Positions 1 to 59,418 of a DNA stretch of 59,418 nucleotides are shown piece by piece (within the stretch, counting starts at the first letter, position 1; each line of letters opens with the position of its first letter). Position numbers and translations under genes: made by a program. Source of the stretch: Trueperaceae bacterium (lineage in GTDB: Bacteria > Deinococcota > Deinococci > Deinococcales > Trueperaceae). The notes beneath the pieces were generated by a model, which was not told the origin of the DNA, made no database searches, and saw only the letters and a list, made by a program, of their open reading frames with translations. Location of the stretch: positions 688,360 through 747,777 of the forward strand of contig CP070651.1 of the NCBI GenBank assembly GCA_020354625.1, in the 5' to 3' direction.

Positions 1-33
1 GATACCTGCTTACATAATTTTGGCAACCGCTTT
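1..33. repeat. Right-end fragment of the 106-bp dispersed repeat (copy C)
   Basis: The first 33 bases match the right ends of the full copies at 33423-33528 and 59089-59194 with three differences from the latter. They hold the right stem arm (GATACCTGC) and the conserved GGCAACCGCTTT end. The left part lies outside the window. Unrelated sequence starts at about base 34, which fixes the right boundary of the element. Confidence 0.85.
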
Positions 34-89
34 CGTACAAAAGGGGAAAGGTTGGAGCGATGGTAATCTCCACAGTTTCACACCACTCC

Positions 90-119
90 TTGACACTCAA
101 GCCGACAACTCGATACAAT
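90..119 (+). promoter_or_regulatory. Promoter of tRNA-Gln
   Basis: A perfect -35 box TTGACA (90-95) and a -10 box TACAAT (114-119) with an 18-bp spacer lie 14 bp upstream of the tRNA 5' end. The position and near-consensus quality fit a strong stable-RNA promoter. Confidence 0.75.
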
Positions 120-133
120 TCGCGGTGCACTGT

Positions 134-207
134 TGGGCCATCGTCTAATGGTAGGACAACCGGTTTTGGTCCGGTCGGTCGGGGTTCGAATCCCTGTGGC
201 CCAGCCA
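134..207 (+). tRNA. tRNA-Gln (anticodon TTG), CCA encoded
   Basis: A full cloverleaf can be drawn. The acceptor stem is TGGGCCA (134-140) with TGGCCCA (197-203), discriminator G204 and encoded CCA (205-207). The anticodon stem ACCGG/CCGGT closes the loop TTTTGGT, giving anticodon TTG for CAA codons. The T-loop is GTTCGAATC. The first pair is U1-A72, the element by which bacterial GatCAB is known to recognise tRNA-Gln. The nearby gatC gene therefore suggests the transamidation route, though a GlnRS elsewhere is not excluded. Confidence 0.95.
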
Positions 208-210
208 GAA

Positions 211-239
211 GGCCTCCCTTCGGGGAGGCCGTTTCATTT
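211..239 (+). terminator. Terminator after tRNA-Gln
   Basis: An 8-bp GC-rich stem GGCCTCCC-TTCG-GGGAGGCC (211-230) with a stable TTCG tetraloop is followed by the T-rich tail GTTTCATTT. It starts 3 nt after the tRNA CCA end. Confidence 0.8.
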
Positions 240-315
240 CCGAATAGGGCCATCTGCAATCGAACGGTTACCAGCTCGACAAAACAGGGCGGCCGAGTTG
301 GAAATCGTTTCAGCT

Positions 316-351
316 GAGTAGTGCACCGACAACTTCGGCACAGAGCTACTC
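316..351 (-). terminator. Hairpin downstream of the 3-hydroxyacyl-CoA dehydrogenase gene
   Basis: The arms GAGTAG (316-321) and CTACTC (346-351), with an inner CGA/TCG stem, lie just past the minus-strand stop at 355. There is no clear U-run, so it may be a 3'-end stabiliser rather than a true intrinsic terminator. Confidence 0.45.
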
Positions 352-354
352 GGC

Positions 355-1182
355 TTACTCCTTATCACCGTAATGATAGAATCCCTGTCCGCTCTTCCGA
401 CCGAGATGCCCGGCCTCCACCAGCTTTCGCAAGGTTTGGCTGGGACGAAAACGCTCTCCGATTGCTTCTGTCATCGCCTCAGAGATGTAGAGCAAGGTGT
501 CGAGACCGACGTAATCGGCGAGTTCAAGAGGCCCCATAGGATGGTTGAGCCCGAGCCTAATCGCCGCATCGATATCGTCTCGGCTGGCAACTCCCTCTTC
601 TAAAATCCGTATCGATTCACAGAGGAGTGCGGCCAGCGCCCGGGTAGTCACAAACCCCTGCCGGTCTTGCACCACAACCGGGGTCTTACCACAACGCTCT
701 GCTAGATCTCGTGTTCGCTCGAGCGTACGCTCATCTGTCTGCAATGCGACGACGATCTCTATGAGCGCCATCCGCTCCGGCGGGTTGAACCAGTGCATGC
801 CGATCACCTGAGCCGGCCGCTCTGTCGCCGCAGCGATTGCCGTCACCGAGAGTTCGCTCGTGTTGGTAGCCAACACCGCCTTGGCACTTGCGTGTCGGTC
901 GATCTGGGCAAACATATCGCGTTTCAGCTGAAGGTTTTCGGGAATCGCTTCGATCACGAAGTCGGCGTCGCGAACCGCAGAAGACAAGTCAGTGGTGAGA
1001 TCGAGATCTCTCTCTACCCTCTCGGGTTCGGTCCGCTTTCGAGCTCGCGCCTCAGTTCTCTCAAGAGCTCCCCCGTAAGAGTCGTATACGCTCACTCGAA
1101 ATCCACTTGCAAGACAGAGCGTCGCAATGCCACTCCCCATGACACCCGCTCCCACAACAGCGACCTTTTCGATAACATCCAT
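355..1182 (-). CDS. 3-hydroxyacyl-CoA dehydrogenase (3-hydroxybutyryl-CoA dehydrogenase type)
   Basis: NAD(P)-dependent oxidation of L-3-hydroxyacyl-CoA to 3-ketoacyl-CoA, used in fatty-acid or butyrate/PHB-type metabolism in the cytoplasm. The 275-aa product has the Rossmann motif GAGVMGSG near residue 10, the NTSELS strand, the catalytic-His segment HWFNPP, and the C-terminal dimer-domain segment NHPMGPLELADYVGLD, as in single-domain Hbd enzymes of about 280 aa. The ATG at 1182 is preferred because AGGAGG-like GGAGG (1193-1189) lies 6 nt upstream; a TTG one codon earlier is also open. It stands apart from the genes beside it. Whether the substrate is C4 or longer cannot be told from sequence. 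Confidence 0.9.
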   Translation of the reverse strand: MDVIEKVAVVGAGVMGSGIATLCLASGFRVSVYDSYGGALERTEARARKRTEPERVERDLDLTTDLSSAVRDADFVIEAIPENLQLKRDMFAQIDRHASAKAVLATNTSELSVTAIAAATERPAQVIGMHWFNPPERMALIEIVVALQTDERTLERTRDLAERCGKTPVVVQDRQGFVTTRALAALLCESIRILEEGVASRDDIDAAIRLGLNHPMGPLELADYVGLDTLLYISEAMTEAIGERFRPSQTLRKLVEAGHLGRKSGQGFYHYGDKE

Positions 1183-1232
1183 CAAAAACCTCCGCTCTCT
1201 AACACACCGAATCGATGCAACCTCACATCCCC

Positions 1233-2051
1233 TCAGGAGAACGCCTGAAACGATGTTGGAGACGTTTTTTCAAGATCTACGCCCACAGAGATCGGGGCAT
1301 AAAGATCGAAACGCGTCGTCTTACCGTGCAGCATCCCGGAAGGCTCCACACCGGCGAGATAGGGAGCTCGACGAGCCCGTTTCACCACCACACGAAAGGT
1401 CGCAGCCTTTCGCGCCGGCAGGAGCAATGTGGACGTGTCTTCGTCGTCGCCTACAAGAGCTCGAAAGGCGTGCATGGCCTTATTTTTTCTTGCGCTCTTC
1501 TTCGTAAGGGGATACATCGGATCGAGATAGATAACATCAGGCCGGGTATCGAGGTGAGAGATTACACGGGATGCCTCATCAAAGGTAAGCTTCATTCGCC
1601 CGACCACCTCTGCTGTAACCTCGTCTTCCGCCGCCCTCAAAAGGGCATCTTCGAGTAATGCGAAGACAATGGGAGATCGCTCTACCAAGTGGACCTGGCA
1701 ACCGAGGCTTGCCAGCACAAAGGCATCCTGCGCGAGACCGGCTGTGACATCGAGTACGGTTCTCACACCCCTCTTGGTCACTCCGACCGCCCGTGCAAGC
1801 AACGGTATCGGCTCTCGTTCCCTGAGAAGGCCTCGCAACCGCCGCTGGAAATTTCTCGCTGTGAAATCGGCGTAGATCGGACCGCTCATCCCCACATCTC
1901 CTACGTGGAGCTCGAGTCTACGTGGGGTGAGTAGCAAGAAGGGACCACCTGCAAGTTCTTGAGGCTGGCAGACACTCAAGCCATACCGGAGGCTGAGCGC
2001 TTCAGCCCGGGCCTGGTACTCCTTCGTACTGGCCGTCACCGGAATCATCAC
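1233..2051 (-). CDS. rsmJ: RsmJ-like 16S rRNA (guanine-N2) methyltransferase
   Basis: SAM-dependent class I methyltransferase; E. coli RsmJ makes m2G1516 in 16S rRNA. The order of motifs is that of the family: LDVTAGLAQDAFVLASLG (SAM-binding motif I with following helix), HLVERSP (motif II acidic residue), VIYLDPMYP (motif IV) with the KKSA stretch after it, RVVVKR, and KTTRFDLYAP at the C end. The product is 272 aa (E. coli 250). The GTG at 2051 is favoured because TAAGCT (2064-2059) lies 7 nt upstream, the leaderless pattern seen throughout this window, and because it matches the E. coli N terminus; a longer frame opens at 2078. The family is best known from Gammaproteobacteria, so its presence here is of interest. 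Confidence 0.85.
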   Translation of the reverse strand: MMIPVTASTKEYQARAEALSLRYGLSVCQPQELAGGPFLLLTPRRLELHVGDVGMSGPIYADFTARNFQRRLRGLLREREPIPLLARAVGVTKRGVRTVLDVTAGLAQDAFVLASLGCQVHLVERSPIVFALLEDALLRAAEDEVTAEVVGRMKLTFDEASRVISHLDTRPDVIYLDPMYPLTKKSARKNKAMHAFRALVGDDEDTSTLLLPARKAATFRVVVKRARRAPYLAGVEPSGMLHGKTTRFDLYAPISVGVDLEKTSPTSFQAFS

Positions 2052-2162
2052 TGACGTCAGCTTACCTCGCGCCACCACTCGAAGTGACCCGGCAGCTTCA
2101 CGCAGCGATCAGGGGATGAAAACGACCTCTAGCAAAAGGAGATCTATAAAAACCTATGGGAA

Positions 2163-2203
2163 GGTTCGAAATGCCCTATCGCCTACTACGGTAGTTTCGA
2201 ACC
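2163..2203 (-). terminator. Inverted repeat after the sulfurtransferase gene
   Basis: A perfect 9-bp inverted repeat GGTTCGAAA (2163-2171) / TTTCGAACC (2195-2203) with an inner CTAC-TACG-GTAG hairpin lies 53 bp past the minus-strand stop at 2256. A run GGTTTTTAT follows on the minus strand about 9 nt later. It is probably a terminator; an operator for the next minus-strand gene is possible. Confidence 0.5.
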
Positions 2204-2255
2204 GGAGCCATTCAGTTCCGTCATAAACCACCTAACGCGGTTGGGAATCGTAAGC

Positions 2256-3113
2256 CTATGCCCCTTGTTCGATCGGCACCCCGACCATGTTTCCCCACTC
2301 GGTCCACGAACCATCATAGTTGCGCACCTTCGGATATCCGAGCAGGTACTTGAGAACAAACCAGGTGTGGCTGCTACGCTCGGCAATTCGACAGTAGGCC
2401 ACGATGTCTTTTTCACCTGTCACACCTTTGCTAGCGTAGAGGGCCGTCAGCTCATCAGCCGACTTGAAGGTGCCGTCTTCATTTACCGCCTGTGCCCAGG
2501 GAATGTTGCTGGCACCAGGAATGTGCCCACCACGCAGCGCACCCTCCTGCGGGTACTCTGGCATGTGAAGCTTCTCACCGCTATACTCTGCAGGGCTACG
2601 AACATCGACCAAAGCGCCGCTCGCATCTTTGACTCGAATGATATGTTGGAGCACATCGGCTGCGTAAGCTCTGATCGATTCATCGCGATAGGGAACTCGA
2701 TATTGCCCTGACGGGTAAGTCGGCTTCTCATCGCTCAGGGGGCGCCCTTCAGCCAACCACTTCTGCCGCCCTCCGTTCATAAGCCGCACGTCTTGGTGGC
2801 CATTGTATTTGAAAAACCAGAAAGCGTAGGCAGCCCACCAGTTCGATTTGTCACCATAGAGAACGACCGTCGTGGCGTTGCTGATTCCCTTCGACTCCAT
2901 CAATTCAGCAAAACCACCCTCATCGACGAAGTCTCGGACATCAGAACGCTGCAACTCGGTATGCCAGTCGACCTTGACGGCACCGGGAACGTGTCCCTGC
3001 TCATATAAAAGAATGTCTTCATCTACCTCAACCACCCGAACGTCAGTATCTTGGTGATGCGCTTCGACCCAAGCCGTATCTACGAGTACATTAGGGTATG
3101 TATAATCAGCCAT
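2256..3113 (-). CDS. Thiosulfate sulfurtransferase (tandem rhodanese)
   Basis: Transfers sulfane sulfur from thiosulfate (or another donor) to a thiophilic acceptor through an active-site cysteine persulfide. Two rhodanese domains can be seen: residues about 8-135, which carry only the structural [11 protein letters not shown] motif and no catalytic Cys, and about 150-280, which has [12 protein letters not shown] and the active loop CRIAERSS with Cys241. The loop resembles the CRxxxR(S/T) pattern of thiosulfate sulfurtransferases rather than the CG(S/T)GVT pattern of mercaptopyruvate enzymes. Length 285 aa is typical. The start has a perfect AGGAGG 8 nt upstream. It is transcribed alone, divergent from rpe. 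Confidence 0.92.
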
Positions 3114-3338
3114 CGCTCATCCTCCTTGGACAGCACGCTCGCAGCGTACCAGAACCATCGTCACCCATATGGCATCTGTCGTAACGTCAACCGCTTTACC
3201 CACGGGCCGCTCCCCTCGATTTTCCTCCCGACACCATCAACCAGGCATAGAAAGACATCGCCGACGTGTGATCGAGCTCAACCCCGGGAACCTTGAGCGA
3301 AGGCGAAACGCGTCGCACCGAACCACCGACTACCCTGC

Positions 3339-3344
3339 TATACT
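3339..3344 (+). promoter_or_regulatory. -10 box for leaderless rpe mRNA
   Basis: TATACT ends 6 nt before the GTG start of rpe, with no Shine-Dalgarno sequence between them. This implies transcription starting at or next to the start codon. No good -35 box sits 17 bp upstream. Confidence 0.6.
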
Positions 3345-3350
3345 CCAGCC

Positions 3351-4013
3351 GTGCCAACTTCAAAAATCGCCCCCTCGATCTTGGCCTCAGACTTTGCACG
3401 CTTAGGCGATGAAGCGAGAGCCGCGGAAGAGGCGGGTGCCGACTATCTTCACATCGACGTAATGGATGGCCACTTCGTGCCGAACATCACCCTGGGACCC
3501 AGCATTGTGGAAGCGTGCCGAAGAAGCACAAATCTCCCGCTCGATGTCCACCTGATGATCGCGTTTCCAGAGCGCTACCTTGCCGATTTCAAAACGGCAG
3601 GAGCCGATCACATCACAATCCATGCTGAAGCTACCCAGCACCATCACCGTGCCCTTCAAACCATCAAGAGTGGTGGCTTGAAAGCAGGTCTGGCTGTCAA
3701 TCCCCTGACACCACTCCACATCTTTGAAGAGGCACTCCCACTGATCGACCTGGCGCTCATCATGAGTGTCAATCCCGGATTCGGTGGTCAGACGTTCATC
3801 GAGGGTAGTCTCGACCGCATCACCCGCCTCAAGCACCTCTGTTCGCGCCTGAACCCCGACTGTGAAATCGAGGTGGATGGCGGGGTGAGCATCTCGAACG
3901 TACAGAGCATCGTCAGGGCTGGAGCAGACGTTGTGATCGCCGGTAGCGCGATCTACAACGGCAACGGCAGTGTCAGCGAGAACGTCAAACGCTTTCGAGA
4001 ACAAATGGTGTAG
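3351..4013 (+). CDS. rpe: Ribulose-phosphate 3-epimerase
   Basis: Interconverts D-ribulose 5-phosphate and D-xylulose 5-phosphate in the pentose phosphate pathway. The 220-aa TIM barrel has the family segments IAPSILASDF, HIDVMDGHFVPN (metal His and Asp), DVHLMI, MSVNPGFGGQ and EVDGGV, followed by the phosphate-binding AGSAIYNG. The GTG start is fixed by the -10 box TATACT only 6 nt upstream, which marks a leaderless transcript. The gene stands alone, convergent with accA. It belongs to the same pathway as zwf (33.6 kb). Confidence 0.96.
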   Translation: MPTSKIAPSILASDFARLGDEARAAEEAGADYLHIDVMDGHFVPNITLGPSIVEACRRSTNLPLDVHLMIAFPERYLADFKTAGADHITIHAEATQHHHRALQTIKSGGLKAGLAVNPLTPLHIFEEALPLIDLALIMSVNPGFGGQTFIEGSLDRITRLKHLCSRLNPDCEIEVDGGVSISNVQSIVRAGADVVIAGSAIYNGNGSVSENVKRFREQMV

Positions 4014-4061
4014 CCTTCGGTTAACCTAGCGATGCAAGAGATAGCTGCTCAATCGTCAAAC

Positions 4062-5012
4062 TCAAACCAAATCGAACTCGCCCAAATGCCTGAAACGCTC
4101 ACGGCGTTGCCGAATCCATTCGTCTGAGGTCAGCGACATGAGCGCCGCCAACTCTTCAACAAGGGCTCCCTTAACACGCTCCATGGCACTTCCTGGGTTA
4201 CGGTGCGCCCCACCGACCGGTTCATCGATAACACGGTCCACGATCCCCAACTGCAAAAGATCATCGGCAGTGAGTCGCAGCGCCTCGGCAGCTTTCGGAG
4301 CTTCTGTGGAATCGCGCCACAAGATCGCGGCACAAGACTCTGGACTGATGACCGAATAGATTGCGTTCTCAAGAATCAGTACGCGGTTGGCAACACCGAC
4401 AGCCAAAGCACCGCCCGAACCTCCCTCACCGATCACCACGCTGATCGCAGGCACCCGTAAACGGCTCATGCGTCGGATGCTCTCAGCGATCACCCAGGCC
4501 TGTCCTTGCTCCTCGGCCGCAATCCCTGGGTAGGCGCCAGGCGTGTCGATCAGCGTAATCACGGGCAGGTGAAACTTATCGGCGAGATCGAACAAGCGAA
4601 TCGCCTTTCGATATCCACTCGGATGGGACATACCGAAATTCCGGTGAATATTCTCTTTGGTATCCCGCCCCTTTTGCTGAGCGAGTACCATGACACTCTG
4701 CCCTTGCAGAAACGCCAGGCCTCCTACCAGGGCCGGGTCATCGCCCAGCGCTCGATCGCCATGCAGTTCCGTAAAATCCTCGAAGATCGATTGAAGATAG
4801 TCCATACCGGTCGGACGACCCGGCGCACGCGCCACCTGCACGCGTTGCCAGCGCGAAAGGTTGGCAAATGTCTCTTTCTTGAGTCGTTCGAGCCTCTGCT
4901 CGAGAAGCTGGATCTCATCTGTGAGATCGACCCCTTGCTCGGCAGCGTAGCTGCGCATGTCACTGATTTTTGTCTCCAACTCAACGATCGGCTGCTCAAA
5001 TGACAGCGGCAC
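4062..5012 (-). CDS. accA: Acetyl-CoA carboxylase carboxyltransferase, alpha subunit
   Basis: With AccD it transfers the carboxyl group from carboxybiotin to acetyl-CoA, giving malonyl-CoA for fatty acid synthesis. The 316-aa product has the crotonase-like carboxyltransferase fold, with [23 protein letters not shown] and the oxyanion-hole glycine run [10 protein letters not shown]. The GTG at 5012 is preferred over the TTG at 5018 because GGAGG lies 6 nt upstream of it. The gene overlaps the 3' end of accD by 17 bp, so the two are translated from one mRNA and probably coupled. Confidence 0.95.
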
Positions 5013-5883
5013 GCTCAACCTCCGGCACCTCTTTTGCCAAGCCCCCGCGAAGCAATCTCAGATAGAGAGCCAAGCGCTCCTTGAGCTGTTGCCTGGGGAT
5101 GACGTCATCGACCATACCCTTTTTCAAAAGAAACTCCGCCCGCTGGAAACCTTCTGGGAGATCTTGCTTGATGGTCTGCTGTATGACGCGCGGCCCAGCA
5201 AAGCAGATCAGGGCATTCGGTTCGGCAACGATCAGATCGCCGAGAGTGGCAAAGCTAGCGGTTACCCCACCCGTCGTGGGGTCTGTGAGCACGCTGATAT
5301 AGGGTAAGCGCCTCTCTGATAGAGCTTCGAGTGCAACGGTGGTCTTGGCCATCTGCATGAGAGAGAGTGCCCCCTCTTGCATACGAGCACCTCCCGAGGC
5401 CGTCACAGCGATCAGGCTTCGGTCCTCCTCGGCAGCTCGTTCCGCTGCCCGGGTCACCTCTTCGCCTACGACCGAACCCATCGATCCCCCAGCGAAAAAG
5501 AAGTCCATGACGACAAGAGCCACATCTTCTCCCTCAAGACGTGCCGCTCCGGTGACCACGGCATCGGGCCGCTGCTGTTGATCTTGAACCTTGGCGATCC
5601 TTTCCGGGTAGGGTTTGGTATCGACGAATTGCAGCGGGTCCCGAGGTGTCAACTTGCCCGACCACAATTCGAACGTATCATCATCCGCCAGGAGTTGAAT
5701 ACGTGCATCAACCGGCATTCGATGGTGGTGACGACACTCAGGGCAGACGTACTGGTTTGCCACGAGATCTTTGCGGTAGATCTGCGCGCTACACGCGTCA
5801 CATTTCATCCACAGACCCGCAGGGCTCTGATCCTCATCACCCTTGGTAGGCCGCTTTCGCCTGAAAAAGCGCTCAAGAGCCAT
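4996..5883 (-). CDS. accD: Acetyl-CoA carboxylase carboxyltransferase, beta subunit
   Basis: Zinc-ribbon subunit of the acetyl-CoA carboxyltransferase. The N-terminal Cys4 ribbon is complete (Cys28, Cys31, Cys47, Cys50). The carboxyltransferase domain follows, with [21 protein letters not shown] and [13 protein letters not shown]. Length 295 aa is normal. GGGAGG 7 nt upstream supports the ATG at 5883. It is the first gene of the accD-accA pair. A possible promoter lies about 60 bp upstream (TAGAAT, 5944-5939, with TTCAGC 18 bp further up). Confidence 0.95.
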
Positions 5884-6033
5884 GAGAAGACCTCCCTAGC
5901 CTGTTTGGAATTACGCTTCTTGGCTTCGGCACGTCATCATTCTAGCAGTATGGAAGGCCTTTGCTGAACCGAGGGAGACAGTAGGGGTTCAAGCAAACAC
6001 CAGCAATTTTCGAAGTGTCTGTCAGCACGATAC

Positions 6034-6062
6034 TTGTGAGACGCCTTGAAGCGCAGTATTCT
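6034..6062 (+). promoter_or_regulatory. Promoter of the SDR gene (leaderless)
   Basis: The -35 box TTGTGA (6034-6039) and -10 box TATTCT (6057-6062) have an exact 17-bp spacer. The -10 box ends 8 nt before the ATG at 6071, and no ribosome binding site fits between, so the mRNA is probably leaderless. Confidence 0.65.
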
Positions 6063-6070
6063 ACATGCTG

Positions 6071-6886
6071 ATGAGTAAGGCTAACGTCGTGTTGGTAACC
6101 AACGTCGCACAGGGTTTTGGCCGAGCGATCGCCCTCGCGTACGGTCTGGCTCAGCACGATGTCGTCTGTGCAGATAGAGACGTCGACATGGCCTCGAAAA
6201 CCGCTGCTGAAATCGAGGAGTTGGGAGGACAGGCCATCCCGATCCAGGCGGATATGACCACCCAGATGGATGTCTATAACGCCTTCAACAAGGTGTTCGA
6301 GATTTTCGGGCACCTTAGCGGTGTGATACACGTCGCCACCCAAGAGAGTCACACACCGTTTCACACGCTCTCAGAAGCCGAGTTTGCAGAGCTATTTGCT
6401 GAAGATCTCAAGAGCAGCTTTCTCACGCTCAAGACGGCTTCGAGGCTTCTGGACCAAGCTTGGATCGTCCTCGTCACACCGCCACGGGATGCCTCGGAGC
6501 CACAAATGTCGGCTGTACGCGGAGCTCTGACCCGCCTCGCGGCAAGCTTCAGTGCACAACGCCAGAGTATACGCGTTAACGTCGTCGTCCCTTCGAGGGC
6601 CGCAACGGATCCCAAACACGATGACACGCTGGTAAAGACGGTTTTGCACCTCGGCTCAGATGAAGCCGAAGGTGTGGCCGGACACCAACTTTTCGTGACG
6701 CTCCCTCCCCCCCCACAAGCGGTAGAGACGTTGTTGCCAGAGGTACGAGCAGCACTCGATGAAACCGTTCGCCAAGACGATCTGGAAGCGAGTATATTTG
6801 GTGAGTTCGTCGAAACACTCGATGATCAGGAGCGATTCTACATCGAGCCTGGAGGGGTTCGAACCATTGAGGATGAAGATACTTGA
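6071..6886 (+). CDS. Degenerate short-chain dehydrogenase/reductase-like protein
   Basis: The 271-aa product has an SDR Rossmann fold. The cofactor motif TNVAQGFGRAIA is near residue 10, and the ADRDVDMA strand end and QADMTTQMDV segment are normal for NAD(P) binding. The catalytic part is not: where a classical SDR has YxxxK before KAAL, this protein reads MSAVRGALTRLA, without Tyr or Lys, and the catalytic Ser region is also unclear. The C-terminal 90 residues are acidic and unlike standard SDRs. It may be a non-catalytic NAD(P)-binding protein or a diverged enzyme; no substrate can be named. The ATG at 6071 is chosen by the -10 box spacing; an ATG two codons upstream is also open. Confidence 0.7.
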   Translation: MSKANVVLVTNVAQGFGRAIALAYGLAQHDVVCADRDVDMASKTAAEIEELGGQAIPIQADMTTQMDVYNAFNKVFEIFGHLSGVIHVATQESHTPFHTLSEAEFAELFAEDLKSSFLTLKTASRLLDQAWIVLVTPPRDASEPQMSAVRGALTRLAASFSAQRQSIRVNVVVPSRAATDPKHDDTLVKTVLHLGSDEAEGVAGHQLFVTLPPPPQAVETLLPEVRAALDETVRQDDLEASIFGEFVETLDDQERFYIEPGGVRTIEDEDT

Positions 6887-6971
6887 TCGAACGGCCAACC
6901 GTGCGATTGGGTAAAAGGTCGTAACACGCATTACGGGACCTGTCCCTTTTTGATTACGAAAGGCCGTTCGA
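6887..6971 (+). repeat. Long-range inverted repeat in the SDR-nrdR gap, with nested terminator-like hairpin
   Basis: A perfect 10-bp inverted repeat, TCGAACGGCC (6887-6896) and GGCCGTTCGA (6962-6971), begins directly after the TGA stop of the SDR gene. Nested inside is a second stem, GGTCGTAA (6917-6924) with TTAC-GG-GACC (6931-6940), followed by TTTTT (6947-6951). The inner part can act as a terminator for the SDR gene. The outer stem has no assigned role. Confidence 0.5.
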
Positions 6972-7066
6972 GACTGAACCGAACCGATCCACATAGCCGG
7001 GGGAGTCGTAGAAACTGTGGAGCTTCAACATCGGAGAGGCCCCGTACGATGGTATCCTAACCGTTC

Positions 7067-7534
7067 ATGAAGTGCCCGTTTTGCTCGACAAACGATACGC
7101 GGGTCATCAACTCTCGTCCCTCTGATGAGGGAGCTGCAATAAGGAGGCGACGCGAGTGCGCCAACTGCCACCGCCGCTTCACCACCTACGAAAGGGCGCA
7201 ATTCGAGGCACTAATGGTAGCCAAGCGCTCAGCCAGACTCGAAGTGTTCAATCCTGACAAGCTACTCGACAAACTCCGCATCGCCTGTAACAAGCGTCCA
7301 ATCACCGAGAAACAACTCAGAGATTTTGCCTACGGCTTTGAAGATGAGATCCAAAAGCCCGAGATCTCGTCTGAAGAGATCGGACTCAGGACATTAAAGT
7401 TCCTCAAGTCTCTAGACGATGTAGCCTATATCCGTTTTCTCAGCGTCTACCGAGACTTCGACTCAGTAGACCGCTTCATCGAAGAAATCCAACAGCTTGG
7501 TGAGGCGCCGTCGACGGTTCGACGCAAAGAGTAA
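7067..7534 (+). CDS. nrdR: Transcriptional repressor of ribonucleotide reductase genes
   Basis: NrdR represses nrd operons in response to ATP/dATP bound at its ATP-cone. The 155-aa product has the complete N-terminal zinc ribbon (Cys3, Cys6, Cys31, Cys34) and an ATP-cone domain at about 46-136 with VFNPDKLLDKL and SVYRDFDSVDRF. The -10 box TATCCT (7053-7058) ends 8 nt before the ATG, with no SD, so the message is probably leaderless. The gene is single and convergent with sbcC. No NrdR box was found nearby, and no nrd gene is in the window. Confidence 0.95.
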   Translation: MKCPFCSTNDTRVINSRPSDEGAAIRRRRECANCHRRFTTYERAQFEALMVAKRSARLEVFNPDKLLDKLRIACNKRPITEKQLRDFAYGFEDEIQKPEISSEEIGLRTLKFLKSLDDVAYIRFLSVYRDFDSVDRFIEEIQQLGEAPSTVRRKE

Positions 7535-7600
7535 CCGACTCGCCATCACGCGTTCGTTGGAAGCCCCCAATTCACACGGGGACTTGCTCACGAGACTTGC

Positions 7601-10399
7601 TCACAGAAAGTCCCACTCTGCGGTCGAACCCTGTGGACCTTTTCCGACCAACAGACGGGCAGGGAGGCGCTCGGTCAGGTCCGTGACGTGCGTGATCACC
7701 CCGACCATGCGCCCCTCTCGCGTAAGCGCTTCTAGCACGTTAGCCACGGCGTCCAAGGTATCTTGATCGAGGGTTCCGAAGCCTTCATCCAAGAAGAGAG
7801 CGCCTAACGAGTGACTACCGACCAACGTGTCTGAAAGAGCAAGGGCCAAGGCCAGACTCGCCACGAACGTCTCCCCCCCCGAAAGTGTCTTGGCACTGCG
7901 CAAATCTCCACCGTGCCAATTATCCACCACATGGTACTCAGCCTCGAACAAGCGTAAGTCGAAGCGTCCATCGGTCACCACGGCCAGGATGCTGGAAGCC
8001 CGCTTCACCAGTTGATGCTGTACCTGTGTCATCAGATAATCGGGAAACGCGTTGCCCCGGAGATCGAGGTGGAGTTGCCGGAAGGTATCGAAGCGTCCCC
8101 GTTCTTCATCTTGCTGGCGCCGAATCTCTTTCGCCCGCTCGAGCTGTTCGGCTACCTGCTGTACTTCGCGTTGCAATCTTCCTTGATCTCGCTGAACTTG
8201 CTCGAGTTCTTGTGTCTTGCACTCAAGCTCTTCGGTCACCCGCTCGAACCGGCTTTCATCGAGCGTTCTACCAGCGAGCCCGGCCTTCAACTCCACCTTC
8301 TTTCGAGCGGTGACATCCACCTCGGATCGATACGTGGAGATCGAGTGCTCCAGGGTGCGTAAGTCTGCTTGGGAGATGGCAGCATCGGAGAGGGCAGTAC
8401 GCCCCTCGAACCCCGCTTCGGCTATCGCCTCGGCGAGGCTGCCTTCGAGGTCTTTTACCTCTTGATGAAGCGCTGTGACCTGCTCGGTAAGTAGCTCATA
8501 GCGCGTCTTAACCCTCTCTAGATCTCGGTAGGCCTCTTGCCGTTCGATTTCGAGACGTCGCTGTGTCGCCTCGATCTGTTGCTTCTCTCGGGTGAGCCGC
8601 TCCTTATACGAAACCGGATCCTCCCCGCCCGTTTCCCGCACGATATCGCCGGCAAGCGCCGCCAAAAGCGCACGCCTCCTCTTCTCTAGAGCATCACCCA
8701 ATTGATCGACTCGTTCCACATCGAAGCCTTTGAAATCTCTGAGCACCCGTTCCAATTCCTGACTCAGATGAGCCTCGCGAACCCGCACCTGTTGATGGGC
8801 CTCACGCCGGTTTGCCAACCGTTCACGAATGGCCGAGACTCTGTCTCGCGCTTCTTGGTAGCTGGTCCGAAGCTGAGACAACTGCTGCTCGGCACGAACA
8901 CGCTTCCCGAATAGGTCCTCGACATCTGTACTTTCTTGCTCTACAAGTTCGGCTATTCGTTGCCCGCATACAGGGCAAAGATCGCCAATTTTCACATCAC
9001 TACGCAACGCCGCCACATGATTGCTGCGTAACACCTCGTGATAGCGTCGATCCGTGCTGTCAAAAGACCTCTTCGCCTCTTTTCCCACTCGTTCAAGCTC
9101 TTCAAGACGTTTCTCCGATGATTGAAGCTGCTCCTCGAGATCCGACAGCTCTACTCCACCAGACTCTACGCGCTGGATCGCCTGTGATAGGTCTCTATCG
9201 AGACTTACGATACTCGGTAGCCTCCCGTGAAGCTGCTGCATCTCCTCCCAGGCCGACTCGCTAAAGCTCGATTCCGTGACCGTCCCCTTCGCGATGTCCA
9301 ACGTTCCACCCCTGGAACGTAAGACGCTCATAAGAGGAATTACCCTTTCGACCTTATCGAGTTCGGCCTCGAGTCGGGGCACCCTGTTTCGCTCTCGTTC
9401 GCGAGCCTGGGTCGAACGTGCATCGACCTCCTCGAGCACTTTTTCCTGTACACCAACACTGCGCTCAACCTCTTTGCAGTCATCAACCAGACGCCGAACC
9501 TTTTCTTCCATTGATTCTAGTTGTCGCAGCTGCGGCATCAACATCTGCGCCCGTAAGCCGAGCTGGTAGCGCTGTTGGGCACGTGCCATCTCTTCTTTGC
9601 GTGACGCAAGCTCGCGCTCGGATTCTTCTGCTGAGACCAGTAAAGTGGTAAGCTCCCGGATCTCAGCAAGCTCTCTCACTTCATCGGCCAATACCTCACA
9701 ACTTCGACGTAGCCCGACACCACGCCCCTCAAGCCGGGCGAGTTCTTCTTTCAGACCACCGAGCCTTTCGGTGGTAGCTCCAGCGTAGTCCTCTTCCAAA
9801 CGGGCAGCAAAGCTCTGAAGCCGACTCTCAGCGTCGCGTGACCGTCGAAACGCTTCCCTCTGAACAGCTTCAATACGCTCCATACCGAGCAAGGCCGAGA
9901 GAAGTTTTCGACGCTTGGTAGCATCCCCTTGCAGAAACTCGTCGAATGCGCCCTGAGGTAGTAACACAGCTCTCGTAAAGCCTTCATAGTCCAAACCGAT
10001 GAGCTGTTCAAGCCTGGCATCTGCTACCCTCAGCCGTTCGCTCTCAGGTAGCTGATGCCAGTCTGCATTATCCGCAAGGTGCTCGATGCGGGTCTCTCGT
10101 TGAATATTTCCATTGGCCTTCCGATCCGCGGTCCTGGTCACACGGTAGATCCCCGCTTGGGTCGAGAAGGATAACCGCACCGTGAGCCGGTCACTTCCCG
10201 AAGTAAAGAGGGCGTCGAGACCACGACTGCCGAGCCGCGCCGTCTGTCCGTACAGCGCATAGGTCAAAGCGTCGAGCAGGGTACTCTTGCCAGAGCCGGT
10301 CGGTCCGGCAATCGCAAACAGCTTCAGATCCTCGAAGTCGATCACTGCCAATTCGCGGAAGCAACCGAACCCGCTCAGCTCGAGTTTCAGAGGCGTCAC
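7601..10399 (-). CDS. sbcC: DNA double-strand-break exonuclease subunit SbcC (Rad50-like)
   Basis: SMC-family ATPase that forms with SbcD the bacterial Mre11-Rad50 complex, cutting hairpins and blocked DNA ends. The 932-aa product has Walker A GPTGSGKST (32-40), long coiled coils, the zinc-hook CPVC between them, the ABC signature LSGGET and Walker B ALFLDEGFGTLD near the C end. The GTG start overlaps the sbcD stop (GTGA), so translation is coupled. In Deinococcus this complex takes part in radiation-damage repair. Confidence 0.96.
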   Translation of the reverse strand: MTPLKLELSGFGCFRELAVIDFEDLKLFAIAGPTGSGKSTLLDALTYALYGQTARLGSRGLDALFTSGSDRLTVRLSFSTQAGIYRVTRTADRKANGNIQRETRIEHLADNADWHQLPESERLRVADARLEQLIGLDYEGFTRAVLLPQGAFDEFLQGDATKRRKLLSALLGMERIEAVQREAFRRSRDAESRLQSFAARLEEDYAGATTERLGGLKEELARLEGRGVGLRRSCEVLADEVRELAEIRELTTLLVSAEESERELASRKEEMARAQQRYQLGLRAQMLMPQLRQLESMEEKVRRLVDDCKEVERSVGVQEKVLEEVDARSTQARERERNRVPRLEAELDKVERVIPLMSVLRSRGGTLDIAKGTVTESSFSESAWEEMQQLHGRLPSIVSLDRDLSQAIQRVESGGVELSDLEEQLQSSEKRLEELERVGKEAKRSFDSTDRRYHEVLRSNHVAALRSDVKIGDLCPVCGQRIAELVEQESTDVEDLFGKRVRAEQQLSQLRTSYQEARDRVSAIRERLANRREAHQQVRVREAHLSQELERVLRDFKGFDVERVDQLGDALEKRRRALLAALAGDIVRETGGEDPVSYKERLTREKQQIEATQRRLEIERQEAYRDLERVKTRYELLTEQVTALHQEVKDLEGSLAEAIAEAGFEGRTALSDAAISQADLRTLEHSISTYRSEVDVTARKKVELKAGLAGRTLDESRFERVTEELECKTQELEQVQRDQGRLQREVQQVAEQLERAKEIRRQQDEERGRFDTFRQLHLDLRGNAFPDYLMTQVQHQLVKRASSILAVVTDGRFDLRLFEAEYHVVDNWHGGDLRSAKTLSGGETFVASLALALALSDTLVGSHSLGALFLDEGFGTLDQDTLDAVANVLEALTREGRMVGVITHVTDLTERLPARLLVGKGPQGSTAEWDFL

Positions 10400-11577
10400 G
10401 GAACCACCCCGCTCTCGAGATCGCTCTGGTAAAGATCCTTAAACGCCTCTCGCAATCTATCCGGAAGAGCCGTACCACGTTTGTCAAGGTAGTAGCGTGC
10501 ATACGCCTCGAGTGCGCTCATTGCCTTGAGATCGACGCCCGACACCACGTCGGATTCGACCTTGGGAAGGCGGAATTCCACCGAGACAACCTGGGGCAGG
10601 GAAGCTTTGATACGATCTTTCAAACCGGGCCGGGGCACATCCATTTCTACAACCAACTTCAGCAACCCAGCATAGTCGACGAGTTGCGAGCCACGTCTTT
10701 CGAGCTCGTCCTCACGGATCACAACACGCCGTAACTGCTGTCCCGTACGCAAGGGTACCTCCGCCACGACTTCGGTGGGTCGGCCAGGTCGGACTTCGAG
10801 TACGTACACGACCTTACGGGTCTCCTGCTCGCCAAAGTCGAGCTGCACCAGACTCCCCGAGTACTGAGCCGATCGCCCCGGCATCCCCTCGACCACCTGG
10901 GCATTGTGGATATGGCCTAGTGCGACATAGTCGGCATCTTCAGGGAGAACATCGTGGCTGAGAGTGTAGTCGGCGGTTGTATGGAACACGTACTCAGAGT
11001 TAGCCAGCGTCGCGCCCTCCATGGTGGCGTGGAGCATCAACAAGTTGACCGTATCCGGCGCAAAAGCGTGGCTGAGGTTGGCGATCAACTTTCTCATGGA
11101 CTGTTGGTAGGTCTCTCTATGTGTTCCTGCATCACCCTCGAGCAACTGAGTAACGCGCACCAGCCGCCGCTCGGAGACAAAAGGGAGAGCCGCGATGCAG
11201 ACCGGCTGGCCAGAAATCGAGAGGCGAATCAGCCCACCCTGACCCGCCACTCGCGGGTTTCCGACCACGTGAACACGAGCGAGCTGCAGCAATCCGGAAA
11301 AGGCATCCAGCCTATTAGGAGAATCGTGATTGCCGGCGATGACCACGCTAGGAATACCAGCCTCGGCCGTAGCCTGGAAAAACCCGAAAACGGTGTCTTC
11401 GGCGAGTGCACTCGGGTTCTTGCCATCGAAGACATCCCCGGCAACCAGAATCAGATCGACTTCCTGTTGGCGCGCGATCTCTAGGACTTCCTTGAGTACG
11501 GCACGGATTTCTGGAGTACGGTCTATACCGTGCAAAACACGACCGACGTGCCAATCCGCAGTGTGCAGAATTTTCAC
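10396..11577 (-). CDS. sbcD: DNA double-strand-break exonuclease subunit SbcD (Mre11-like)
   Basis: Manganese-dependent nuclease subunit of SbcCD. The calcineurin-like phosphoesterase motifs are in order: HTADWHVG, ILVAGDVFD, IAGNHDSPNRL, LLMLHATM and ALGHIHNAQ. The product of 393 aa is of usual length. The GTG at 11577 is chosen over an upstream start at 11595 for two reasons: it gives the standard N terminus (MKILHTADWH), and TACACT (11589-11584) ends 6 nt before it, the leaderless pattern. It is the first gene of the sbcDC operon. Confidence 0.95.
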   Translation of the reverse strand: MKILHTADWHVGRVLHGIDRTPEIRAVLKEVLEIARQQEVDLILVAGDVFDGKNPSALAEDTVFGFFQATAEAGIPSVVIAGNHDSPNRLDAFSGLLQLARVHVVGNPRVAGQGGLIRLSISGQPVCIAALPFVSERRLVRVTQLLEGDAGTHRETYQQSMRKLIANLSHAFAPDTVNLLMLHATMEGATLANSEYVFHTTADYTLSHDVLPEDADYVALGHIHNAQVVEGMPGRSAQYSGSLVQLDFGEQETRKVVYVLEVRPGRPTEVVAEVPLRTGQQLRRVVIREDELERRGSQLVDYAGLLKLVVEMDVPRPGLKDRIKASLPQVVSVEFRLPKVESDVVSGVDLKAMSALEAYARYYLDKRGTALPDRLREAFKDLYQSDLESGVVP

Positions 11578-11685
11578 GCGGTCAGTGTATACCACAACGG
11601 GTCGGCATGCCGTTCAGGCCATCTCCGCCAGGGAGAATCCGGCCCCTCGATCGGTGCAATCGGGGTATGATTCGTGTGTTTCCCC

Positions 11686-13059
11686 ATGGTGTTCCCTACG
11701 AAGTTTAAAGCGAAGATGAGTAAGCTGCTCGGTCGAGAGAGCCGAGACTTCTTCACGGCGTTACACCAACACGACGTGAAGGGACTCCGAGCAAACACGC
11801 TAAAAGTCGACTCCGAGTCACTCGAGAAATCGCTGCCCTGGCCGCTGGCGCCGCTCCCGTGGTGTCCGAGCGGCTTTCAGCTCCAACACGGTGTCGCTGC
11901 CGGTAAACACCCCTACCATGCGGCCGGTCTTTACTATCTCCAAGAGCCCTCAGCCATGGCCGTAGCAGAGGCCGCCTCGGTAAGCGCCGGCGACCTCATA
12001 CTCGACCTTGCAGCAGCCCCTGGAGGTAAATCGAGCCATCTGGCCGCGCTCACAAACGACGTAGGACTCCTCGTCTCCAACGAGGTAAACGCCAAACGCT
12101 GCAAGGCGCTTCTTCAAAACCTCGAGCGATGTGGTATACGCCACGCTTTGGTCGTAAACGAGCGCGTGGAGCGTCTCGCCGAGGTCTGGGGCGGGTGCTT
12201 CGATAAGGTACTCCTCGACGCACCGTGTTCTGGAGAGGGTATGTTTCGGAAGAACGATGAGGCCCTTGCGATGTGGACAGATGAGCGGGTTGCACATTGT
12301 GCTAGACTCCAGGATCGTCTGCTCGACGACGCGGCTTCGCTGGTAAAAGGTGGCGGCAGGCTGGTCTACAGCACCTGTACCTTTTCTCCAGAGGAGAACG
12401 AATGGGTCGTGGCAAAATTCCTAAAACGATGGCCTGCGTTTCAGCTACGGCAGATCGGTCTCGAAGGCCTGGCTCCAGGCCGCCCCGATTGGCTTCCGGA
12501 AGATCTGAAACGGGACGATCTACACAAAACACGCCGCATCTGGCCGCATCTACATCCAGGTGAAGGTCACTTCATCGCCGCAGTTGAGCGGATATCCGGT
12601 CCTATTGAGAAGCTGCTACCGTTTCGAGCCCACAACACTGCACCAGATATTCTGAAACTGTGGCAGCAGTTCGTTGGCGCAACCCTGCTGATAGATCCGG
12701 CACGGGGTAAGCAGATCGTCCAATATGGTGACCATCTCTATGCCATCCCACCGCTAGCACCGTTTCCAAAGGGGCTCAAGATCAGGCGCATAGGGTTACG
12801 GCTGGCTTCCATACGTGGCAAGCGCCTCTTGCCCTCTCACGCGCTCGTCATGGCCTTACGGCCGGTGCAAGTTCGAGAGACGCTGTCTTTTGAACCCCAA
12901 CATCCAGAACTGCTCCGCTACCTACAAGGTCATCCGATCGAACACCGAGGTAATGACGGCTGGTTGGCGATCGCCGTAGGAGGGCACTGTCTGAGCTGGG
13001 GGCGGCGCGCCAAAGGTATCGTCAAAAACGCTTACCCAAAAGGATTACGCCGGCGATAG
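11686..13059 (+). CDS. rsmF: RsmF-like rRNA (cytosine-5) methyltransferase
   Basis: NOL1/NOP2/Sun family methyltransferase. Thermus RsmF modifies several cytosines near position 1400 of 16S rRNA, so a 16S target is likely. The 457-aa product has an N-terminal RNA-binding part, the SAM motif LDLAAAPGGKSSHLA, the catalytic pair DAPCSGEGMFRK and STCTFSPEENE (both cysteines), and a C-terminal PUA-like domain ending in LSWGRRAKGIVKNAYPKGLR. The ATG at 11686 gives a family-like N terminus. A GTG at 11674 is also open and sits 2 nt after TATGAT (11666-11671). It is convergent with herA and divergent from sbcD. Confidence 0.92.
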   Translation: MVFPTKFKAKMSKLLGRESRDFFTALHQHDVKGLRANTLKVDSESLEKSLPWPLAPLPWCPSGFQLQHGVAAGKHPYHAAGLYYLQEPSAMAVAEAASVSAGDLILDLAAAPGGKSSHLAALTNDVGLLVSNEVNAKRCKALLQNLERCGIRHALVVNERVERLAEVWGGCFDKVLLDAPCSGEGMFRKNDEALAMWTDERVAHCARLQDRLLDDAASLVKGGGRLVYSTCTFSPEENEWVVAKFLKRWPAFQLRQIGLEGLAPGRPDWLPEDLKRDDLHKTRRIWPHLHPGEGHFIAAVERISGPIEKLLPFRAHNTAPDILKLWQQFVGATLLIDPARGKQIVQYGDHLYAIPPLAPFPKGLKIRRIGLRLASIRGKRLLPSHALVMALRPVQVRETLSFEPQHPELLRYLQGHPIEHRGNDGWLAIAVGGHCLSWGRRAKGIVKNAYPKGLRRR

Positions 13060-13074
13060 CCCAGAGGTCTAGAA

Positions 13075-14922
13075 TCAACCCAAGATGTCCTGGGCCTCGG
13101 AATCGGAAACGCTTTCAGCAGCTTCTTTCTTTCGAGTCGCCCAGGCTGGAAACGGAAACGTGAGCATCATCGGGCTCGGCACATCTGGCTGATGGACGAT
13201 CATGGTACCCGGCGCCAAGATCGTAGAGCGCATCCTGAAGCTTCCCGGCATGAACCGGTACTCACCCCGTTCTGCCTCAGCAGCATCTAGCCTCCCTACC
13301 ACGCGTATGGCAGCGTTCGCCACGATCCTGCGCTCTACTTCAGAGGCTGTTTGCTGAGCGCCTATCAGAATTACCCCCATGCTTCGACCACGTTCGGCGA
13401 TGTCGAGGAGGACATCTTTAATCGGGCTCTCGCCCTCCGATGGAGCGTATTTGTTCAGCTCATCGAGCACAATGAACACTTGCCCTTTTCGACCCGCCTC
13501 TTTCTGATCGAAAATCCGTTTGAGCAAGACACCGACTGTGAACATCTGTGCGAGCGGTGCGAGTTGGTGAAGATCGACCACATGCACCTGCTTATCACTG
13601 CCGAGAATGTCGAGCACCGCTCTCTTCAAAAGGTCTTGGTTCAGATCGCCTCGGACCAGACGACGGAGGTATTTACTGGCCCCACGAAGCCGCCTAATGA
13701 ACGCCTCTCGAGTCGCTTTTGCCTGACTGGCCACCCAAGTCGGGTCACCGCTCGGACTACCATCTCTACCAACTTGGTAGAGCAGCTTGTACTCGAGATA
13801 CGAAACCAAGTCGTCGAAGGTCTCCAAGCGATCCCTGTCCGTTCTCTTTGAATTGAGAAACTCCTCTGCATTCAAAGGGGACCACTCTCGATCTTCCTCA
13901 TCGGCACTGGCGCTCTCAAGATGGTGTCGGAACGCATCGACTTCTAGATGCGGACCCGCCTGTTTCGCTGCGAGCTGTACCAACTTCTCCTCGACATGAC
14001 CAACCAAAAAGGCGAGGTTGGTCATCGCCTCTCGATCCGCAAGCACAAAGGGCAACATCCGCTCGTTGGCAAATGCGTGAACGGTCCAAAGGTAAGGGCG
14101 AACACCCTCGCGCTGGATGACATCAGCCATCAACGCCTCTCCCCTACGAGCGTCTCTCGCCGGCGCATACATCTCACATGATTCGAACGGCGTCTCGGGG
14201 AGACCACAGATTGAATAGCGACTGGTATTTACACGATGTCGCTGCTGCCAGCGCTGTTCCTCTTGAGAAAATACGCTGTTGGGCTGATCGATGAATAGAA
14301 GATCCTCCCCCTTGAGATTGAAAATCACGGCCTTGGTAGCGGAACTCCCCATCCTGAGGAGGCCCTCCTGCAACTTGGCATTGAACAGACTGTAGAGCAA
14401 AAAGAGTGCATAGCTCGTCTTGGTCGCGATCCCTGATATGCCCGAGATGTTTACATGGGCTCCTTTTTGACCGTTGATGAAGTCGAAGTTGATAAAGCCG
14501 GGTTCACCGTTACGCAAGACGCCCGCTGGTAAAGGCGATTCCATGTGATCGAGGTAGAGCGCTTTCTCAAGCGCGTCTCCGTGCGCTTCATAGACCCGAT
14601 CACCGGGGGCCGGCGGAATAAACTCTTCTGGATCGACCCTCGTTACCAAGACGTGGGCCCCATAGGCTACATCGGCCGGCAAGAGTCCATCGACTACCAA
14701 CTCTGTGTCACCGTCGAACTGAACTCCCTCGAAGCGTCTTCGCACCTCATCGACCACCCCATAGAATCTCACGCCTTGATCCTGATTGGAGGGGTCGCCA
14801 ACCTCCACGAAGACAATGTCATCGAGTTGCACTTTGCACCCTGCAGAGACCGCAAACCAAAATTGGAGCGGTGTGGCGTCCTCGGTACCTAGAACCATGC
14901 CGATGGTTGGGTTGGCGTTCAT
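13075..14922 (-). CDS. herA: HerA-like DNA translocase ATPase
   Basis: Hexameric FtsK/HerA-family translocase that works with NurA in DNA-end resection. The 615-aa product has an N-terminal HAS-barrel-like region (about 1-110), an unusual but usable P-loop GISGIATKTS near residue 157, Walker B VFIVLDELN, and the sensor/arginine-finger region GAQQTASEVERRIVANAAIR. The ATG follows the nurA stop directly (TAGATG) and has a GGGGGGA ribosome site. Pairing with nurA is the context expected for archaeal-type resection and is known in Deinococcus. Confidence 0.92.
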   Translation of the reverse strand: MNANPTIGMVLGTEDATPLQFWFAVSAGCKVQLDDIVFVEVGDPSNQDQGVRFYGVVDEVRRRFEGVQFDGDTELVVDGLLPADVAYGAHVLVTRVDPEEFIPPAPGDRVYEAHGDALEKALYLDHMESPLPAGVLRNGEPGFINFDFINGQKGAHVNISGISGIATKTSYALFLLYSLFNAKLQEGLLRMGSSATKAVIFNLKGEDLLFIDQPNSVFSQEEQRWQQRHRVNTSRYSICGLPETPFESCEMYAPARDARRGEALMADVIQREGVRPYLWTVHAFANERMLPFVLADREAMTNLAFLVGHVEEKLVQLAAKQAGPHLEVDAFRHHLESASADEEDREWSPLNAEEFLNSKRTDRDRLETFDDLVSYLEYKLLYQVGRDGSPSGDPTWVASQAKATREAFIRRLRGASKYLRRLVRGDLNQDLLKRAVLDILGSDKQVHVVDLHQLAPLAQMFTVGVLLKRIFDQKEAGRKGQVFIVLDELNKYAPSEGESPIKDVLLDIAERGRSMGVILIGAQQTASEVERRIVANAAIRVVGRLDAAEAERGEYRFMPGSFRMRSTILAPGTMIVHQPDVPSPMMLTFPFPAWATRKKEAAESVSDSEAQDILG

Positions 14923-15951
14923 CTATCCCCCCTGTCTTGCCAGGTAAGAGGTAATCCGGCGCCTCAAAAGCCGAGTATCTCCCATACGACGCCGTAACTC
15001 TGACTCGAGTGCACGTATGGGGAGAAGTTGCTGAGGGGCTCTCGGATCTTGGTGCTGGCGACTTGAGAAGAGCGGCAGTTGCAAGCAGCTCCAATCAGCT
15101 AGTCGCACGACTTCAGCCAGCCTCGAAGCCGGAGCAGACCCGGCCAAGGCCTGTAAGCGAACAAGACCGGCAAAGCTGTGAAGCCACGGCCTCGGATCCC
15201 GTAGACGTAGAAACCACTCGTAGTATTGGTGGCGCGGATCTTTGGTGTGAACCAGATAGAGGGGCGATCGCTGACCCTCCTCGAGAAGCCGGACCTGATT
15301 TATCTGTTCAGGAGGGATCTTCTGGTCACGAATCGTCTTGACATATCCTACTACATTCTCCTCACCGCCCAAAAGTGGGCGTGGCCCGTCACATAAGATC
15401 AGGGCATCGGGAAACTGATCGATGAGCCGCGCCGCCAAAGCCCTCTCCTTACGCAGCATGTCACTTTGAAGTGTACCCTCGAGGGCATCGAGCTCACGAG
15501 CCTCTGTCGAAACGATCCGAAAGCGCAACGCCCCAAATTGGCTGGCTAGCCCCTGATCTATGGTGAACGCTGCGACTTGGTGGCCACCACTCAATATACA
15601 GACCTGATCGATATCCCAGAGATCCAAAAAATGAGCTTGATGAATGCCCGAATCGCGCAAAGAAGAGGCCACGCCGACGGCACAACTTCCGAGTAAGCCG
15701 AACGCAAGCTGTCGCCGCTCATCCTCCAAGAATACGCGTGCATCGATGCGTCGACAACCGTCTATGAAGAGCACATGGGGCCATTCATCCGTTGCGTGTG
15801 GAGGTGCAATTGCAACCCATTCGCTCTCGTCACGCTCCACGTATAGGCTGACACGTTCTACTTCGCCGACGACCACCTCCTCGGCTTGTAACGAGGTGCC
15901 GTAGTCGCTCGCCCAAGGGTCGAGACGGAGTTTCATTGTCGTGCCGGCCAC
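14923..15951 (-). CDS. nurA: NurA-like nuclease
   Basis: 5'-3' nuclease partner of HerA. The 342-aa product has the N-terminal catalytic aspartate motif FIDGCRRID and the second acidic motif ILCDGPRP, with SPLYLVHTK further on, as in NurA proteins. Length fits the family. The GTG at 15951 is supported by TAAAGT (15963-15958) 6 nt upstream. An ATG at 15936 is the alternative. First gene of the nurA-herA operon, divergent from rplM. Confidence 0.88.
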   Translation of the reverse strand: MAGTTMKLRLDPWASDYGTSLQAEEVVVGEVERVSLYVERDESEWVAIAPPHATDEWPHVLFIDGCRRIDARVFLEDERRQLAFGLLGSCAVGVASSLRDSGIHQAHFLDLWDIDQVCILSGGHQVAAFTIDQGLASQFGALRFRIVSTEARELDALEGTLQSDMLRKERALAARLIDQFPDALILCDGPRPLLGGEENVVGYVKTIRDQKIPPEQINQVRLLEEGQRSPLYLVHTKDPRHQYYEWFLRLRDPRPWLHSFAGLVRLQALAGSAPASRLAEVVRLADWSCLQLPLFSSRQHQDPRAPQQLLPIRALESELRRRMGDTRLLRRRITSYLARQGG

Positions 15952-15959
15952 ACAGCCAC

Positions 15960-15988
15960 TTTACCAGCCACCCAACGTGTGATAAAAT
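15960..15988 (+). promoter_or_regulatory. Promoter of rplM-rpsI
   Basis: TTTACC (15960-15965) and TAAAAT (15983-15988) are 17 bp apart, in the gap between nurA and rplM. The transcript would have a leader of about 50 nt with AAGGA before the start, unlike the leaderless genes around it. Confidence 0.55.
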
Positions 15989-16042
15989 CGCGTTTGGCTT
16001 TTTCGTCGGTCCCGATCATTTCGACGATTAAAGATCCAAGGA

Positions 16043-16486
16043 ATGAAGGACGTGAGCAGCGTGTCAACCACCTTTCCTAAAGAGACCTCGAACGATTGGA
16101 TTCTCATCGATGCCGAGGGTCAGAGAGTAGGGCGTCTCGCCACCACGATCGCCCAGCTCTTACGTGGCAAGCATAAAGTCGATTTTACCCCCAACCGAGC
16201 CGGTGGGGATTTTGTCATCGTAATCAACGCATCAAAAATCGTCTTTACCGGCAACAAACTCGACCAGAAAGTCTACACTCGCTACAGCGGCTACCAGGGC
16301 GGTCTCAAAGAGATCTCCGCGAGAAGCATGCTCGCCAAACATCCAGATCGGGTGATCCAGCGTGCCGTATGGGGAATGCTCCCAAAGACTAGGCTAGGCC
16401 GCAAATTGGTTCGCCGTCTCAAAGTATATGCGGGTGACACACATCCTCACCAAGCCCAACAACCCAAAACGATGGAGCTTTCCTGA
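16043..16486 (+). CDS. rplM: 50S ribosomal protein L13 (uL13)
   Basis: Structural protein of the large ribosomal subunit. The 147-aa product has the conserved segments [47 protein letters not shown] and [13 protein letters not shown]. The true start is uncertain: ATG 16043 has AAGGA directly before it, while GTG 16052 is 9 nt after AAGGA and GTG 16061 is 10 nt after GAAGGA; either shorter form is closer to the usual 142-145 aa. The stop overlaps the rpsI start (TGATG). Confidence 0.95.
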
Positions 16487-16872
16487 TGGAACAATACTAC
16501 GGAACGGGCCGAAGAAAAGCGGCGGTAGCGAGAGTCTTCTTGCGCCCCGGAAGCGGTCGAATCACTGTCAATGGCAAAGATTTTCAGGAATACTTCCGTG
16601 GAATTCTGGTCGGTGTCCAGGCTCTAGAGCCACTTAAGGAGACCAATACCGCTGGGCGTTATGATGCCCTGATCACCGTCGCCGGAGGGGGGCCGAGCGG
16701 ACAGGCAGATGCGATCAGGCTCGGTGTTGCCAGGGCGCTTCTTAAGGTCGATCCCAATTTCCGCCCGATGCTGAAAAAGGGTGGGTATCTCACGCGCGAT
16801 GCACGTATCGTCGAACGCAAAAAGTACGGCTTGCACAAGGCGCGTCGAGCACCACAATACAGCAAGCGTTGA
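16486..16872 (+). CDS. rpsI: 30S ribosomal protein S9 (uS9)
   Basis: Small-subunit protein whose C-terminal tail reaches the P-site tRNA. The 128-aa product has [19 protein letters not shown] at the N end, [14 protein letters not shown] in the middle and the invariant basic tail ending YSKR. It overlaps rplM by one base and is translated with it. Confidence 0.97.
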
Positions 16873-16942
16873 GGGCTTGCGGTCCTATAAGTCGCCAGAG
16901 AACGGCAGATGCGTTGTCTGATAGGCGCTAATCCGTGACAGG

Positions 16943-17764
16943 ATGAGTAATCTTGAGATAGGCATGTCGGTATCTCAAGCTGCCATCCTCGGTGTGGTGC
17001 AAGGCCTCACAGAGTTTCTCCCTATCTCCAGCTCCGGACACCTCGTGCTCGCCAACTACTACCTTGGGTGGGGAGAAGTGCTGCCCTTGTACGTCGACAT
17101 TGCGACCAACACGGGCACTCTGTTGGCCGTTCTGTTCGTCTTCCGCTTTGATGTATGGACGGCGGCGCAAGGTTTTTTTCGTGGGATCGTCTCGCAAGAA
17201 GCTCGTCGTCAAGAAGGATGGAATGTCGCCCGTTTGGTCCTGGTTGGCTCGCTACCCACAGCCCTTATCGGTTTAGCACTCAAGGGAGGGTTTGAACGCC
17301 TCAACGCTCCTGTACCAGTATCGGTTGCACTACTCGCTACCGGCTTCCTGTTGTGGTTTACGCCCAAACCGGGCACAAAAGACAGGGCCGGTCAGCTCTC
17401 CCTCCGAGACGCACTCATTGCCGGTGTGGCGCAAGGACTCGCCGTGATCCCAGGCATCAGCCGATCCGGTGTTACGATTGCAAGTCTCCTTTGGCGCGGC
17501 GCCTCATCAGAACTGGCGCCCCGGCTCTCTTTTCTTATGTACCTGACGGTATCGGTCGGAGTAGCATTTTTGGGACTCGGCGAGTTCAGAGAGGCAAATC
17601 TACCGGTGGCTCCGCTCCTTGTGATGACCATAGCCTCGTTCCTCTCAGGATATGTCGCACTGCTTTGGCTCTTTTCGGTGCTGAGAAAGGGCCGCTTTCG
17701 ATGGTTTGCCCCTTATCTCTGGGGTGTAGGCCTGTTGACATTGGCACACGTCTACCTCCGATGA
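16943..17764 (+). CDS. uppP: Undecaprenyl-diphosphate phosphatase
   Basis: Membrane phosphatase that turns undecaprenyl diphosphate into the monophosphate lipid carrier for peptidoglycan and other envelope polymers; overproduction gives bacitracin resistance. The 273-aa product has the BacA/UppP motifs: QGLTEFLPISSSGHL (catalytic Glu and SSGH) near residues 19-33, and PGISRSG in the second half, with about eight hydrophobic helices. It lies between rpsI and gltX with its own 70-bp upstream gap. Confidence 0.95.
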   Translation: MSNLEIGMSVSQAAILGVVQGLTEFLPISSSGHLVLANYYLGWGEVLPLYVDIATNTGTLLAVLFVFRFDVWTAAQGFFRGIVSQEARRQEGWNVARLVLVGSLPTALIGLALKGGFERLNAPVPVSVALLATGFLLWFTPKPGTKDRAGQLSLRDALIAGVAQGLAVIPGISRSGVTIASLLWRGASSELAPRLSFLMYLTVSVGVAFLGLGEFREANLPVAPLLVMTIASFLSGYVALLWLFSVLRKGRFRWFAPYLWGVGLLTLAHVYLR

Positions 17765-17853
17765 CACGCCGATAACGTCACCAAAAATCGCTACGCAGCA
17801 CGACAGCGGAGGCGATCAAACTGAGCTAAAATGCCGCAAAGGGAGGCTGGTCC

Positions 17854-19371
17854 ATGAACGTCGTTACTCGAATTGCCCCTTCTCCAACAGGTGATCCGCA
17901 CATTGGGACCGCTTACATCGGTCTTTTTAACTACGTGTTCGCAAAAAGACATGGGGGAAGGTTCATACTGCGCATCGAGGACACCGATCGTTCTCGCTAT
18001 AATGCGCTTTCCGAGGAACGCATCCTAGCGATGATGGATTGGCTAGGACTAGACCCAGATGAGAGCACAGCTGTAGGTGGGCCACACAGCCCTTACCGGC
18101 AGAGCGAGCGGCTGGACCTGTATCGGGAGCACGTCGACCGACTCCTCAAGGAAGACAAGGCCTATCGTGCCTTTGAAACCGCTGAAGAGCTCGAAGAAAT
18201 GCGAAACGAACAGAAGCGTAAAGGCTTGGATCCCGGGTATGACGGTCGCTCACGGTGCTTGAGTTCGCAGGAAAGCGACGATCGTGCAGCTTCCGGTGAA
18301 CCGTTCGTGGTACGACTAAAGACCCCTCTTGATGGAACCACTCGTGTTGTCGACGCACTGCGCGGAGAGATCACCTTCGATAACCGAGAGGTGCGAGATG
18401 TGGTGCTGCTGAAAAGCGACGGCTACCCCACCTACCATCTCGCAGCCGTCGTCGATGATCATCTTATGGGAGTTACCCACGTGATACGAGCCGAAGAGTG
18501 GATTACAAGCACTCCGATCCACACGCTCTTGTACCAGGCATTCAGCTGGGAAACACCCGTATTCGTCCACATGCCGCTGCTCAGGAATCCAGATGAGACG
18601 CGCACGAAACTGAGCAAGCGGAAACTCGATACCAGCGTAGATTCGTACCGGGAACAGGGGATCATCCCGGAAGCGTTACTCAATTATCTGGCCTTGATGG
18701 GGTGGAGCATGCCAGATGGGCGGGAGTTTTTCTCTCTGCAGGAAATGATCGGAGCGTTTTCGCTCGATCGCATTTCTCTCGGAGCACCCGTCTTCGATCC
18801 CAAAAAGCTCCGCTTCATGAACGCCAAATACCTGCGAGACCTCATCCCTCTTGAGAACCTCACCCGTAGGGTAAAGACGCTTTTTGAGTCGGCTGGTTTT
18901 GCCTGGGAAGACGATGATTATCTGCTCGACATCGTCGATGTGTTACGACCCCGGGTCGAAACGCTCAACGATTTTGTCGCGCACGCCGGTTACTTTTTCG
19001 AGGATGATTTCAGCTACGATGATCAAGCGAAAAAGAAGCTGGCTTCGGGTCAAAAATACCTTGAGGATCTTGAGCGAGAGTTTTCGATGCTCGAGTTTTT
19101 CGATTACGACAGTGTAGACGATCTGGTACACGACTATGTCCAAGAGCAGGGAGTCGGCATGGGCAAGGTACTCCAGCCTCTACGCGCCGCTTTGACAGGC
19201 AGAGCCCAAGCTCCTAGCGTGACCGATTTATTGGTCATTTTGGGAAAAAGAAAGGTCATGCAGCGTATCGGTAGGGCTCTGAGCTATATCAACGCAGGCT
19301 TGCCGGATGACAAACCTCAGCGTCCTGAGAAGGCGAAAAACGCCACCAAAACTCGCCACGAGGCCGCATAA
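17854..19371 (+). CDS. gltX: Glutamyl-tRNA synthetase
   Basis: Charges tRNA-Glu with glutamate; a non-discriminating form would also make Glu-tRNA-Gln for GatCAB. The class I motifs are present: PSPTGDPHIGT (HIGH variant) at the N end and KLSKR (252-256), the KMSKS variant. The 505-aa length is normal. GGGAGG lies upstream of the ATG, and TAAAAT (17825-17830) may be its -10 box. It overlaps ftsY by one base. tRNA-Gln and gatC in this window fit indirect Gln-tRNA formation, but specificity cannot be read from these motifs alone. Confidence 0.96.
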   Translation: MNVVTRIAPSPTGDPHIGTAYIGLFNYVFAKRHGGRFILRIEDTDRSRYNALSEERILAMMDWLGLDPDESTAVGGPHSPYRQSERLDLYREHVDRLLKEDKAYRAFETAEELEEMRNEQKRKGLDPGYDGRSRCLSSQESDDRAASGEPFVVRLKTPLDGTTRVVDALRGEITFDNREVRDVVLLKSDGYPTYHLAAVVDDHLMGVTHVIRAEEWITSTPIHTLLYQAFSWETPVFVHMPLLRNPDETRTKLSKRKLDTSVDSYREQGIIPEALLNYLALMGWSMPDGREFFSLQEMIGAFSLDRISLGAPVFDPKKLRFMNAKYLRDLIPLENLTRRVKTLFESAGFAWEDDDYLLDIVDVLRPRVETLNDFVAHAGYFFEDDFSYDDQAKKKLASGQKYLEDLEREFSMLEFFDYDSVDDLVHDYVQEQGVGMGKVLQPLRAALTGRAQAPSVTDLLVILGKRKVMQRIGRALSYINAGLPDDKPQRPEKAKNATKTRHEAA

Positions 19372-20312
19372 TGTCTTGGTTCGATCGGTTAAAGCGGGGC
19401 CTAGGGAAGACGCGGGATGTTCTCGCTACAGAAGGCGTATCGGTTGAGAATCCGTGGGAAATGGATTGGGATGATCTCGAGTTTGCACTCATAGGTGCCG
19501 ATGTGGGCGCCCACATCGCAAGCGAAGTGGTTATCGAAGCTCGCAAAGAGCGAGAGCGGGGTAGGAGCTTCGCCGAATCACTCGAAAAAGCCCTCCTCGA
19601 CCAACTCGAACCAGATCGAATTCGTCAGAAGTTGCGCCGCGTCGGCTTCTCACTCGACGTGTCCCGCAACATGGTGGAGTTTGCAGGCAAGGTCATCATG
19701 GTCGTCGGGGTCAATGGGGTTGGAAAGACAACGACGATCGCTAAATTGGCCCAATACTACCGCTCCTACGGAAAATCGATCATGTTTGCAGCCGGAGACA
19801 CCTTCCGGGCTGCAGCTACGGCTCAACTCGAGGAGTGGGGACATCGACTCGACGTCCCTACCATTACGGGTCCCGACGGTAGCGATCCGGCTGCGGTGGC
19901 CTTCGATGCCGCTCAGGCAAGGCGTGCCCGTGGTGTCGATCTTCTCATAGTCGATACAGCCGGCCGACTGCATACGAAACATAACTTGATGGAGGAGCTC
20001 AAAAAGGTCAAGCGCGTCATCGGGAAAGCCGACGAAGGGGAACCCAAAGAAGTATGGCTAGTGATCGATGCGGTCACTGGGCAAAACGGCTTGGAGCAGG
20101 CCAGAAGATTCAATCAAGCAGTCGGCGTGACAGGCGTTATCGTGACAAAACTAGACGGGAGCGCCAAGGGAGGTATCTTACTCCCAATCGCAAGAGAACT
20201 CGGACTACCCATTAAATTTATCGGTGTTGGCGAACGCCCCGACGATCTCCAGCCGTACGATGCCGCAGCCTTCGTTCACGCCCTCCTCGACCTCCCTGTA
20301 GAGGCTGCATGA
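19371..20312 (+). CDS. ftsY: Signal recognition particle receptor FtsY
   Basis: SRP receptor GTPase that docks ribosome-nascent-chain complexes at the membrane. The 313-aa protein has a short A region followed by the NG domain: G1 GVNGVGKTTT, the insertion-box segment DTFRAAATAQLE, DTAGRLHTK (G3), TKLDGSAKGG (G4) and GVGERPDDLQP at the C end. The long acidic A domain of E. coli FtsY is absent, as in Thermus. It starts on the last base of gltX and overlaps mqnB (ATGA). Confidence 0.96.
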   Translation: MSWFDRLKRGLGKTRDVLATEGVSVENPWEMDWDDLEFALIGADVGAHIASEVVIEARKERERGRSFAESLEKALLDQLEPDRIRQKLRRVGFSLDVSRNMVEFAGKVIMVVGVNGVGKTTTIAKLAQYYRSYGKSIMFAAGDTFRAAATAQLEEWGHRLDVPTITGPDGSDPAAVAFDAAQARRARGVDLLIVDTAGRLHTKHNLMEELKKVKRVIGKADEGEPKEVWLVIDAVTGQNGLEQARRFNQAVGVTGVIVTKLDGSAKGGILLPIARELGLPIKFIGVGERPDDLQPYDAAAFVHALLDLPVEAA

Positions 20313-21019
20313 ACCAGGGGTCTGTTCTACTCATCACTGCCACTCGCTTGGAGGCGCAGCCCTTACGAGATCTTCTCACCGACAAGACCGATCTCGATCT
20401 TCTCTTGGGTGAGGGGGTGGAAGGCACTCTCTTTGGAGCACGCGTACAGCTCCTGCACCTCGGCGTTGGCAAGGTCAACACAGCTGCTGGTCTGGCACTC
20501 GCCATCGCGTCGTTACGCCCTCGTGCCGTGATTCAATTTGGTATCGGCGGTGCGTATATCGGCTCATTTCTGAGCGTCTGTATGGTGGTTGCCGCCGAGC
20601 AGGACATGCATATAGATAGCGGTGTCAAGCTCGAGCAGGGATGGCGTGATATGCGTTTTCTCGAGCTACCACTTGTAGAAAACCCAAAAGCGTATAACCG
20701 ATTTCCAACCGATCCAGACCTCACTCGTACCTTTGAAGAGACGATCGGAATGCCGGCGGTATCTTTCGGGACTTCCGAAACGGTTACAGGCAATTTCGAT
20801 GATGCTGCACGCTATTACGCACAACACGAAATCTCCGTGGAATCGATGGAAGGGGCAGCCGCAGCTCAAGTCTGTACGGCGCTCGGCGTTCCGTTTGCAG
20901 AATTGCGATCGATCAGCAACATCGTGGGAGAGAGAAATAAACGCGCTTGGAATATACCTGGGGCTGTACGAGCCGTCAACGATGTCGTGGTGCTAGGCCT
21001 GAAAAACATGTTTGTTTGA
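20309..21019 (+). CDS. mqnB: Futalosine hydrolase
   Basis: Removes hypoxanthine from futalosine to give dehypoxanthine futalosine in the futalosine pathway to menaquinone. The 236-aa product belongs to the nucleoside phosphorylase/MTAN fold, with ITATRLEAQPL at the N end, FGIGGAY, SVESMEGAAAAQVC (the conserved ME pair near the ribose site) and the late SNIVGERNK. Length fits MqnB rather than the longer PNP enzymes. It overlaps ftsY by four bases (ATGA). No other mqn gene is visible here. Confidence 0.85.
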   Translation: MNQGSVLLITATRLEAQPLRDLLTDKTDLDLLLGEGVEGTLFGARVQLLHLGVGKVNTAAGLALAIASLRPRAVIQFGIGGAYIGSFLSVCMVVAAEQDMHIDSGVKLEQGWRDMRFLELPLVENPKAYNRFPTDPDLTRTFEETIGMPAVSFGTSETVTGNFDDAARYYAQHEISVESMEGAAAAQVCTALGVPFAELRSISNIVGERNKRAWNIPGAVRAVNDVVVLGLKNMFV

Positions 21020-21068
21020 AGAACTGACACCGATCGATCAGCTGGGATTCCGTTTATTGCGGCTCATC

Positions 21069-22115
21069 TCACCGCGTCTGTGGTGTTGGCAGCTCTCTAC
21101 AGCGCTCGAGCACCTTCATCTGACGCAACACACTCTCCGGAGTGATCGCTAGAGGTTTGTCATGACAGAGCGTCTCGTAAAGATCGCGGTAAAGACCGAC
21201 CATATCGTCACTCATATCAGTCGGCAACACGAGCTCCTCTGTGATCCAGGGTAGCTCCTCTCGATTGTAGCTTCGATCGGGCGTAGGAGCCATATCGAGC
21301 TTGATGGGCGGAACCTGTGTCACATCGAAATACTTCCAGCGGAGTCGATGATCGGTTCCCGTAAGGCTCCCCTGCGTTCCCATCACAACCCAGTTATCTT
21401 GTGGAAATGCGTTGCAATGGGTTAGCTCGAGGTCGATCAACGGTCCATCACCGGGGACGATCACGATCTTGGCATGACTCTCCGCATCACCGGCATAGAG
21501 CGGTGTGTTGACGAGAGCACCAGATATCTTCGGCTCCTCATCATCGAAAAAGTGAAGAGCCCAATCGATCAGATGTGCACCGTGGTTGTTGAGGATGCCC
21601 CCACCGTATCCACGCAGAGTTTGCCAATCCCAACGCCTCGCAAAATCGTGAACTGCAAACCGAATCTGTACGAGTGTGCCCAATACACCCGAAGCGACTA
21701 CCTCGTTGACCTTCCTGAAGGCTGGTCTGTAGCGGTAGTTTTGATTGACCGTGAGCAGTTTCCCCATCTTCACCGCAGCTTCGACCAGAGCCTCGGCTTC
21801 GGTCAGGTCACAGCCCATGGGTTTCTCGATCAGAACGTTTTTTCCCGCATACAGAGCTCGTATGCCCTGCTCGGCGTGTTGATAGCTCGGCGAGGCCACT
21901 ACTACCAGATCGAGCTCTTGTGCGATCAGGTCATCAAACCTCTCAAAAGTCTTACAACCAAACCGTTTCTTCGCCTCATCACACCTTTGAACTACCGGAT
22001 CCATCACTGCAGAAACGTTATACATCGACAAGTGGGAGAGCGTCTTCGCATGCAAATCCCAACCACTACGCCCCAGACCTGCGATCCCAACCTCGATACG
22101 TTTCTGAACACTCAC
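21069..22115 (-). CDS. Gfo/Idh/MocA family oxidoreductase
   Basis: NAD(P)-dependent oxidoreductase, probably acting on a sugar, inositol or sugar acid. The N-terminal Rossmann domain starts with VGIAGLGRSGWDLHAK, and the family motif VLIEKPMG (EKP) is present; a C-terminal alpha/beta domain follows, with GGGILNNHGAHLIDWALHFF, where the catalytic His region lies. The product is 348 aa. The GTG at 22115 is preferred because GAGG lies 8 nt upstream; GTG 22124 is also open. It follows the isomerase gene by 17 bp, so the two form a sugar-catabolic pair. The substrate is unknown. Confidence 0.85.
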   Translation of the reverse strand: MSVQKRIEVGIAGLGRSGWDLHAKTLSHLSMYNVSAVMDPVVQRCDEAKKRFGCKTFERFDDLIAQELDLVVVASPSYQHAEQGIRALYAGKNVLIEKPMGCDLTEAEALVEAAVKMGKLLTVNQNYRYRPAFRKVNEVVASGVLGTLVQIRFAVHDFARRWDWQTLRGYGGGILNNHGAHLIDWALHFFDDEEPKISGALVNTPLYAGDAESHAKIVIVPGDGPLIDLELTHCNAFPQDNWVVMGTQGSLTGTDHRLRWKYFDVTQVPPIKLDMAPTPDRSYNREELPWITEELVLPTDMSDDMVGLYRDLYETLCHDKPLAITPESVLRQMKVLERCRELPTPQTR

Positions 22116-22132
22116 GAACGTCACCTCACCAT

Positions 22133-22972
22133 TTACACGCCGGCCGAGGCAAGCTTCTCTTTAATAAATGCGAGATTATGCCGCAAGGCCTCTCGAGTCG
22201 ATCTCGTACCGCTAAAATCTTCCACCACAAGCCATCCGTCGTAACCGATACCATTCAGACCGGCAAACACCGCCTCGAAATCCACGACGCCATCATCGAG
22301 TGGCGCCCAATAACCCCGCCACACGCCACCACCTTCCGGCCTTCGGAAGGCCGCATTTTTGATGTGGACATGAGCGAGAAAGGGTCCTAACAACTCGATT
22401 CCCAGACGATAATCTTCAAACCCTTCAAAGACCATATTGCCAGGGTCGAAAAGCGCACCGATCGCCTCGGGATCGAAACCTGAGAGCAATTGAGAGGCGA
22501 GAGAGGCGCTCGGGAGAATCGTCCGGTGGTGGATCTCGACCAACGCCTTGATACCTCGATCCCGTGCCAACGGCTCGATGTCGGCCAAGAACGCCCTCGC
22601 AACGTCGAGCTGTTCCCGATACCTGCCACCAAATCCCCCAAAGCCGACACGGAACGCCGGCGAACCGACCGCTTCGGCAAAATTCATCGCCTGTTCCACA
22701 GCATTTAGGTCGCCCAACTCGATATAGGTTCCGATATTCGGGATGTCAAGACCGGCTGATTCAGTCAAGCTCTTTGCACGGGTTGCATCTGCAAGTGTTG
22801 GAGCGAAGGTACAGAGATTATGTCCCCAAAACGAGGGCTCTTGCCGTTTAAGTTCCTGAGGTGTGTGGGTAACACGCCACTCTACGCCATCGTAGCCGAC
22901 CTCTTTGAGCTCCCAAACCGCCTCCTCGGGAGTGAGATCCGGCAACATCGCTGTAAATACACCGATTTTCAT
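22133..22972 (-). CDS. Sugar phosphate isomerase/epimerase (xylose-isomerase-like TIM barrel)
   Basis: Member of the AP endonuclease 2 / xylose-isomerase-like TIM-barrel family that includes IolE and related epimerases. The 279-aa product has the family features: a short MKIGVFTAML start, VEIHHRTILPS and ALFDPGNMVFEG (metal-binding Glu/Asp/His residues), HVHIKNAAF and the C-terminal glutamate in LVVEDFSG. It lies upstream of the Gfo/Idh/MocA gene in the same operon, the usual arrangement for keto-sugar or inositol catabolism. The precise substrate cannot be told. Confidence 0.82.
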   Translation of the reverse strand: MKIGVFTAMLPDLTPEEAVWELKEVGYDGVEWRVTHTPQELKRQEPSFWGHNLCTFAPTLADATRAKSLTESAGLDIPNIGTYIELGDLNAVEQAMNFAEAVGSPAFRVGFGGFGGRYREQLDVARAFLADIEPLARDRGIKALVEIHHRTILPSASLASQLLSGFDPEAIGALFDPGNMVFEGFEDYRLGIELLGPFLAHVHIKNAAFRRPEGGGVWRGYWAPLDDGVVDFEAVFAGLNGIGYDGWLVVEDFSGTRSTREALRHNLAFIKEKLASAGV

Positions 22973-23065
22973 GCTGACACCTTTAGATAAGACTGTGCTT
23001 TCTCGTAACCGGCTCTCACGCTGCAGCCCTCCAGGGTCATTGAGCGGATCGGATCATAGAAGGCT

Positions 23066-24628
23066 CTAATCCGCCTTGGGTCTCCTGCTAGGCGTAACGT
23101 AAACGGTCTTCTGCTGGCTGAAGTAAACTGCACCTGGACCACCCCCTTTCGCCCTCCAAACATTCTTTTTCAACGTATAGTCGACGGCTACATTATCAGA
23201 CTTCCCCGCTTTTGAATGACCGGCCGCAAGCTGGGCTGCGAACAAGATCGTTTCAAACGGAACCTCGCGCCCCTCCGCCCGAATGATGACGTGGGCTCCT
23301 TGATACCCCTGGACATGAAGCCATACGTCACGACTTTTCGCAACCTTGAAAGTCAGCCCATCGTTTTCTCTGGCGTTGCGTCCGACCAAAACCGAAAAGC
23401 CGTGAGGGCCCAGGTAGCGGATACCCGCGGTATGCGAACGAGACGCTCTAGCATCCGCAGTGTCTTCACCGATTAGTCGACTAAGCTGCTCGTCCGATTG
23501 CCCATCGAGATTGGCGAGTCGAGTTTCGACATCTTGCAGTTCAGCCTGAAGTTCTTCTCGCCTCTGACAAGCTTTCTCAGCTTTCTGCTGTCTCTTTTTT
23601 GCGCGTTGATACAATACTTGAGCATTTTGAGCAGTGCTTAATCGTGGATCTAGCGGTATCTCTACAACCCCGCCCTCAAAGTCATCGAGCTCGACCTTCT
23701 TCGCCTTCGGTGGAATTCGCCTCTGATGTGTGAGGAGTAAGTCAGCCTGAGTCGCGATATTCTGTGATTCACCAGCGGCTTTCACTGCGCGTGCGAGATC
23801 GTCGAGCCTCTTCTCAAGTACCTGCCTTCTCTTGGAGAGCACTTCTCCACTGCGCCGCAACAACACCTCCCGTCTCTCTCGCTCCCGTAAGACCGTAAGA
23901 TCCGGAAGAAGGAGGACATCGCGCGTCGCCTGCGCCGGATGACGTACGACCTCGGCCAAAACCGGCAAGAGACGATCGAGTGCTTCGTCCGAGAGAGGCT
24001 CTTCTGTGCCGAGACCGGTCTTTCGAACGAGAATATCTTGAAAGACGGGACCCATTCCGTCGATGACTTTATGAAGGTGTTTCAACTTCCTCCCTGCTAA
24101 GGCGGTCCGAATCTCGCTCTCAGACGCTGAACGTGGATCGATTTTCTGATACGGTGGAGGCGGCCTGTAGAGAACTCCAGGTCTAACTTGCCGGTAGCGG
24201 TTGACCTGAGAATGAACCTCTCGTAAAGCTCCTAAGATGCGATCTCGGTCATCGAGAAGAATGAGGTTGCAGTTACGCCCGGTGAGTTCTACGATGAGGG
24301 TTACAGGTGGGGTCTCCACAAACCCGGTAGTGGCAGCAAAGCTGAACCTAACAACGCGATCGAGCTGCGGTTGTTCGACGGCATACAGATCGCCGTTGGC
24401 GCGAGCGCTTAGGATCTCCTGGAAGGCACTGAATTTTCCCGTCGAAGCCTCTGGGAGGTCGGTTCGATACGAAAACCGCGGTGTCGGCGGCAAGGCAAAC
24501 AACCACAGTGCGCCCTTATCGAGAGGGAGCACGAACGTGTACTTGTCGAGAAAGCGCCAAGCGAGCCGTCGCATCGGCAGAAGCGGCACGAGGCGTTCGA
24601 TTTCTTCAGCGATCAACAAACCTTCCAC
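23066..24628 (-). CDS. rqcH: NFACT-family ribosome quality control factor RqcH
   Basis: Bacterial Rqc2 homologue that binds stalled 50S-nascent chain complexes and recruits tRNA-Ala for C-terminal alanine tailing. The domain order fits: NFACT-N (about 1-200), helical coiled-coil middle rich in Arg/Glu, and the NFACT-R domain with DVWLHVQGYQGAHVIIR and GHSKAGKSDNVAVDYT. The start is uncertain. The GTG at 24628 gives MEGLLIAEE, which aligns with the family N terminus and lies 20 nt after the upstream stop. The open frame extends to 24703, which would overlap the upstream gene by 56 bp. About 520 aa. Confidence 0.88.
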   Translation of the reverse strand: MEGLLIAEEIERLVPLLPMRRLAWRFLDKYTFVLPLDKGALWLFALPPTPRFSYRTDLPEASTGKFSAFQEILSARANGDLYAVEQPQLDRVVRFSFAATTGFVETPPVTLIVELTGRNCNLILLDDRDRILGALREVHSQVNRYRQVRPGVLYRPPPPYQKIDPRSASESEIRTALAGRKLKHLHKVIDGMGPVFQDILVRKTGLGTEEPLSDEALDRLLPVLAEVVRHPAQATRDVLLLPDLTVLRERERREVLLRRSGEVLSKRRQVLEKRLDDLARAVKAAGESQNIATQADLLLTHQRRIPPKAKKVELDDFEGGVVEIPLDPRLSTAQNAQVLYQRAKKRQQKAEKACQRREELQAELQDVETRLANLDGQSDEQLSRLIGEDTADARASRSHTAGIRYLGPHGFSVLVGRNARENDGLTFKVAKSRDVWLHVQGYQGAHVIIRAEGREVPFETILFAAQLAAGHSKAGKSDNVAVDYTLKKNVWRAKGGGPGAVYFSQQKTVYVTPSRRPKAD

Positions 24629-24647
24629 AAAGCCCGTCCCCGAGTCC

Positions 24648-25139
24648 TCAACAAGCTTCGTCCGACTGCCCGCGCTCATACCTGAAGTCGCAGCAGTCAG
24701 CACCTTCCATAAGCGTCTGAGTTCTCTTCAACTCGATGCTGGAATGATACCCTTTGATCAGAGCAGCGTCTCGATTACATGAGAGAACGCCTCCTAGCTG
24801 CTCTAGCCCAAGCTCTTTGTAGAGCTCGGCATAACGGCAACGGGTGACATTGAAGTACCATCTCGCCTCGTTCCGCTCGATCTCTTCAATCTCGAGAGCA
24901 CCTCCACGAAACCAGGGCTCCCACATCTGAGCAAACTCGATAAGGCCCGGGGAGTCCGTATTACCTCTCATCGCGTAGCCATCGCCCTCGGCAGCCTCTA
25001 TGACCACGTGCTGCAACAACTCCCGAGTACGTTCATGCCCCAACTCGGCCCCTACGGCTTCCACGAAAGGTTTCAGGATCCTCGCTTCGATTTCCCGGCG
25101 CTTCAACACACCTACCTGTTCATTGAGGTTATCATCCAT
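24648..25139 (-). CDS. L-2-amino-thiazoline-4-carboxylate hydrolase-like protein
   Basis: The 163-aa product resembles the ATC hydrolase family, whose founding member opens the thiazoline ring of L-ATC in cysteine synthesis by Pseudomonas. Family-like features are the central NVTRCRYAELYKELGLEQL, LSCNRDAALIKGY and the C-terminal IELKRTQTLMEGADCCDFRY, with several conserved cysteines. Most family members are of unknown function, so ATC is not certain to be the substrate. The start is fixed by TAGACT (25151-25146) 6 nt upstream of the ATG (leaderless). rqcH follows closely in the same direction. Confidence 0.75.
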   Translation of the reverse strand: MDDNLNEQVGVLKRREIEARILKPFVEAVGAELGHERTRELLQHVVIEAAEGDGYAMRGNTDSPGLIEFAQMWEPWFRGGALEIEEIERNEARWYFNVTRCRYAELYKELGLEQLGGVLSCNRDAALIKGYHSSIELKRTQTLMEGADCCDFRYERGQSDEAC

Positions 25140-25165
25140 GTGATTAGTCTAAACTGACATACGAG

Positions 25166-25193
25166 CGCTCTGCCGGCTGCTACCGACAGAGCG
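25166..25193 (-). terminator. Terminator-like hairpin after the TPR gene
   Basis: An 11-bp stem with one G-U pair, CGCTCTGCCGG (25166-25176) with CCGACAGAGCG (25183-25193) and a 6-nt loop, lies between the TPR gene stop (25215) and the promoter of the next minus-strand gene. The tail is only modestly T-rich. Confidence 0.6.
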
Positions 25194-25214
25194 ACCCGAT
25201 GGTAAACTCTGATG

Positions 25215-26627
25215 CTAGTTCAATATCCGCCCACAGTTGCCGAGATAGTTCATGGCAACCGTGCGGTGATGGTTGAGCGGAAGATACCAATCGCTTTCCG
25301 GAGGCGTGTAGGAGAGCGCCGCCTGGGCATGAAAAAGAAGACGATCTGCTGAACCCTGGCCTTGTTGCGCAAAGAGATCAGCTAGCATCTGGTGACCGAG
25401 AGTCCAGTAAGGTTCCCCTTCTTCACAAGCATGGATAGCCCTTTCGAACCAGCCACGGGCATCCTCGAAGCTAAAGGTGTCGAGTGCGATCGTCCCGAGA
25501 CACAGACACGCTTCCGCCACCGCCCCGAGCTCGAGCGCTCTCAGCCCATGATCTTCTGCTCGCTTGAAATCCCCTTGTCGCAGCGCCAATTCTGCCAAAT
25601 CGACGAATACCTGTGCGCGGTAGATATACGATGAATGGAGGAGGATGGCCTCGAGGCTACTTTCAGCTCGTTGCAGATCCCCACTCTCTGCCAACGCAAA
25701 CGCGTATTCGTGCTGGGCATAGGGTTTGAGTTCGTGCGGTGCGAGCGCTACCGCGTCCTCTAAAGCACCTGCAGCCTCAACAAAGCGACCGAGGGTTGTC
25801 AAACACTGCCCGAGTGCGAAAGCGAGCATAAACGAGCTCGGTCCCGCCTCTGTTTCAAGCTCGATCGCACGCGCATGTTGGAACAACAAGAGAGCTGAAT
25901 TGGGATTGTTCATCGCCAATTGCGCTCGGCCCCGCAAACAGAAAACGGTCACTTCTTGGTGACGGCTCAGCGAGGCTAGATCGATATCTCCGAGCACGCG
26001 TAGTACGCGCTCGGGCTCACCCAGTTCCAAAAGGCACCCAGCCAACCTAAGGCGCTGATTCTGTTGCTCGATCCCGCTGCTCGCTTGTACCGCTCGGTCG
26101 AACGCTGTACAAGCGCTCTCCCATTTGCCTTGCTGCTGGTAGCATCCACCCAATAGCGACCAGCGTCGCCACTCGAGGTAGGTGGGAAGGGAGAGATCCT
26201 CTATACGCTCCAGTAACCTGGTAGCACTCTTCTTGGCCTTAACGATGATCAGGGCCTTGGCCGCATGAAATTGGGCGAGCGGGTCTCTTGCTTCCAAGGC
26301 ATCTTCAATCCCTCGCTTGACCTCTGCAGCGGTCTTGCCTCTCCTGGCAGAAAACTCCCAAAAGAGCGCCTTATAAAGAGGGTGCTCAGCCAGTCGAGGA
26401 TCGGTCGACACCGCACTTTGCAATGCTAAAAAGCCGTCATCGATCCCTTTGGATTCTTGTAATGCGTAAACCTCTGCCAGATAGAGAAGATACAACGCTT
26501 GCGTTTCAGGCTCTAACGGTCGACTAGCCGCCGTCTCGAGCGTGGTGAAGGCAACCTCGAACCGACCCTGTTCCAGAGCCTGATACGTGGGCTCCAACTC
26601 TACGTGGGCAGCGTGCTTTGAAAGCAT
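25215..26627 (-). CDS. Tetratricopeptide-repeat protein of unknown function
   Basis: A 470-aa, mostly helical protein with repeated TPR-like helix pairs along its length, for example WSLLGGCYQQQGKWESACTA, ALGQCLTTLGRFVEAAGALE and VDLAELALRQGDFKRAEDHG. There is no signal peptide, transmembrane segment or enzymatic domain, so it is probably a cytoplasmic scaffold or partner-binding protein. TACGGT (26638-26633) ends 5 nt before the ATG, suggesting a leaderless mRNA. The closest genes are clpB upstream and an ATC-hydrolase-like gene downstream; no shared role is evident. Confidence 0.75.
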   Translation of the reverse strand: MLSKHAAHVELEPTYQALEQGRFEVAFTTLETAASRPLEPETQALYLLYLAEVYALQESKGIDDGFLALQSAVSTDPRLAEHPLYKALFWEFSARRGKTAAEVKRGIEDALEARDPLAQFHAAKALIIVKAKKSATRLLERIEDLSLPTYLEWRRWSLLGGCYQQQGKWESACTAFDRAVQASSGIEQQNQRLRLAGCLLELGEPERVLRVLGDIDLASLSRHQEVTVFCLRGRAQLAMNNPNSALLLFQHARAIELETEAGPSSFMLAFALGQCLTTLGRFVEAAGALEDAVALAPHELKPYAQHEYAFALAESGDLQRAESSLEAILLHSSYIYRAQVFVDLAELALRQGDFKRAEDHGLRALELGAVAEACLCLGTIALDTFSFEDARGWFERAIHACEEGEPYWTLGHQMLADLFAQQGQGSADRLLFHAQAALSYTPPESDWYLPLNHHRTVAMNYLGNCGRILN

Positions 26628-26687
26628 GCTTTACCGTAGCATGCAGTCGACAACCCCGCCTGGTCAAACGCACAACGAGAAATTGCT

Positions 26688-26724
26688 CGGTTATTCGGCC
26701 CCATGTAGCTAAGCCGAATAACCG
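26688..26724 (-). terminator. Strong hairpin after clpB
   Basis: A perfect 12-bp inverted repeat CGGTTATTCGGC (26688-26699) / GCCGAATAACCG (26713-26724) with a 13-nt loop lies 64 bp past the clpB stop and is followed on the minus strand by AGCAATTTCT. It is the longest uninterrupted stem in this gap and probably ends the clpB transcript. Confidence 0.65.
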
Positions 26725-26787
26725 GTGTTCAACTCAGGATCTCTGCGGGCACGACACTTCGGCTTACGCCCTCTCCACGAGGAGCGA

Positions 26788-29367
26788 TCAGCTTAAGAGT
26801 CGATCTGTCTCACGTACCGTGAAAGTAAATCCCTGGGCTCCGGGTTCGACCCATACCGCGTCGCCCCCTTCTACCTCTCCGGCGATAATCTTCTTGGCGA
26901 GCGGGGTTTCAATCGTCTGTTGAATTGCCCTCTTTAGTGGTCTGGCCCCAAAAACCGGGTCATAGCCGATCTGGGCAAGATGCTCTAGGGCTCTTGAAGA
27001 GAGCTCGAAAGCGATGTGCTTTTCATCTAAACGCCGACGAAGCCTCTCGAGCTGGATCTCCGCGATGGCTGCGACCTGTTCACGCTCGAGCGCATGAAAG
27101 ACGATGACATCGTCAACCCGGTTGAGAAACTCAGGACGAAATTGAGTCTGCAGCTTGGAAAACACGGTCGCTTTTATCGTCTCGTAGTCAGCTCCACTCC
27201 GTCCTGCCTCGAGAATTTCGGGGCTACCTATGTTGCTGGTCATAATGATGACCGTATTGCGAAAGTCGACCGTTCGTCCATGGGAGTCGGTAAGACGACC
27301 GTCATCGAGAAGTTGCAAAAGCGTATTGAAAACATCGGGGTGAGCTTTCTCGATCTCATCGAACAGCAACACGCTGTAAGGTTTCCGCCGCACTGCTTCG
27401 GTGAGCTGCCCCCCCTCGTCGTAGCCTATGTATCCGGGGGGGGCACCGATGAGTTTGGCTACCGTATGCCTCTCCATATATTCGGACATGTCGAGACGGA
27501 TCATGTTCTCCTCAGTATCGAAGAGGAAAGCAGCCAATGCCTTTGCCGTTTCGGTCTTTCCTACCCCAGTAGGACCGAGAAAGATAAACGAACCGATCGG
27601 GCGGTTGGGGTCAGAAAGACCTGCGCGCGAGCGCCTAATCGCATCGGCTACAACGGTAACCGCTTCGTCCTGGCCGATCACACGCTGATGGAGCTCGGCT
27701 TCGAGTCGGAGCAACTTGTCCCGCTCTCCTTCCATAAGCCTCGATAGCGGTATATGAGTTGCACGACTTACGACGTCCGCCACCTCGTTCTCACCTACCT
27801 CGAGCCGCACGTATTTCGCTGTATCGAGCTCAGATCCCAGATCGCGTAGGCTCTCCTCTAAATGAGGTAGCTGACCGTAGCGTAGTTCCGCCGCCTTGTT
27901 CAGGTCGTAGTCGCGCTCAGCAGCCTCGATCTGCGTGCGTACCCGATCGCGCTCTTCCTGTTTGGAACGGACCTGCTCGAGAAGCTTGCGTTCCGATTCC
28001 CAATCGGATTGCGACACCGATATTTGGTCTTCTAGGCTTCTAAGCTCCTCTTCAATCCGTAACAGTCGGTTGGCGGATTCAGCATCATCCTCTCGTTTGA
28101 GCGCCTCTTTCTCCACTTCCAACTGAAGCTTCCGCCGCCGCAGCATATCGATCTCTTCAGGCAAGCTATCGAGTTGCACGCGGATACGACTCGCCGCCTC
28201 ATCGATCAGATCGATCGCTTTATCTGGAAGCTGACGGTCAGCGATATAGCGGTGGGATAGCGTAGCCGCGGCGATTAGAGCCGGGTCGGCGATTCGCACA
28301 CCGTGGTGAACTTCGTACTTCTCTTTCACGCCACGCAGAATGCTAATGGTCTCCGCAACACTCGGTTCGTCGACGACGATAGGTTGGAAACGGCGCTCGA
28401 GCGCGGCATCTTTCTCGATCTGTCGATACTCCGAAAGAGTCGTGGCACCCACCATCCGCAACTCTCCACGAGCCAGTGGAGGCTTGAGCATGTTACCAGC
28501 GTCGACTGCACCTTCCGCTTTACCCGCACCGACAATAGTGTGGAGCTCGTCGATGAATAAGACAATCTCCCCTTTTGAAGCCACGGTCTCACCGATGACG
28601 GCTTTGAGGCGTTCCTCGAACTCACCCCTATACTTAGCTCCAGCCAATAGAGAGCCCATATCGAGTTGTATGATTCGCTTTCCGTGCAACCCCTCCGGTA
28701 CATCCTTGTTGATGATGCGTTGAGCCAAGCCTTCGGCGATGGCGGTCTTACCGACCCCAGGCTCACCGATCAGAACAGGATTGTTTTTGGTTCGGCGCAA
28801 CAAGATCTGTATCGTTCGCCGAATCTCTTCGTCTCGTCCCACAACTGGATCGAGATTACCGTCTCGTGCCCGCTGCGTGAGGTCGATACCGTAGCGCTCG
28901 AGCGCTTCGAAGCTACTCTCTGCGGTCTTGCTATTCACTGACCGGCCCTGACGGATTTCTAGTGCCGCCGCCTCGAGTTCACCTGCCTTCGGCAGCACAT
29001 TCAGAGAAGAACCGCCCTTATTCCTTAAAGCTACCAGAAGCGTATCTACCGCAATGAAATTGTCCCCCCACTTGCCGGCGAGGGCTTCGGCCGCCTCGAA
29101 GCTAGCAGCCATCTCTGCACTCATATATTGACCTTCCGCCCCGCTCACCTTGGGCAGACCTTGCAACGCGGAATCGATCGTCGCTCGAACTTGCTTAGGG
29201 TTCCCACCCGCTCTCTCAACGACTCGTGAGGATGGACTCTCTGGATCTGCAAGGAGAGCTGCAGCGAGGTGTAGAGGCACAATGGTTTGGTTTTGTCGCG
29301 TCCTGGCAATCTCCTGGGCGCTCGCCACCATTTGCAACGCCGTCTCGGTAAAACGTTCGGGATTCAT
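26788..29367 (-). CDS. clpB: ATP-dependent chaperone ClpB
   Basis: Hsp100 disaggregase that works with DnaK to rescue aggregated proteins after heat stress. The 859-aa product has the Clp-N domain, AAA1 with Walker [10 protein letters not shown] and the [14 protein letters not shown] segment, a long middle coiled-coil propeller domain, AAA2 with Walker [10 protein letters not shown], and the C-terminal [15 protein letters not shown]. The ATG at 29367 is chosen because it gives the standard [10 protein letters not shown] start and because the promoter ends 7 nt before it; the frame is open to 29403. It carries a HAIR-like operator at the promoter. Confidence 0.97.
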
Positions 29368-29374
29368 AAGTATT

Positions 29375-29403
29375 ATTATGAAACCTGAGTGTAATATTGT
29401 CAA
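29375..29403 (-). promoter_or_regulatory. clpB promoter
   Basis: A perfect -35 box TTGACA (29403-29398) and CATAAT (29380-29375) have an exact 17-bp spacer. The -10 box ends 7 nt before the clpB ATG and there is no SD, so the mRNA is probably leaderless. Confidence 0.8.
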
Positions 29404-29404
29404 G
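29384..29404 (-). promoter_or_regulatory. HAIR-like operator (HspR-type) over the clpB -35 region
   Basis: On the minus strand the sequence reads CTTGACA, 7 nt, ACTCAGG. The HAIR consensus bound by HspR is CTTGAGT-N7-ACTCAAG; the half-sites match at 5 of 7 and 6 of 7 positions, with the correct spacing. It overlaps the -35 box, as expected for a repressor. HspR is known to repress clpB in Deinococcus radiodurans. No hspR gene is in this window. Confidence 0.6.
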
Positions 29405-29444
29405 TTTGTTGCACGCGACTCTATAGACTAGGGCACAAATAGAC

Positions 29445-29475
29445 CACGTGCCTCGGTTTATGGTCGAGGCACGTG
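29445..29475 (-). terminator. Terminator of the pnt operon
   Basis: A perfect 11-bp GC-rich stem CACGTGCCTCG (29445-29455) / CGAGGCACGTG (29465-29475) with a 9-nt loop lies 28 bp after the pntB stop. On the minus strand it is followed by GTCTATTTGTG. Confidence 0.75.
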
Positions 29476-29502
29476 AACAATGTATGCCGAATGGGTTAGG
29501 CC

Positions 29503-30897
29503 TTACGCCGCCAAGGCCTCCTTGAACTCGGAAACGAGAGAAGAGATCGTCTGCTTAGCGTCCCCGAACAACATACGGGTATTTTCTTTGAAAAAGAGCG
29601 GATTCTCTACCCCGGAAAAGCCTGGATTCATCGAGCGTTTAAGGACAAACACCGTCCGAGCCTCATCGACATTGATAATCGGCATGCCGTAAAGGGGGCT
29701 CGTTTGGTCCTCACGAGCGGCAGGATTGACAACATCGTTTGCACCGATCACCACCGCAACATCGATGGTGGCCATCGAGGGGTTGACATCCTCGGGCTCG
29801 ACCAACTGCTCATACGGAACGTTCGCTTCAGCAAGCAGTACGTTCATGTGACCCGGCATCCGCCCGGCGACCGGATGGATAGCGTAACGAACCTCAGCAC
29901 CGTTCTCCTCTAGAAGATCGGCGAGTTCCCGCACGACGTGCTGCGCTTGGGCCACCGCCATGCCGTACCCCGGTACAAAGATCACTGACCGCGATGCCTC
30001 AAGAATAAAGTAGGCGTCTTCGGAGGAGAGTGCTTTGACCTCCCCTTCAACCGCGCTTGCTCCCGACGTGACCGAAGCCCCGAAACCGCTGAAAAGGACG
30101 TTCGACAGCGATCGGTTCATGCTCTTACACATAATCTGTGTCAAGATGAGACCGCTCGCCCCCACCAAGGAACCGGCTACGATGAGAACGTTGTTCTCGA
30201 GAATAAACCCTGCTGCGCTAGCAGCGAGACCCGAGTAACTGTTTAATAGCGAGATGACAATCGGCATATCCGCACCACCAATCGGGATCACAGCCAAGAC
30301 CCCGAGAACAAGCGAAGCGAAAATAACGATGAGGAATAGCGAATAGTTACTCGCAGGTGCCAGTATGAAAATCAGCCCAAGTATCGCCGCTGCAGCCAAG
30401 ATACCTGCATTGATCGGCTGTTGTCCCCGAAAGAGCATCGGCCGCCCCGGTAAGCGCCCTGCGAGCTTCCCAAAAGCCACCACGCTCCCCGTAAAGGCGA
30501 TTCCACCGATGAGCACCGCCAACACGATCGGCAAGGCAGTGGCAATGGGGACATCGGGTTCCCGTAGATACTCTGCCCAGCCGACCAGCAAGCTTGCGAG
30601 CCCGCCTGAGCCGTTGAAGAGGGCGACCATCTCAGGCATAGCGGTCATCTGAACGCTACGAGCTGCGACCACCCCTACTGCCGAGCCGACCACCAGGCCC
30701 ACGAGTATCCAGGTAAAGCTCAGCCCTCCGGAGAGGAGTGTAACGACTACCGCCAGCAACATCCCGGTGGCGGACACAAGGTTGCCGCGACGGGCTGTTT
30801 CAGCACGTCCGAGCATCTTCAATCCGTAGATGAAGAGGATCGAAGCGATAATGTAGGCCAAGTTGATCAGGCTCGAAAAGTCGAAGGAAAAACCCAC
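29503..30897 (-). CDS. pntB: NAD(P) transhydrogenase subunit beta
   Basis: Membrane subunit (domain II plus NADP(H)-binding domain III) of the proton-translocating transhydrogenase, which makes NADPH from NADH with the proton motive force. The 464-aa product has about nine hydrophobic helices, then the domain III segments VPGYGMAVAQAQH, HPVAGRMPGHMNVLLAEA, VIGANDVVNPAAR and KRSMNPGFSGVENPLF. The GTG start follows the pntA2 stop by one base, with GGGAGGAG just upstream. It is the last gene of the operon. Confidence 0.96.
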   Translation of the reverse strand: MGFSFDFSSLINLAYIIASILFIYGLKMLGRAETARRGNLVSATGMLLAVVVTLLSGGLSFTWILVGLVVGSAVGVVAARSVQMTAMPEMVALFNGSGGLASLLVGWAEYLREPDVPIATALPIVLAVLIGGIAFTGSVVAFGKLAGRLPGRPMLFRGQQPINAGILAAAAILGLIFILAPASNYSLFLIVIFASLVLGVLAVIPIGGADMPIVISLLNSYSGLAASAAGFILENNVLIVAGSLVGASGLILTQIMCKSMNRSLSNVLFSGFGASVTSGASAVEGEVKALSSEDAYFILEASRSVIFVPGYGMAVAQAQHVVRELADLLEENGAEVRYAIHPVAGRMPGHMNVLLAEANVPYEQLVEPEDVNPSMATIDVAVVIGANDVVNPAAREDQTSPLYGMPIINVDEARTVFVLKRSMNPGFSGVENPLFFKENTRMLFGDAKQTISSLVSEFKEALAA

Positions 30898-30898
30898 C

Positions 30899-31183
30899 CT
30901 ACTCCTCCCGTCTAGAGGACTTGAACATTGCGAGCATTCGGTCGGTTACCAAGTAACCACCGACCACATTGATGGTTGCAAAGACCACCGCCAAGGTTCC
31001 TAGAATCGTCCCCACCGTCCCACCCGTACCGGCGGCGAGCAAGGCACCTACAATGGTGATCCCCGAGATCGCATTCGAACCCGACATAAGGGGCGTGTGG
31101 AGCTGAGAAGGAACCTTGGTAATCAGTTCCAAACCCAAAAAGATGGCGAGGACAAAAATAAAAAGGAGCAAGATCGCGCTCAT
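30899..31183 (-). CDS. pntAB: NAD(P) transhydrogenase subunit alpha, part 2
   Basis: Small membrane subunit that forms the N-terminal part of the proton channel. The 94-aa product has three hydrophobic helices with the family segment LHTPLMSGSNAISGI. It corresponds to the C-terminal membrane part of E. coli PntA, encoded separately here as in Rhodospirillum and Thermus. Its ATG overlaps the stop of the gene before it (ATGA). Confidence 0.93.
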   Translation of the reverse strand: MSAILLLFIFVLAIFLGLELITKVPSQLHTPLMSGSNAISGITIVGALLAAGTGGTVGTILGTLAVVFATINVVGGYLVTDRMLAMFKSSRREE

Positions 31184-32322
31184 GTACTACCCTCCACGGC
31201 TTCACGTATTCCCGGGTGCCGGATGTCACCCTCGTGCGTCAACAAGCAAGTACCGATCACATCGTCTTCTGGATCGAGCACCAAGCGGGCCGCCTCCTTA
31301 TCCCAGGCATGAGCGATCAGGTTGAACACGTTGCTCGCATACATCTGGCTCGCATCCAGAGCGACCTCTCCTGCAAAGTTCCCATTCCCAACGAGAAGAA
31401 CACCGTGCCGTAACACCTCTTGATCCACCACCGTACCCTCGACATTGCCACCCGTCGAAGCAGCCAGATCGACCACAACACTCCCCGGTTTCATACCCGC
31501 GATCATGTCGTCAGTGACGATGCGTGGAGCCCTACGTCCAAAGACCTGTGCAGTGGTGATTACGATGTCGGAGTTGGCACAATACCTAGCCATCTGTCGC
31601 CTCTGTCGCTCGAGCTGCTCTTCGGTCAAGGCCTTGGCATAACCCTGTTCGGTCTGTCCGGTCTCTCCGACATCGATCTTTACAAATCGTGCCCCAAGCG
31701 AGCGCACCTGCTCTTCGACCACCGGCCTGGTATCGTATGCCTCCACCCTGGCACCGAGGCGTTTGGCAGTCGCTATCGCTTGCAGTCCAGCCACGCCGAC
31801 CCCGATGACGAAAACGCGCCCGGGCGCTATGGTACCTGCTGGTGTGGTCATCATCGGCAGCACCTTGTTGATACGCTCCGCGGCGATGAGAACCGCCGCA
31901 TAACCCGCCAAACTAGCCTGTGAAGAGAGGGCATCCATCTTCTGTGCGTAGGTTGTACGGGGGATCAGTTCCATACACAAGCCGCTCAACCGTTTTCGCG
32001 CCAACGCCGAAACCAACTGAGTATTGTCGAACGGATCGAAAAAACTGATGAGAATGGCGTTATGATTGAGGTGATCGAGTACAGTGGGCTCGGGGGGGTT
32101 GAGCGACACCACGATGTCGGCCTGTGCATATCCGTCTTTAGAATCCTGCTTCACCTCGGCTCCGGCTGATTCCCAACTGGCATCATCCCAATTGACCGAC
32201 TGCCCAAAACCTCGCTCGACAGAAACGTGTGCACCCAGTTGAACGAGTTTTTCTACCACACTTGGCGTAAGCGCTACCCTCTGCTCACCCCTTTTCGTCT
32301 CTTTTGCTGCAAAGATCTTCAT
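31180..32322 (-). CDS. pntAA: NAD(P) transhydrogenase subunit alpha, part 1 (NAD(H)-binding)
   Basis: Soluble domain I, which binds NAD(H) and passes hydride to NADP in domain III. The 380-aa product has KETKRGEQRVALTP at the N end, the nucleotide motif VIGVGVAGLQAIATAKRLGA, VEAYDTRP, and VDLAASTGGNVEGT. The ATG at 32322 is preferred to one nine codons upstream because it gives the standard MKIFAAKE start. A possible promoter (TTGGCA, then TGTAAT) lies just upstream. Three genes, pntAA-AB-B, form one operon. The NADPH supply role fits with zwf nearby. Confidence 0.95.
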   Translation of the reverse strand: MKIFAAKETKRGEQRVALTPSVVEKLVQLGAHVSVERGFGQSVNWDDASWESAGAEVKQDSKDGYAQADIVVSLNPPEPTVLDHLNHNAILISFFDPFDNTQLVSALARKRLSGLCMELIPRTTYAQKMDALSSQASLAGYAAVLIAAERINKVLPMMTTPAGTIAPGRVFVIGVGVAGLQAIATAKRLGARVEAYDTRPVVEEQVRSLGARFVKIDVGETGQTEQGYAKALTEEQLERQRRQMARYCANSDIVITTAQVFGRRAPRIVTDDMIAGMKPGSVVVDLAASTGGNVEGTVVDQEVLRHGVLLVGNGNFAGEVALDASQMYASNVFNLIAHAWDKEAARLVLDPEDDVIGTCLLTHEGDIRHPGIREAVEGST

Positions 32323-32457
32323 GTATTTCGCATAATTACATACATTCACTACCGTATGCCAATTTCATTTTTCACGCTTTTGAGCTAGTCGGTTGCTCAC
32401 CGCTCGGTAGGACATCGAGACCTTTGAAACGATGAAGGCTATACTGTGAGCCTGACT

Positions 32458-33426
32458 ATGGAACACATTGCTGTACTCACAAGCGGCGGCGACGCACCCG
32501 GAATGAACGCAGCCATCCGAGCCGTGGTGAGAACCGCTATCCACGAAGGCATAAGGGTCTCGGCGGTATACCGCGGGTACCAGGGTTTGATCGACGGTGA
32601 CATCGAGGAGATGGGCCCCCGGAACGTAGCGAACATCATCCAACGGGGGGGGACCATTTTAAAAACCGCACGATGCCCCGCCTTTTTCGAGGCAGAAGGC
32701 CGCCGTGTCGCCGCAACCAATCTCAGTAAGCGCGGTATCGAAGGCCTGATCGTGATCGGTGGAGATGGCTCGTTTCGTGGAGCGCACCTCCTCGGCGAAG
32801 AACAAGGCGTACCGGTCATCGGAATCCCAGGCACCATCGACAACGATATCTACGGCACCGATGTAACCATAGGTTTCAACACAGCGATCAACATCGCCCT
32901 CGATGCCCTAGACCGGCTCCGTGACACGGCAGCAAGTCACGATCGCCTCTTTCTGATCGAGGTCATGGGTCGTGAATCGGGCCATATCGCTCTCTACGTC
33001 GGAGTGGCAGGTGGAGCTGAAGCGATCTTGGTGCCCGAACACGACACCCGAGCAGAACACGTGATAAACGTGATTCTAAACGCTCAAAAGAGAGGAAAGA
33101 CATCGAGCGTTATCGTGGTGGCTGAAGGAGCCTACCAAGGAGGAGCCCTCGAGCTCCAAAACAAAATACAGCCACACTGCACCTACGAGGTGCGCACCAG
33201 CATTCTCGGTCATATTCAGAGGGGTGGGAGTCCGAGTACACGTGATCGAGTCCTCGCCTCGAGGCTAGGCTACGTCGCGGTCAAAAGTCTTTTGACACGC
33301 CGGGCTGGCGTTATGGTCGGCGCCGATCAGCGCGGCACCACCCACGTACCATTTATTGAAATCTGGAACAACATCAAAGTTCTCGATGAGGAACTGTTCG
33401 ATATAGCTTCTGTTCTCGCCATTTAA
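32458..33426 (+). CDS. pfkA: ATP-dependent 6-phosphofructokinase
   Basis: Phosphorylates fructose 6-phosphate at the committed step of glycolysis. The 322-aa product has LTSGGDAPGMNAAIR (phosphate binding), IGGDGSFRGA with the Gly typical of ATP-dependent rather than PPi-dependent enzymes, PGTIDNDI (catalytic Asp), VMGRESGHIAL and LGHIQRGGSPS. The ATG at 32458 gives the family start MEHIAVLTSGG; a GTG at 32446 lies directly after TATACT (32440-32445). The TAA stop is the first part of the left end of repeat copy A. Confidence 0.96.
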   Translation: MEHIAVLTSGGDAPGMNAAIRAVVRTAIHEGIRVSAVYRGYQGLIDGDIEEMGPRNVANIIQRGGTILKTARCPAFFEAEGRRVAATNLSKRGIEGLIVIGGDGSFRGAHLLGEEQGVPVIGIPGTIDNDIYGTDVTIGFNTAINIALDALDRLRDTAASHDRLFLIEVMGRESGHIALYVGVAGGAEAILVPEHDTRAEHVINVILNAQKRGKTSSVIVVAEGAYQGGALELQNKIQPHCTYEVRTSILGHIQRGGSPSTRDRVLASRLGYVAVKSLLTRRAGVMVGADQRGTTHVPFIEIWNNIKVLDEELFDIASVLAI

Positions 33427-33528
33427 AGCAGGTATCATCTGGTCATAGACAAAGTCAGTGGGTGAAATACTATCCTGTAGTCCGTTTCTTGGATGACACC
33501 TGCTTACGTAATTATGGCAACCGCTTTA
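33423..33528. repeat. 106-bp dispersed palindromic repeat, copy A
   Basis: It aligns without gaps to 59089-59194, with 11 differences over 106 bp. It begins TTAAAGC and ends GCTTTA, so the tips are inverted repeats. Inside lies the left arm GCAGGTATCATC and a right arm GATGACACCTGC (one mismatch in this copy). Inner segments shared by both copies include GACAAAGTCAG and TCCTGTAG. The left tip provides the last bases and stop codon of pfkA. The right end forms part of the zwf leader and opens a reading frame in phase with zwf. Confidence 0.9.
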
Positions 33529-33648
33529 GTGTGCTCGACAACGTCATATGGTGACGAACGCGCGACGAACAGCTCGGTTTTGGAAGACTTGATTTCAGCT
33601 CTTCTTTGGACTCGCTCAGCCGAGACCAGACAATGCTTAGGAGGCGAC

Positions 33649-35148
33649 ATGCACACGCTACCAGGCTGTACCTTTGTGATCTTCGGCATCACGGGAGATC
33701 TCGCCGCACGCAAACTCCTCCCAGCGCTCTACGCACTCTACGACAAAGGTGCACTACCGCCGCAGACCCGCATCATCGGATATGCCCGGAGCAGCTACAG
33801 CGATGACGAGCTTCGCGAGCGATTGAGAAAGGCCCTTGTGCAACTAGGAAACCCGTTCGATGAATCCACGTGGCGAAGCCTTGCCGGAAGAATCAGTTAC
33901 GTCCAGGGCACCTACGACCAACCAGCAGGATTTCACGATCTCCGTCGAGCATTAAAAGAGTCCGGTCATGCGAGATGGCTTTTCTACACCGCCACGCCAC
34001 CAGCCACCTACCATAGCATCGCCACGCAGTTGGCCCAGGCCGGACTCAACCACTCCACGGACGGCTGGGCACACCTTATCGTCGAAAAACCATTTGGCAA
34101 CGATCTCGAGAGTGCCCGAGCCTTAAACAAAGCTCTTCTCGACTGTTTTCACGAAGGACAACTCTACCGCATCGATCACTACTTGGCGAAAGAGACCGCC
34201 CAGAACCTCGCGGTACTCCGCTTTGCAAACACCTTGTTCGAACCGATCTGGACCAACCGGTACATCGATCATGTACAGATCACCATGGCGGAACCCATAG
34301 GCATCGGAGAACGAGGCAGTTTCTACGAACACGCCGGCGTCATTAGAGACGTATTCCAAAACCACCTGCTCCAACTCGCGGCACTCGTTGCCATGGAGCC
34401 ACCGGCGAAGTACGATGCGAAGAGCGTCAGAAACGAAAAGGTCAAGGTCTTCGAGGCGATGGCCTGCATCCACCCAGAGAACGCTGTTTTGGGACAATAT
34501 GTGGCGGCTAGCGGAATGCAGGGATACCGCCAAGAGAAAGGAGTAGCACCCGATTCACGCCAAGCCACCTTCGCCGCGGTACAGTTCGCCATCCATAACT
34601 GGCGCTGGTCCGGTGTGCCGTTCTTTATCCGTTCTGGGAAGCGCCTGTCCATGAAAGCGAGTGAAATCGTACTGAACTTCCGGTGCCCTCCCCACATCCC
34701 CTTTGCCTTCCCGGAATCTCCAGCGCCCGATCAACTGGTGCTCCGCTTGATACCAGACGAAGGCATCTCGTTTCGCTTCAACGGCAAGATTCCTGGACAA
34801 GGCATCAACATCGATCGGATTAGTATGGACTTTTTCTACCGGGAGCACTTTTACGAATCAAATCCGGACGCCTACGAAACGCTACTCATGGACGCCATGC
34901 TGGGAGACGCTACCCTATTCATGCGTGCAGACGAAGTGGAAGCGCAATGGAGGATCGTCCAGCCACTCTTGGAACGAGTGCAGGCATCGGAGGAGCTCCC
35001 GCTGCCCTACAAAGCTGGAACTATGGGACCGGATGAGAGTGTTGCCCTTCTCAGCAAGTACGGACACGCATGGCGCGAGCCGGGCAACGGCCAGGACAAA
35101 AATGATAGAGGCGAAACTCACGGATCCGCTGAGACCCTACTGGAGTAG
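33649..35148 (+). CDS. zwf: Glucose-6-phosphate 1-dehydrogenase
   Basis: Oxidises glucose 6-phosphate to 6-phosphogluconolactone with NADP (first step of the oxidative pentose phosphate pathway). The 499-aa product has FGITGDLAARKLLPALY (coenzyme fingerprint), the active-site segment RIDHYLAKE from residue 174 (canonical RIDHYLGKE; the Asp, His and Lys are kept, Gly to Ala), and VEKPFGNDL. The ATG at 33649 is chosen because AGGAGG lies 5 nt upstream and gives the normal N terminus. The frame stays open for 52 further codons, back into the repeat, which is unlikely to be coding. Followed closely by the arginase gene. Confidence 0.95.
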   Translation: MHTLPGCTFVIFGITGDLAARKLLPALYALYDKGALPPQTRIIGYARSSYSDDELRERLRKALVQLGNPFDESTWRSLAGRISYVQGTYDQPAGFHDLRRALKESGHARWLFYTATPPATYHSIATQLAQAGLNHSTDGWAHLIVEKPFGNDLESARALNKALLDCFHEGQLYRIDHYLAKETAQNLAVLRFANTLFEPIWTNRYIDHVQITMAEPIGIGERGSFYEHAGVIRDVFQNHLLQLAALVAMEPPAKYDAKSVRNEKVKVFEAMACIHPENAVLGQYVAASGMQGYRQEKGVAPDSRQATFAAVQFAIHNWRWSGVPFFIRSGKRLSMKASEIVLNFRCPPHIPFAFPESPAPDQLVLRLIPDEGISFRFNGKIPGQGINIDRISMDFFYREHFYESNPDAYETLLMDAMLGDATLFMRADEVEAQWRIVQPLLERVQASEELPLPYKAGTMGPDESVALLSKYGHAWREPGNGQDKNDRGETHGSAETLLE

Positions 35149-35151
35149 CAA

Positions 35152-36036
35152 GTGTCCAAAATCGTAGTGCTCGGCATCCCGCTAGACCTCGGCGCCGGTC
35201 GTCGTGGTGTCGATATGGGACCGAGCGCACTTAGGCTCGCCCAACTAGCCAACGCACTCATCCATCTCGGGCACGAACTAGAAGATTTGGGCAACATCGA
35301 AGCACCTGTTTTGGAGGCTATGAAGCCGGGAAACGACCTCCCATACGCAGACGCGATCGCCCGTACGTGCCGGCTGGCAAGCCAAAAGCTCAGTAGGCTT
35401 GCGCCCGAAGTGTTCCCCATCTGCCTTGGTGGTGATCATTCGGTGAGCCTGGGTACGATTCCAGGGTCGAGCAGCAACCGGCGTACCGGCGTTCTCTGGA
35501 TCGATGCACACGCCGATCTGAACACACCCTCGACGAGTCCTAGCGGCAACATTCATGGAATGCCCCTAGCGCACCTACTCGGCAAAGGGGACGAACGACT
35601 ACTCGACATCTGGGGTGGTGGCCCGATGATCCGACCGGAAGATGTCGTCCTGATCGGTCTACGCAGTCTCGATCCAGGAGAAAAAGAGCTCGTCCACCGG
35701 CTCGAGGTGCGGGCTTTTACCATGAAAGAGATCGACAAGCGTGGCATCGCCGAGGTAGCTGCCCTCGCCCTAGAACACCTTAAAGATGTGGAGCGTCTCC
35801 ACGTCTCTTTCGACGCAGACGCCCTCGACCCCGTGCTCGCTCCAGGCGTGGGCACACCGGTGCCGGGCGGGCTCAGCTACCGAGAAGCGCACCTGTTGAT
35901 GGAACTTCTAGCTGACGCAGAGGTAGTCACCAGCCTCGACCTGGTAGAGGTCAATCCTTTTCTGGATATTCAGAACACCACCGCAAAGATCGTAGTCGAG
36001 ATGACGGCCAGCCTACTCGGGAAGCGTATCCTCTAG
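35152..36036 (+). CDS. rocF: Arginase
   Basis: Manganese enzyme that splits L-arginine to ornithine and urea. The 294-aa product has the three ureohydrolase signatures: [18 protein letters not shown] and SFDADALDP, which supply the His and Asp ligands of the two-metal centre. [10 protein letters not shown] and the N-terminal [13 protein letters not shown] are arginase-type features, separating it from agmatinase and formimidoylglutamase. The GTG start lies 3 bp after the zwf stop with GGAG about 8 nt upstream, so it is probably co-transcribed with zwf. Confidence 0.93.
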
Positions 36037-36123
36037 CACAAAGCCAAAAAGAAGCATTCTAAGAAGTCGCCTAGTGGGGTATACGAGGGGTAAGGTGTTG
36101 GCAACGAAGCACCAACAACTCCC

Positions 36124-37005
36124 TTAGACGTGGACAAGCGCTTTGTGAATCTGTGGCATGAAACGCTCAAGGGCCTCTTCACCTGCACGAATCGCCGCTT
36201 CAGCCTTGTGGAAGTTCAGCCAGCTGATGGGCGGATCGGTCTGCACCTGAAGCGTCTCTTCAGGGTTCTTAGGCTCGACCCAAGATGTCGCCGTGTAAGC
36301 GAGAGCACGGCCGAGACGAGCAAAGGGAGACGTCTGTCGGGTGTTCACTAGGGCACGATGAAGACGTTGGCCGATTTCTGACGTCAGAAATCGCTGGGTG
36401 TGGCGTATGGCCTTCGACCCCGATGATGTGATGCCGGCACCGATCCCGATCGCCAGATCGACATCGAAACCGGAAAGGGTTTCGACCGGAACAGGCGAGC
36501 CGATCCCACCATCGATCAGACGCCTCCCATCGATTTCAACCGGTGGAAAGATCCCGGGGATCGCCGTGCTCGCTCGCAAGGCTCTGGCCAACGAGCCCTC
36601 TCGAAGCACAACACGCTCCCCACTGTCGACATCGGTTGTCACCACTACCAGCTGTCGATCTAGATCGAGGAAATGACGACCCTCAACAAGCCTCTCGAAG
36701 TAGCTCTCCAATTTGTGACCTGCAAAGAGAGCCGCCCTATGGAGTCCAAAATCTAGCACGTGTGGCACCACGTCTCTGCGCCGTACACCGTTGGCTTCCA
36801 GCTTCATTTCACAGGTAGAGCGTCCGGAAGCATACATCGCTCCGATCACCGCACCGAAACTTGTCCCCGCAATAAGCGAGGGAGCGAAACCGTTGCGCTC
36901 AAGGCTCGCCAGTGCACCGATATGCGCGTAACCCCGGGCACTGCCACCGCCCAAGGCCACACCGATACGATGAGAGACCTCGAGCCGACTCGAAGGGATG
37001 GGCAT
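36124..37005 (-). CDS. Patatin-like phospholipase
   Basis: Serine acyl hydrolase of the patatin/RssA family. The 293-aa product has the oxyanion-hole motif GGGSARGYAHIG (19-30), the nucleophile GTSFG with Ser49, and the catalytic aspartate in DGGIGSPVP, so the Ser-Asp dyad is complete. No signal peptide or transmembrane segment is seen; it is probably cytoplasmic. The substrate is unknown; lipids or lysophospholipids are likely. It stands alone, convergent with the arginase gene. AAGGTGG lies upstream of its ATG. Confidence 0.88.
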   Translation of the reverse strand: MPIPSSRLEVSHRIGVALGGGSARGYAHIGALASLERNGFAPSLIAGTSFGAVIGAMYASGRSTCEMKLEANGVRRRDVVPHVLDFGLHRAALFAGHKLESYFERLVEGRHFLDLDRQLVVVTTDVDSGERVVLREGSLARALRASTAIPGIFPPVEIDGRRLIDGGIGSPVPVETLSGFDVDLAIGIGAGITSSGSKAIRHTQRFLTSEIGQRLHRALVNTRQTSPFARLGRALAYTATSWVEPKNPEETLQVQTDPPISWLNFHKAEAAIRAGEEALERFMPQIHKALVHV

Positions 37006-37236
37006 GGTTATCCACCTTAGGAATTGAAGCTTGAATTGCGCAGCTTTTCAAAGCAGCGGCAATCCCGTGATAGGGTAGCAGCTTTTCTTCATTCGGCATG
37101 TTAGGGATCCATCGCTTTTACCGTAAGGAGTCTCACCCAACCGTTTCAGCGAGCCTTGTACTGCCCAACTCACTATTCTTGGGCATGAGATCGAACGAGG
37201 TGAAGTCAATTGTTCGAGACGTGCTACACTCGCCTC

Positions 37237-38067
37237 GTGTCAGAAGTACAAGGACTCGCCGAGTTATTCCGCAGCGATCCGATTCTCACGTACGGCATTC
37301 TGGCCGCCCTCTTTCTCCTCATCGTCTCGCTCGGATCGGGCTTGGCGCGCGTCGATATTATCTCTTTGGGAAAACCCCAGGTGCTCATTCACATAGCAGT
37401 CGCAGTCTCGTTGGCCTTTTTGTTGCGGCTCCTCAGCGACCGACTAAGCACGCTACCGATCCAATCGAGTGTGCCCTATTCGCCCATACTGAACCTTACC
37501 GACTTGAGTCGGTTCCCCCTCTACTTGGCAGCTCTGGCATACGGTCCGAGTGCAGGGCTATTCTCTGCCGGGTTGGTGGCAGCCTACCATGCGGACACCC
37601 CTTTCCCCAGCTGGAATGAAGTGATCCTAGGACTCGAACTCGCCTTGGTAGGCTGGTTGTCGATCTTTCCCTCGCCGAGACAAGCACGTTGGGCAGGTCC
37701 ACTCAACGTAGTAATCGCCTATCTTCTCGCCTGGTCCACAGCGGGCCTGGCCTTTCTACGGTATACATCGAGCAGCATCACCGTACCCTCCCTCTGGCAG
37801 CAGCATCAAGAGGTGGTCGGGGGCGTGGTGCTCAGCGCCCTACTGCTGTACCTCTTCAGACCTAGATGGTATCGAAGACGCTTCCCCCATAGCCGGCTAG
37901 CATCATCTCATTCCGAAGCGAGCAACGAGACTACTACGATCGAGGCAGACGTTCAAAGACCCCCCGGCTCGCCACAAGTAGTCGAAGATGAACCCAAATT
38001 GGAACGGAGACAACAAGAGGGCATAACCGCTCCGAATCGAACCGTCGAGGTTGACGACCTCGTCTAG
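37237..38067 (+). CDS. Membrane protein of unknown function
   Basis: I do not recognise the family. The 276-aa product has about five or six hydrophobic helices in residues 1-200 (for example YGILAALFLLIVSLGSGLA and VLIHIAVAVSLAFLL), then a basic stretch RPRWYRRRFPHSR and a polar, charged C-terminal tail of about 75 residues. The region of AALAYGPSAGLFSAGLVAAYH recalls substrate-binding ECF-type or histidine-kinase membrane input domains, but this is weak. TACACT (37225-37230) ends 6 nt before the GTG (leaderless). Its TAG stop shares CTAG with the convergent phoR stop. It could be linked to the kinase. Confidence 0.6.
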   Translation: MSEVQGLAELFRSDPILTYGILAALFLLIVSLGSGLARVDIISLGKPQVLIHIAVAVSLAFLLRLLSDRLSTLPIQSSVPYSPILNLTDLSRFPLYLAALAYGPSAGLFSAGLVAAYHADTPFPSWNEVILGLELALVGWLSIFPSPRQARWAGPLNVVIAYLLAWSTAGLAFLRYTSSSITVPSLWQQHQEVVGGVVLSALLLYLFRPRWYRRRFPHSRLASSHSEASNETTTIEADVQRPPGSPQVVEDEPKLERRQQEGITAPNRTVEVDDLV

Positions 38068-39062
38068 CGCGGTCTGACATTTTTGCCAGGAGGCGCTTCA
38101 CGCCGTCCGGAAGCGCGTATCTTCACCGGTATACATACACCGAACTCGTTACCGTCCGGAAGTGGAGTCCCCCAGGCCTCCCCCCGCCATTTTCTGGCGA
38201 TGGAGCGAACGATATAGAGACCGAGCCCAGTTCCGGGAACGATAGAACTGTTCCCCCGAACGTGAGGGGCGAAAAGTCGCCGCATCTGCTCGTTCGTCAA
38301 GGGCGCCCCTCGGTCTTTGACCACAATCCGAACCATATCCTGCTGGCTCGGCTCGAGCTCGGCAGACACGGTTACCCGAGCATCATCAGGACCATAAATC
38401 ACAGCGTTTTCCACCAAGTTAACAACTACCTGGAGAACTTTATCCGGGTCTGCCCATACGATTACATCACCGACATCGAACTCTAAAGAGACGCGGTGCC
38501 TCTCCAATAGCGGCGTCAAAATCGCGCCTGCCCGTTCACACACCTCCCACAGCAGAACACTTCTCTCTCGAGGTGGTTTGACATCGACGGTGAGATCTTC
38601 AAGAAGGCGCACCAGCCTCAGGCACTCACTCTCCGCTTGTGCAAGAAAATCGCTTCGTTCTCGTTCGGGTAGGTCTAGGCGCAAAGCCTCAATCGTAGCC
38701 CGAATCGTTGTTACCGGCGTGCGCAGTTCATGGGACAAGATGGCCAACAGTTCACGAGAGCTGTTCCGGTTCTCGTGCAACGCACTGACGTCACGAAGGG
38801 CCAAGCCACCGGTGATCGGCCTCGCATGCAACCTACGACCCCGCGTCGAGACTTCGACCTGAGTGTTTTCGAGGTGGGCTCGCTCCAGGCGGTGGTCTCT
38901 CAACACTGCGATCAAAGGGAGCCCGACGACTCTATCTGCGTCCACATCCAATAGTTCGGCGGCATACGCATTGATGAAGCGAATCCTATCATCATCAATG
39001 AGCACGATTCCTTCGGAAAGGTCATCGATCCAGGCTCCATGTAGGCTACTGTCCGCCAACAA
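38064..39062 (-). CDS. phoR: Sensor histidine kinase, PhoR-like
   Basis: Partner kinase of the response regulator just upstream. The 332-aa product has an N-terminal PAS-like domain (about 10-95), a HisKA dimerisation domain with the phosphoacceptor in LSHELRTP (His111), and an HATPase domain with N box VVNLVENAV and G box GTGLGLYIVRSIA. There are no membrane helices, so it is a cytoplasmic kinase that must sense through a partner such as PhoU and a phosphate transporter. It overlaps the regulator gene by 17 bp. The phoR name rests on gene order and on phoU next door. Confidence 0.8.
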   Translation of the reverse strand: MLADSSLHGAWIDDLSEGIVLIDDDRIRFINAYAAELLDVDADRVVGLPLIAVLRDHRLERAHLENTQVEVSTRGRRLHARPITGGLALRDVSALHENRNSSRELLAILSHELRTPVTTIRATIEALRLDLPERERSDFLAQAESECLRLVRLLEDLTVDVKPPRERSVLLWEVCERAGAILTPLLERHRVSLEFDVGDVIVWADPDKVLQVVVNLVENAVIYGPDDARVTVSAELEPSQQDMVRIVVKDRGAPLTNEQMRRLFAPHVRGNSSIVPGTGLGLYIVRSIARKWRGEAWGTPLPDGNEFGVCIPVKIRASGRREAPPGKNVRPR

Positions 39063-39711
39063 GTCGGTATCCCCTGCCCCTCACTGTCTCTATGAGATCC
39101 ATCCGAAATCGAGCACGAAGCTGAGCCACGTGCTGATCGACGGTACGTTCGGTACCAAAGAAGTCTTCTCCCCATACCCGGTCGAGAAGTTCTCCTCGGG
39201 AAAAAACCCTCCCTGGATGCGCCGCTAGATAGGTAAGGAGCTCGAACTCCCGGCGTGTCAGATCGACAGGTTTACCTGCGAACAGCACACTGCCTCTGGA
39301 CACATCGATAGCAAGATCGCCTATCAGATACCTTTCAGCCCGATCCACCCTTCTTAGAAGTGCACGTAAACGAGCCACCAATTCGGCGGTACTGAAAGGT
39401 TTAACGAGGTAATCGTCAGCCCCTGCCTCAAGCCCCTCCACTCGATCGACTTCACCAGCCCTCGCCGTCAACATCAGTACCGGGAGCATGGCTCCCCTCT
39501 CCTGGGTACGCAACCTGCGCAGGAACGAAATACCTGAATCGTCAGGAAGCATCCAGTCCAAAACGACTACATCGGCCTGCCCGAGACGTTTCCAGGCCTG
39601 TTCCACACTCATCACCTCGACCACGTGAAAGCCAGAGCGCTTCAAGTGAAACGACACCAAACCCGTAATCGCAGGATCGTCTTCTACCAAGAGGACCGTG
39701 GCTCTATTCAC
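39046..39711 (-). CDS. phoB: OmpR/PhoB-family response regulator
   Basis: DNA-binding regulator, probably of the phosphate starvation response. The 221-aa product has a receiver domain (acidic pair DD near 11-12, phospho-acceptor Asp52 in VVLDWMLP, Lys in YLVKPFS) and an OmpR-type winged helix with LTRREFELLTYLA and VDQHVAQLR. The GTG at 39711 follows GGGGAG by 9 nt and gives the standard N terminus; the frame is open to 39747. It is divergent from phoU, with a PHO-box-like repeat between them. Confidence 0.85.
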   Translation of the reverse strand: MNRATVLLVEDDPAITGLVSFHLKRSGFHVVEVMSVEQAWKRLGQADVVVLDWMLPDDSGISFLRRLRTQERGAMLPVLMLTARAGEVDRVEGLEAGADDYLVKPFSTAELVARLRALLRRVDRAERYLIGDLAIDVSRGSVLFAGKPVDLTRREFELLTYLAAHPGRVFSRGELLDRVWGEDFFGTERTVDQHVAQLRARFRMDLIETVRGRGYRLVGGQ

Positions 39712-39768
39712 GCGCCAATTCTCCCCAAAACCTGGTACTGCCCCCAACCCGTCTATTGTAACGTCGAA

Positions 39769-39786
39769 ATGTCAACCGTCTGTCAT
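39769..39786 (+). promoter_or_regulatory. PHO-box-like direct repeat between phoB and phoU
   Basis: The plus strand reads ATGTCAA, 4 nt, CTGTCAT. The E. coli PHO box is CTGTCAT, 4 nt, CTGTCAY; the half-sites match at 5 of 7 and 7 of 7 with the exact 11-bp period. It lies between divergent phoB and phoU. On the phoB side TACAAT (39760-39755) is 8 bp away. Confidence 0.55.
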
Positions 39787-39879
39787 CAAAGCGCCTCTTA
39801 CCCCTTTCCGAAAAGGAGCCTGAACATGCCATGACAACCGTATCCGATACTGAAATACGTTATGATAAGGATGCTGTCT

Positions 39880-40518
39880 ATGGATTTGCTCGACCAAGAT
39901 CTCCAAGATATCAACGCCTCAGTCACACGTATGCTGAGTCTTGTACGAGAATCTTGCGACCTCGCCAAGCACGCGCTGATCGACGCTGATACGCAAGCTG
40001 CTGAACTGTGCGTTGCCAATGATGCGAAAATCGATGACTTACAGGCTCATCTTGAGCAGCGCATTCTTACGGTAATCGCGCGCCGGCAACCCGCAGCTTC
40101 TGACCTTAGGTTCCTCGGTTCCGCTTTCCAATCCCTTGCCGATATCGAACGGGCAGGCGATTATGCAACCCACGTAGCACGGGCTGGTAGTGAGCTTGCC
40201 AAGCAGCCGCCGATCAAGAGATACCTAGACCTAGAACGTGTTCTCGAGATCCTAGATACTATGATCGAAACTACGATCAATGCCCTGGTCGATCCAAAAG
40301 TCGAAATCGCCCGAGAAGCATTGGAGATGGACAACGAGATCGATGAACTCTACGATCAGTTCGTTCGGGAACTCTTGACTTTCATGCTCGAAGACCCTCA
40401 AAAACTCACCTCTGCCTTACAGCTGTTGAACGTAGCTAGGTTCCTCGAGCGAATCGGTGACCATCTCGAAAATGTAAACGAACATATTATCTTCTGGTTG
40501 ACAGGGGAACGGTTGTAA
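39880..40518 (+). CDS. phoU: Phosphate signalling protein PhoU
   Basis: Negative regulator linking the phosphate transporter Pst to the PhoR kinase. The 212-aa product consists of two PhoU three-helix repeats, each with the metal-binding E/DxxxD motif (LQSLADIERAGDYATHVA in the first, NVARFLERIGDHLENVNEH in the second). The ATG at 39880 has AAGGA 8 nt upstream; ATG codons at 39862 and 39871 are also open, with TATGAT overlapping the former. It is divergent from phoB-phoR. pst genes are not in this window. Confidence 0.92.
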   Translation: MDLLDQDLQDINASVTRMLSLVRESCDLAKHALIDADTQAAELCVANDAKIDDLQAHLEQRILTVIARRQPAASDLRFLGSAFQSLADIERAGDYATHVARAGSELAKQPPIKRYLDLERVLEILDTMIETTINALVDPKVEIAREALEMDNEIDELYDQFVRELLTFMLEDPQKLTSALQLLNVARFLERIGDHLENVNEHIIFWLTGERL

Positions 40519-40561
40519 AAATTTGTTCTCTGCGCCTGTGAGCCTAGGGTAAGCTGTCGGG

Positions 40562-41338
40562 GTGGTTTCTGCTGACGTCGACCGGTCGCTCAGGAAACGA
40601 AAGGCACTATTGCGTACCTTCTTGCTGGCCGGATTACTCTTGTCGACCGTCGTCCTCGTGGGTCTCGCTTGGTCGACCAAGCACATTCCGACCCCCACCA
40701 CGGGCCTCAGTCCCACCATCAATTCGAGCTGGCAGACCGCCCTCAAACATCTTTACAGCCCTGTCAGAGTCGGCATCCAGATCGGGCATGAAAGGGCTCT
40801 GGAGCACCCTGAGGAACTGGCCCGATTACGTTACAGTACCGGTGGCTACGCCAATAGCGTAAGCGAAGTCGATATCAACCGTAAGATCGCTGTAGCTGTC
40901 GGGGAGCGGCTCGAAGCGTTGGGGATCACCGTCGATCTCTTACCTGCTACCGTCCCCCCCCTCTACCGAGCAGATCTGGTTCTCTCCTTACACGCCGACA
41001 GTAGCCGAGACCCGATGCGAAGAGGCTATAAGAGCGCACACTTCAGAGACCCTCGCAATCGACTCGAACCCATCCTCAAGCAACATCTCGACGAAGCGTA
41101 TTTAAAACACTCGAAACTACCCCATGACGAAGAGAACGTGTCGGGCGCCATGTTGGAATACTACGCCTTCAACCATAAGAAGTACCGTCACTCTATCAGT
41201 CAGCGAACGCCTGCCGTTATCGTAGAAATGGGCTACATCAGTAATGTCGAAGACCTCGATGTGCTCAGGTCGGAGACGCCCGCTCAGGCCATCACGGAAG
41301 GCATCGTCAACTACTTGCGAGACCGAGGACGTCTGTAA
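40562..41338 (+). CDS. N-acetylmuramoyl-L-alanine amidase-like protein (Amidase_3 fold)
   Basis: Probable zinc amidase that cuts the bond between MurNAc and L-Ala in peptidoglycan. The 258-aa product has a basic N terminus, one membrane anchor (about 18-37), then the extracellular amidase domain. The ligand motifs are recognisable but diverged: VGIQIGHE replaces the usual DPGHGG (His kept), DLVLSLHADSS gives the second His, and PAVIVEMGYISN holds the catalytic Glu. TAAGCT (40550-40555) ends 6 nt before the GTG (leaderless). thpR follows within 10 bp. Confidence 0.8.
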   Translation: MVSADVDRSLRKRKALLRTFLLAGLLLSTVVLVGLAWSTKHIPTPTTGLSPTINSSWQTALKHLYSPVRVGIQIGHERALEHPEELARLRYSTGGYANSVSEVDINRKIAVAVGERLEALGITVDLLPATVPPLYRADLVLSLHADSSRDPMRRGYKSAHFRDPRNRLEPILKQHLDEAYLKHSKLPHDEENVSGAMLEYYAFNHKKYRHSISQRTPAVIVEMGYISNVEDLDVLRSETPAQAITEGIVNYLRDRGRL

Positions 41339-41347
41339 ACGGACACC

Positions 41348-41923
41348 ATGCCGCGCCTCTTCATCGCTCTCCAGCTACCTGTAGAGGTGAAAGACCTACT
41401 ACGAAACGTGCAGGCCCAGCTTCGGCGACAGATACCACACAGACAGATTCGTTGGCAGGATGTGGAAAAGAGCCACCTTACCCTCCGATTCCTCGGTAAC
41501 GTCTCGGACGCAGATCTCCCCATCTGCTGCCAACAGGTGACTGAGGCTTCACAGCGATGGCGTCGCTTCGACCTAGAAACCAGTTCGTTAGGTGTGTTTC
41601 CCAGTCGGCAGCGACCAAGCGTTCTATGGTTGGGGGTCAGCGGTGATCTGCAGGCTTTGACAGATCTCCACGACACGCTCAGCCATCGTCTGTCAACGAT
41701 TGGGAGCTATCAGGAAACAAAAGGTTTCCATCCCCACCTGACTCTCGGCCGCGTAAGGCATACGAGTCGAGAAGTTCGGGAGCAGCTCCTCGCAGCATTG
41801 GAGCAGATACGTCCGAATCCGGTCTCTTGGCAAGCCGACCGAGTAGAGATCATCGAAAGCGAACTCCACCGGAGTGGAGCAAGATACAAAACGCTGGCAA
41901 CTGGGGAGTTCAAAGGCCCGTGA
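41348..41923 (+). CDS. thpR: RNA 2',3'-cyclic phosphodiesterase (2'-5' RNA ligase family)
   Basis: Member of the 2H phosphoesterase superfamily that hydrolyses RNA 2',3'-cyclic phosphates and can join 2'-5' ends. Both HxTx motifs are present: HLTLRFLG (first) and HPHLTLGRV (second), at the expected spacing, and the N terminus PRLFIALQLP is typical. Length 191 aa is normal. It begins 10 bp after the amidase gene and is followed by the lipoprotein gene after 14 bp, so the three may share a transcript. Confidence 0.93.
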   Translation: MPRLFIALQLPVEVKDLLRNVQAQLRRQIPHRQIRWQDVEKSHLTLRFLGNVSDADLPICCQQVTEASQRWRRFDLETSSLGVFPSRQRPSVLWLGVSGDLQALTDLHDTLSHRLSTIGSYQETKGFHPHLTLGRVRHTSREVREQLLAALEQIRPNPVSWQADRVEIIESELHRSGARYKTLATGEFKGP

Positions 41924-41937
41924 TACCATCACCTCAG

Positions 41938-42333
41938 ATGCGGTGGATCCTCGCCATCCTCACCTCCCTTCTGCTCACCAATTGCAAGCCACCTGGCGAA
42001 AGAGAAGTGTCGTCTGGGTCCACGTCAGCAGGCTTGAAGCCAACAGTGCGCATTGAAATCGACGGCGGCCCCAGTCTGGGTCTCAGCCCTGTTATCGTCT
42101 ACCTAAACCGGGACGAGGTTGCCATCCGTGGTGCTACAGTCGAAGTCAGGGGAGACATGACCCACGCAGGCATGTCGCCTGTCATCGAGCGTGCGACCGA
42201 GGTAGAACCTGGAATATACCGTGCTGAGGAGTTCAGCTTCACGATGGCGGGAGATTGGTTTATCACCACGGATATCGAATTACCCGAAGGCGACACACTC
42301 ACCGAATCGCTCCCCGTTACGGTGCCGAGATAG
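41938..42333 (+). CDS. YtkA/FixH-like lipoprotein
   Basis: A 131-aa protein with a short lipoprotein signal peptide whose lipobox is LTNC (lipidated Cys about residue 15). The mature part is a small beta-sandwich of the YtkA/FixH-like type, with RGDMTHAGMSPVIERATE followed by VEPGIYRAEEFSFTMAGDW and a C-terminal TDIELPEGDTL strand. The MTHAGM segment has His and Met residues that could bind a metal such as copper; this is inference. The ATG at 41938 is preferred because it starts the signal peptide; the frame is open to 41827 inside thpR. The copD-like gene follows. Confidence 0.75.
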   Translation: MRWILAILTSLLLTNCKPPGEREVSSGSTSAGLKPTVRIEIDGGPSLGLSPVIVYLNRDEVAIRGATVEVRGDMTHAGMSPVIERATEVEPGIYRAEEFSFTMAGDWFITTDIELPEGDTLTESLPVTVPR

Positions 42334-42389
42334 GAGAAGCACTGAACCCACATCGATGGCTGGCGTACCTAACCGGACCCACCACGTTC

Positions 42390-42419
42390 GCACCTCAACC
42401 ATCTATCTCGTTGAGGTGC
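42390..42419 (+). promoter_or_regulatory. 10-bp palindrome over the -35 box of the copD-like gene
   Basis: A perfect inverted repeat GCACCTCAAC (42390-42399) / GTTGAGGTGC (42410-42419) with a 10-nt centre. The right arm contains the -35 box TTGAGG. Without a U-run after it, an operator is more likely than a terminator. Confidence 0.55.
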
Positions 42420-42439
42420 AACGTTCTAGACGCTTTATT
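42411..42439 (+). promoter_or_regulatory. Promoter of the copD-like gene
   Basis: TTGAGG (42411-42416) and TTTATT (42434-42439) are separated by exactly 17 bp. The -10 box ends 15 nt before the ATG at 42455. The -35 box lies inside a perfect palindrome, suggesting control by a repressor. Confidence 0.55.
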
Positions 42440-42454
42440 CCCGTAACGATCTCG

Positions 42455-43327
42455 ATGCTCGCTCTCGCCAAGACGCTGCTTTTCACAGGCTCGGTACTCC
42501 TCATTGGGGCGGGGGTGTTTGTTCGCTTTACCGGACCTGATCTGTGGCGCACCAGCTCTCCTGCTCTACGAAGGAGATTTCTGATCGGCATAGCGTTAGG
42601 AGCTGTGCTTTTGTTCGTGGCGAGCGGATTGGATATCGCCTATACGATCAGAAACACACTCGGATTTCTCGATCAAAGCATGGCCACACTCTACGTATCA
42701 GACACCCGCCACGGTCGGGCTGTCTCGCTGCGAGTCATCCTCATCGGTGCCACTGCCGGCGCTGCTTTTGTAGGAAGCCGACACCCAAACTCCACGGTCC
42801 GGCACCTTACAAACGTCGGTTTTGCCGTCTTCGCCACGGTGTTGTTGGGCACGTTCAGCTGGATAAGCCATGCAGCCACGATGAACGGCACGGTGCCGAT
42901 GATCGCAGATCTTGTCCACTTCTCTGCCGCTGTATCTTGGGCAGGCTCGGTCATCTATCTCGCCAGCCTCCCTGTCTGGACTGAAAACACGGCCCCACTT
43001 CAAACCACCTTGCTACGGTTGTCATCTCTCGGTTTGATAACGGTGGCCACGCTGTTCGGCACGGGGATCTATGCAGGGTTCTTACACATTCAGGACCCCG
43101 ATCTATTGATGGGATCACCCTATGGTCGCACCTTGATCATCAAGGTGTTGCTCGTAATATCCATCGTAATGATTGCCACTCTCAACCGATTTTGGCTCTT
43201 ACCAGCCTTGCAACGCCACGACGCTCTCCACCGTCTAGGACTCTTCTTACGGCTGGAATCCGTGCTGCTCTTCGGAGTGCTGGTGGCCACGGGTATTCTG
43301 AGCACTACCGCCGTGCCACACTCATGA
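42455..43327 (+). CDS. CopD-family membrane protein
   Basis: A 290-aa integral membrane protein with about eight hydrophobic helices and the layout of CopD (copper resistance D), thought to move copper across the inner membrane. Histidine-containing segments in helices (SWISHAATMNG and DLVHFSAAVSWAGS) match the family pattern around conserved His. The ATG at 42455 starts the first helix (MLALAKTLLFTGSVLLIGAG); the frame is open upstream to 42221 but that part overlaps the lipoprotein gene in another frame. The adjacent YtkA-like lipoprotein and polyferredoxin suggest a copper or respiratory-enzyme role. Confidence 0.75.
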   Translation: MLALAKTLLFTGSVLLIGAGVFVRFTGPDLWRTSSPALRRRFLIGIALGAVLLFVASGLDIAYTIRNTLGFLDQSMATLYVSDTRHGRAVSLRVILIGATAGAAFVGSRHPNSTVRHLTNVGFAVFATVLLGTFSWISHAATMNGTVPMIADLVHFSAAVSWAGSVIYLASLPVWTENTAPLQTTLLRLSSLGLITVATLFGTGIYAGFLHIQDPDLLMGSPYGRTLIIKVLLVISIVMIATLNRFWLLPALQRHDALHRLGLFLRLESVLLFGVLVATGILSTTAVPHS

Positions 43328-43373
43328 CCTCGCAAGTGGACAAGCCCTATAGCGACACCCAAGCCTGGTTCAG

Positions 43374-44933
43374 ATGAAAGGTATCATGAACGCCCAACCA
43401 AAACGTCCCACACTCCGACCGATTACCGAGCAACCCATCGGATTCGATCTCTTCCGGTTGCCCGGGCTACGGCGCCTCTTGCGATGGAAGTACGCTCGCG
43501 TTACGCTTCAACTCCCGCTCTTGATCCTTGCGGTCTTTGTCATTGTCGACGGTTTTACAGGCAGACAACTTGCGCCTCGAAACGTAGCGACGACAAGCGT
43601 CTGGCTCCACTACCGTGGACTCGTCGTCATCGCCCTCGCCCTATTTGGAAACGCATTTTGTGCCGCTTGTCCACTCATGCTCACCAGGGGAATGTCGAGG
43701 TGGCTCGAGAAACACCTGCCCCAAAAATACGCTTGGCCAAAGGCTTTGAAAAACAAGTATCTGATCGTTGCTCTTCTCGGCTTCTACTTCTTTAGCTATG
43801 AGTATTTCGACCTATGGGCTTCACCGTGGCTCACCGCGTGGCTTGCCGTCGGGTACTTTGCAGGTGCGCTGGCAGTCGACACGTTTTTCCCTTCCGGGAC
43901 TTTTTGCCGCTACGTCTGCCTCTTAGGCAACTTCAATTTTGCGTTTGCAAGCGCCTCCCCGACCCAGATCACCGCGCTCGACCATCATGTGTGCCGTTCC
44001 TGCACCCACAAACCCTGCCTGCACGGACGTTACAGCAGCACTCACAAGCCGGAGTCGTTGCCTTTACGAACGAACGGCTCAAAAGAGGTAGCCTTTATCC
44101 CTACCAGCGAAATCGTCCGACCTGGCGGGACAGGTTATTTTCCCGGCTGTGAAACGGACCTGTTCGTCCCAGCAATCCAATCGAACATGGACTGCACCTT
44201 ATGTTTCAACTGCTTGCGGGCATGCCCTTATGACAACGTCGCTCTGACGCTCAGAACTCCGGGTTGGGAGTGGATGAAGTCCCCCTGGCTCAAGAGGGGA
44301 CGTTTGGCCGTCATGATCATGGGTGTACTGCTAACGTTTTGGGGCATACTCAACGCAGCTGCGATGATCGGCCCTTTCTTCGGGATCGCCCAACGAATCG
44401 CAGCAGGGTTGCACACGGAAAGCGAAGCCCTGGTTCTCGGCCTGATCTTTGTCGCGGTTGCAGGGATCGGTCTGGGCATCACTCTCGCAGCAGCTTCGCT
44501 TGCCGATTTTATAGGTGGAGCTCAGGTGCGTCCCTGGAGAGCATTTCAACGGTGGGGATATGTCGTCATCGCCCTCGGTTTCGGTTTTTGGGGTGCACAC
44601 TTCCTGTTTCACTTTCTTACTGGTGCCGTGAGTGTCGTCCCCGTCTTCCAGCACTTCTTCGAATTGCGGGGTTTGGGAGTAGATCCAAATTGGCAACTTG
44701 CACGCCTGGTGCCCACGCGCTGGCTGTTCCCGATCACTGCAGGCATCACAGCTGTGTACGGACTGCTGGCTTTCACCCTGTCGGTTCGCATCGCACTGCG
44801 GGATTTTGGGCAACGCGGTGTCGTGGCTATGTGGCCGATGCTGCTCTTCGTCCTCGCCTTCCTTGTCTTTGCCCTTCTCATCTTGGCACAACCGATGGAG
44901 ATGCGTGGAACCATCTTAGGACCGAGCTTCTAA
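43374..44933 (+). CDS. Membrane-bound polyferredoxin (NapH/CcoG/NosR-type)
   Basis: A 519-aa membrane protein with about nine or ten helices and cytoplasmic iron-sulfur motifs. Visible cysteine motifs are FCAACP and FCRYVC (CxxCP-like pairs after helices, as in NapH and NosR), CRSCTHKPC and CTLCFNCLRACP, the last being a full 4Fe-4S motif. Such proteins pass electrons from quinol or ferredoxin to periplasmic redox partners, or help cytochrome oxidase copper insertion (CcoG). The CopD-like and YtkA-like genes upstream favour a copper/oxidase link. The C-terminal part has four helices and lacks known cofactor motifs. A second ATG four codons in is possible. Confidence 0.75.
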   Translation: MKGIMNAQPKRPTLRPITEQPIGFDLFRLPGLRRLLRWKYARVTLQLPLLILAVFVIVDGFTGRQLAPRNVATTSVWLHYRGLVVIALALFGNAFCAACPLMLTRGMSRWLEKHLPQKYAWPKALKNKYLIVALLGFYFFSYEYFDLWASPWLTAWLAVGYFAGALAVDTFFPSGTFCRYVCLLGNFNFAFASASPTQITALDHHVCRSCTHKPCLHGRYSSTHKPESLPLRTNGSKEVAFIPTSEIVRPGGTGYFPGCETDLFVPAIQSNMDCTLCFNCLRACPYDNVALTLRTPGWEWMKSPWLKRGRLAVMIMGVLLTFWGILNAAAMIGPFFGIAQRIAAGLHTESEALVLGLIFVAVAGIGLGITLAAASLADFIGGAQVRPWRAFQRWGYVVIALGFGFWGAHFLFHFLTGAVSVVPVFQHFFELRGLGVDPNWQLARLVPTRWLFPITAGITAVYGLLAFTLSVRIALRDFGQRGVVAMWPMLLFVLAFLVFALLILAQPMEMRGTILGPSF

Positions 44934-44972
44934 CGACTGAAATTCTACGATATTACCGCCGGCATCTTCGGT

Positions 44973-45001
44973 TTGACTGTTGTTTACACCGGACGTAAGG
45001 T
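44973..45001 (+). promoter_or_regulatory. Promoter of the VanY-like gene (leaderless)
   Basis: TTGACT (44973-44978) and TAAGGT (44996-45001) are 17 bp apart, and the -10 box ends 5 nt before the ATG at 45007. This separates the VanY-like gene from the polyferredoxin operon. Confidence 0.7.
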
Positions 45002-45006
45002 AAGGG

Positions 45007-45678
45007 ATGCTCGTGCGTCTCTACCCACTCGTCGCCCTCACCATTTGCTGGTCTATCGCGCAGGAACCGTTACCGAATTGCCGCTACGACGACGTCGCGA
45101 CCGCACACCAGTCCTACCAGGACTGGGCAATAACCCTGCTCGATACCATATACGCGGTCGATCCGTCTTATATGCCACCCGATCTCGTATCGGTTTCGGA
45201 GATCGGTCTTACAGGAGACTTCCGTCTTCGGCAGGTGTTGCTTGCCGATCTCGAAGCGCTCATGGCAGCTGCAGCCAGCGCAGGTCATCCTCTAGCGATC
45301 CAATCCGCATTCCGAAGTTACGACTACCAACAGAGAACCTTTCAGTACTGGGTGGACCGCGATGGCTATGAATACGCACTAAGGAGCAGCGCACGTGCAG
45401 GGCACTCCGAACATCAACTCGGAACGGCCATCGATTTTCGCAGCCAAGATGGCCCGGCACCGTGGGATGTCTCGGACTGGGCACTGACCCCGGCGGGGGG
45501 ATGGATGGCTGAACACGCGTGGCAATACGGTTTCGTGATGAGCTACCCTAAAGACAGAGAACAGGACACGTGCTACATCTATGAACCGTGGCATTACCGT
45601 TATGTGGGCAAGAGCACAGCGAAAGACATTAAACAGCGTGAGACAACTCTCAGAGCTTGGTTATGGACTCGCCAGTAA
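45007..45678 (+). CDS. VanY-like D-alanyl-D-alanine carboxypeptidase
   Basis: Zinc peptidase that trims the terminal D-Ala from peptidoglycan stems. The 223-aa product has a short signal peptide (residues 1-18, then AQEPLPNC), AIQSAFRSYDYQQ, the zinc motif SEHQLGTAIDF (His and Asp ligands) and EPWHYRYVG with the third His ligand and catalytic Glu. The product is exported. A strong leaderless promoter precedes it. It sits inside the metal cluster but shows no obvious functional tie to it. Confidence 0.88.
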   Translation: MLVRLYPLVALTICWSIAQEPLPNCRYDDVATAHQSYQDWAITLLDTIYAVDPSYMPPDLVSVSEIGLTGDFRLRQVLLADLEALMAAAASAGHPLAIQSAFRSYDYQQRTFQYWVDRDGYEYALRSSARAGHSEHQLGTAIDFRSQDGPAPWDVSDWALTPAGGWMAEHAWQYGFVMSYPKDREQDTCYIYEPWHYRYVGKSTAKDIKQRETTLRAWLWTRQ

Positions 45679-45806
45679 AGTCGGGTATCATCTATGTGGT
45701 GGTAGCGGCGAGTGGCGCGCGTGCCCAAGTTCATCGGTTTTCGTCCCCAACACCCTTTCGCCTTATCACTGATGTCTGGGATATGCCGACGGAGCATTCA
45801 CGATGA
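45663..45806 (+). CDS. Possible small ORF (47 aa), coupled to the next gene
   Basis: The frame opens at ATG 45663 inside the end of the VanY-like gene and ends at a TGA overlapping the ATG of the next gene (ATGA at 45803). The product has a hydrophobic stretch SGIIYVVVAASGARA and a polar end. TATCAT (45686-45691) lies 4 nt before an in-frame GTG at 45696, which could be the real start. No homologue is known to me; the overlap and hydrophobic stretch are the only support. Confidence 0.25.
   Translation: MDSPVKSGIIYVVVAASGARAQVHRFSSPTPFRLITDVWDMPTEHSR
45680..45790 (+). repeat. Long-range inverted repeat in the VanY to YtkA gap
   Basis: GTCGGGTATC (45680-45689) pairs with GATATGCCGAC (45780-45790) with one bulged G and one G-U pair; the loop is 90 nt. 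The left arm follows the stop codon TAA and resembles the left arm of the 106-bp repeat (both read TAAAG, then GGTATCATCT), but the rest differs. Confidence 0.35.
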
Positions 45807-46411
45807 AACGAACAATGGTGAGAGATCTGCAATCGTTACGTTCCCTGCTCATGGTGCTGCTCACGCTTCTGTTGCTAGGTCGGGTCCTGGGGCACGCTAC
45901 CTTGGTACTAGGAACGATCAGCACCACCCCAAACCCACCTCAGCCTGGCGAGTCGTTTACGCTCTCTTTGGAGCTTGAAGATCCGACGCGGATCCCCATT
46001 GAAGATGCCGTCGTGCTAGGCGAGTTTACCGCGTTGGGCCTCAATATCGAATCCGAGGGCGAACCGACCTTCGAAAAACGTGGGGAGACGATCACAGTTC
46101 GGCTCTCGGAGACAACCATTGCCGGCACTTATGAAGGAGAGCTCGTACTCTCTGAAGCAGGGCTCTATGAACTCCAACTGAGAGACCAGACCTACCGCCA
46201 GGAAGAAGCCAGGGCCCAACTCAGCTTTACGGTGGGTGGGGAAGAGAAACTGGAAAATATCTCTTTCGTATTCCCTCCCACAGCAACCGGTGCTCGCACG
46301 CTGAGAACCTGGCTCTACTGGCTCATCGGTCTCCCGATCGTAGCCGCCGTGGTGGTGACGGTTTTGGTGGTCATGAACCATCGCCCAAACGAACAAAAAG
46401 ATCCCACCTGA
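45803..46411 (+). CDS. Membrane-anchored YtkA-like extracytoplasmic protein
   Basis: A 202-aa protein with an N-terminal signal peptide (hydrophobic core LLMVLLTLLLLGRVLG), an Ig-like or YtkA-like beta domain of about 110 residues (VLGTISTTPNPPQPGESFTL and GTYEGELVLSEAGLYELQLR), and a C-terminal helix LIGLPIVAAVVVTVLVV with a short cytosolic tail. The domain is exposed outside the membrane. The mature sequence begins GHATLVLG, with the His close to the cleavage site, which in copper proteins can be a ligand; this is speculative. It follows the VanY gene by 124 bp. Confidence 0.65.
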   Translation: MKRTMVRDLQSLRSLLMVLLTLLLLGRVLGHATLVLGTISTTPNPPQPGESFTLSLELEDPTRIPIEDAVVLGEFTALGLNIESEGEPTFEKRGETITVRLSETTIAGTYEGELVLSEAGLYELQLRDQTYRQEEARAQLSFTVGGEEKLENISFVFPPTATGARTLRTWLYWLIGLPIVAAVVVTVLVVMNHRPNEQKDPT

Positions 46412-46440
46412 ATCGATGATGATCGACGTGTCGATCGTGC

Positions 46441-46446
46441 TAGAGT
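46441..46446 (+). promoter_or_regulatory. -10 box of leaderless gatC
   Basis: TAGAGT ends 6 nt before the gatC ATG (46453), with no SD in between. Confidence 0.6.
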
Positions 46447-46452
46447 AACGAC

Positions 46453-46746
46453 ATGGAGCTAAGCGATCTGGAGATGGCACACTTGAAGAGGCTCGCGCGC
46501 CTCGAGTTGAGCCGCGAGGAGACTGCGGCTCTACAAAAAGATCTGAGCGATATTCTCGGATACTTTGACCAGCTTCGCGGTCTCGATACAGGTGGAGTCG
46601 AGGAACTCGTTCGTCCCATCACTACCGTCGATGTGTTTCGTGAAGACGTAATCCGGCTCTCACTCCCTCACGAAAAAGCGATGTCTTTGGCTGTCGAAGC
46701 CCAGGAGGGGTTCTTCAGAGTTCCAAGAACGGTCGAAGAAGCGTAA
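46453..46746 (+). CDS. gatC: Aspartyl/glutamyl-tRNA amidotransferase subunit C
   Basis: Small stabilising subunit of GatCAB, which turns Glu-tRNA-Gln (and Asp-tRNA-Asn) into the amide form. The 97-aa product shows the GatC layout: LEMAHLKRLARLELSREET at the N end, LSDILGYFDQLRGLDT in the middle and a conserved DVFREDV segment, ending in FFRVPRTVE. The gatA and gatB genes are not next to it. The U1-A72 tRNA-Gln in this window is a probable substrate. Confidence 0.93.
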   Translation: MELSDLEMAHLKRLARLELSREETAALQKDLSDILGYFDQLRGLDTGGVEELVRPITTVDVFREDVIRLSLPHEKAMSLAVEAQEGFFRVPRTVEEA

Positions 46747-46820
46747 CGCGCGACAGGCGAGACTCCCACTTTGAAACAACACGACCACCGGACCCAGATT
46801 CGAAACGCTCAGAAGCTTGT

Positions 46821-48101
46821 TTACTCGAGCCTGGCCGTGCCGATAAACGGTCTCAGGACCTCGGGCACGTTCAGCGTGCCATCTCCGTTCTGATAACACT
46901 CGATGATCGCTGCGATGGTACGCGGAAAGGCGAGGGCGCTACCGTTTAGGGTGTGGACCAGTTCGGTTCGCCCCCGTCCCTGTCTCCCTCCAGCTCTAAA
47001 CCGTACCTGCAAACGTGCAGCCTGAAACGCTTCCATGTTGCTGATGCTGGAGACCTCGAGCCAACGGTTTTGACCTGGGCTCCAAACTTCCAGATCGTAT
47101 TTTTTCGCCTGCGTGAATCCCATATCTCCTGTACACATGAGAAGGCGGCGGTAGCGGAGACCCAGCGCTTCGAGCAACCCTTCCGAGGTCTCGGTCATCT
47201 CTTCGAGCGCCTCATAACTCTGATCGGGATGCGAAAACTGCACCATCTCCACTTTATCGAATTGATGAACCCGGTTAAGTCCACGAACGTCCTTACCATA
47301 GCTCCCGGCTTCTCGGCGAAAGTTGGATGTGAAGGCCGAATACTTGATGGGCAGTTCGGCTTCGTCGAGAATATCACCACGATGCAAATTGGTCACCGGA
47401 ACCTCTGAAGTGGGGATCAAATAATAGCCCTCATTTACCTCGTACATCTGCCCCTCTTTGTCGGGTAGCTGCCCGGTTCCCGTCGCTGAGGCAGCGTTAA
47501 CGAGAAGTGGGGGAATCACTTCGACAAAGCCATTATCGGCCAGATAGCTAAGGAAAAAAGACGCGAGGCCGCGGACCAATTTGGCACCAGCTGCCTTGAA
47601 TACCGGGAATCCTGCGCCGGTCAACTTGACACCGGCCTCGAAGTCGATCCATCCCCGCTGAACAGCGAGCTCCCAATGGGGCCTCGGTTCGAAATCGAAC
47701 TCCGGAACCTTACCACGTTCGTGCACCACGACATTATCGTGTTCGGTCTCACCATAGGGCACGCTCTGATGAGGTAGGTTGGGGATCTCGTATTGAAGAG
47801 TTTGGATCTGCGCTTCGAGACTTCTACCCTTTTCCTCGAGCCGCTTCACCTCGGCGGATATGACCCCCATCTCGTGGATGAGGTTCTGGGCGTTCTCACC
47901 ACGCCGCTTCAGCTCGCCGATCTTCTTGCTGTTGGCATTACGTTGCGCCTGTTTTTCTTCCAGGTCCTGGCGGAGTAAACGGTAGGCCTCATCAGCAATC
48001 AGTAGATCATCAAGCTTGCCCAACGCTTCTGACAACTGTTTCGATTTGATAGCTTTTCTAACACTCTCACGGTTTTCTCGGATGAATTTTACATCCAGCA
48101 T
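46821..48101 (-). CDS. serS: Seryl-tRNA synthetase
   Basis: Charges tRNA-Ser and tRNA-Sec with serine. The 426-aa class II enzyme has the N-terminal coiled-coil arm (about 30-100, rich in KRxE/Q) that reads the long variable arm, motif 2 in FRREAGSYGKDVRGLNRVHQF, and motif 3 in NGSALAFPRTIAAIIE. The ATG at 48101 is supported by TAACCT (48115-48110) 8 nt upstream, with no SD (leaderless). It is convergent with gatC. Confidence 0.97.
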   Translation of the reverse strand: MLDVKFIRENRESVRKAIKSKQLSEALGKLDDLLIADEAYRLLRQDLEEKQAQRNANSKKIGELKRRGENAQNLIHEMGVISAEVKRLEEKGRSLEAQIQTLQYEIPNLPHQSVPYGETEHDNVVVHERGKVPEFDFEPRPHWELAVQRGWIDFEAGVKLTGAGFPVFKAAGAKLVRGLASFFLSYLADNGFVEVIPPLLVNAASATGTGQLPDKEGQMYEVNEGYYLIPTSEVPVTNLHRGDILDEAELPIKYSAFTSNFRREAGSYGKDVRGLNRVHQFDKVEMVQFSHPDQSYEALEEMTETSEGLLEALGLRYRRLLMCTGDMGFTQAKKYDLEVWSPGQNRWLEVSSISNMEAFQAARLQVRFRAGGRQGRGRTELVHTLNGSALAFPRTIAAIIECYQNGDGTLNVPEVLRPFIGTARLE

Positions 48102-48413
48102 AATGCCCTAGGTTAACCGATTCTGACAAGAACCACCCCAAACACCAACACCTTTCCTTGCCGCGCATCGATCGCCAGAGAAGAGCCACGGCGATCGTTT
48201 GCGAAAGCCGTACCGGATGAGTATGATACGTTACCTTTACCAGTCACATCGCTCCGAAACGTGGAGGTGAGAGTAATTGAGCCGTATTGGAAGCAAAAGA
48301 ACCATAGGATCCCATGCGAGGCATTGAGGAGATGGCTCGCCTTACCGAAACAGGCAGAGGCCGCAAGGCCCTGAGACCAGTACGATGACACCCATTCCGA
48401 GGGAAGCCGATTG
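48102..48413. other. 312-bp intergenic region between serS and preT
   Basis: It holds the serS -10 box at its left end, a candidate promoter for preT (TTGCGA 48200-48205, 17 bp, TATGAT 48223-48228), a near-perfect SD GGAGGTGA (48263-48270) and short overlapping reading frames before preT. A minus-strand frame that runs to 48469 crosses the region and shows no recognised domain. Confidence 0.6.
48200..48228 (+). promoter_or_regulatory. Probable promoter of the pyrimidine operon
   Basis: TTGCGA (48200-48205) and TATGAT (48223-48228) have an exact 17-bp spacer. It would give preT a leader of roughly 180 nt, unusually long for this window, which contains an SD GGAGGTGA and several tiny overlapping frames. 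Confidence 0.55.
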
Positions 48414-49778
48414 ATGGAAACCAGCCGCTTACCACTCGAGCAGCTCGAGCAGAAATTTACCGAGATCAAGCCCCCTATGAGTCGAAGGGAGGCATCGATC
48501 GAAGCGACAAGGTGTCTCTATTGCTACGACGCTCCGTGTATCGCCGCCTGCCCTACCAGCATAGATGTGCCGACGTTTATCAAAAAAATAGCCACCGAAA
48601 ACGTGACGGGCGCGGCCGTGACCATTCTCGAAGCCAACCTGATGGGTGCGACTTGCAGCCGCGTCTGTCCAGTAGAGGAGTTGTGCGAGGGCGCGTGCGT
48701 ACTCGGAAGCGACCACAAGCCGATCGAGATCGGTCGCCTACAGCGCTACGCCACAGACCATCTCTATCAGAAGGGGATCATGCCGTTTGTCCCCGCTCCC
48801 GCCAATGGCAAGAGGGTAGCGATCGTCGGCGCGGGTCCTGCTGGTCTGACCTGCGCTGGGGAGCTTGCAAAGCTCGGTTACGAAGCAACGGTCTTCGAAA
48901 AGAGTCAGCTCCCTGGTGGGCTCTCAACATATGGAATCGTGGTGATGCGCGAACCTATTCAGGTATCGCTCGACGAAGTCGACTTCATCAGACAGCTCGG
49001 AGTCGAAGTCAGAACTGGCGTCGAGATAGGATCCGACCTACAACCAGATGACCTGCTGAGAGACTACGATGCCGTTTTCGTCGCGGCTGGGATGGGTCAC
49101 GTCCCCGATCTCGACATACCAGGTGAGGATCTCACCGGAGTAACCGAGGCCCTGTCGTTTATTGCCGAGACCAAGCTAGCTGAGAGAGACGGCCTGGAGC
49201 GCCTGGCGAGTATTCCGATCGGTCGCACGGTAGTCGTGATCGGAGCAGGCAACACCGCAATCGATGCAGCGACGATCGCCAAGAGACTCGGATCGGAACG
49301 GGTTGTGATCGTGTATCGCCGAGGGGAGCGAGAGATGCCCGCTTACGAGTTCGAATACGCCTTCATCAAAAACGAAGGTGTCGAGTTCCGATTTCTCAGC
49401 CAGCCGATCGAAATTCTAGGGGAGAAAGGGAACGTGACTGGCATCCGCTGCGTCGCTATGGAACTCACGGAGGCAGGGCATGACGGACGCCGGGCGAGCA
49501 GACCTCTTCCCGGAAGCGAGTTCGTCTTGCCGTGCGACCAGGTCATAAAAGCCATCGGGCAAGAAAAACACCTGGCGCTCTACAGGTCGTTCGGTCTCGA
49601 ATTGGAGCGTGGTTACGTAAAGGTGGATGAACAGTTTCACACGACAAACCCAAAAGTATTCGCCGGAGGTGACTGCATTCGACACACCGGTGAGGCCATG
49701 ACCGTAACAGCGACCGAAGACGGTAAGAGAGCGGCAAAGAGTATTCACAGCTGGCTCGAGAACGCAGATGCTGAATAG
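48414..49778 (+). CDS. preT: NAD-dependent dihydropyrimidine dehydrogenase, PreT subunit
   Basis: Takes electrons from NAD(P)H through FAD and iron-sulfur clusters for the reduction of uracil and thymine by PreA. The 454-aa product resembles the small subunit of glutamate synthase: two cysteine-rich N-terminal motifs (CLYCYDAPCIAACP and CSRVCPVEELCEGAC), the FAD motif VGAGPAGLTCAGELAKLG, the NAD(P) motif VIGAGNTAIDAATIAKRLG, and the C-terminal GDCIRHTGEAMTVTATEDG. The ATG at 48414 follows GAGGGAAG by 9 nt. preA follows after 30 bp. GltD-like proteins are close relatives, but the adjacent preA and hydA settle the call. Confidence 0.93.
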   Translation: METSRLPLEQLEQKFTEIKPPMSRREASIEATRCLYCYDAPCIAACPTSIDVPTFIKKIATENVTGAAVTILEANLMGATCSRVCPVEELCEGACVLGSDHKPIEIGRLQRYATDHLYQKGIMPFVPAPANGKRVAIVGAGPAGLTCAGELAKLGYEATVFEKSQLPGGLSTYGIVVMREPIQVSLDEVDFIRQLGVEVRTGVEIGSDLQPDDLLRDYDAVFVAAGMGHVPDLDIPGEDLTGVTEALSFIAETKLAERDGLERLASIPIGRTVVVIGAGNTAIDAATIAKRLGSERVVIVYRRGEREMPAYEFEYAFIKNEGVEFRFLSQPIEILGEKGNVTGIRCVAMELTEAGHDGRRASRPLPGSEFVLPCDQVIKAIGQEKHLALYRSFGLELERGYVKVDEQFHTTNPKVFAGGDCIRHTGEAMTVTATEDGKRAAKSIHSWLENADAE

Positions 49779-49808
49779 GAGCACGTTGAAAGGTACGATG
49801 AGGTAGTT

Positions 49809-51161
49809 ATGGCCGATCTGAGAATCGATTTCGCAGGAATCCGAAGCCCTAACCCGTTCTGGCTCGCCTCTGCCCCACCCACCAATAGCGCCTATCAGGT
49901 CAACAAGGCGTTCGAGCAAGGTTGGGGAGGGGCCGTTTGGAAGACGATCGGCGCCCCGGTGCTCAACGTATCGAGCCGCTATGGGGGGTTTGAGTACAAC
50001 GGAGAAAAACTGGTCGCGATCAACAACGTCGAGTTGATTTCCGATCGCCCGCTCGACACGAATCTCAAAGAGATCAGAGAAGTAAAATCGCTCTGGCCTG
50101 ACCGCGCGGTCATCGTTTCCGCCATGGTCGAATCCGATCCGAAAGCGTGGAAAGATATCATCAGCCAGATCGAGGACACCGGGGCCGATGCGATCGAGCT
50201 GAACTACGGCTGTCCTCACGGCATGAGCGAGCGCGGGATGGGATCGGCTGTCGGGCAGGTTCCCGAATACTGTTCGATGATCACGTCGTGGGCTGCTGAG
50301 GCTGCTTCGATCCCCGTCATCGTCAAACTCACGCCCAATGTCACCGACATCACCAAACCGGCCGAGGCAGCGCTCAGCGGTGGCGCTGATGCCCTTAGCT
50401 TGATCAACACCATCAACTCGATCATCGGTGTCGACCTAGACGATTTTCACCTCAAACCAAACGTCGGCGGCAAAGGGAGCCATGGAGGCTACGCAGGTCC
50501 GGCTGTCAAACCGATCGCCTTACACATGCTCTCTTCCGTGGCCGGGCTCGAGGGGGTACAGCGCGACGGCATCCCGATTTCTGGGATGGGTGGGATTCAG
50601 ACCTGGCGAGATGCGGCAGAGTTTTTGTTGCTCGGGGCCACCAGCCTCCAAGTCTGCACCGCCGTGATGCACTACGGATTCAGGCTCATCGATGACCTGT
50701 GCGACGGCCTATCCAACTGGCTCGATGAAAAGGGAATCACTTCGGTCGAAGAGATCATCGGTGCTTCGGTACCGCGTATCTCTTCCTTTGGAGACTTCGA
50801 TCTCTCGTACAAGACAGTCGCACGTATCGATCCAGAACTGTGTATCCATTGCAACCTCTGCTACATCGCTTGTGACGAGGGCGCCCACCAGTGTATCGAT
50901 CTGATGGTGGACGGTGAGAAGATCGATCCTTCGTCTTACCAGGGTGCGACGAAAGCTATTCCCGTGGTACGTGAAGACGATTGTGTCGGCTGCAACCTCT
51001 GCTCTTTGGTCTGCCCTGTCGATTCTTGTATCTCTATGGTCGAAGTCGATTCGGGCCGCAAAGCCGTTACCTGGAACGAACTGACTCGAAAGCGACCGGG
51101 AGTTCTCGATTGGGACGAGATGAAGCGTTATCGTGAAGAGGTAGGCATCAAAATCCATTAG
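49809..51161 (+). CDS. preA: NAD-dependent dihydropyrimidine dehydrogenase, PreA subunit
   Basis: Reduces uracil and thymine to their 5,6-dihydro forms, the first step of reductive pyrimidine breakdown. The 450-aa product has an FMN TIM barrel with GWGGAVWKTIG, NYGCPHGMSERGMGSAVGQ and ISGMGGIQTWRDAAEFLLLGA, and a C-terminal two-cluster ferredoxin domain (CIHCNLCYIACDEGAHQC and CVGCNLCSLVCPVDSC). At the position of the catalytic Cys of mammalian DPD (ACGQ) it has Val (AVGQ); from memory E. coli PreA has Val there too. Complexed with PreT. Confidence 0.95.
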   Translation: MADLRIDFAGIRSPNPFWLASAPPTNSAYQVNKAFEQGWGGAVWKTIGAPVLNVSSRYGGFEYNGEKLVAINNVELISDRPLDTNLKEIREVKSLWPDRAVIVSAMVESDPKAWKDIISQIEDTGADAIELNYGCPHGMSERGMGSAVGQVPEYCSMITSWAAEAASIPVIVKLTPNVTDITKPAEAALSGGADALSLINTINSIIGVDLDDFHLKPNVGGKGSHGGYAGPAVKPIALHMLSSVAGLEGVQRDGIPISGMGGIQTWRDAAEFLLLGATSLQVCTAVMHYGFRLIDDLCDGLSNWLDEKGITSVEEIIGASVPRISSFGDFDLSYKTVARIDPELCIHCNLCYIACDEGAHQCIDLMVDGEKIDPSSYQGATKAIPVVREDDCVGCNLCSLVCPVDSCISMVEVDSGRKAVTWNELTRKRPGVLDWDEMKRYREEVGIKIH

Positions 51162-51202
51162 GTCCGGTAGCGCATATGAGCTATCGAGGCGAGGAGGGCA
51201 TC

Positions 51203-52594
51203 TTGAGTCTGCTCATCAAAAATGGCGAGATCATCACCGGCGATACCCGCTATCGAGCGGATATCTACTGTGAAGACGAAACGATAAGTCGCATAGGCAC
51301 CAACCTCGAGGTTCCGCCGGATACCGAGGTAATCGATGCGAGCGGGAAGTACGTCTTTCCCGGTTTCATCGATCCCCACGTACATATCTATCTACCCTTC
51401 ATGGGAACCTTTAGCAAAGATACCCACGAGACCGGCAGTCGGGCAGCTTTGGTGGGCGGAACGACGACCTACATCGAGATGGTTGCCCCCTCACGAGGGG
51501 AAGATCCGCTCGAGGGGTATGAGCTCTGGAAGTCCAAGGCTGAAGGGACGAGCGCCTGCGACTACAGCTTTCATATGGGCGTTAGCCGCTTTGACCGGAA
51601 CACCGAAGCCCAACTCAAAGAGATCATCGCTCAAGGCATCACCTCGTTCAAAGTTTTTTTAGCTTACAAAGGCTTTTTCGGCATCGATGACGAAGAGCTC
51701 TTCCACACGCTGAGCCTCGCACAACGAGAAGGTGTAATCGTCGCGGCACACTGTGAAAACGCTGAATTGGTAGCGCAGTTACAGCAGAGCTTGCTCGCCC
51801 AAGGCAAAACCGGGCCCGAGTTTCATGAGCCCAGCCGTCCGCCGACCGTAGAAGCAGATGGCGTTCATCACTTCGCCACCTTTTTGGAGACGACAGGTGC
51901 GCACGGCTACATCGTTCACCTGAGCTGCGAAGCCGCGCTAGAGGCAGCGTTGGCGGCAAAATCGAGAGGGATCGACCTCGGTATCGAGGCTGTCATCCCT
52001 CACCTTATGCTCGACAAAAGCTACGCGGAACGGCCCAATTTCGAAGGCGCCAAATACGTCATGTCGCCCCCATTACGAGAAAGAAAAAACCAGGGCGTTC
52101 TTTGGAAGGCGTTGCAACACGGCCTCATCGATACCGTAGCCACCGACCACGCACCCTTCGACTTTACCCAAAAAGAGATGGGGAGGGGTGACTTTACCAA
52201 GATCCCCAATGGCATACCGGCTATCGAAGATCGAGTCAACCTACTCTACACGTATGGCGTGAACCGCGGTCCACTCGATATCCATCGCTTCGTCGACGCG
52301 GCCGCGACGCGAGCAGCAAAACTTTTCGGGCTCTTTCCACGTAAGGGCACGATTCAACTCGGGAGCGACGCCGACCTGGTCGTGTACGACCCCAATTACC
52401 GCGGGACTCTTTCGGCTGCTTCACAACACATGAATCTCGACTACAACGGATTCGAGGGTATGGAGATCGATGGGCGGCCGAGCGTGGTTACCGTACGTGG
52501 TCAGGTTGCCGTACGCGATGGCGCATTTGTTGGCGAAAAGGGTCGTGGCAAACTGCTCTTGCGTGAACCGCTGGACGGCGCTGGCTTAAGATAG
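51203..52594 (+). CDS. hydA: Dihydropyrimidinase
   Basis: Opens dihydrouracil and dihydrothymine to N-carbamoyl-beta-alanine or N-carbamoyl-beta-aminoisobutyrate. The 463-aa product has DPHVHIYLPF (HxH metal pair), TSFKVFLAYKG with the carboxylated metal-bridging Lys, VAAHCENAEL, YIVHLSC and TDHAPFD (later His/Asp ligands). The TTG at 51203 is chosen because GAGGAGG lies 6 nt upstream and the protein then starts MSLLIKNGEI like its relatives; an ATG at 51176 would add nine residues. It is third in the operon after preT-preA. Confidence 0.94.
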   Translation: MSLLIKNGEIITGDTRYRADIYCEDETISRIGTNLEVPPDTEVIDASGKYVFPGFIDPHVHIYLPFMGTFSKDTHETGSRAALVGGTTTYIEMVAPSRGEDPLEGYELWKSKAEGTSACDYSFHMGVSRFDRNTEAQLKEIIAQGITSFKVFLAYKGFFGIDDEELFHTLSLAQREGVIVAAHCENAELVAQLQQSLLAQGKTGPEFHEPSRPPTVEADGVHHFATFLETTGAHGYIVHLSCEAALEAALAAKSRGIDLGIEAVIPHLMLDKSYAERPNFEGAKYVMSPPLRERKNQGVLWKALQHGLIDTVATDHAPFDFTQKEMGRGDFTKIPNGIPAIEDRVNLLYTYGVNRGPLDIHRFVDAAATRAAKLFGLFPRKGTIQLGSDADLVVYDPNYRGTLSAASQHMNLDYNGFEGMEIDGRPSVVTVRGQVAVRDGAFVGEKGRGKLLLREPLDGAGLR

Positions 52595-52602
52595 GGAGTA
52601 GC

Positions 52603-52755
52603 GTGCGGACAGATATGGACGAGCGTAGGGCATGGACGGTCCGAAAAAACGGCACGGATCGGTCGGAACTCGGCGCTATTGTTGACGCCGAAGAACACCC
52701 AACCCTTTTTGGAGACGGCCTTTTTGATGGAGGCAGAAGAACAAACTCATCTTGA
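52603..52755 (+). CDS. Possible small ORF (50 aa) between hydA and the ABC ATPase
   Basis: A GTG at 52603 with GGGAG 4 nt upstream opens a 50-codon frame, ending at TGA 52753-52755 and overlapping the start of the ABC ATPase by 29 bp. The product is hydrophilic and charged, with WTVRKNGTDRSELGAIVDA. An ATG at 52615 could be the start. I recognise no family. It may be a chance frame. Confidence 0.25.
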   Translation: MRTDMDERRAWTVRKNGTDRSELGAIVDAEEHPTLFGDGLFDGGRRTNSS

Positions 52756-53527
52756 AGCACCGAAAGCCGTGATCGAAATCCACGGTCTCACTATGGTGTT
52801 TCGTGGGCGAGGCGCCGAGACCACCGCCCTTCAAAATGCCGACCTGACTGTACGGGAAGGGGAGTTCATCAGCCTCATCGGACCGTCGGGTTGTGGCAAG
52901 ACCACACTACTCAGGCTCATCGCCGACCTCATCCAACCGACCAAGGGTGAAGTCACCATCGCCGGCAAATCACCCCAGCAGGCTCGGCTCAATCGGGAGT
53001 ACGGCTACGTATTTCAATCGCCGGTCCTCTACGAATGGCGCACCGTGATCAAGAACGTCATGCTCCCGCTAGAGATCATGAGCTATCCCAGATCGGAGCG
53101 CCAGAAGAGGGCAGCATCCCTTCTCGACCTCGTCGGCCTGAAGGATTTTCACCGACAGTACCCATGGCAGCTTTCTGGCGGTATGCAACAACGTGTCTCG
53201 ATCGCCAGGGCGCTGGCATTCGATCCGAAGCTCCTGCTCATGGATGAGCCCTTCGGCGCCCTGGATGAAATCACTCGCGAAGTGATGAATCTGGAGCTCT
53301 TACGGATCTGGCAAGAGACCAAGAAGACGGTCATCTTTGTAACCCATTCCATCCCAGAAGCGGTCTTTTTATCGAATCGCATTGTGGTCATGACACCGAG
53401 ACCGGGAAAGATCGAACGAGTGATCGAGGTCGACCTCCCCTATCCGCGCAACAACGAAACGCGAGAGACCGAACGGTTTTTCGAACTCGCCACCCTCGTG
53501 CGTGAAGCGCTTAGGGAGGCCCATTAG
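52727..53527 (+). CDS. ABC transporter ATP-binding protein (nitrate/taurine/pyrimidine type)
   Basis: ATPase of an ABC importer of the SsuB/TauB class. The 266-aa product has Walker A GPSGCGKTT, Q-loop VFQSPVLYEWRTV, signature LSGGMQQRVSIARAL, Walker B LLLMDEPFGALD and the switch His in FVTHSIPEA. The ATG at 52727 is the first near the conserved start (a longer frame opens at 52679); GGAG lies 12 nt upstream. It is followed without a gap by the permease gene. Position in the pre-hydA locus implies uptake of a pyrimidine or a breakdown intermediate. Confidence 0.9.
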   Translation: MEAEEQTHLEAPKAVIEIHGLTMVFRGRGAETTALQNADLTVREGEFISLIGPSGCGKTTLLRLIADLIQPTKGEVTIAGKSPQQARLNREYGYVFQSPVLYEWRTVIKNVMLPLEIMSYPRSERQKRAASLLDLVGLKDFHRQYPWQLSGGMQQRVSIARALAFDPKLLLMDEPFGALDEITREVMNLELLRIWQETKKTVIFVTHSIPEAVFLSNRIVVMTPRPGKIERVIEVDLPYPRNNETRETERFFELATLVREALREAH

Positions 53528-55429
53528 GTGCGAATATCTAGGCTCTTTCGTTACTATCCGATCGTCGTAACCGTGTGCCTCCTCATCCTATTGGGATACC
53601 CTTTTGCACTGATCTTCGGCTTACCCCTAGCCAGACGTGACATGCGGGATCTACGAAAGTGGGAGACCGAGACCGTGATCGCGGCACCTCCCAGCGACAT
53701 CGAGCCGATTCTCCAAAACGGTGATAGACGAGAACGAGAACTCGAGTTCAGCGAACTTCCTGCATCGGGTGTACTCGTGCTCAACGAGAGGCCCTTGCAC
53801 CGAGTGACAAGTCGAGAGGGCGAGCGTAGTATTACGGTCCCTATGGAATTGTTGAATCCTGAACTCGTGGTCTTGAGCGAGCCACTCGAGCGCTCGGCGG
53901 AGGGCGTCTACACGCTCAACAGTCCCTTCGAAGAGAGCGACGGCCAACGTGCCATCTACGCAGGTGACAGGCTCTTGGTGGAGGGCGCCGTTGAGGCCAC
54001 CGAACCACCTGACGGAAAACGTACGCGATTCACCTTCGAAAGAGCCACCGGACCGGTCATAATCGGCCCAATACTTCAGCGAGTCGGGGAAGATTACCTA
54101 AACGATGAAGGGGCCGTGATCTTCATGACCCCTCCCGCTTTCGGTAGCAGCGTACGAAGGATCGACGCAGACTTTGCCGTCCTCGACGCGGATACGGGCT
54201 CGATAGCGATTGCAAAAATGCCAGTGGCAGAGACACCTCTCAGGATTGCGAAACAGGTAGTCCGACTAGCCGAGCAACTCAGCGAAGTCCGAACCCCCGT
54301 CGGCGACGATCGCACCTTTCGATTTTCGCAAGGGAACCTCGTGGAAAACGACCGGGAGCGAAAGGTCTACGTCGGCGCCAGAGCGCTGCGAAACGTTGCC
54401 GAACGTCCACGCGAACGGGTAAGTGGGGAACAGAGCACCTTCACCTTCGACAGTTTTGCCGGCATCATCTCGCTCGACGGCGTGGTTCAAATCGAGGGAC
54501 GAGACTTCACTCGGAACGGACAGGTCATCGGCTTCCTCACGCCCCCACCCAGAAACGCCAAGCTGAGGCAGAATCCAGATTATTTTCTCACAGACGCCTC
54601 GGCAGGGGAAATCTTGCTCAACGAAGCCCCAGCATCGGGTGAGATTGTCTGGACAGACCACTACAACTACTACGACAAGCCCGGTTGTGGTCAGACGCTC
54701 CTGGAGTGCTTTTATGCCCTACCCCAGCACCCTGTCCCCTATCCCCACTGGATCGCAAAGAGGTTCGGGCCGTTTGTAAGCAAGTTTCCACTGAGTGATG
54801 AACGCAACGTGATTCGCTCGACCGCCTACACGACTCTCGGTACGTTGGGTGCTCTGGCTCTTGGGGGTGCCGTCGGGATTCTTCTTGCGGTCCTCTTCGT
54901 CCTCTTTCGCCCCTTGGAGCAGGCGCTGTTCCCGTGGGTGATCGCTTCTCAGACCGTGCCCATCATCGCCCTGGTTCCGGTACTGCTACTCATTTTGGGC
55001 AACTTCGGCATCACCATTCAAACGAGTATTCTTCCGACTGCCATCATCGGTGCGTACATCGCGTTTTTCCCTGTCACCGTGGGAACTGTAAAGGGGCTTC
55101 GCTCGGTAGAACCGCTCGCTTTGGATCTGATGAAGACCTACGCGGCGAGCCCACTACAGGTTTTTTTGAAGATCAGATTCCCGGCAGCTATACCTTTTTT
55201 CTTCACCAGCCTAAAGCTCGGCACGGCAGCCTCGCTGGTAGGCGCCTTGGTTGCTGAAACCGAATCGAACAACCGACGCGGTCTCGGCTTCCAAATCCTC
55301 GGCCAGGTACAATCTGGAAATGTAGCCGACGTATGGATCCTGCTGATCATCTCTAGTCTTCTCGGTATCGGCTTGGTCGCATTCATCGGCCTCATCGAAC
55401 GCTTCTTCACGCCTTGGAAGCGCGTATGA
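53528..55429 (+). CDS. ABC transporter permease with a large extracytoplasmic domain
   Basis: A 633-aa protein. A first membrane helix (about 10-32) is followed by about 400 residues outside the membrane, then a BPD_transp_1-type permease domain (about 430-633) with the coupling segment LDLMKTYAASPLQVFLKIRFP. Ordinary permeases of this family have 250-300 residues. The extra region is mostly beta-strand-like and holds an internal duplication: residues 144-216 repeat at 281-353 (same 137 offset for FTF and TPP motifs). I know no family with this layout. GTG start directly after the ATPase stop. The second permease overlaps its end (ATGA). Confidence 0.85.
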   Translation: MRISRLFRYYPIVVTVCLLILLGYPFALIFGLPLARRDMRDLRKWETETVIAAPPSDIEPILQNGDRRERELEFSELPASGVLVLNERPLHRVTSREGERSITVPMELLNPELVVLSEPLERSAEGVYTLNSPFEESDGQRAIYAGDRLLVEGAVEATEPPDGKRTRFTFERATGPVIIGPILQRVGEDYLNDEGAVIFMTPPAFGSSVRRIDADFAVLDADTGSIAIAKMPVAETPLRIAKQVVRLAEQLSEVRTPVGDDRTFRFSQGNLVENDRERKVYVGARALRNVAERPRERVSGEQSTFTFDSFAGIISLDGVVQIEGRDFTRNGQVIGFLTPPPRNAKLRQNPDYFLTDASAGEILLNEAPASGEIVWTDHYNYYDKPGCGQTLLECFYALPQHPVPYPHWIAKRFGPFVSKFPLSDERNVIRSTAYTTLGTLGALALGGAVGILLAVLFVLFRPLEQALFPWVIASQTVPIIALVPVLLLILGNFGITIQTSILPTAIIGAYIAFFPVTVGTVKGLRSVEPLALDLMKTYAASPLQVFLKIRFPAAIPFFFTSLKLGTAASLVGALVAETESNNRRGLGFQILGQVQSGNVADVWILLIISSLLGIGLVAFIGLIERFFTPWKRV

Positions 55430-56557
55430 AGCCGGTCGGTATAAAGCCGGTTGGAGGCGCGTTGATCGGAACGGTCTTGTGTCTGATCGCTCTGACGGTC
55501 AGGTTCTCCACGGTAGAGGTCGGCACAACGTTCTCGGTGTTCGGCATGATCGCCCTAACGCTTTCGATCCTCGCCGGCATATGTGCTGTTGTCGGTCACA
55601 TCTGGACGGCAACGCTGTTGGCACCGATCGGACTCATCGGAGCTAGTCTCCCTGTCCTCAACCTCGAGGGCACCGGAGCCGTTGGCTACTGGATGACGTT
55701 TTGGGGGTTTCTCCTCATCACCCTTGCAGGCATCGGGCGCATAAGCATGGCACCGATGACGACCAAATGGCAAAAAAGACTCGGCGCCTACCTCCCACCT
55801 ACGGTAGTACCGCTGATTTTGCTTCTGCTTTGGCAAGCCCTGGTCGTCGGCTTTGAGGTGCCCAAAGGGATCTTCCCCAGCGTGACGGACGTCTACGCAG
55901 TCCTTACAAGCAGCTACGCCGTCCTTCTCACAGACAGCTACGTCACCTTCGTCAAAGAGGTGGTCTTCGGCTTTATCCTCGGTCTGGTCGGCGGGTTTCT
56001 TTTCGGTCTCATGATCGCCTACAGCACCTTTTTGCAGCGGGGCTTTCTCCCGTTGGCAGCAGCGTTCGGCGCGGTGCCTATCGTCGGCTTGGCACCCGTA
56101 CTCGGTCGTGCGTTCGGAGTCGATTGGGAATCGAAGGCGGTAGTCGTCATTATCGTGACGTTTTTTCCGGTAGTGCTCAATACCGTCATCGGTCTTACAT
56201 TGGTCGACACCTTGAAACTGGAGCTTTTAAAGGTATACGCCGCCGGGCCCTTGGCCGTGTTGTGGCACCTGCGGCTCCCCAACGCCTTACCGTTTCTGTT
56301 CAACGCCCTAAAGCTGGCGGCCGTCGTTTCGGTCATCAGCGTGATCGTGGCTGAGTTCTTGATCCCCGGCCCCCCCCCTGGGACTTGGACAACGCATCAG
56401 CCTCTCTGCGCGCCGCGGTGCCTACGACGTCGTATTTGCAGCCATTTTTGTTTCGAGCCTCATATCGATCGCCTTTTACGGGCTGTTGGCTGTACTAGAG
56501 CGTCGATTGACAAGTTGGCACCCATCGTTTCGAGAGGGGAGCTCTGATCAGATGTAA
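55426..56557 (+). pseudogene. Second ABC transporter permease, frameshifted in a C tract
   Basis: The N-terminal 310 residues form a SsuC/TauC-type permease with about eight helices and the coupling loop LELLKVYAAGPLAVLWHLRLP, ending in VSVISVIVAEFL. At 56370-56378 there are nine Cs. In the given frame, the following residues are nonsense and the frame stops at 56547. With eight Cs, the frame continues as LGLGQRISLSARRGAYDVVF and SLISIAFYGLLAVLERRL, a normal permease end, stopping at TAA 56555-56557. The gene is thus broken, misread in sequencing, or phase-variable. Start ATG overlaps the stop of the first permease. Confidence 0.85.
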
Positions 56558-56618
56558 ATATGGCAAGTGCACCACTCAAGCGAAGCGGGTTAGCTAAAAT
56601 ACGAAGGGGAGAATCGGG

Positions 56619-56624
56619 TACAAT
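56619..56624 (+). promoter_or_regulatory. -10 box before the binding-protein gene
   Basis: TACAAT lies 17 nt upstream of the ATG, with GGGAGG between. The -35 region is weak. A promoter of its own would allow the binding protein to be made in excess of the transporter, as is common. Confidence 0.4.
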
Positions 56625-56641
56625 CACCACAGGGAGGTTCC

Positions 56642-57694
56642 ATGAAAAAAATCTCGATGTTCATATCCGCGGTATTGATCAGCACCCTCTCGTTCGGGTT
56701 CGGCCAGGATCTGATCGAAGTCGTGTTCCAGTCGAAATGGTTTCCTCAAGCCCAGTTCGCTGGTTACTTCGTTGCCGAAGAGAAAGGCTTCTATGCTGAA
56801 GAAGGCTTGACCGTGACCATTCTCGATGGAGGCAACGTCAATCCCACGGTTCAAGTTGCGAGCGGTAATGCCGACTTCGGGACCGACTGGATTGCCAATA
56901 TGTTGGTCCAGCGCGAACAGGGTCTCAATGTGGTACAGATCGCCCAGATCTTCCAGACATCTGGATACCGCATGGTCGCCCTCGCCGACTCCGGCATCGA
57001 AACCTTCGATGATCTGGCTGGACGCAAGGTCGGCGTTTGGGGGTTCGGGAACGAATTCGTTGCCCAAGCTGTCTTCGAAGCACAGGGGTTCTCTACCGAC
57101 CTCGACCCGACAACCACCACTGTCGATGTGAGCACGGTTGTGTACGCTTTCGATCCCGCTCTCGTCTTTCCTGACGAAGTAGACGTCGCGAGTGTCATGA
57201 CCTATAACGAGCTCGATCAAATCATCGGACTCGGTTTTGCACTCGATTCACTCAACCTCCTCAACCCAGCCGACATCGACGCCGAGCTCCTCGAAGACCT
57301 CATCTTTACGACACCGGACCTGCTTGCCACCGACGACTTCAAAGGTTCTGGATTGACAGGCCAAGAGGTGGCAGAACGCTTCATACGAGCTACGGTAAAG
57401 GGATGGGAGTACGCGGTGGATAACCGCGAAGAAGCGGTTGAAATCGTACTGAGCTTTTGCGGTGATACCTGCGCCGGCTCGGGAAGTCGGCAGAGCCCAC
57501 TCATCCACCAAACGTGGCAGATGGACCGGGTTGCCGAGCTCGTAAAACCCTCTCCCGATACCGCAGTCGGTGCCATCGATGAAGCTGCTTTCGATAGATC
57601 GGTCTCGCTACTCCTCGACGTTGGGCTGCTCTCTTCAGACGTATCGTTCGAAGAGGTGGTCGACACGACAATCTATAACAACGCAGTACAGTAA
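56642..57694 (+). CDS. ABC transporter substrate-binding protein (NMT1/THI5-like)
   Basis: Exported solute-binding protein that delivers substrate to the permeases. The 350-aa product has a signal peptide (MKKISMFISAVLISTLSFGF, cut near residue 22) without a lipobox Cys, then the NMT1/THI5-like fold: SKWFPQAQFAGYFVAEEKGF, ASGNADFGTDWIANMLVQR, FDDLAGRKVGVWGFGNEF and a C-terminal VEEVVDTTIY-like end. Family members bind thiamine precursors, riboflavin-related or sulfonate compounds and pyrimidines. Placement with preTA-hydA argues for a pyrimidine ligand. GGGAGG precedes the ATG. Confidence 0.88.
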   Translation: MKKISMFISAVLISTLSFGFGQDLIEVVFQSKWFPQAQFAGYFVAEEKGFYAEEGLTVTILDGGNVNPTVQVASGNADFGTDWIANMLVQREQGLNVVQIAQIFQTSGYRMVALADSGIETFDDLAGRKVGVWGFGNEFVAQAVFEAQGFSTDLDPTTTTVDVSTVVYAFDPALVFPDEVDVASVMTYNELDQIIGLGFALDSLNLLNPADIDAELLEDLIFTTPDLLATDDFKGSGLTGQEVAERFIRATVKGWEYAVDNREEAVEIVLSFCGDTCAGSGSRQSPLIHQTWQMDRVAELVKPSPDTAVGAIDEAAFDRSVSLLLDVGLLSSDVSFEEVVDTTIYNNAVQ

Positions 57695-57710
57695 GAGTAG
57701 CCCACCAAGC

Positions 57711-57742
57711 GGGCGGGGCCCTTCGGTCTAAGGGTCTCGCCC
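57711..57742 (+). terminator. Hairpin between the binding-protein and aminotransferase genes
   Basis: A 13-bp stem with two G-U pairs, from GGGCGGGGCCCTT (57711-57723) to AAGGGTCTCGCCC (57730-57742), with a 6-nt loop. It lacks a U-run, so it may be an attenuator or 3'-end stabiliser between two parts of an operon. Confidence 0.5.
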
Positions 57743-57787
57743 AAAACGACCAAAACCGAGACCTTCTAATGAGAGCTGGAGGAACAG

Positions 57788-59092
57788 GTGACTGCCACAA
57801 CAACCAGGACAGCAGAGCTCTATAAGCGTTACCAAGAGGCCCTATTTCCTGCTGTCTCACCCCTTTATGGTGATGAACCACTAGCGGTGGAAAGAGCCAA
57901 AGACCAATTCGTATGGGATATCGAGGGGAAACGTTACCTCGATTTTTTTGGCGGGGTCCTCACAGTTTCGGTGGGGCACTGTAACGAAGAGATCACAGCA
58001 GCGACTGTCGAGCAGCTCCACAAAGCGCAACACACCTCCACGCTCTATATCAACGAGTTGATGGTTGCCGTAGCTGAAAAGGTTGCCCAACTCACCCCTG
58101 GCCGCCTTCAAAAGTGCTTTTTTACCAGCAGTGGGAGCGAGGCCAACGAGACAGCGCTCACCGCAGCGCGTATGTATACCGGAAACCGAGACGTCATCAC
58201 CTTGCGACACGCCTACTCGGGACGAACAGCGACGGCAATGAGCCTCACGGCACACGGCAGCTGGCGCTTGGGTGGTGTATTCGATGGCAGCATCAAACAC
58301 GTACGTAATCCCTATACCTACCGCTCCCCCGTCGATTTAACCGAGGATGAGCTTCTCGATCTCTGCGTCCAAGATCTCGAGGAGACACTCGCCACTGTCA
58401 CTGACGGGAAAATCGCCGCCTTCATGGCCGAGCCGATCCAGGGTGTAGGTGGTTTTATCGTCCTGCCGAAAGACTACTTTAAACGCATTCTGCCCATCGT
58501 CAAGGAAGCGGGGGGTGTCCTGATCATCGACGAGGTCCAAACGGGTTGGGGACGCACGGGCACCCACATGTGTGGTATCGAGCATTGGGAGGTAATGCCC
58601 GACATCATGACCTTTGCAAAGGGCATGGCAAACGGCTCCCCCATCGGCTGCACCATCGCCACACCGGAGATCGCCGATGCCCTGCAGGGGCAAACGTTTG
58701 CGACTTTTGGTGGAAATCCCGTGACGATGGCTGCGGCGCTCGCCACCATCGAGTATATCGAAAACAACAGACTCCCTGAAAACGCATCCTCGCAGGGTAA
58801 GCGCCTCGAAACGAGGCTGCTAGCATTGCAAGGCGAGCACACCTTCATCGGTGACGTCAGGGGCATGGGCCTTATGCAGGCGCTCGAGCTCGTCGAACCG
58901 GGACCTGAGAAACGCCCTGACCCGAAGCGAGCAGCCGCACTGATCGGAGCTGCCAGGAAGAACGGGCTCCTGATCGGCAAAGGTGGTCTCTACGGCAATG
59001 TGATCCGAATCGCACCCCATCTCAACGTCACCGCGAGCGACCTCGACGCCGGGTGCGACATCATCGAGCAATCGCTCAGAGATATCGCTTAA
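57788..59092 (+). CDS. Class III aminotransferase (beta-alanine / 3-aminoisobutyrate type)
   Basis: PLP-dependent omega-aminotransferase. In this context it probably turns beta-alanine and 3-aminoisobutyrate, the final amines of pyrimidine breakdown, into semialdehydes using pyruvate or glyoxylate. The 434-aa product has LDFFGGVLTVSVGHCN, SSGSEANETALTAAR, IIDEVQTGWGRTG and the PLP lysine Lys278 in TFAKGMANG, most like the AGXT2 branch. GGAGG lies 5 nt before the GTG. Its TAA stop is formed by the left tip of repeat copy B. Confidence 0.88.
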   Translation: MTATTTRTAELYKRYQEALFPAVSPLYGDEPLAVERAKDQFVWDIEGKRYLDFFGGVLTVSVGHCNEEITAATVEQLHKAQHTSTLYINELMVAVAEKVAQLTPGRLQKCFFTSSGSEANETALTAARMYTGNRDVITLRHAYSGRTATAMSLTAHGSWRLGGVFDGSIKHVRNPYTYRSPVDLTEDELLDLCVQDLEETLATVTDGKIAAFMAEPIQGVGGFIVLPKDYFKRILPIVKEAGGVLIIDEVQTGWGRTGTHMCGIEHWEVMPDIMTFAKGMANGSPIGCTIATPEIADALQGQTFATFGGNPVTMAAALATIEYIENNRLPENASSQGKRLETRLLALQGEHTFIGDVRGMGLMQALELVEPGPEKRPDPKRAAALIGAARKNGLLIGKGGLYGNVIRIAPHLNVTASDLDAGCDIIEQSLRDIA

Positions 59093-59194
59093 AGCAGGTA
59101 TCATCTGGTCATCGACAAAGTCAGCGGGTGAAAACCTGTCCTGTAGCCCGTTGCTTGGATGATACCTGCCTACATAACTATGGCAACCGCTTTA
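59089..59194. repeat. 106-bp dispersed palindromic repeat, copy B
   Basis: The full copy pairs perfectly: GCAGGTATCATC (59094-59105) with GATGATACCTGC (59158-59169). Tips are TTAAAGC and GCTTTAA. An inner CGGG (59125-59128) pairs with CCCG (59147-59150); in copy A both change (TGGG and TCCG) yet G-U pairs keep the stem. The left tip contains the aminotransferase stop. No transposase is coded, so it is not a complete insertion sequence; MITE-like or SNR-like elements are the nearest known types. Confidence 0.9.
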
Positions 59195-59349
59195 AACCTG
59201 CCACTTTTCATCATCGCTAGTGCAAATCCCCAGATCGATCTCATGCCGTAGAGGCGTACGGTAAGGACAAGGGCGACATCTAAGCACATCCAAGTTACGT
59301 CGTTTGCTACTTGACCTGAGGGTAAGGAAAGGGGGATGGTGGTTTTGTT

Positions 59350-59418
59350 ATGAACACCCATCCCCGATACCAGCATACCCTAGAAGATCTGTTCCTCACA
59401 GTGTTCGTCTACATCGAC
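59350..59418 (+). CDS. Start of a possible transposase (cut by the window end)
   Basis: ATG 59350 opens a frame that runs through the end of the window (23 codons: MNTHPRYQHTLEDLFLTVFV, then three more). The pattern HTLEDLFLTVF is like the N terminus of DDE transposases in Deinococcus insertion sequences, but so short a piece cannot be assigned safely. GGGGGA lies about 15 nt upstream. Confidence 0.4.
   Translation, partial: MNTHPRYQHTLEDLFLTVFVYID

What the first reader, a model, noticed from the sequence alone, without database searches (positions are those of the whole stretch)
33423..33528. A 106-bp palindromic repeat family with two full copies and one partial copy in 59 kb
Copies at 33423-33528 and 59089-59194 align without gaps with 11 differences (about 90% identity). 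A third copy enters at 1-33. All have a right end GGCAACCGCTTT and the full copies have TTAAAGC/GCTTTA tips. Three copies in one window suggest a large number in the genome. None carries a transposase. Deinococcus genomes are known to hold short repeats (SNRs) of 60-215 bp, but I do not know this sequence among them.
Basis: seen in the sequence. Interest (0 to 1): 0.72.

Follow-up and report, generated by a model that had tools for sequence, protein, structure and literature searches.

The report
Transposase-less jumping DNA repeat in Trueperaceae
The repeat is one of about fifty copies of a short, gene-less jumping DNA element in a Trueperaceae genome; it makes a small duplication where it lands and often sits exactly on a gene's stop codon without damaging the gene, so it is a new family of a well-known kind of bacterial parasite DNA.

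Summary
The unit is 105 bp (TAAAGCAGGTATCATC...GGCAACCGCTTTA). The 4.29 Mb genome holds 48 near-complete copies plus at least 3 cut by 100-N assembly gaps, among them the one at window 1-33. Copies lie on both strands, with mean pairwise identity 93%. None of the 48 lies inside a called gene, and 26 sit between convergent genes. In 16 the left-end TAA is exactly the stop codon of an intact gene (7.5% expected by chance). Two copies end both of two converging genes. In the window, phosphofructokinase ends exactly where its Trueperaceae homologs end.

Other Trueperaceae carry relatives with the same left end. One genome shows target-site duplications at 43 of 45 sites: TGA/TCA (3 bp) or TA/AA/TT/CA (2 bp), usually flanked by C and G. 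Compensatory base changes are absent, and no transposase with matching ends was found. Best reading: a non-autonomous DNA transposon (MITE), moved in trans by an unidentified transposase. It behaves like pneumococcal RUP, including the enrichment between convergent genes. The stop-codon landings follow from target preference plus loss of harmful insertions. It is a new family of a known kind. Tandem arrays of the left end alone in relatives remain unexplained.

The parts
33424..33528 (+). full copy of the 105-bp element, inserted in the stop codon of phosphofructokinase
   Evidence: 93% to consensus; TA at both ends; PFK homologs end at the same residue
33424..33438 (+). left end TAAAGCAGGTATCAT (LE)
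   Evidence: near-invariant in 30 aligned copies; the 17-mer AGCAGGTATCATCTGGT recurs in other Trueperaceae
33492..33505 (-). internal inverted copy of the left end
   Evidence: the repeat finder: 14 nt, 93% complementary to 33426-33439
33514..33528 (-). right end ATGGCAACCGCTTTA, imperfect inverted repeat of the left end
   Evidence: the repeat finder: 15 nt, 73% complementary; invariant GGCAACCGCT
59090..59194 (+). full copy of the element, inserted in the stop codon of a class III aminotransferase gene
   Evidence: 94% to consensus; gene 57887-59092 ends on the element's TAA; Aminotran_3 covers the C-terminus
1..33 (+). right end of a third copy, cut by an assembly gap
   Evidence: 100% to consensus positions 72-104; 100 N precede it in the genome
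32458..33426 (+). phosphofructokinase gene (322 aa) whose stop codon TAA is the first 3 bases of the element
   Evidence: PF00365; 322-aa homologs in three Trueperaceae ending ...VLAI...ILAI or ...VLAT
57887..59092 (+). class III aminotransferase gene whose stop codon is supplied by the element (start possibly further upstream, 57788)

Best explanation
It is a family of miniature, transposase-less DNA transposons (MITEs). A transposase supplied in trans recognises the two unequal ends (TAAAGCAGGTATCAT and TAAAGCGGTTGCC), and the element integrates at a short TA-containing target with duplication of the target (TA here; TGA, TCA or 2-bp sites in relatives). The target preference, plus loss of insertions that break genes or promoters, leaves copies mostly in 3' flanks, between convergent genes and exactly on stop codons. 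There the element's own TAA restores the stop. Shown: copy number, ends, placement, target duplications in a relative, intact gene ends. Inferred: DDE-type transposition in trans, and selection as the filter. Unknown: which transposase.
For: 48 near-full copies on both strands with fixed TA...TA ends and unrelated flanks. Mean 4.4 differences from consensus, with two copies identical to it, so spread was recent. In relative G009, 43 of 45 copies have identical 2-3 bp flanks (11.9 expected after shuffling), with TSDs TGA 18, TCA 10, AA 5, TA 5, TT 3, CA 2. A second 105-bp family B abuts A with exactly one shared TA at four places (B coordinates). 16 of 48 copies sit on stop codons versus 7.5% of allowed TAA/TAG sites (P 2e-7); 26 of 48 lie between convergent genes versus 21% of sites. 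PFK, RuvA, Ald, pyruvate kinase and EtfA end at their natural C-termini. No transposase gene fits in 105 bp.
Against: No parent element was found. No DDE_3 transposase is in the host genome, and the listed DDE_3 and DDE_Tnp_1 loci lack matching ends. In the host genome the TA duplication cannot be told from fixed terminal TAs without close empty sites. TSD length varies between 2 and 3 bp in G009. Tandem arrays of the left end in relatives are not predicted by simple cut-and-paste.
Confidence: 0.87

Rival explanations
1. A conserved structured RNA or transcription terminator kept at gene 3' ends for its function, and copied only incidentally.
For: 3'-end and convergent placement; the consensus folds into a long hairpin.
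Against: No pair shows compensatory change within the family or across diverged relatives. No terminator-like site was found at the 33.4 kb copy. Only 16 of 48 are flush with a gene end, and 7 lie between divergent genes.
Confidence: 0.06
2. A REP/REPIN-like repeat moved by a Y1 (RAYT) transposase: the left end and its internal inverted copy would be the paired REP, and the tandem left-end arrays in relatives would be BIME-like clusters.
For: Inverted pairs and tandem arrays of a 17-22 bp motif in G001, G009 and G017.
Against: Clean target-site duplications, which REPs do not make as far as I know; distinct right end; very few solitary motifs in the host genome.
Confidence: 0.05
3. The element actively targets stop codons, for example through gene-end chromatin or transcription, rather than a DNA motif plus selection.
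For: 16 of 48 exact stop hits, and 9 of 45 in G009 (8 of these among the 28 copies with TGA/TCA duplications) where 5.7% of allowed TGA are stops.
Against: Conditioned on lying within 50 bp of a gene end the excess is weak (16 of 25 versus 45% expected, P 0.04); within 150 bp it is 16 of 31 versus 29%, P 0.006. In G009 the same C-TGA-G motif is used in intergenic DNA.
Confidence: 0.1

Closest known systems
RUP, repeat unit of pneumococcus (107 bp MITE; PMC2229807, PMC3049150)
   Same: Length about 105 bp, TA at the ends, no gene, tens to a hundred copies, enriched between convergent genes.
   Different: Unrelated sequence; RUP has a candidate mobiliser (IS630-Spn1) in its host, while none was found here.
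BOX repeats of pneumococcus (PMC3049150)
   Same: In 36 cases the repeat supplies the stop codon of an otherwise untruncated gene, as here.
   Different: Modular boxA/B/C structure; no sequence likeness.
Small noncoding repeats (SNRs) of Deinococcus radiodurans (PMC1978522)
   Same: Short high-copy noncoding repeats in the same phylum.
   Different: SNRs are mosaic; this family was not found outside Trueperaceae in the genomes searched.
MITEAba12 (PMC6382973)
   Same: 113-bp transposase-less element with target duplications, close in size and style.
   Different: 9-bp duplications and a known parent, ISAba12.
MIRU of mycobacteria (PMC12548453)
   Same: Inserts at gene boundaries with little damage to the gene.
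   Different: Sits at start codons of downstream genes and carries a coupled ORF.

Membership tests
bacterial MITE | short (<200 bp), no coding capacity for a transposase | tested here: met
   105 bp in 48 copies
bacterial MITE | terminal inverted repeats | tested here: met
   imperfect 15-16 bp, 73-75% complementary; internal inverted copy of the left end is near perfect
bacterial MITE | target-site duplication | tested here: met
   43 of 45 copies of the G009 relative; in the host genome TA at both ends of nearly all copies and one TA shared with family B
bacterial MITE | resident parent element with the same ends | tested here: not met
   no match among DDE_3 or DDE_Tnp_1 loci; other transposase families not searched. 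This feature is usual but not required: many accepted MITEs lack a known parent, e.g. SPRITE (PMC3049150)
IS630/Tc1-derived MITE (RUP type) | IS630-family (DDE_3) transposase with matching ends | tested here: not met
   none in the host genome; the copies listed in relatives have other ends
IS5-family-derived MITE | TSD of type TA or TNA | tested here: met
   TA in the host; TGA/TCA in G009. The TSD types of IS5 subgroups are from memory
IS5-family-derived MITE | IS5-family transposase with matching ends | tested here: inconclusive
   only PF01609 searched; no matching ends
Deinococcus SNR | sequence match to SNR families | tested here: inconclusive
   no match at E 1e-5 in 100 relatives outside Trueperaceae, which speaks against it; the SNR sequences themselves were not at hand
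structured RNA element | compensatory base changes | tested here: not met
   0 pairs with double changes; no Rfam match there
REP/REPIN | RAYT (Y1) transposase in the genome | not tested

The most novel reading that the evidence does not exclude
An old Trueperaceae-wide mobile system whose 17-bp left end is kept while the rest diverges. It is moved by an unrecognised enzyme with a flexible 2-or-3-bp stagger at C-T(N)A-G, and it leaves tandem stubs of its own ends (20-24 or 32 bp units, up to 7 copies) as a by-product of an unusual one-ended reaction.
Probability: 0.15. Interest if true: 0.55.

Novelty: new member of a known kind. Interest (0 to 1): 0.36.

Why it matters
It gives Trueperaceae genomes a named, countable mobile element. 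It is a second clear case, after pneumococcal BOX, of short repeats supplying stop codons to intact housekeeping genes. It also explains assembly breaks: three copies are cut by scaffold gaps and the window itself begins at one. For annotators, the stop codon of such genes is transposon DNA. The diverse relatives with clean target duplications make the search for the mobilising enzyme practical.

Tried and rejected
RNA element: covariation tests on 30 close copies and 24 diverged relatives gave no compensatory change; Rfam found only a tRNA in the window. IS630 parent: no DDE_3 in the host; 20 loci in relatives have other ends. IS4/IS5-type parent: 30 PF01609 loci, no matching ends. Longer host elements with the same ends: end motifs pair at 105 bp (the list was truncated). 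Plasmids, phages and viral contigs: no match. Gene truncation as the reason for terminal stops: rejected, because PFK and four other genes end naturally and most right flanks begin with A or G, as a split TAA/TAG would. Deriving a conserved left end from the G001 copies: not used as proof of selection, since those copies were found by searching with that motif. My first regex scan for copies timed out.

Full report
WHAT IS THERE. The two window copies differ at exactly 11 of 106 positions without gaps. The third is the right end of a copy: the window begins on the base after a 100-N gap of the scaffold (genome 688260-688359), and bases 1-33 match consensus positions 72-104 perfectly. In the whole genome (G000, 4,285,982 bases) a covariance model finds 48 near-complete copies on both strands, and three more are cut by N gaps. 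The unit is 105 bp, TAAAGCAGGTATCATCTGG...TTGGATGATACCTGCTTA...GGCAACCGCTTTA. The left end recurs inverted inside the unit (14 nt, 93% complementary), and the two outer ends are imperfect inverted repeats. Mean pairwise identity is 93%, with a mean of 4.4 differences from consensus. Two copies are identical to it, and a few diagnostic columns mark subfamilies.

HOST. The closest phosphofructokinase homologs are Trueperaceae MAGs at 67-71% identity. Relative G013 has 3,260,398 bases, the size I recall for Truepera radiovictrix. So the host is a Trueperaceae bacterium, not a Deinococcus.

PLACEMENT. With a simple codon-usage gene finder, no copy of the 48 lies inside a gene. 26 lie between convergent genes, 15 in tandem gaps and 7 between divergent genes. 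In 16 copies the first three bases of the element, TAA, are the stop codon of the gene to its left. In two of these the right end also supplies the stop of a converging gene: RuvA facing alanine dehydrogenase, and pyruvate kinase facing a D-threonine-aldolase-like gene (the last name is by eye). Among allowed TAA/TAG sites, 7.5% are stop codons; 16 of 48 has P 2e-7, and a control stratified by gene orientation gave a mean of 5.4 and a maximum of 15 in 20,000 draws. Much of this comes from closeness to gene ends: within 150 bp of a same-strand gene end the figures are 16 of 31 against 29% (P 0.006), and within 50 bp 16 of 25 against 45% (P 0.04). I therefore do not claim active targeting of stop codons. 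The genes are not truncated. PFK has 322 residues here and in three Trueperaceae homologs, which end ...VLAI...ILAI or ...VLAT and carry no insertion. RuvA, Ald, pyruvate kinase and EtfA match solved structures to within a few residues of their C-termini.

MOBILITY. Nearly all host copies carry TA at both ends, which alone does not prove duplication. Two further facts do the work. First, a second 105-bp family B (TAAACCGG...GACGGTTTA) abuts this one at four places with exactly one shared TA (coordinates). Second, the left-end 17-mer AGYAGGTWTCATYTGGT is abundant in five other Trueperaceae (G009 80, G001 78, G017 27, G021 15, G013 9 hits; reversed-pattern control 0-2), single in two and absent from the remaining 31 of the 39 family genomes searched. 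In G009 the elements run from T-AGCAGGTATCATCTGG to GTGAAAACCGCT-G, and 43 of 45 have the same 2 or 3 bases on both sides (11.9 expected after shuffling): TGA 18, TCA 10, AA 5, TA 5, TT 3, CA 2, mostly after C and before G. Nine of these 45 sit on TGA stop codons (5.7% of allowed TGA are stops; P 2e-5; one of the nine has a damaged duplication).

WHAT IT IS NOT. Neither the host family nor a set of 24 diverged relatives shows compensatory base changes. There is no Rfam hit and no terminator-like site at the 33.4 kb copy. No related sequence was found in plasmids, phages or viral contigs, nor at E 1e-5 in the other relatives tested beyond one Trueperaceae partial match.

MECHANISM. The anatomy fits a miniature non-autonomous DNA transposon moved in trans. 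The TA and TNA duplications resemble those that I recall for IS630 (TA) and for IS5-family subgroups (TA, TNA). But the host has no DDE_3 transposase, and the DDE_3 and DDE_Tnp_1 loci examined in relatives have other ends. Other transposase families were not searched. The enzyme is therefore open.

COMPARISON. RUP of pneumococcus is 107 bp, TA-ended and enriched between convergent genes, and BOX repeats supply stop codons in 36 genes without clear truncation (PMC2229807, PMC3049150). This family works the same way with unrelated sequence. SNRs of D. radiodurans are mosaic repeats absent even from D. geothermalis (PMC1978522), and nothing links them to this family.

OPEN. In G009, G017 and G001 the left end alone is often repeated 2-7 times in tandem (units of 20-24 or 32 bp, including a few bases of the local flank), and the right end three times in one place. 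Slippage, failed excision or one-ended transposition could each cause this; it was not resolved.

Noticed in passing
genome 1221849-1221953, 69697-69800, 3817550-3817653, 3201019-3201122, 2061343-2061446, 1489118-1489221 (outside the window): Second 105-bp repeat family B (TAAACCGGCTTTCAGTGC...GAAAGACGGTTTA) with TA ends; four of six full copies found share a TA with a copy of the first family.
   Followed up: partly
L095:3648-3754, L096:3241-3347, genome 3425482-3425586: Third family C, about 107 bp, TACAGCGGGTTGCAT...GCGCAACGCGCTTTA; one copy supplies the stop codon of a NUDIX-like ORF (L095:3211-3651).
   Followed up: partly
L242, L243, L244, L246, L248, L249, L341 (relatives G009, G017, G001): Tandem arrays of the left end alone (2-7 copies, 20-24 or 32 bp units) and of the right end (3 copies, 22 bp in L249).
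   Followed up: partly
flanks of copies at genome 378244, 1422205, 2298491, 2433950, 3030471, 3781268: Degenerate direct and inverted tracts of ACCCATCACTCATTACCCATC-like sequence in intergenic DNA near several copies.
   Followed up: no
window 1 and 59418: Both window ends coincide with 100-N scaffold gaps; the left one cuts a repeat copy and the right one lies in a putative transposase ORF.
   Followed up: partly
window 59350-59418: Start of an ORF, MNTHPRYQHTLEDLFLTVFVYID, that looks like an IS982-type transposase (recognised by eye, not searched).
   Followed up: no
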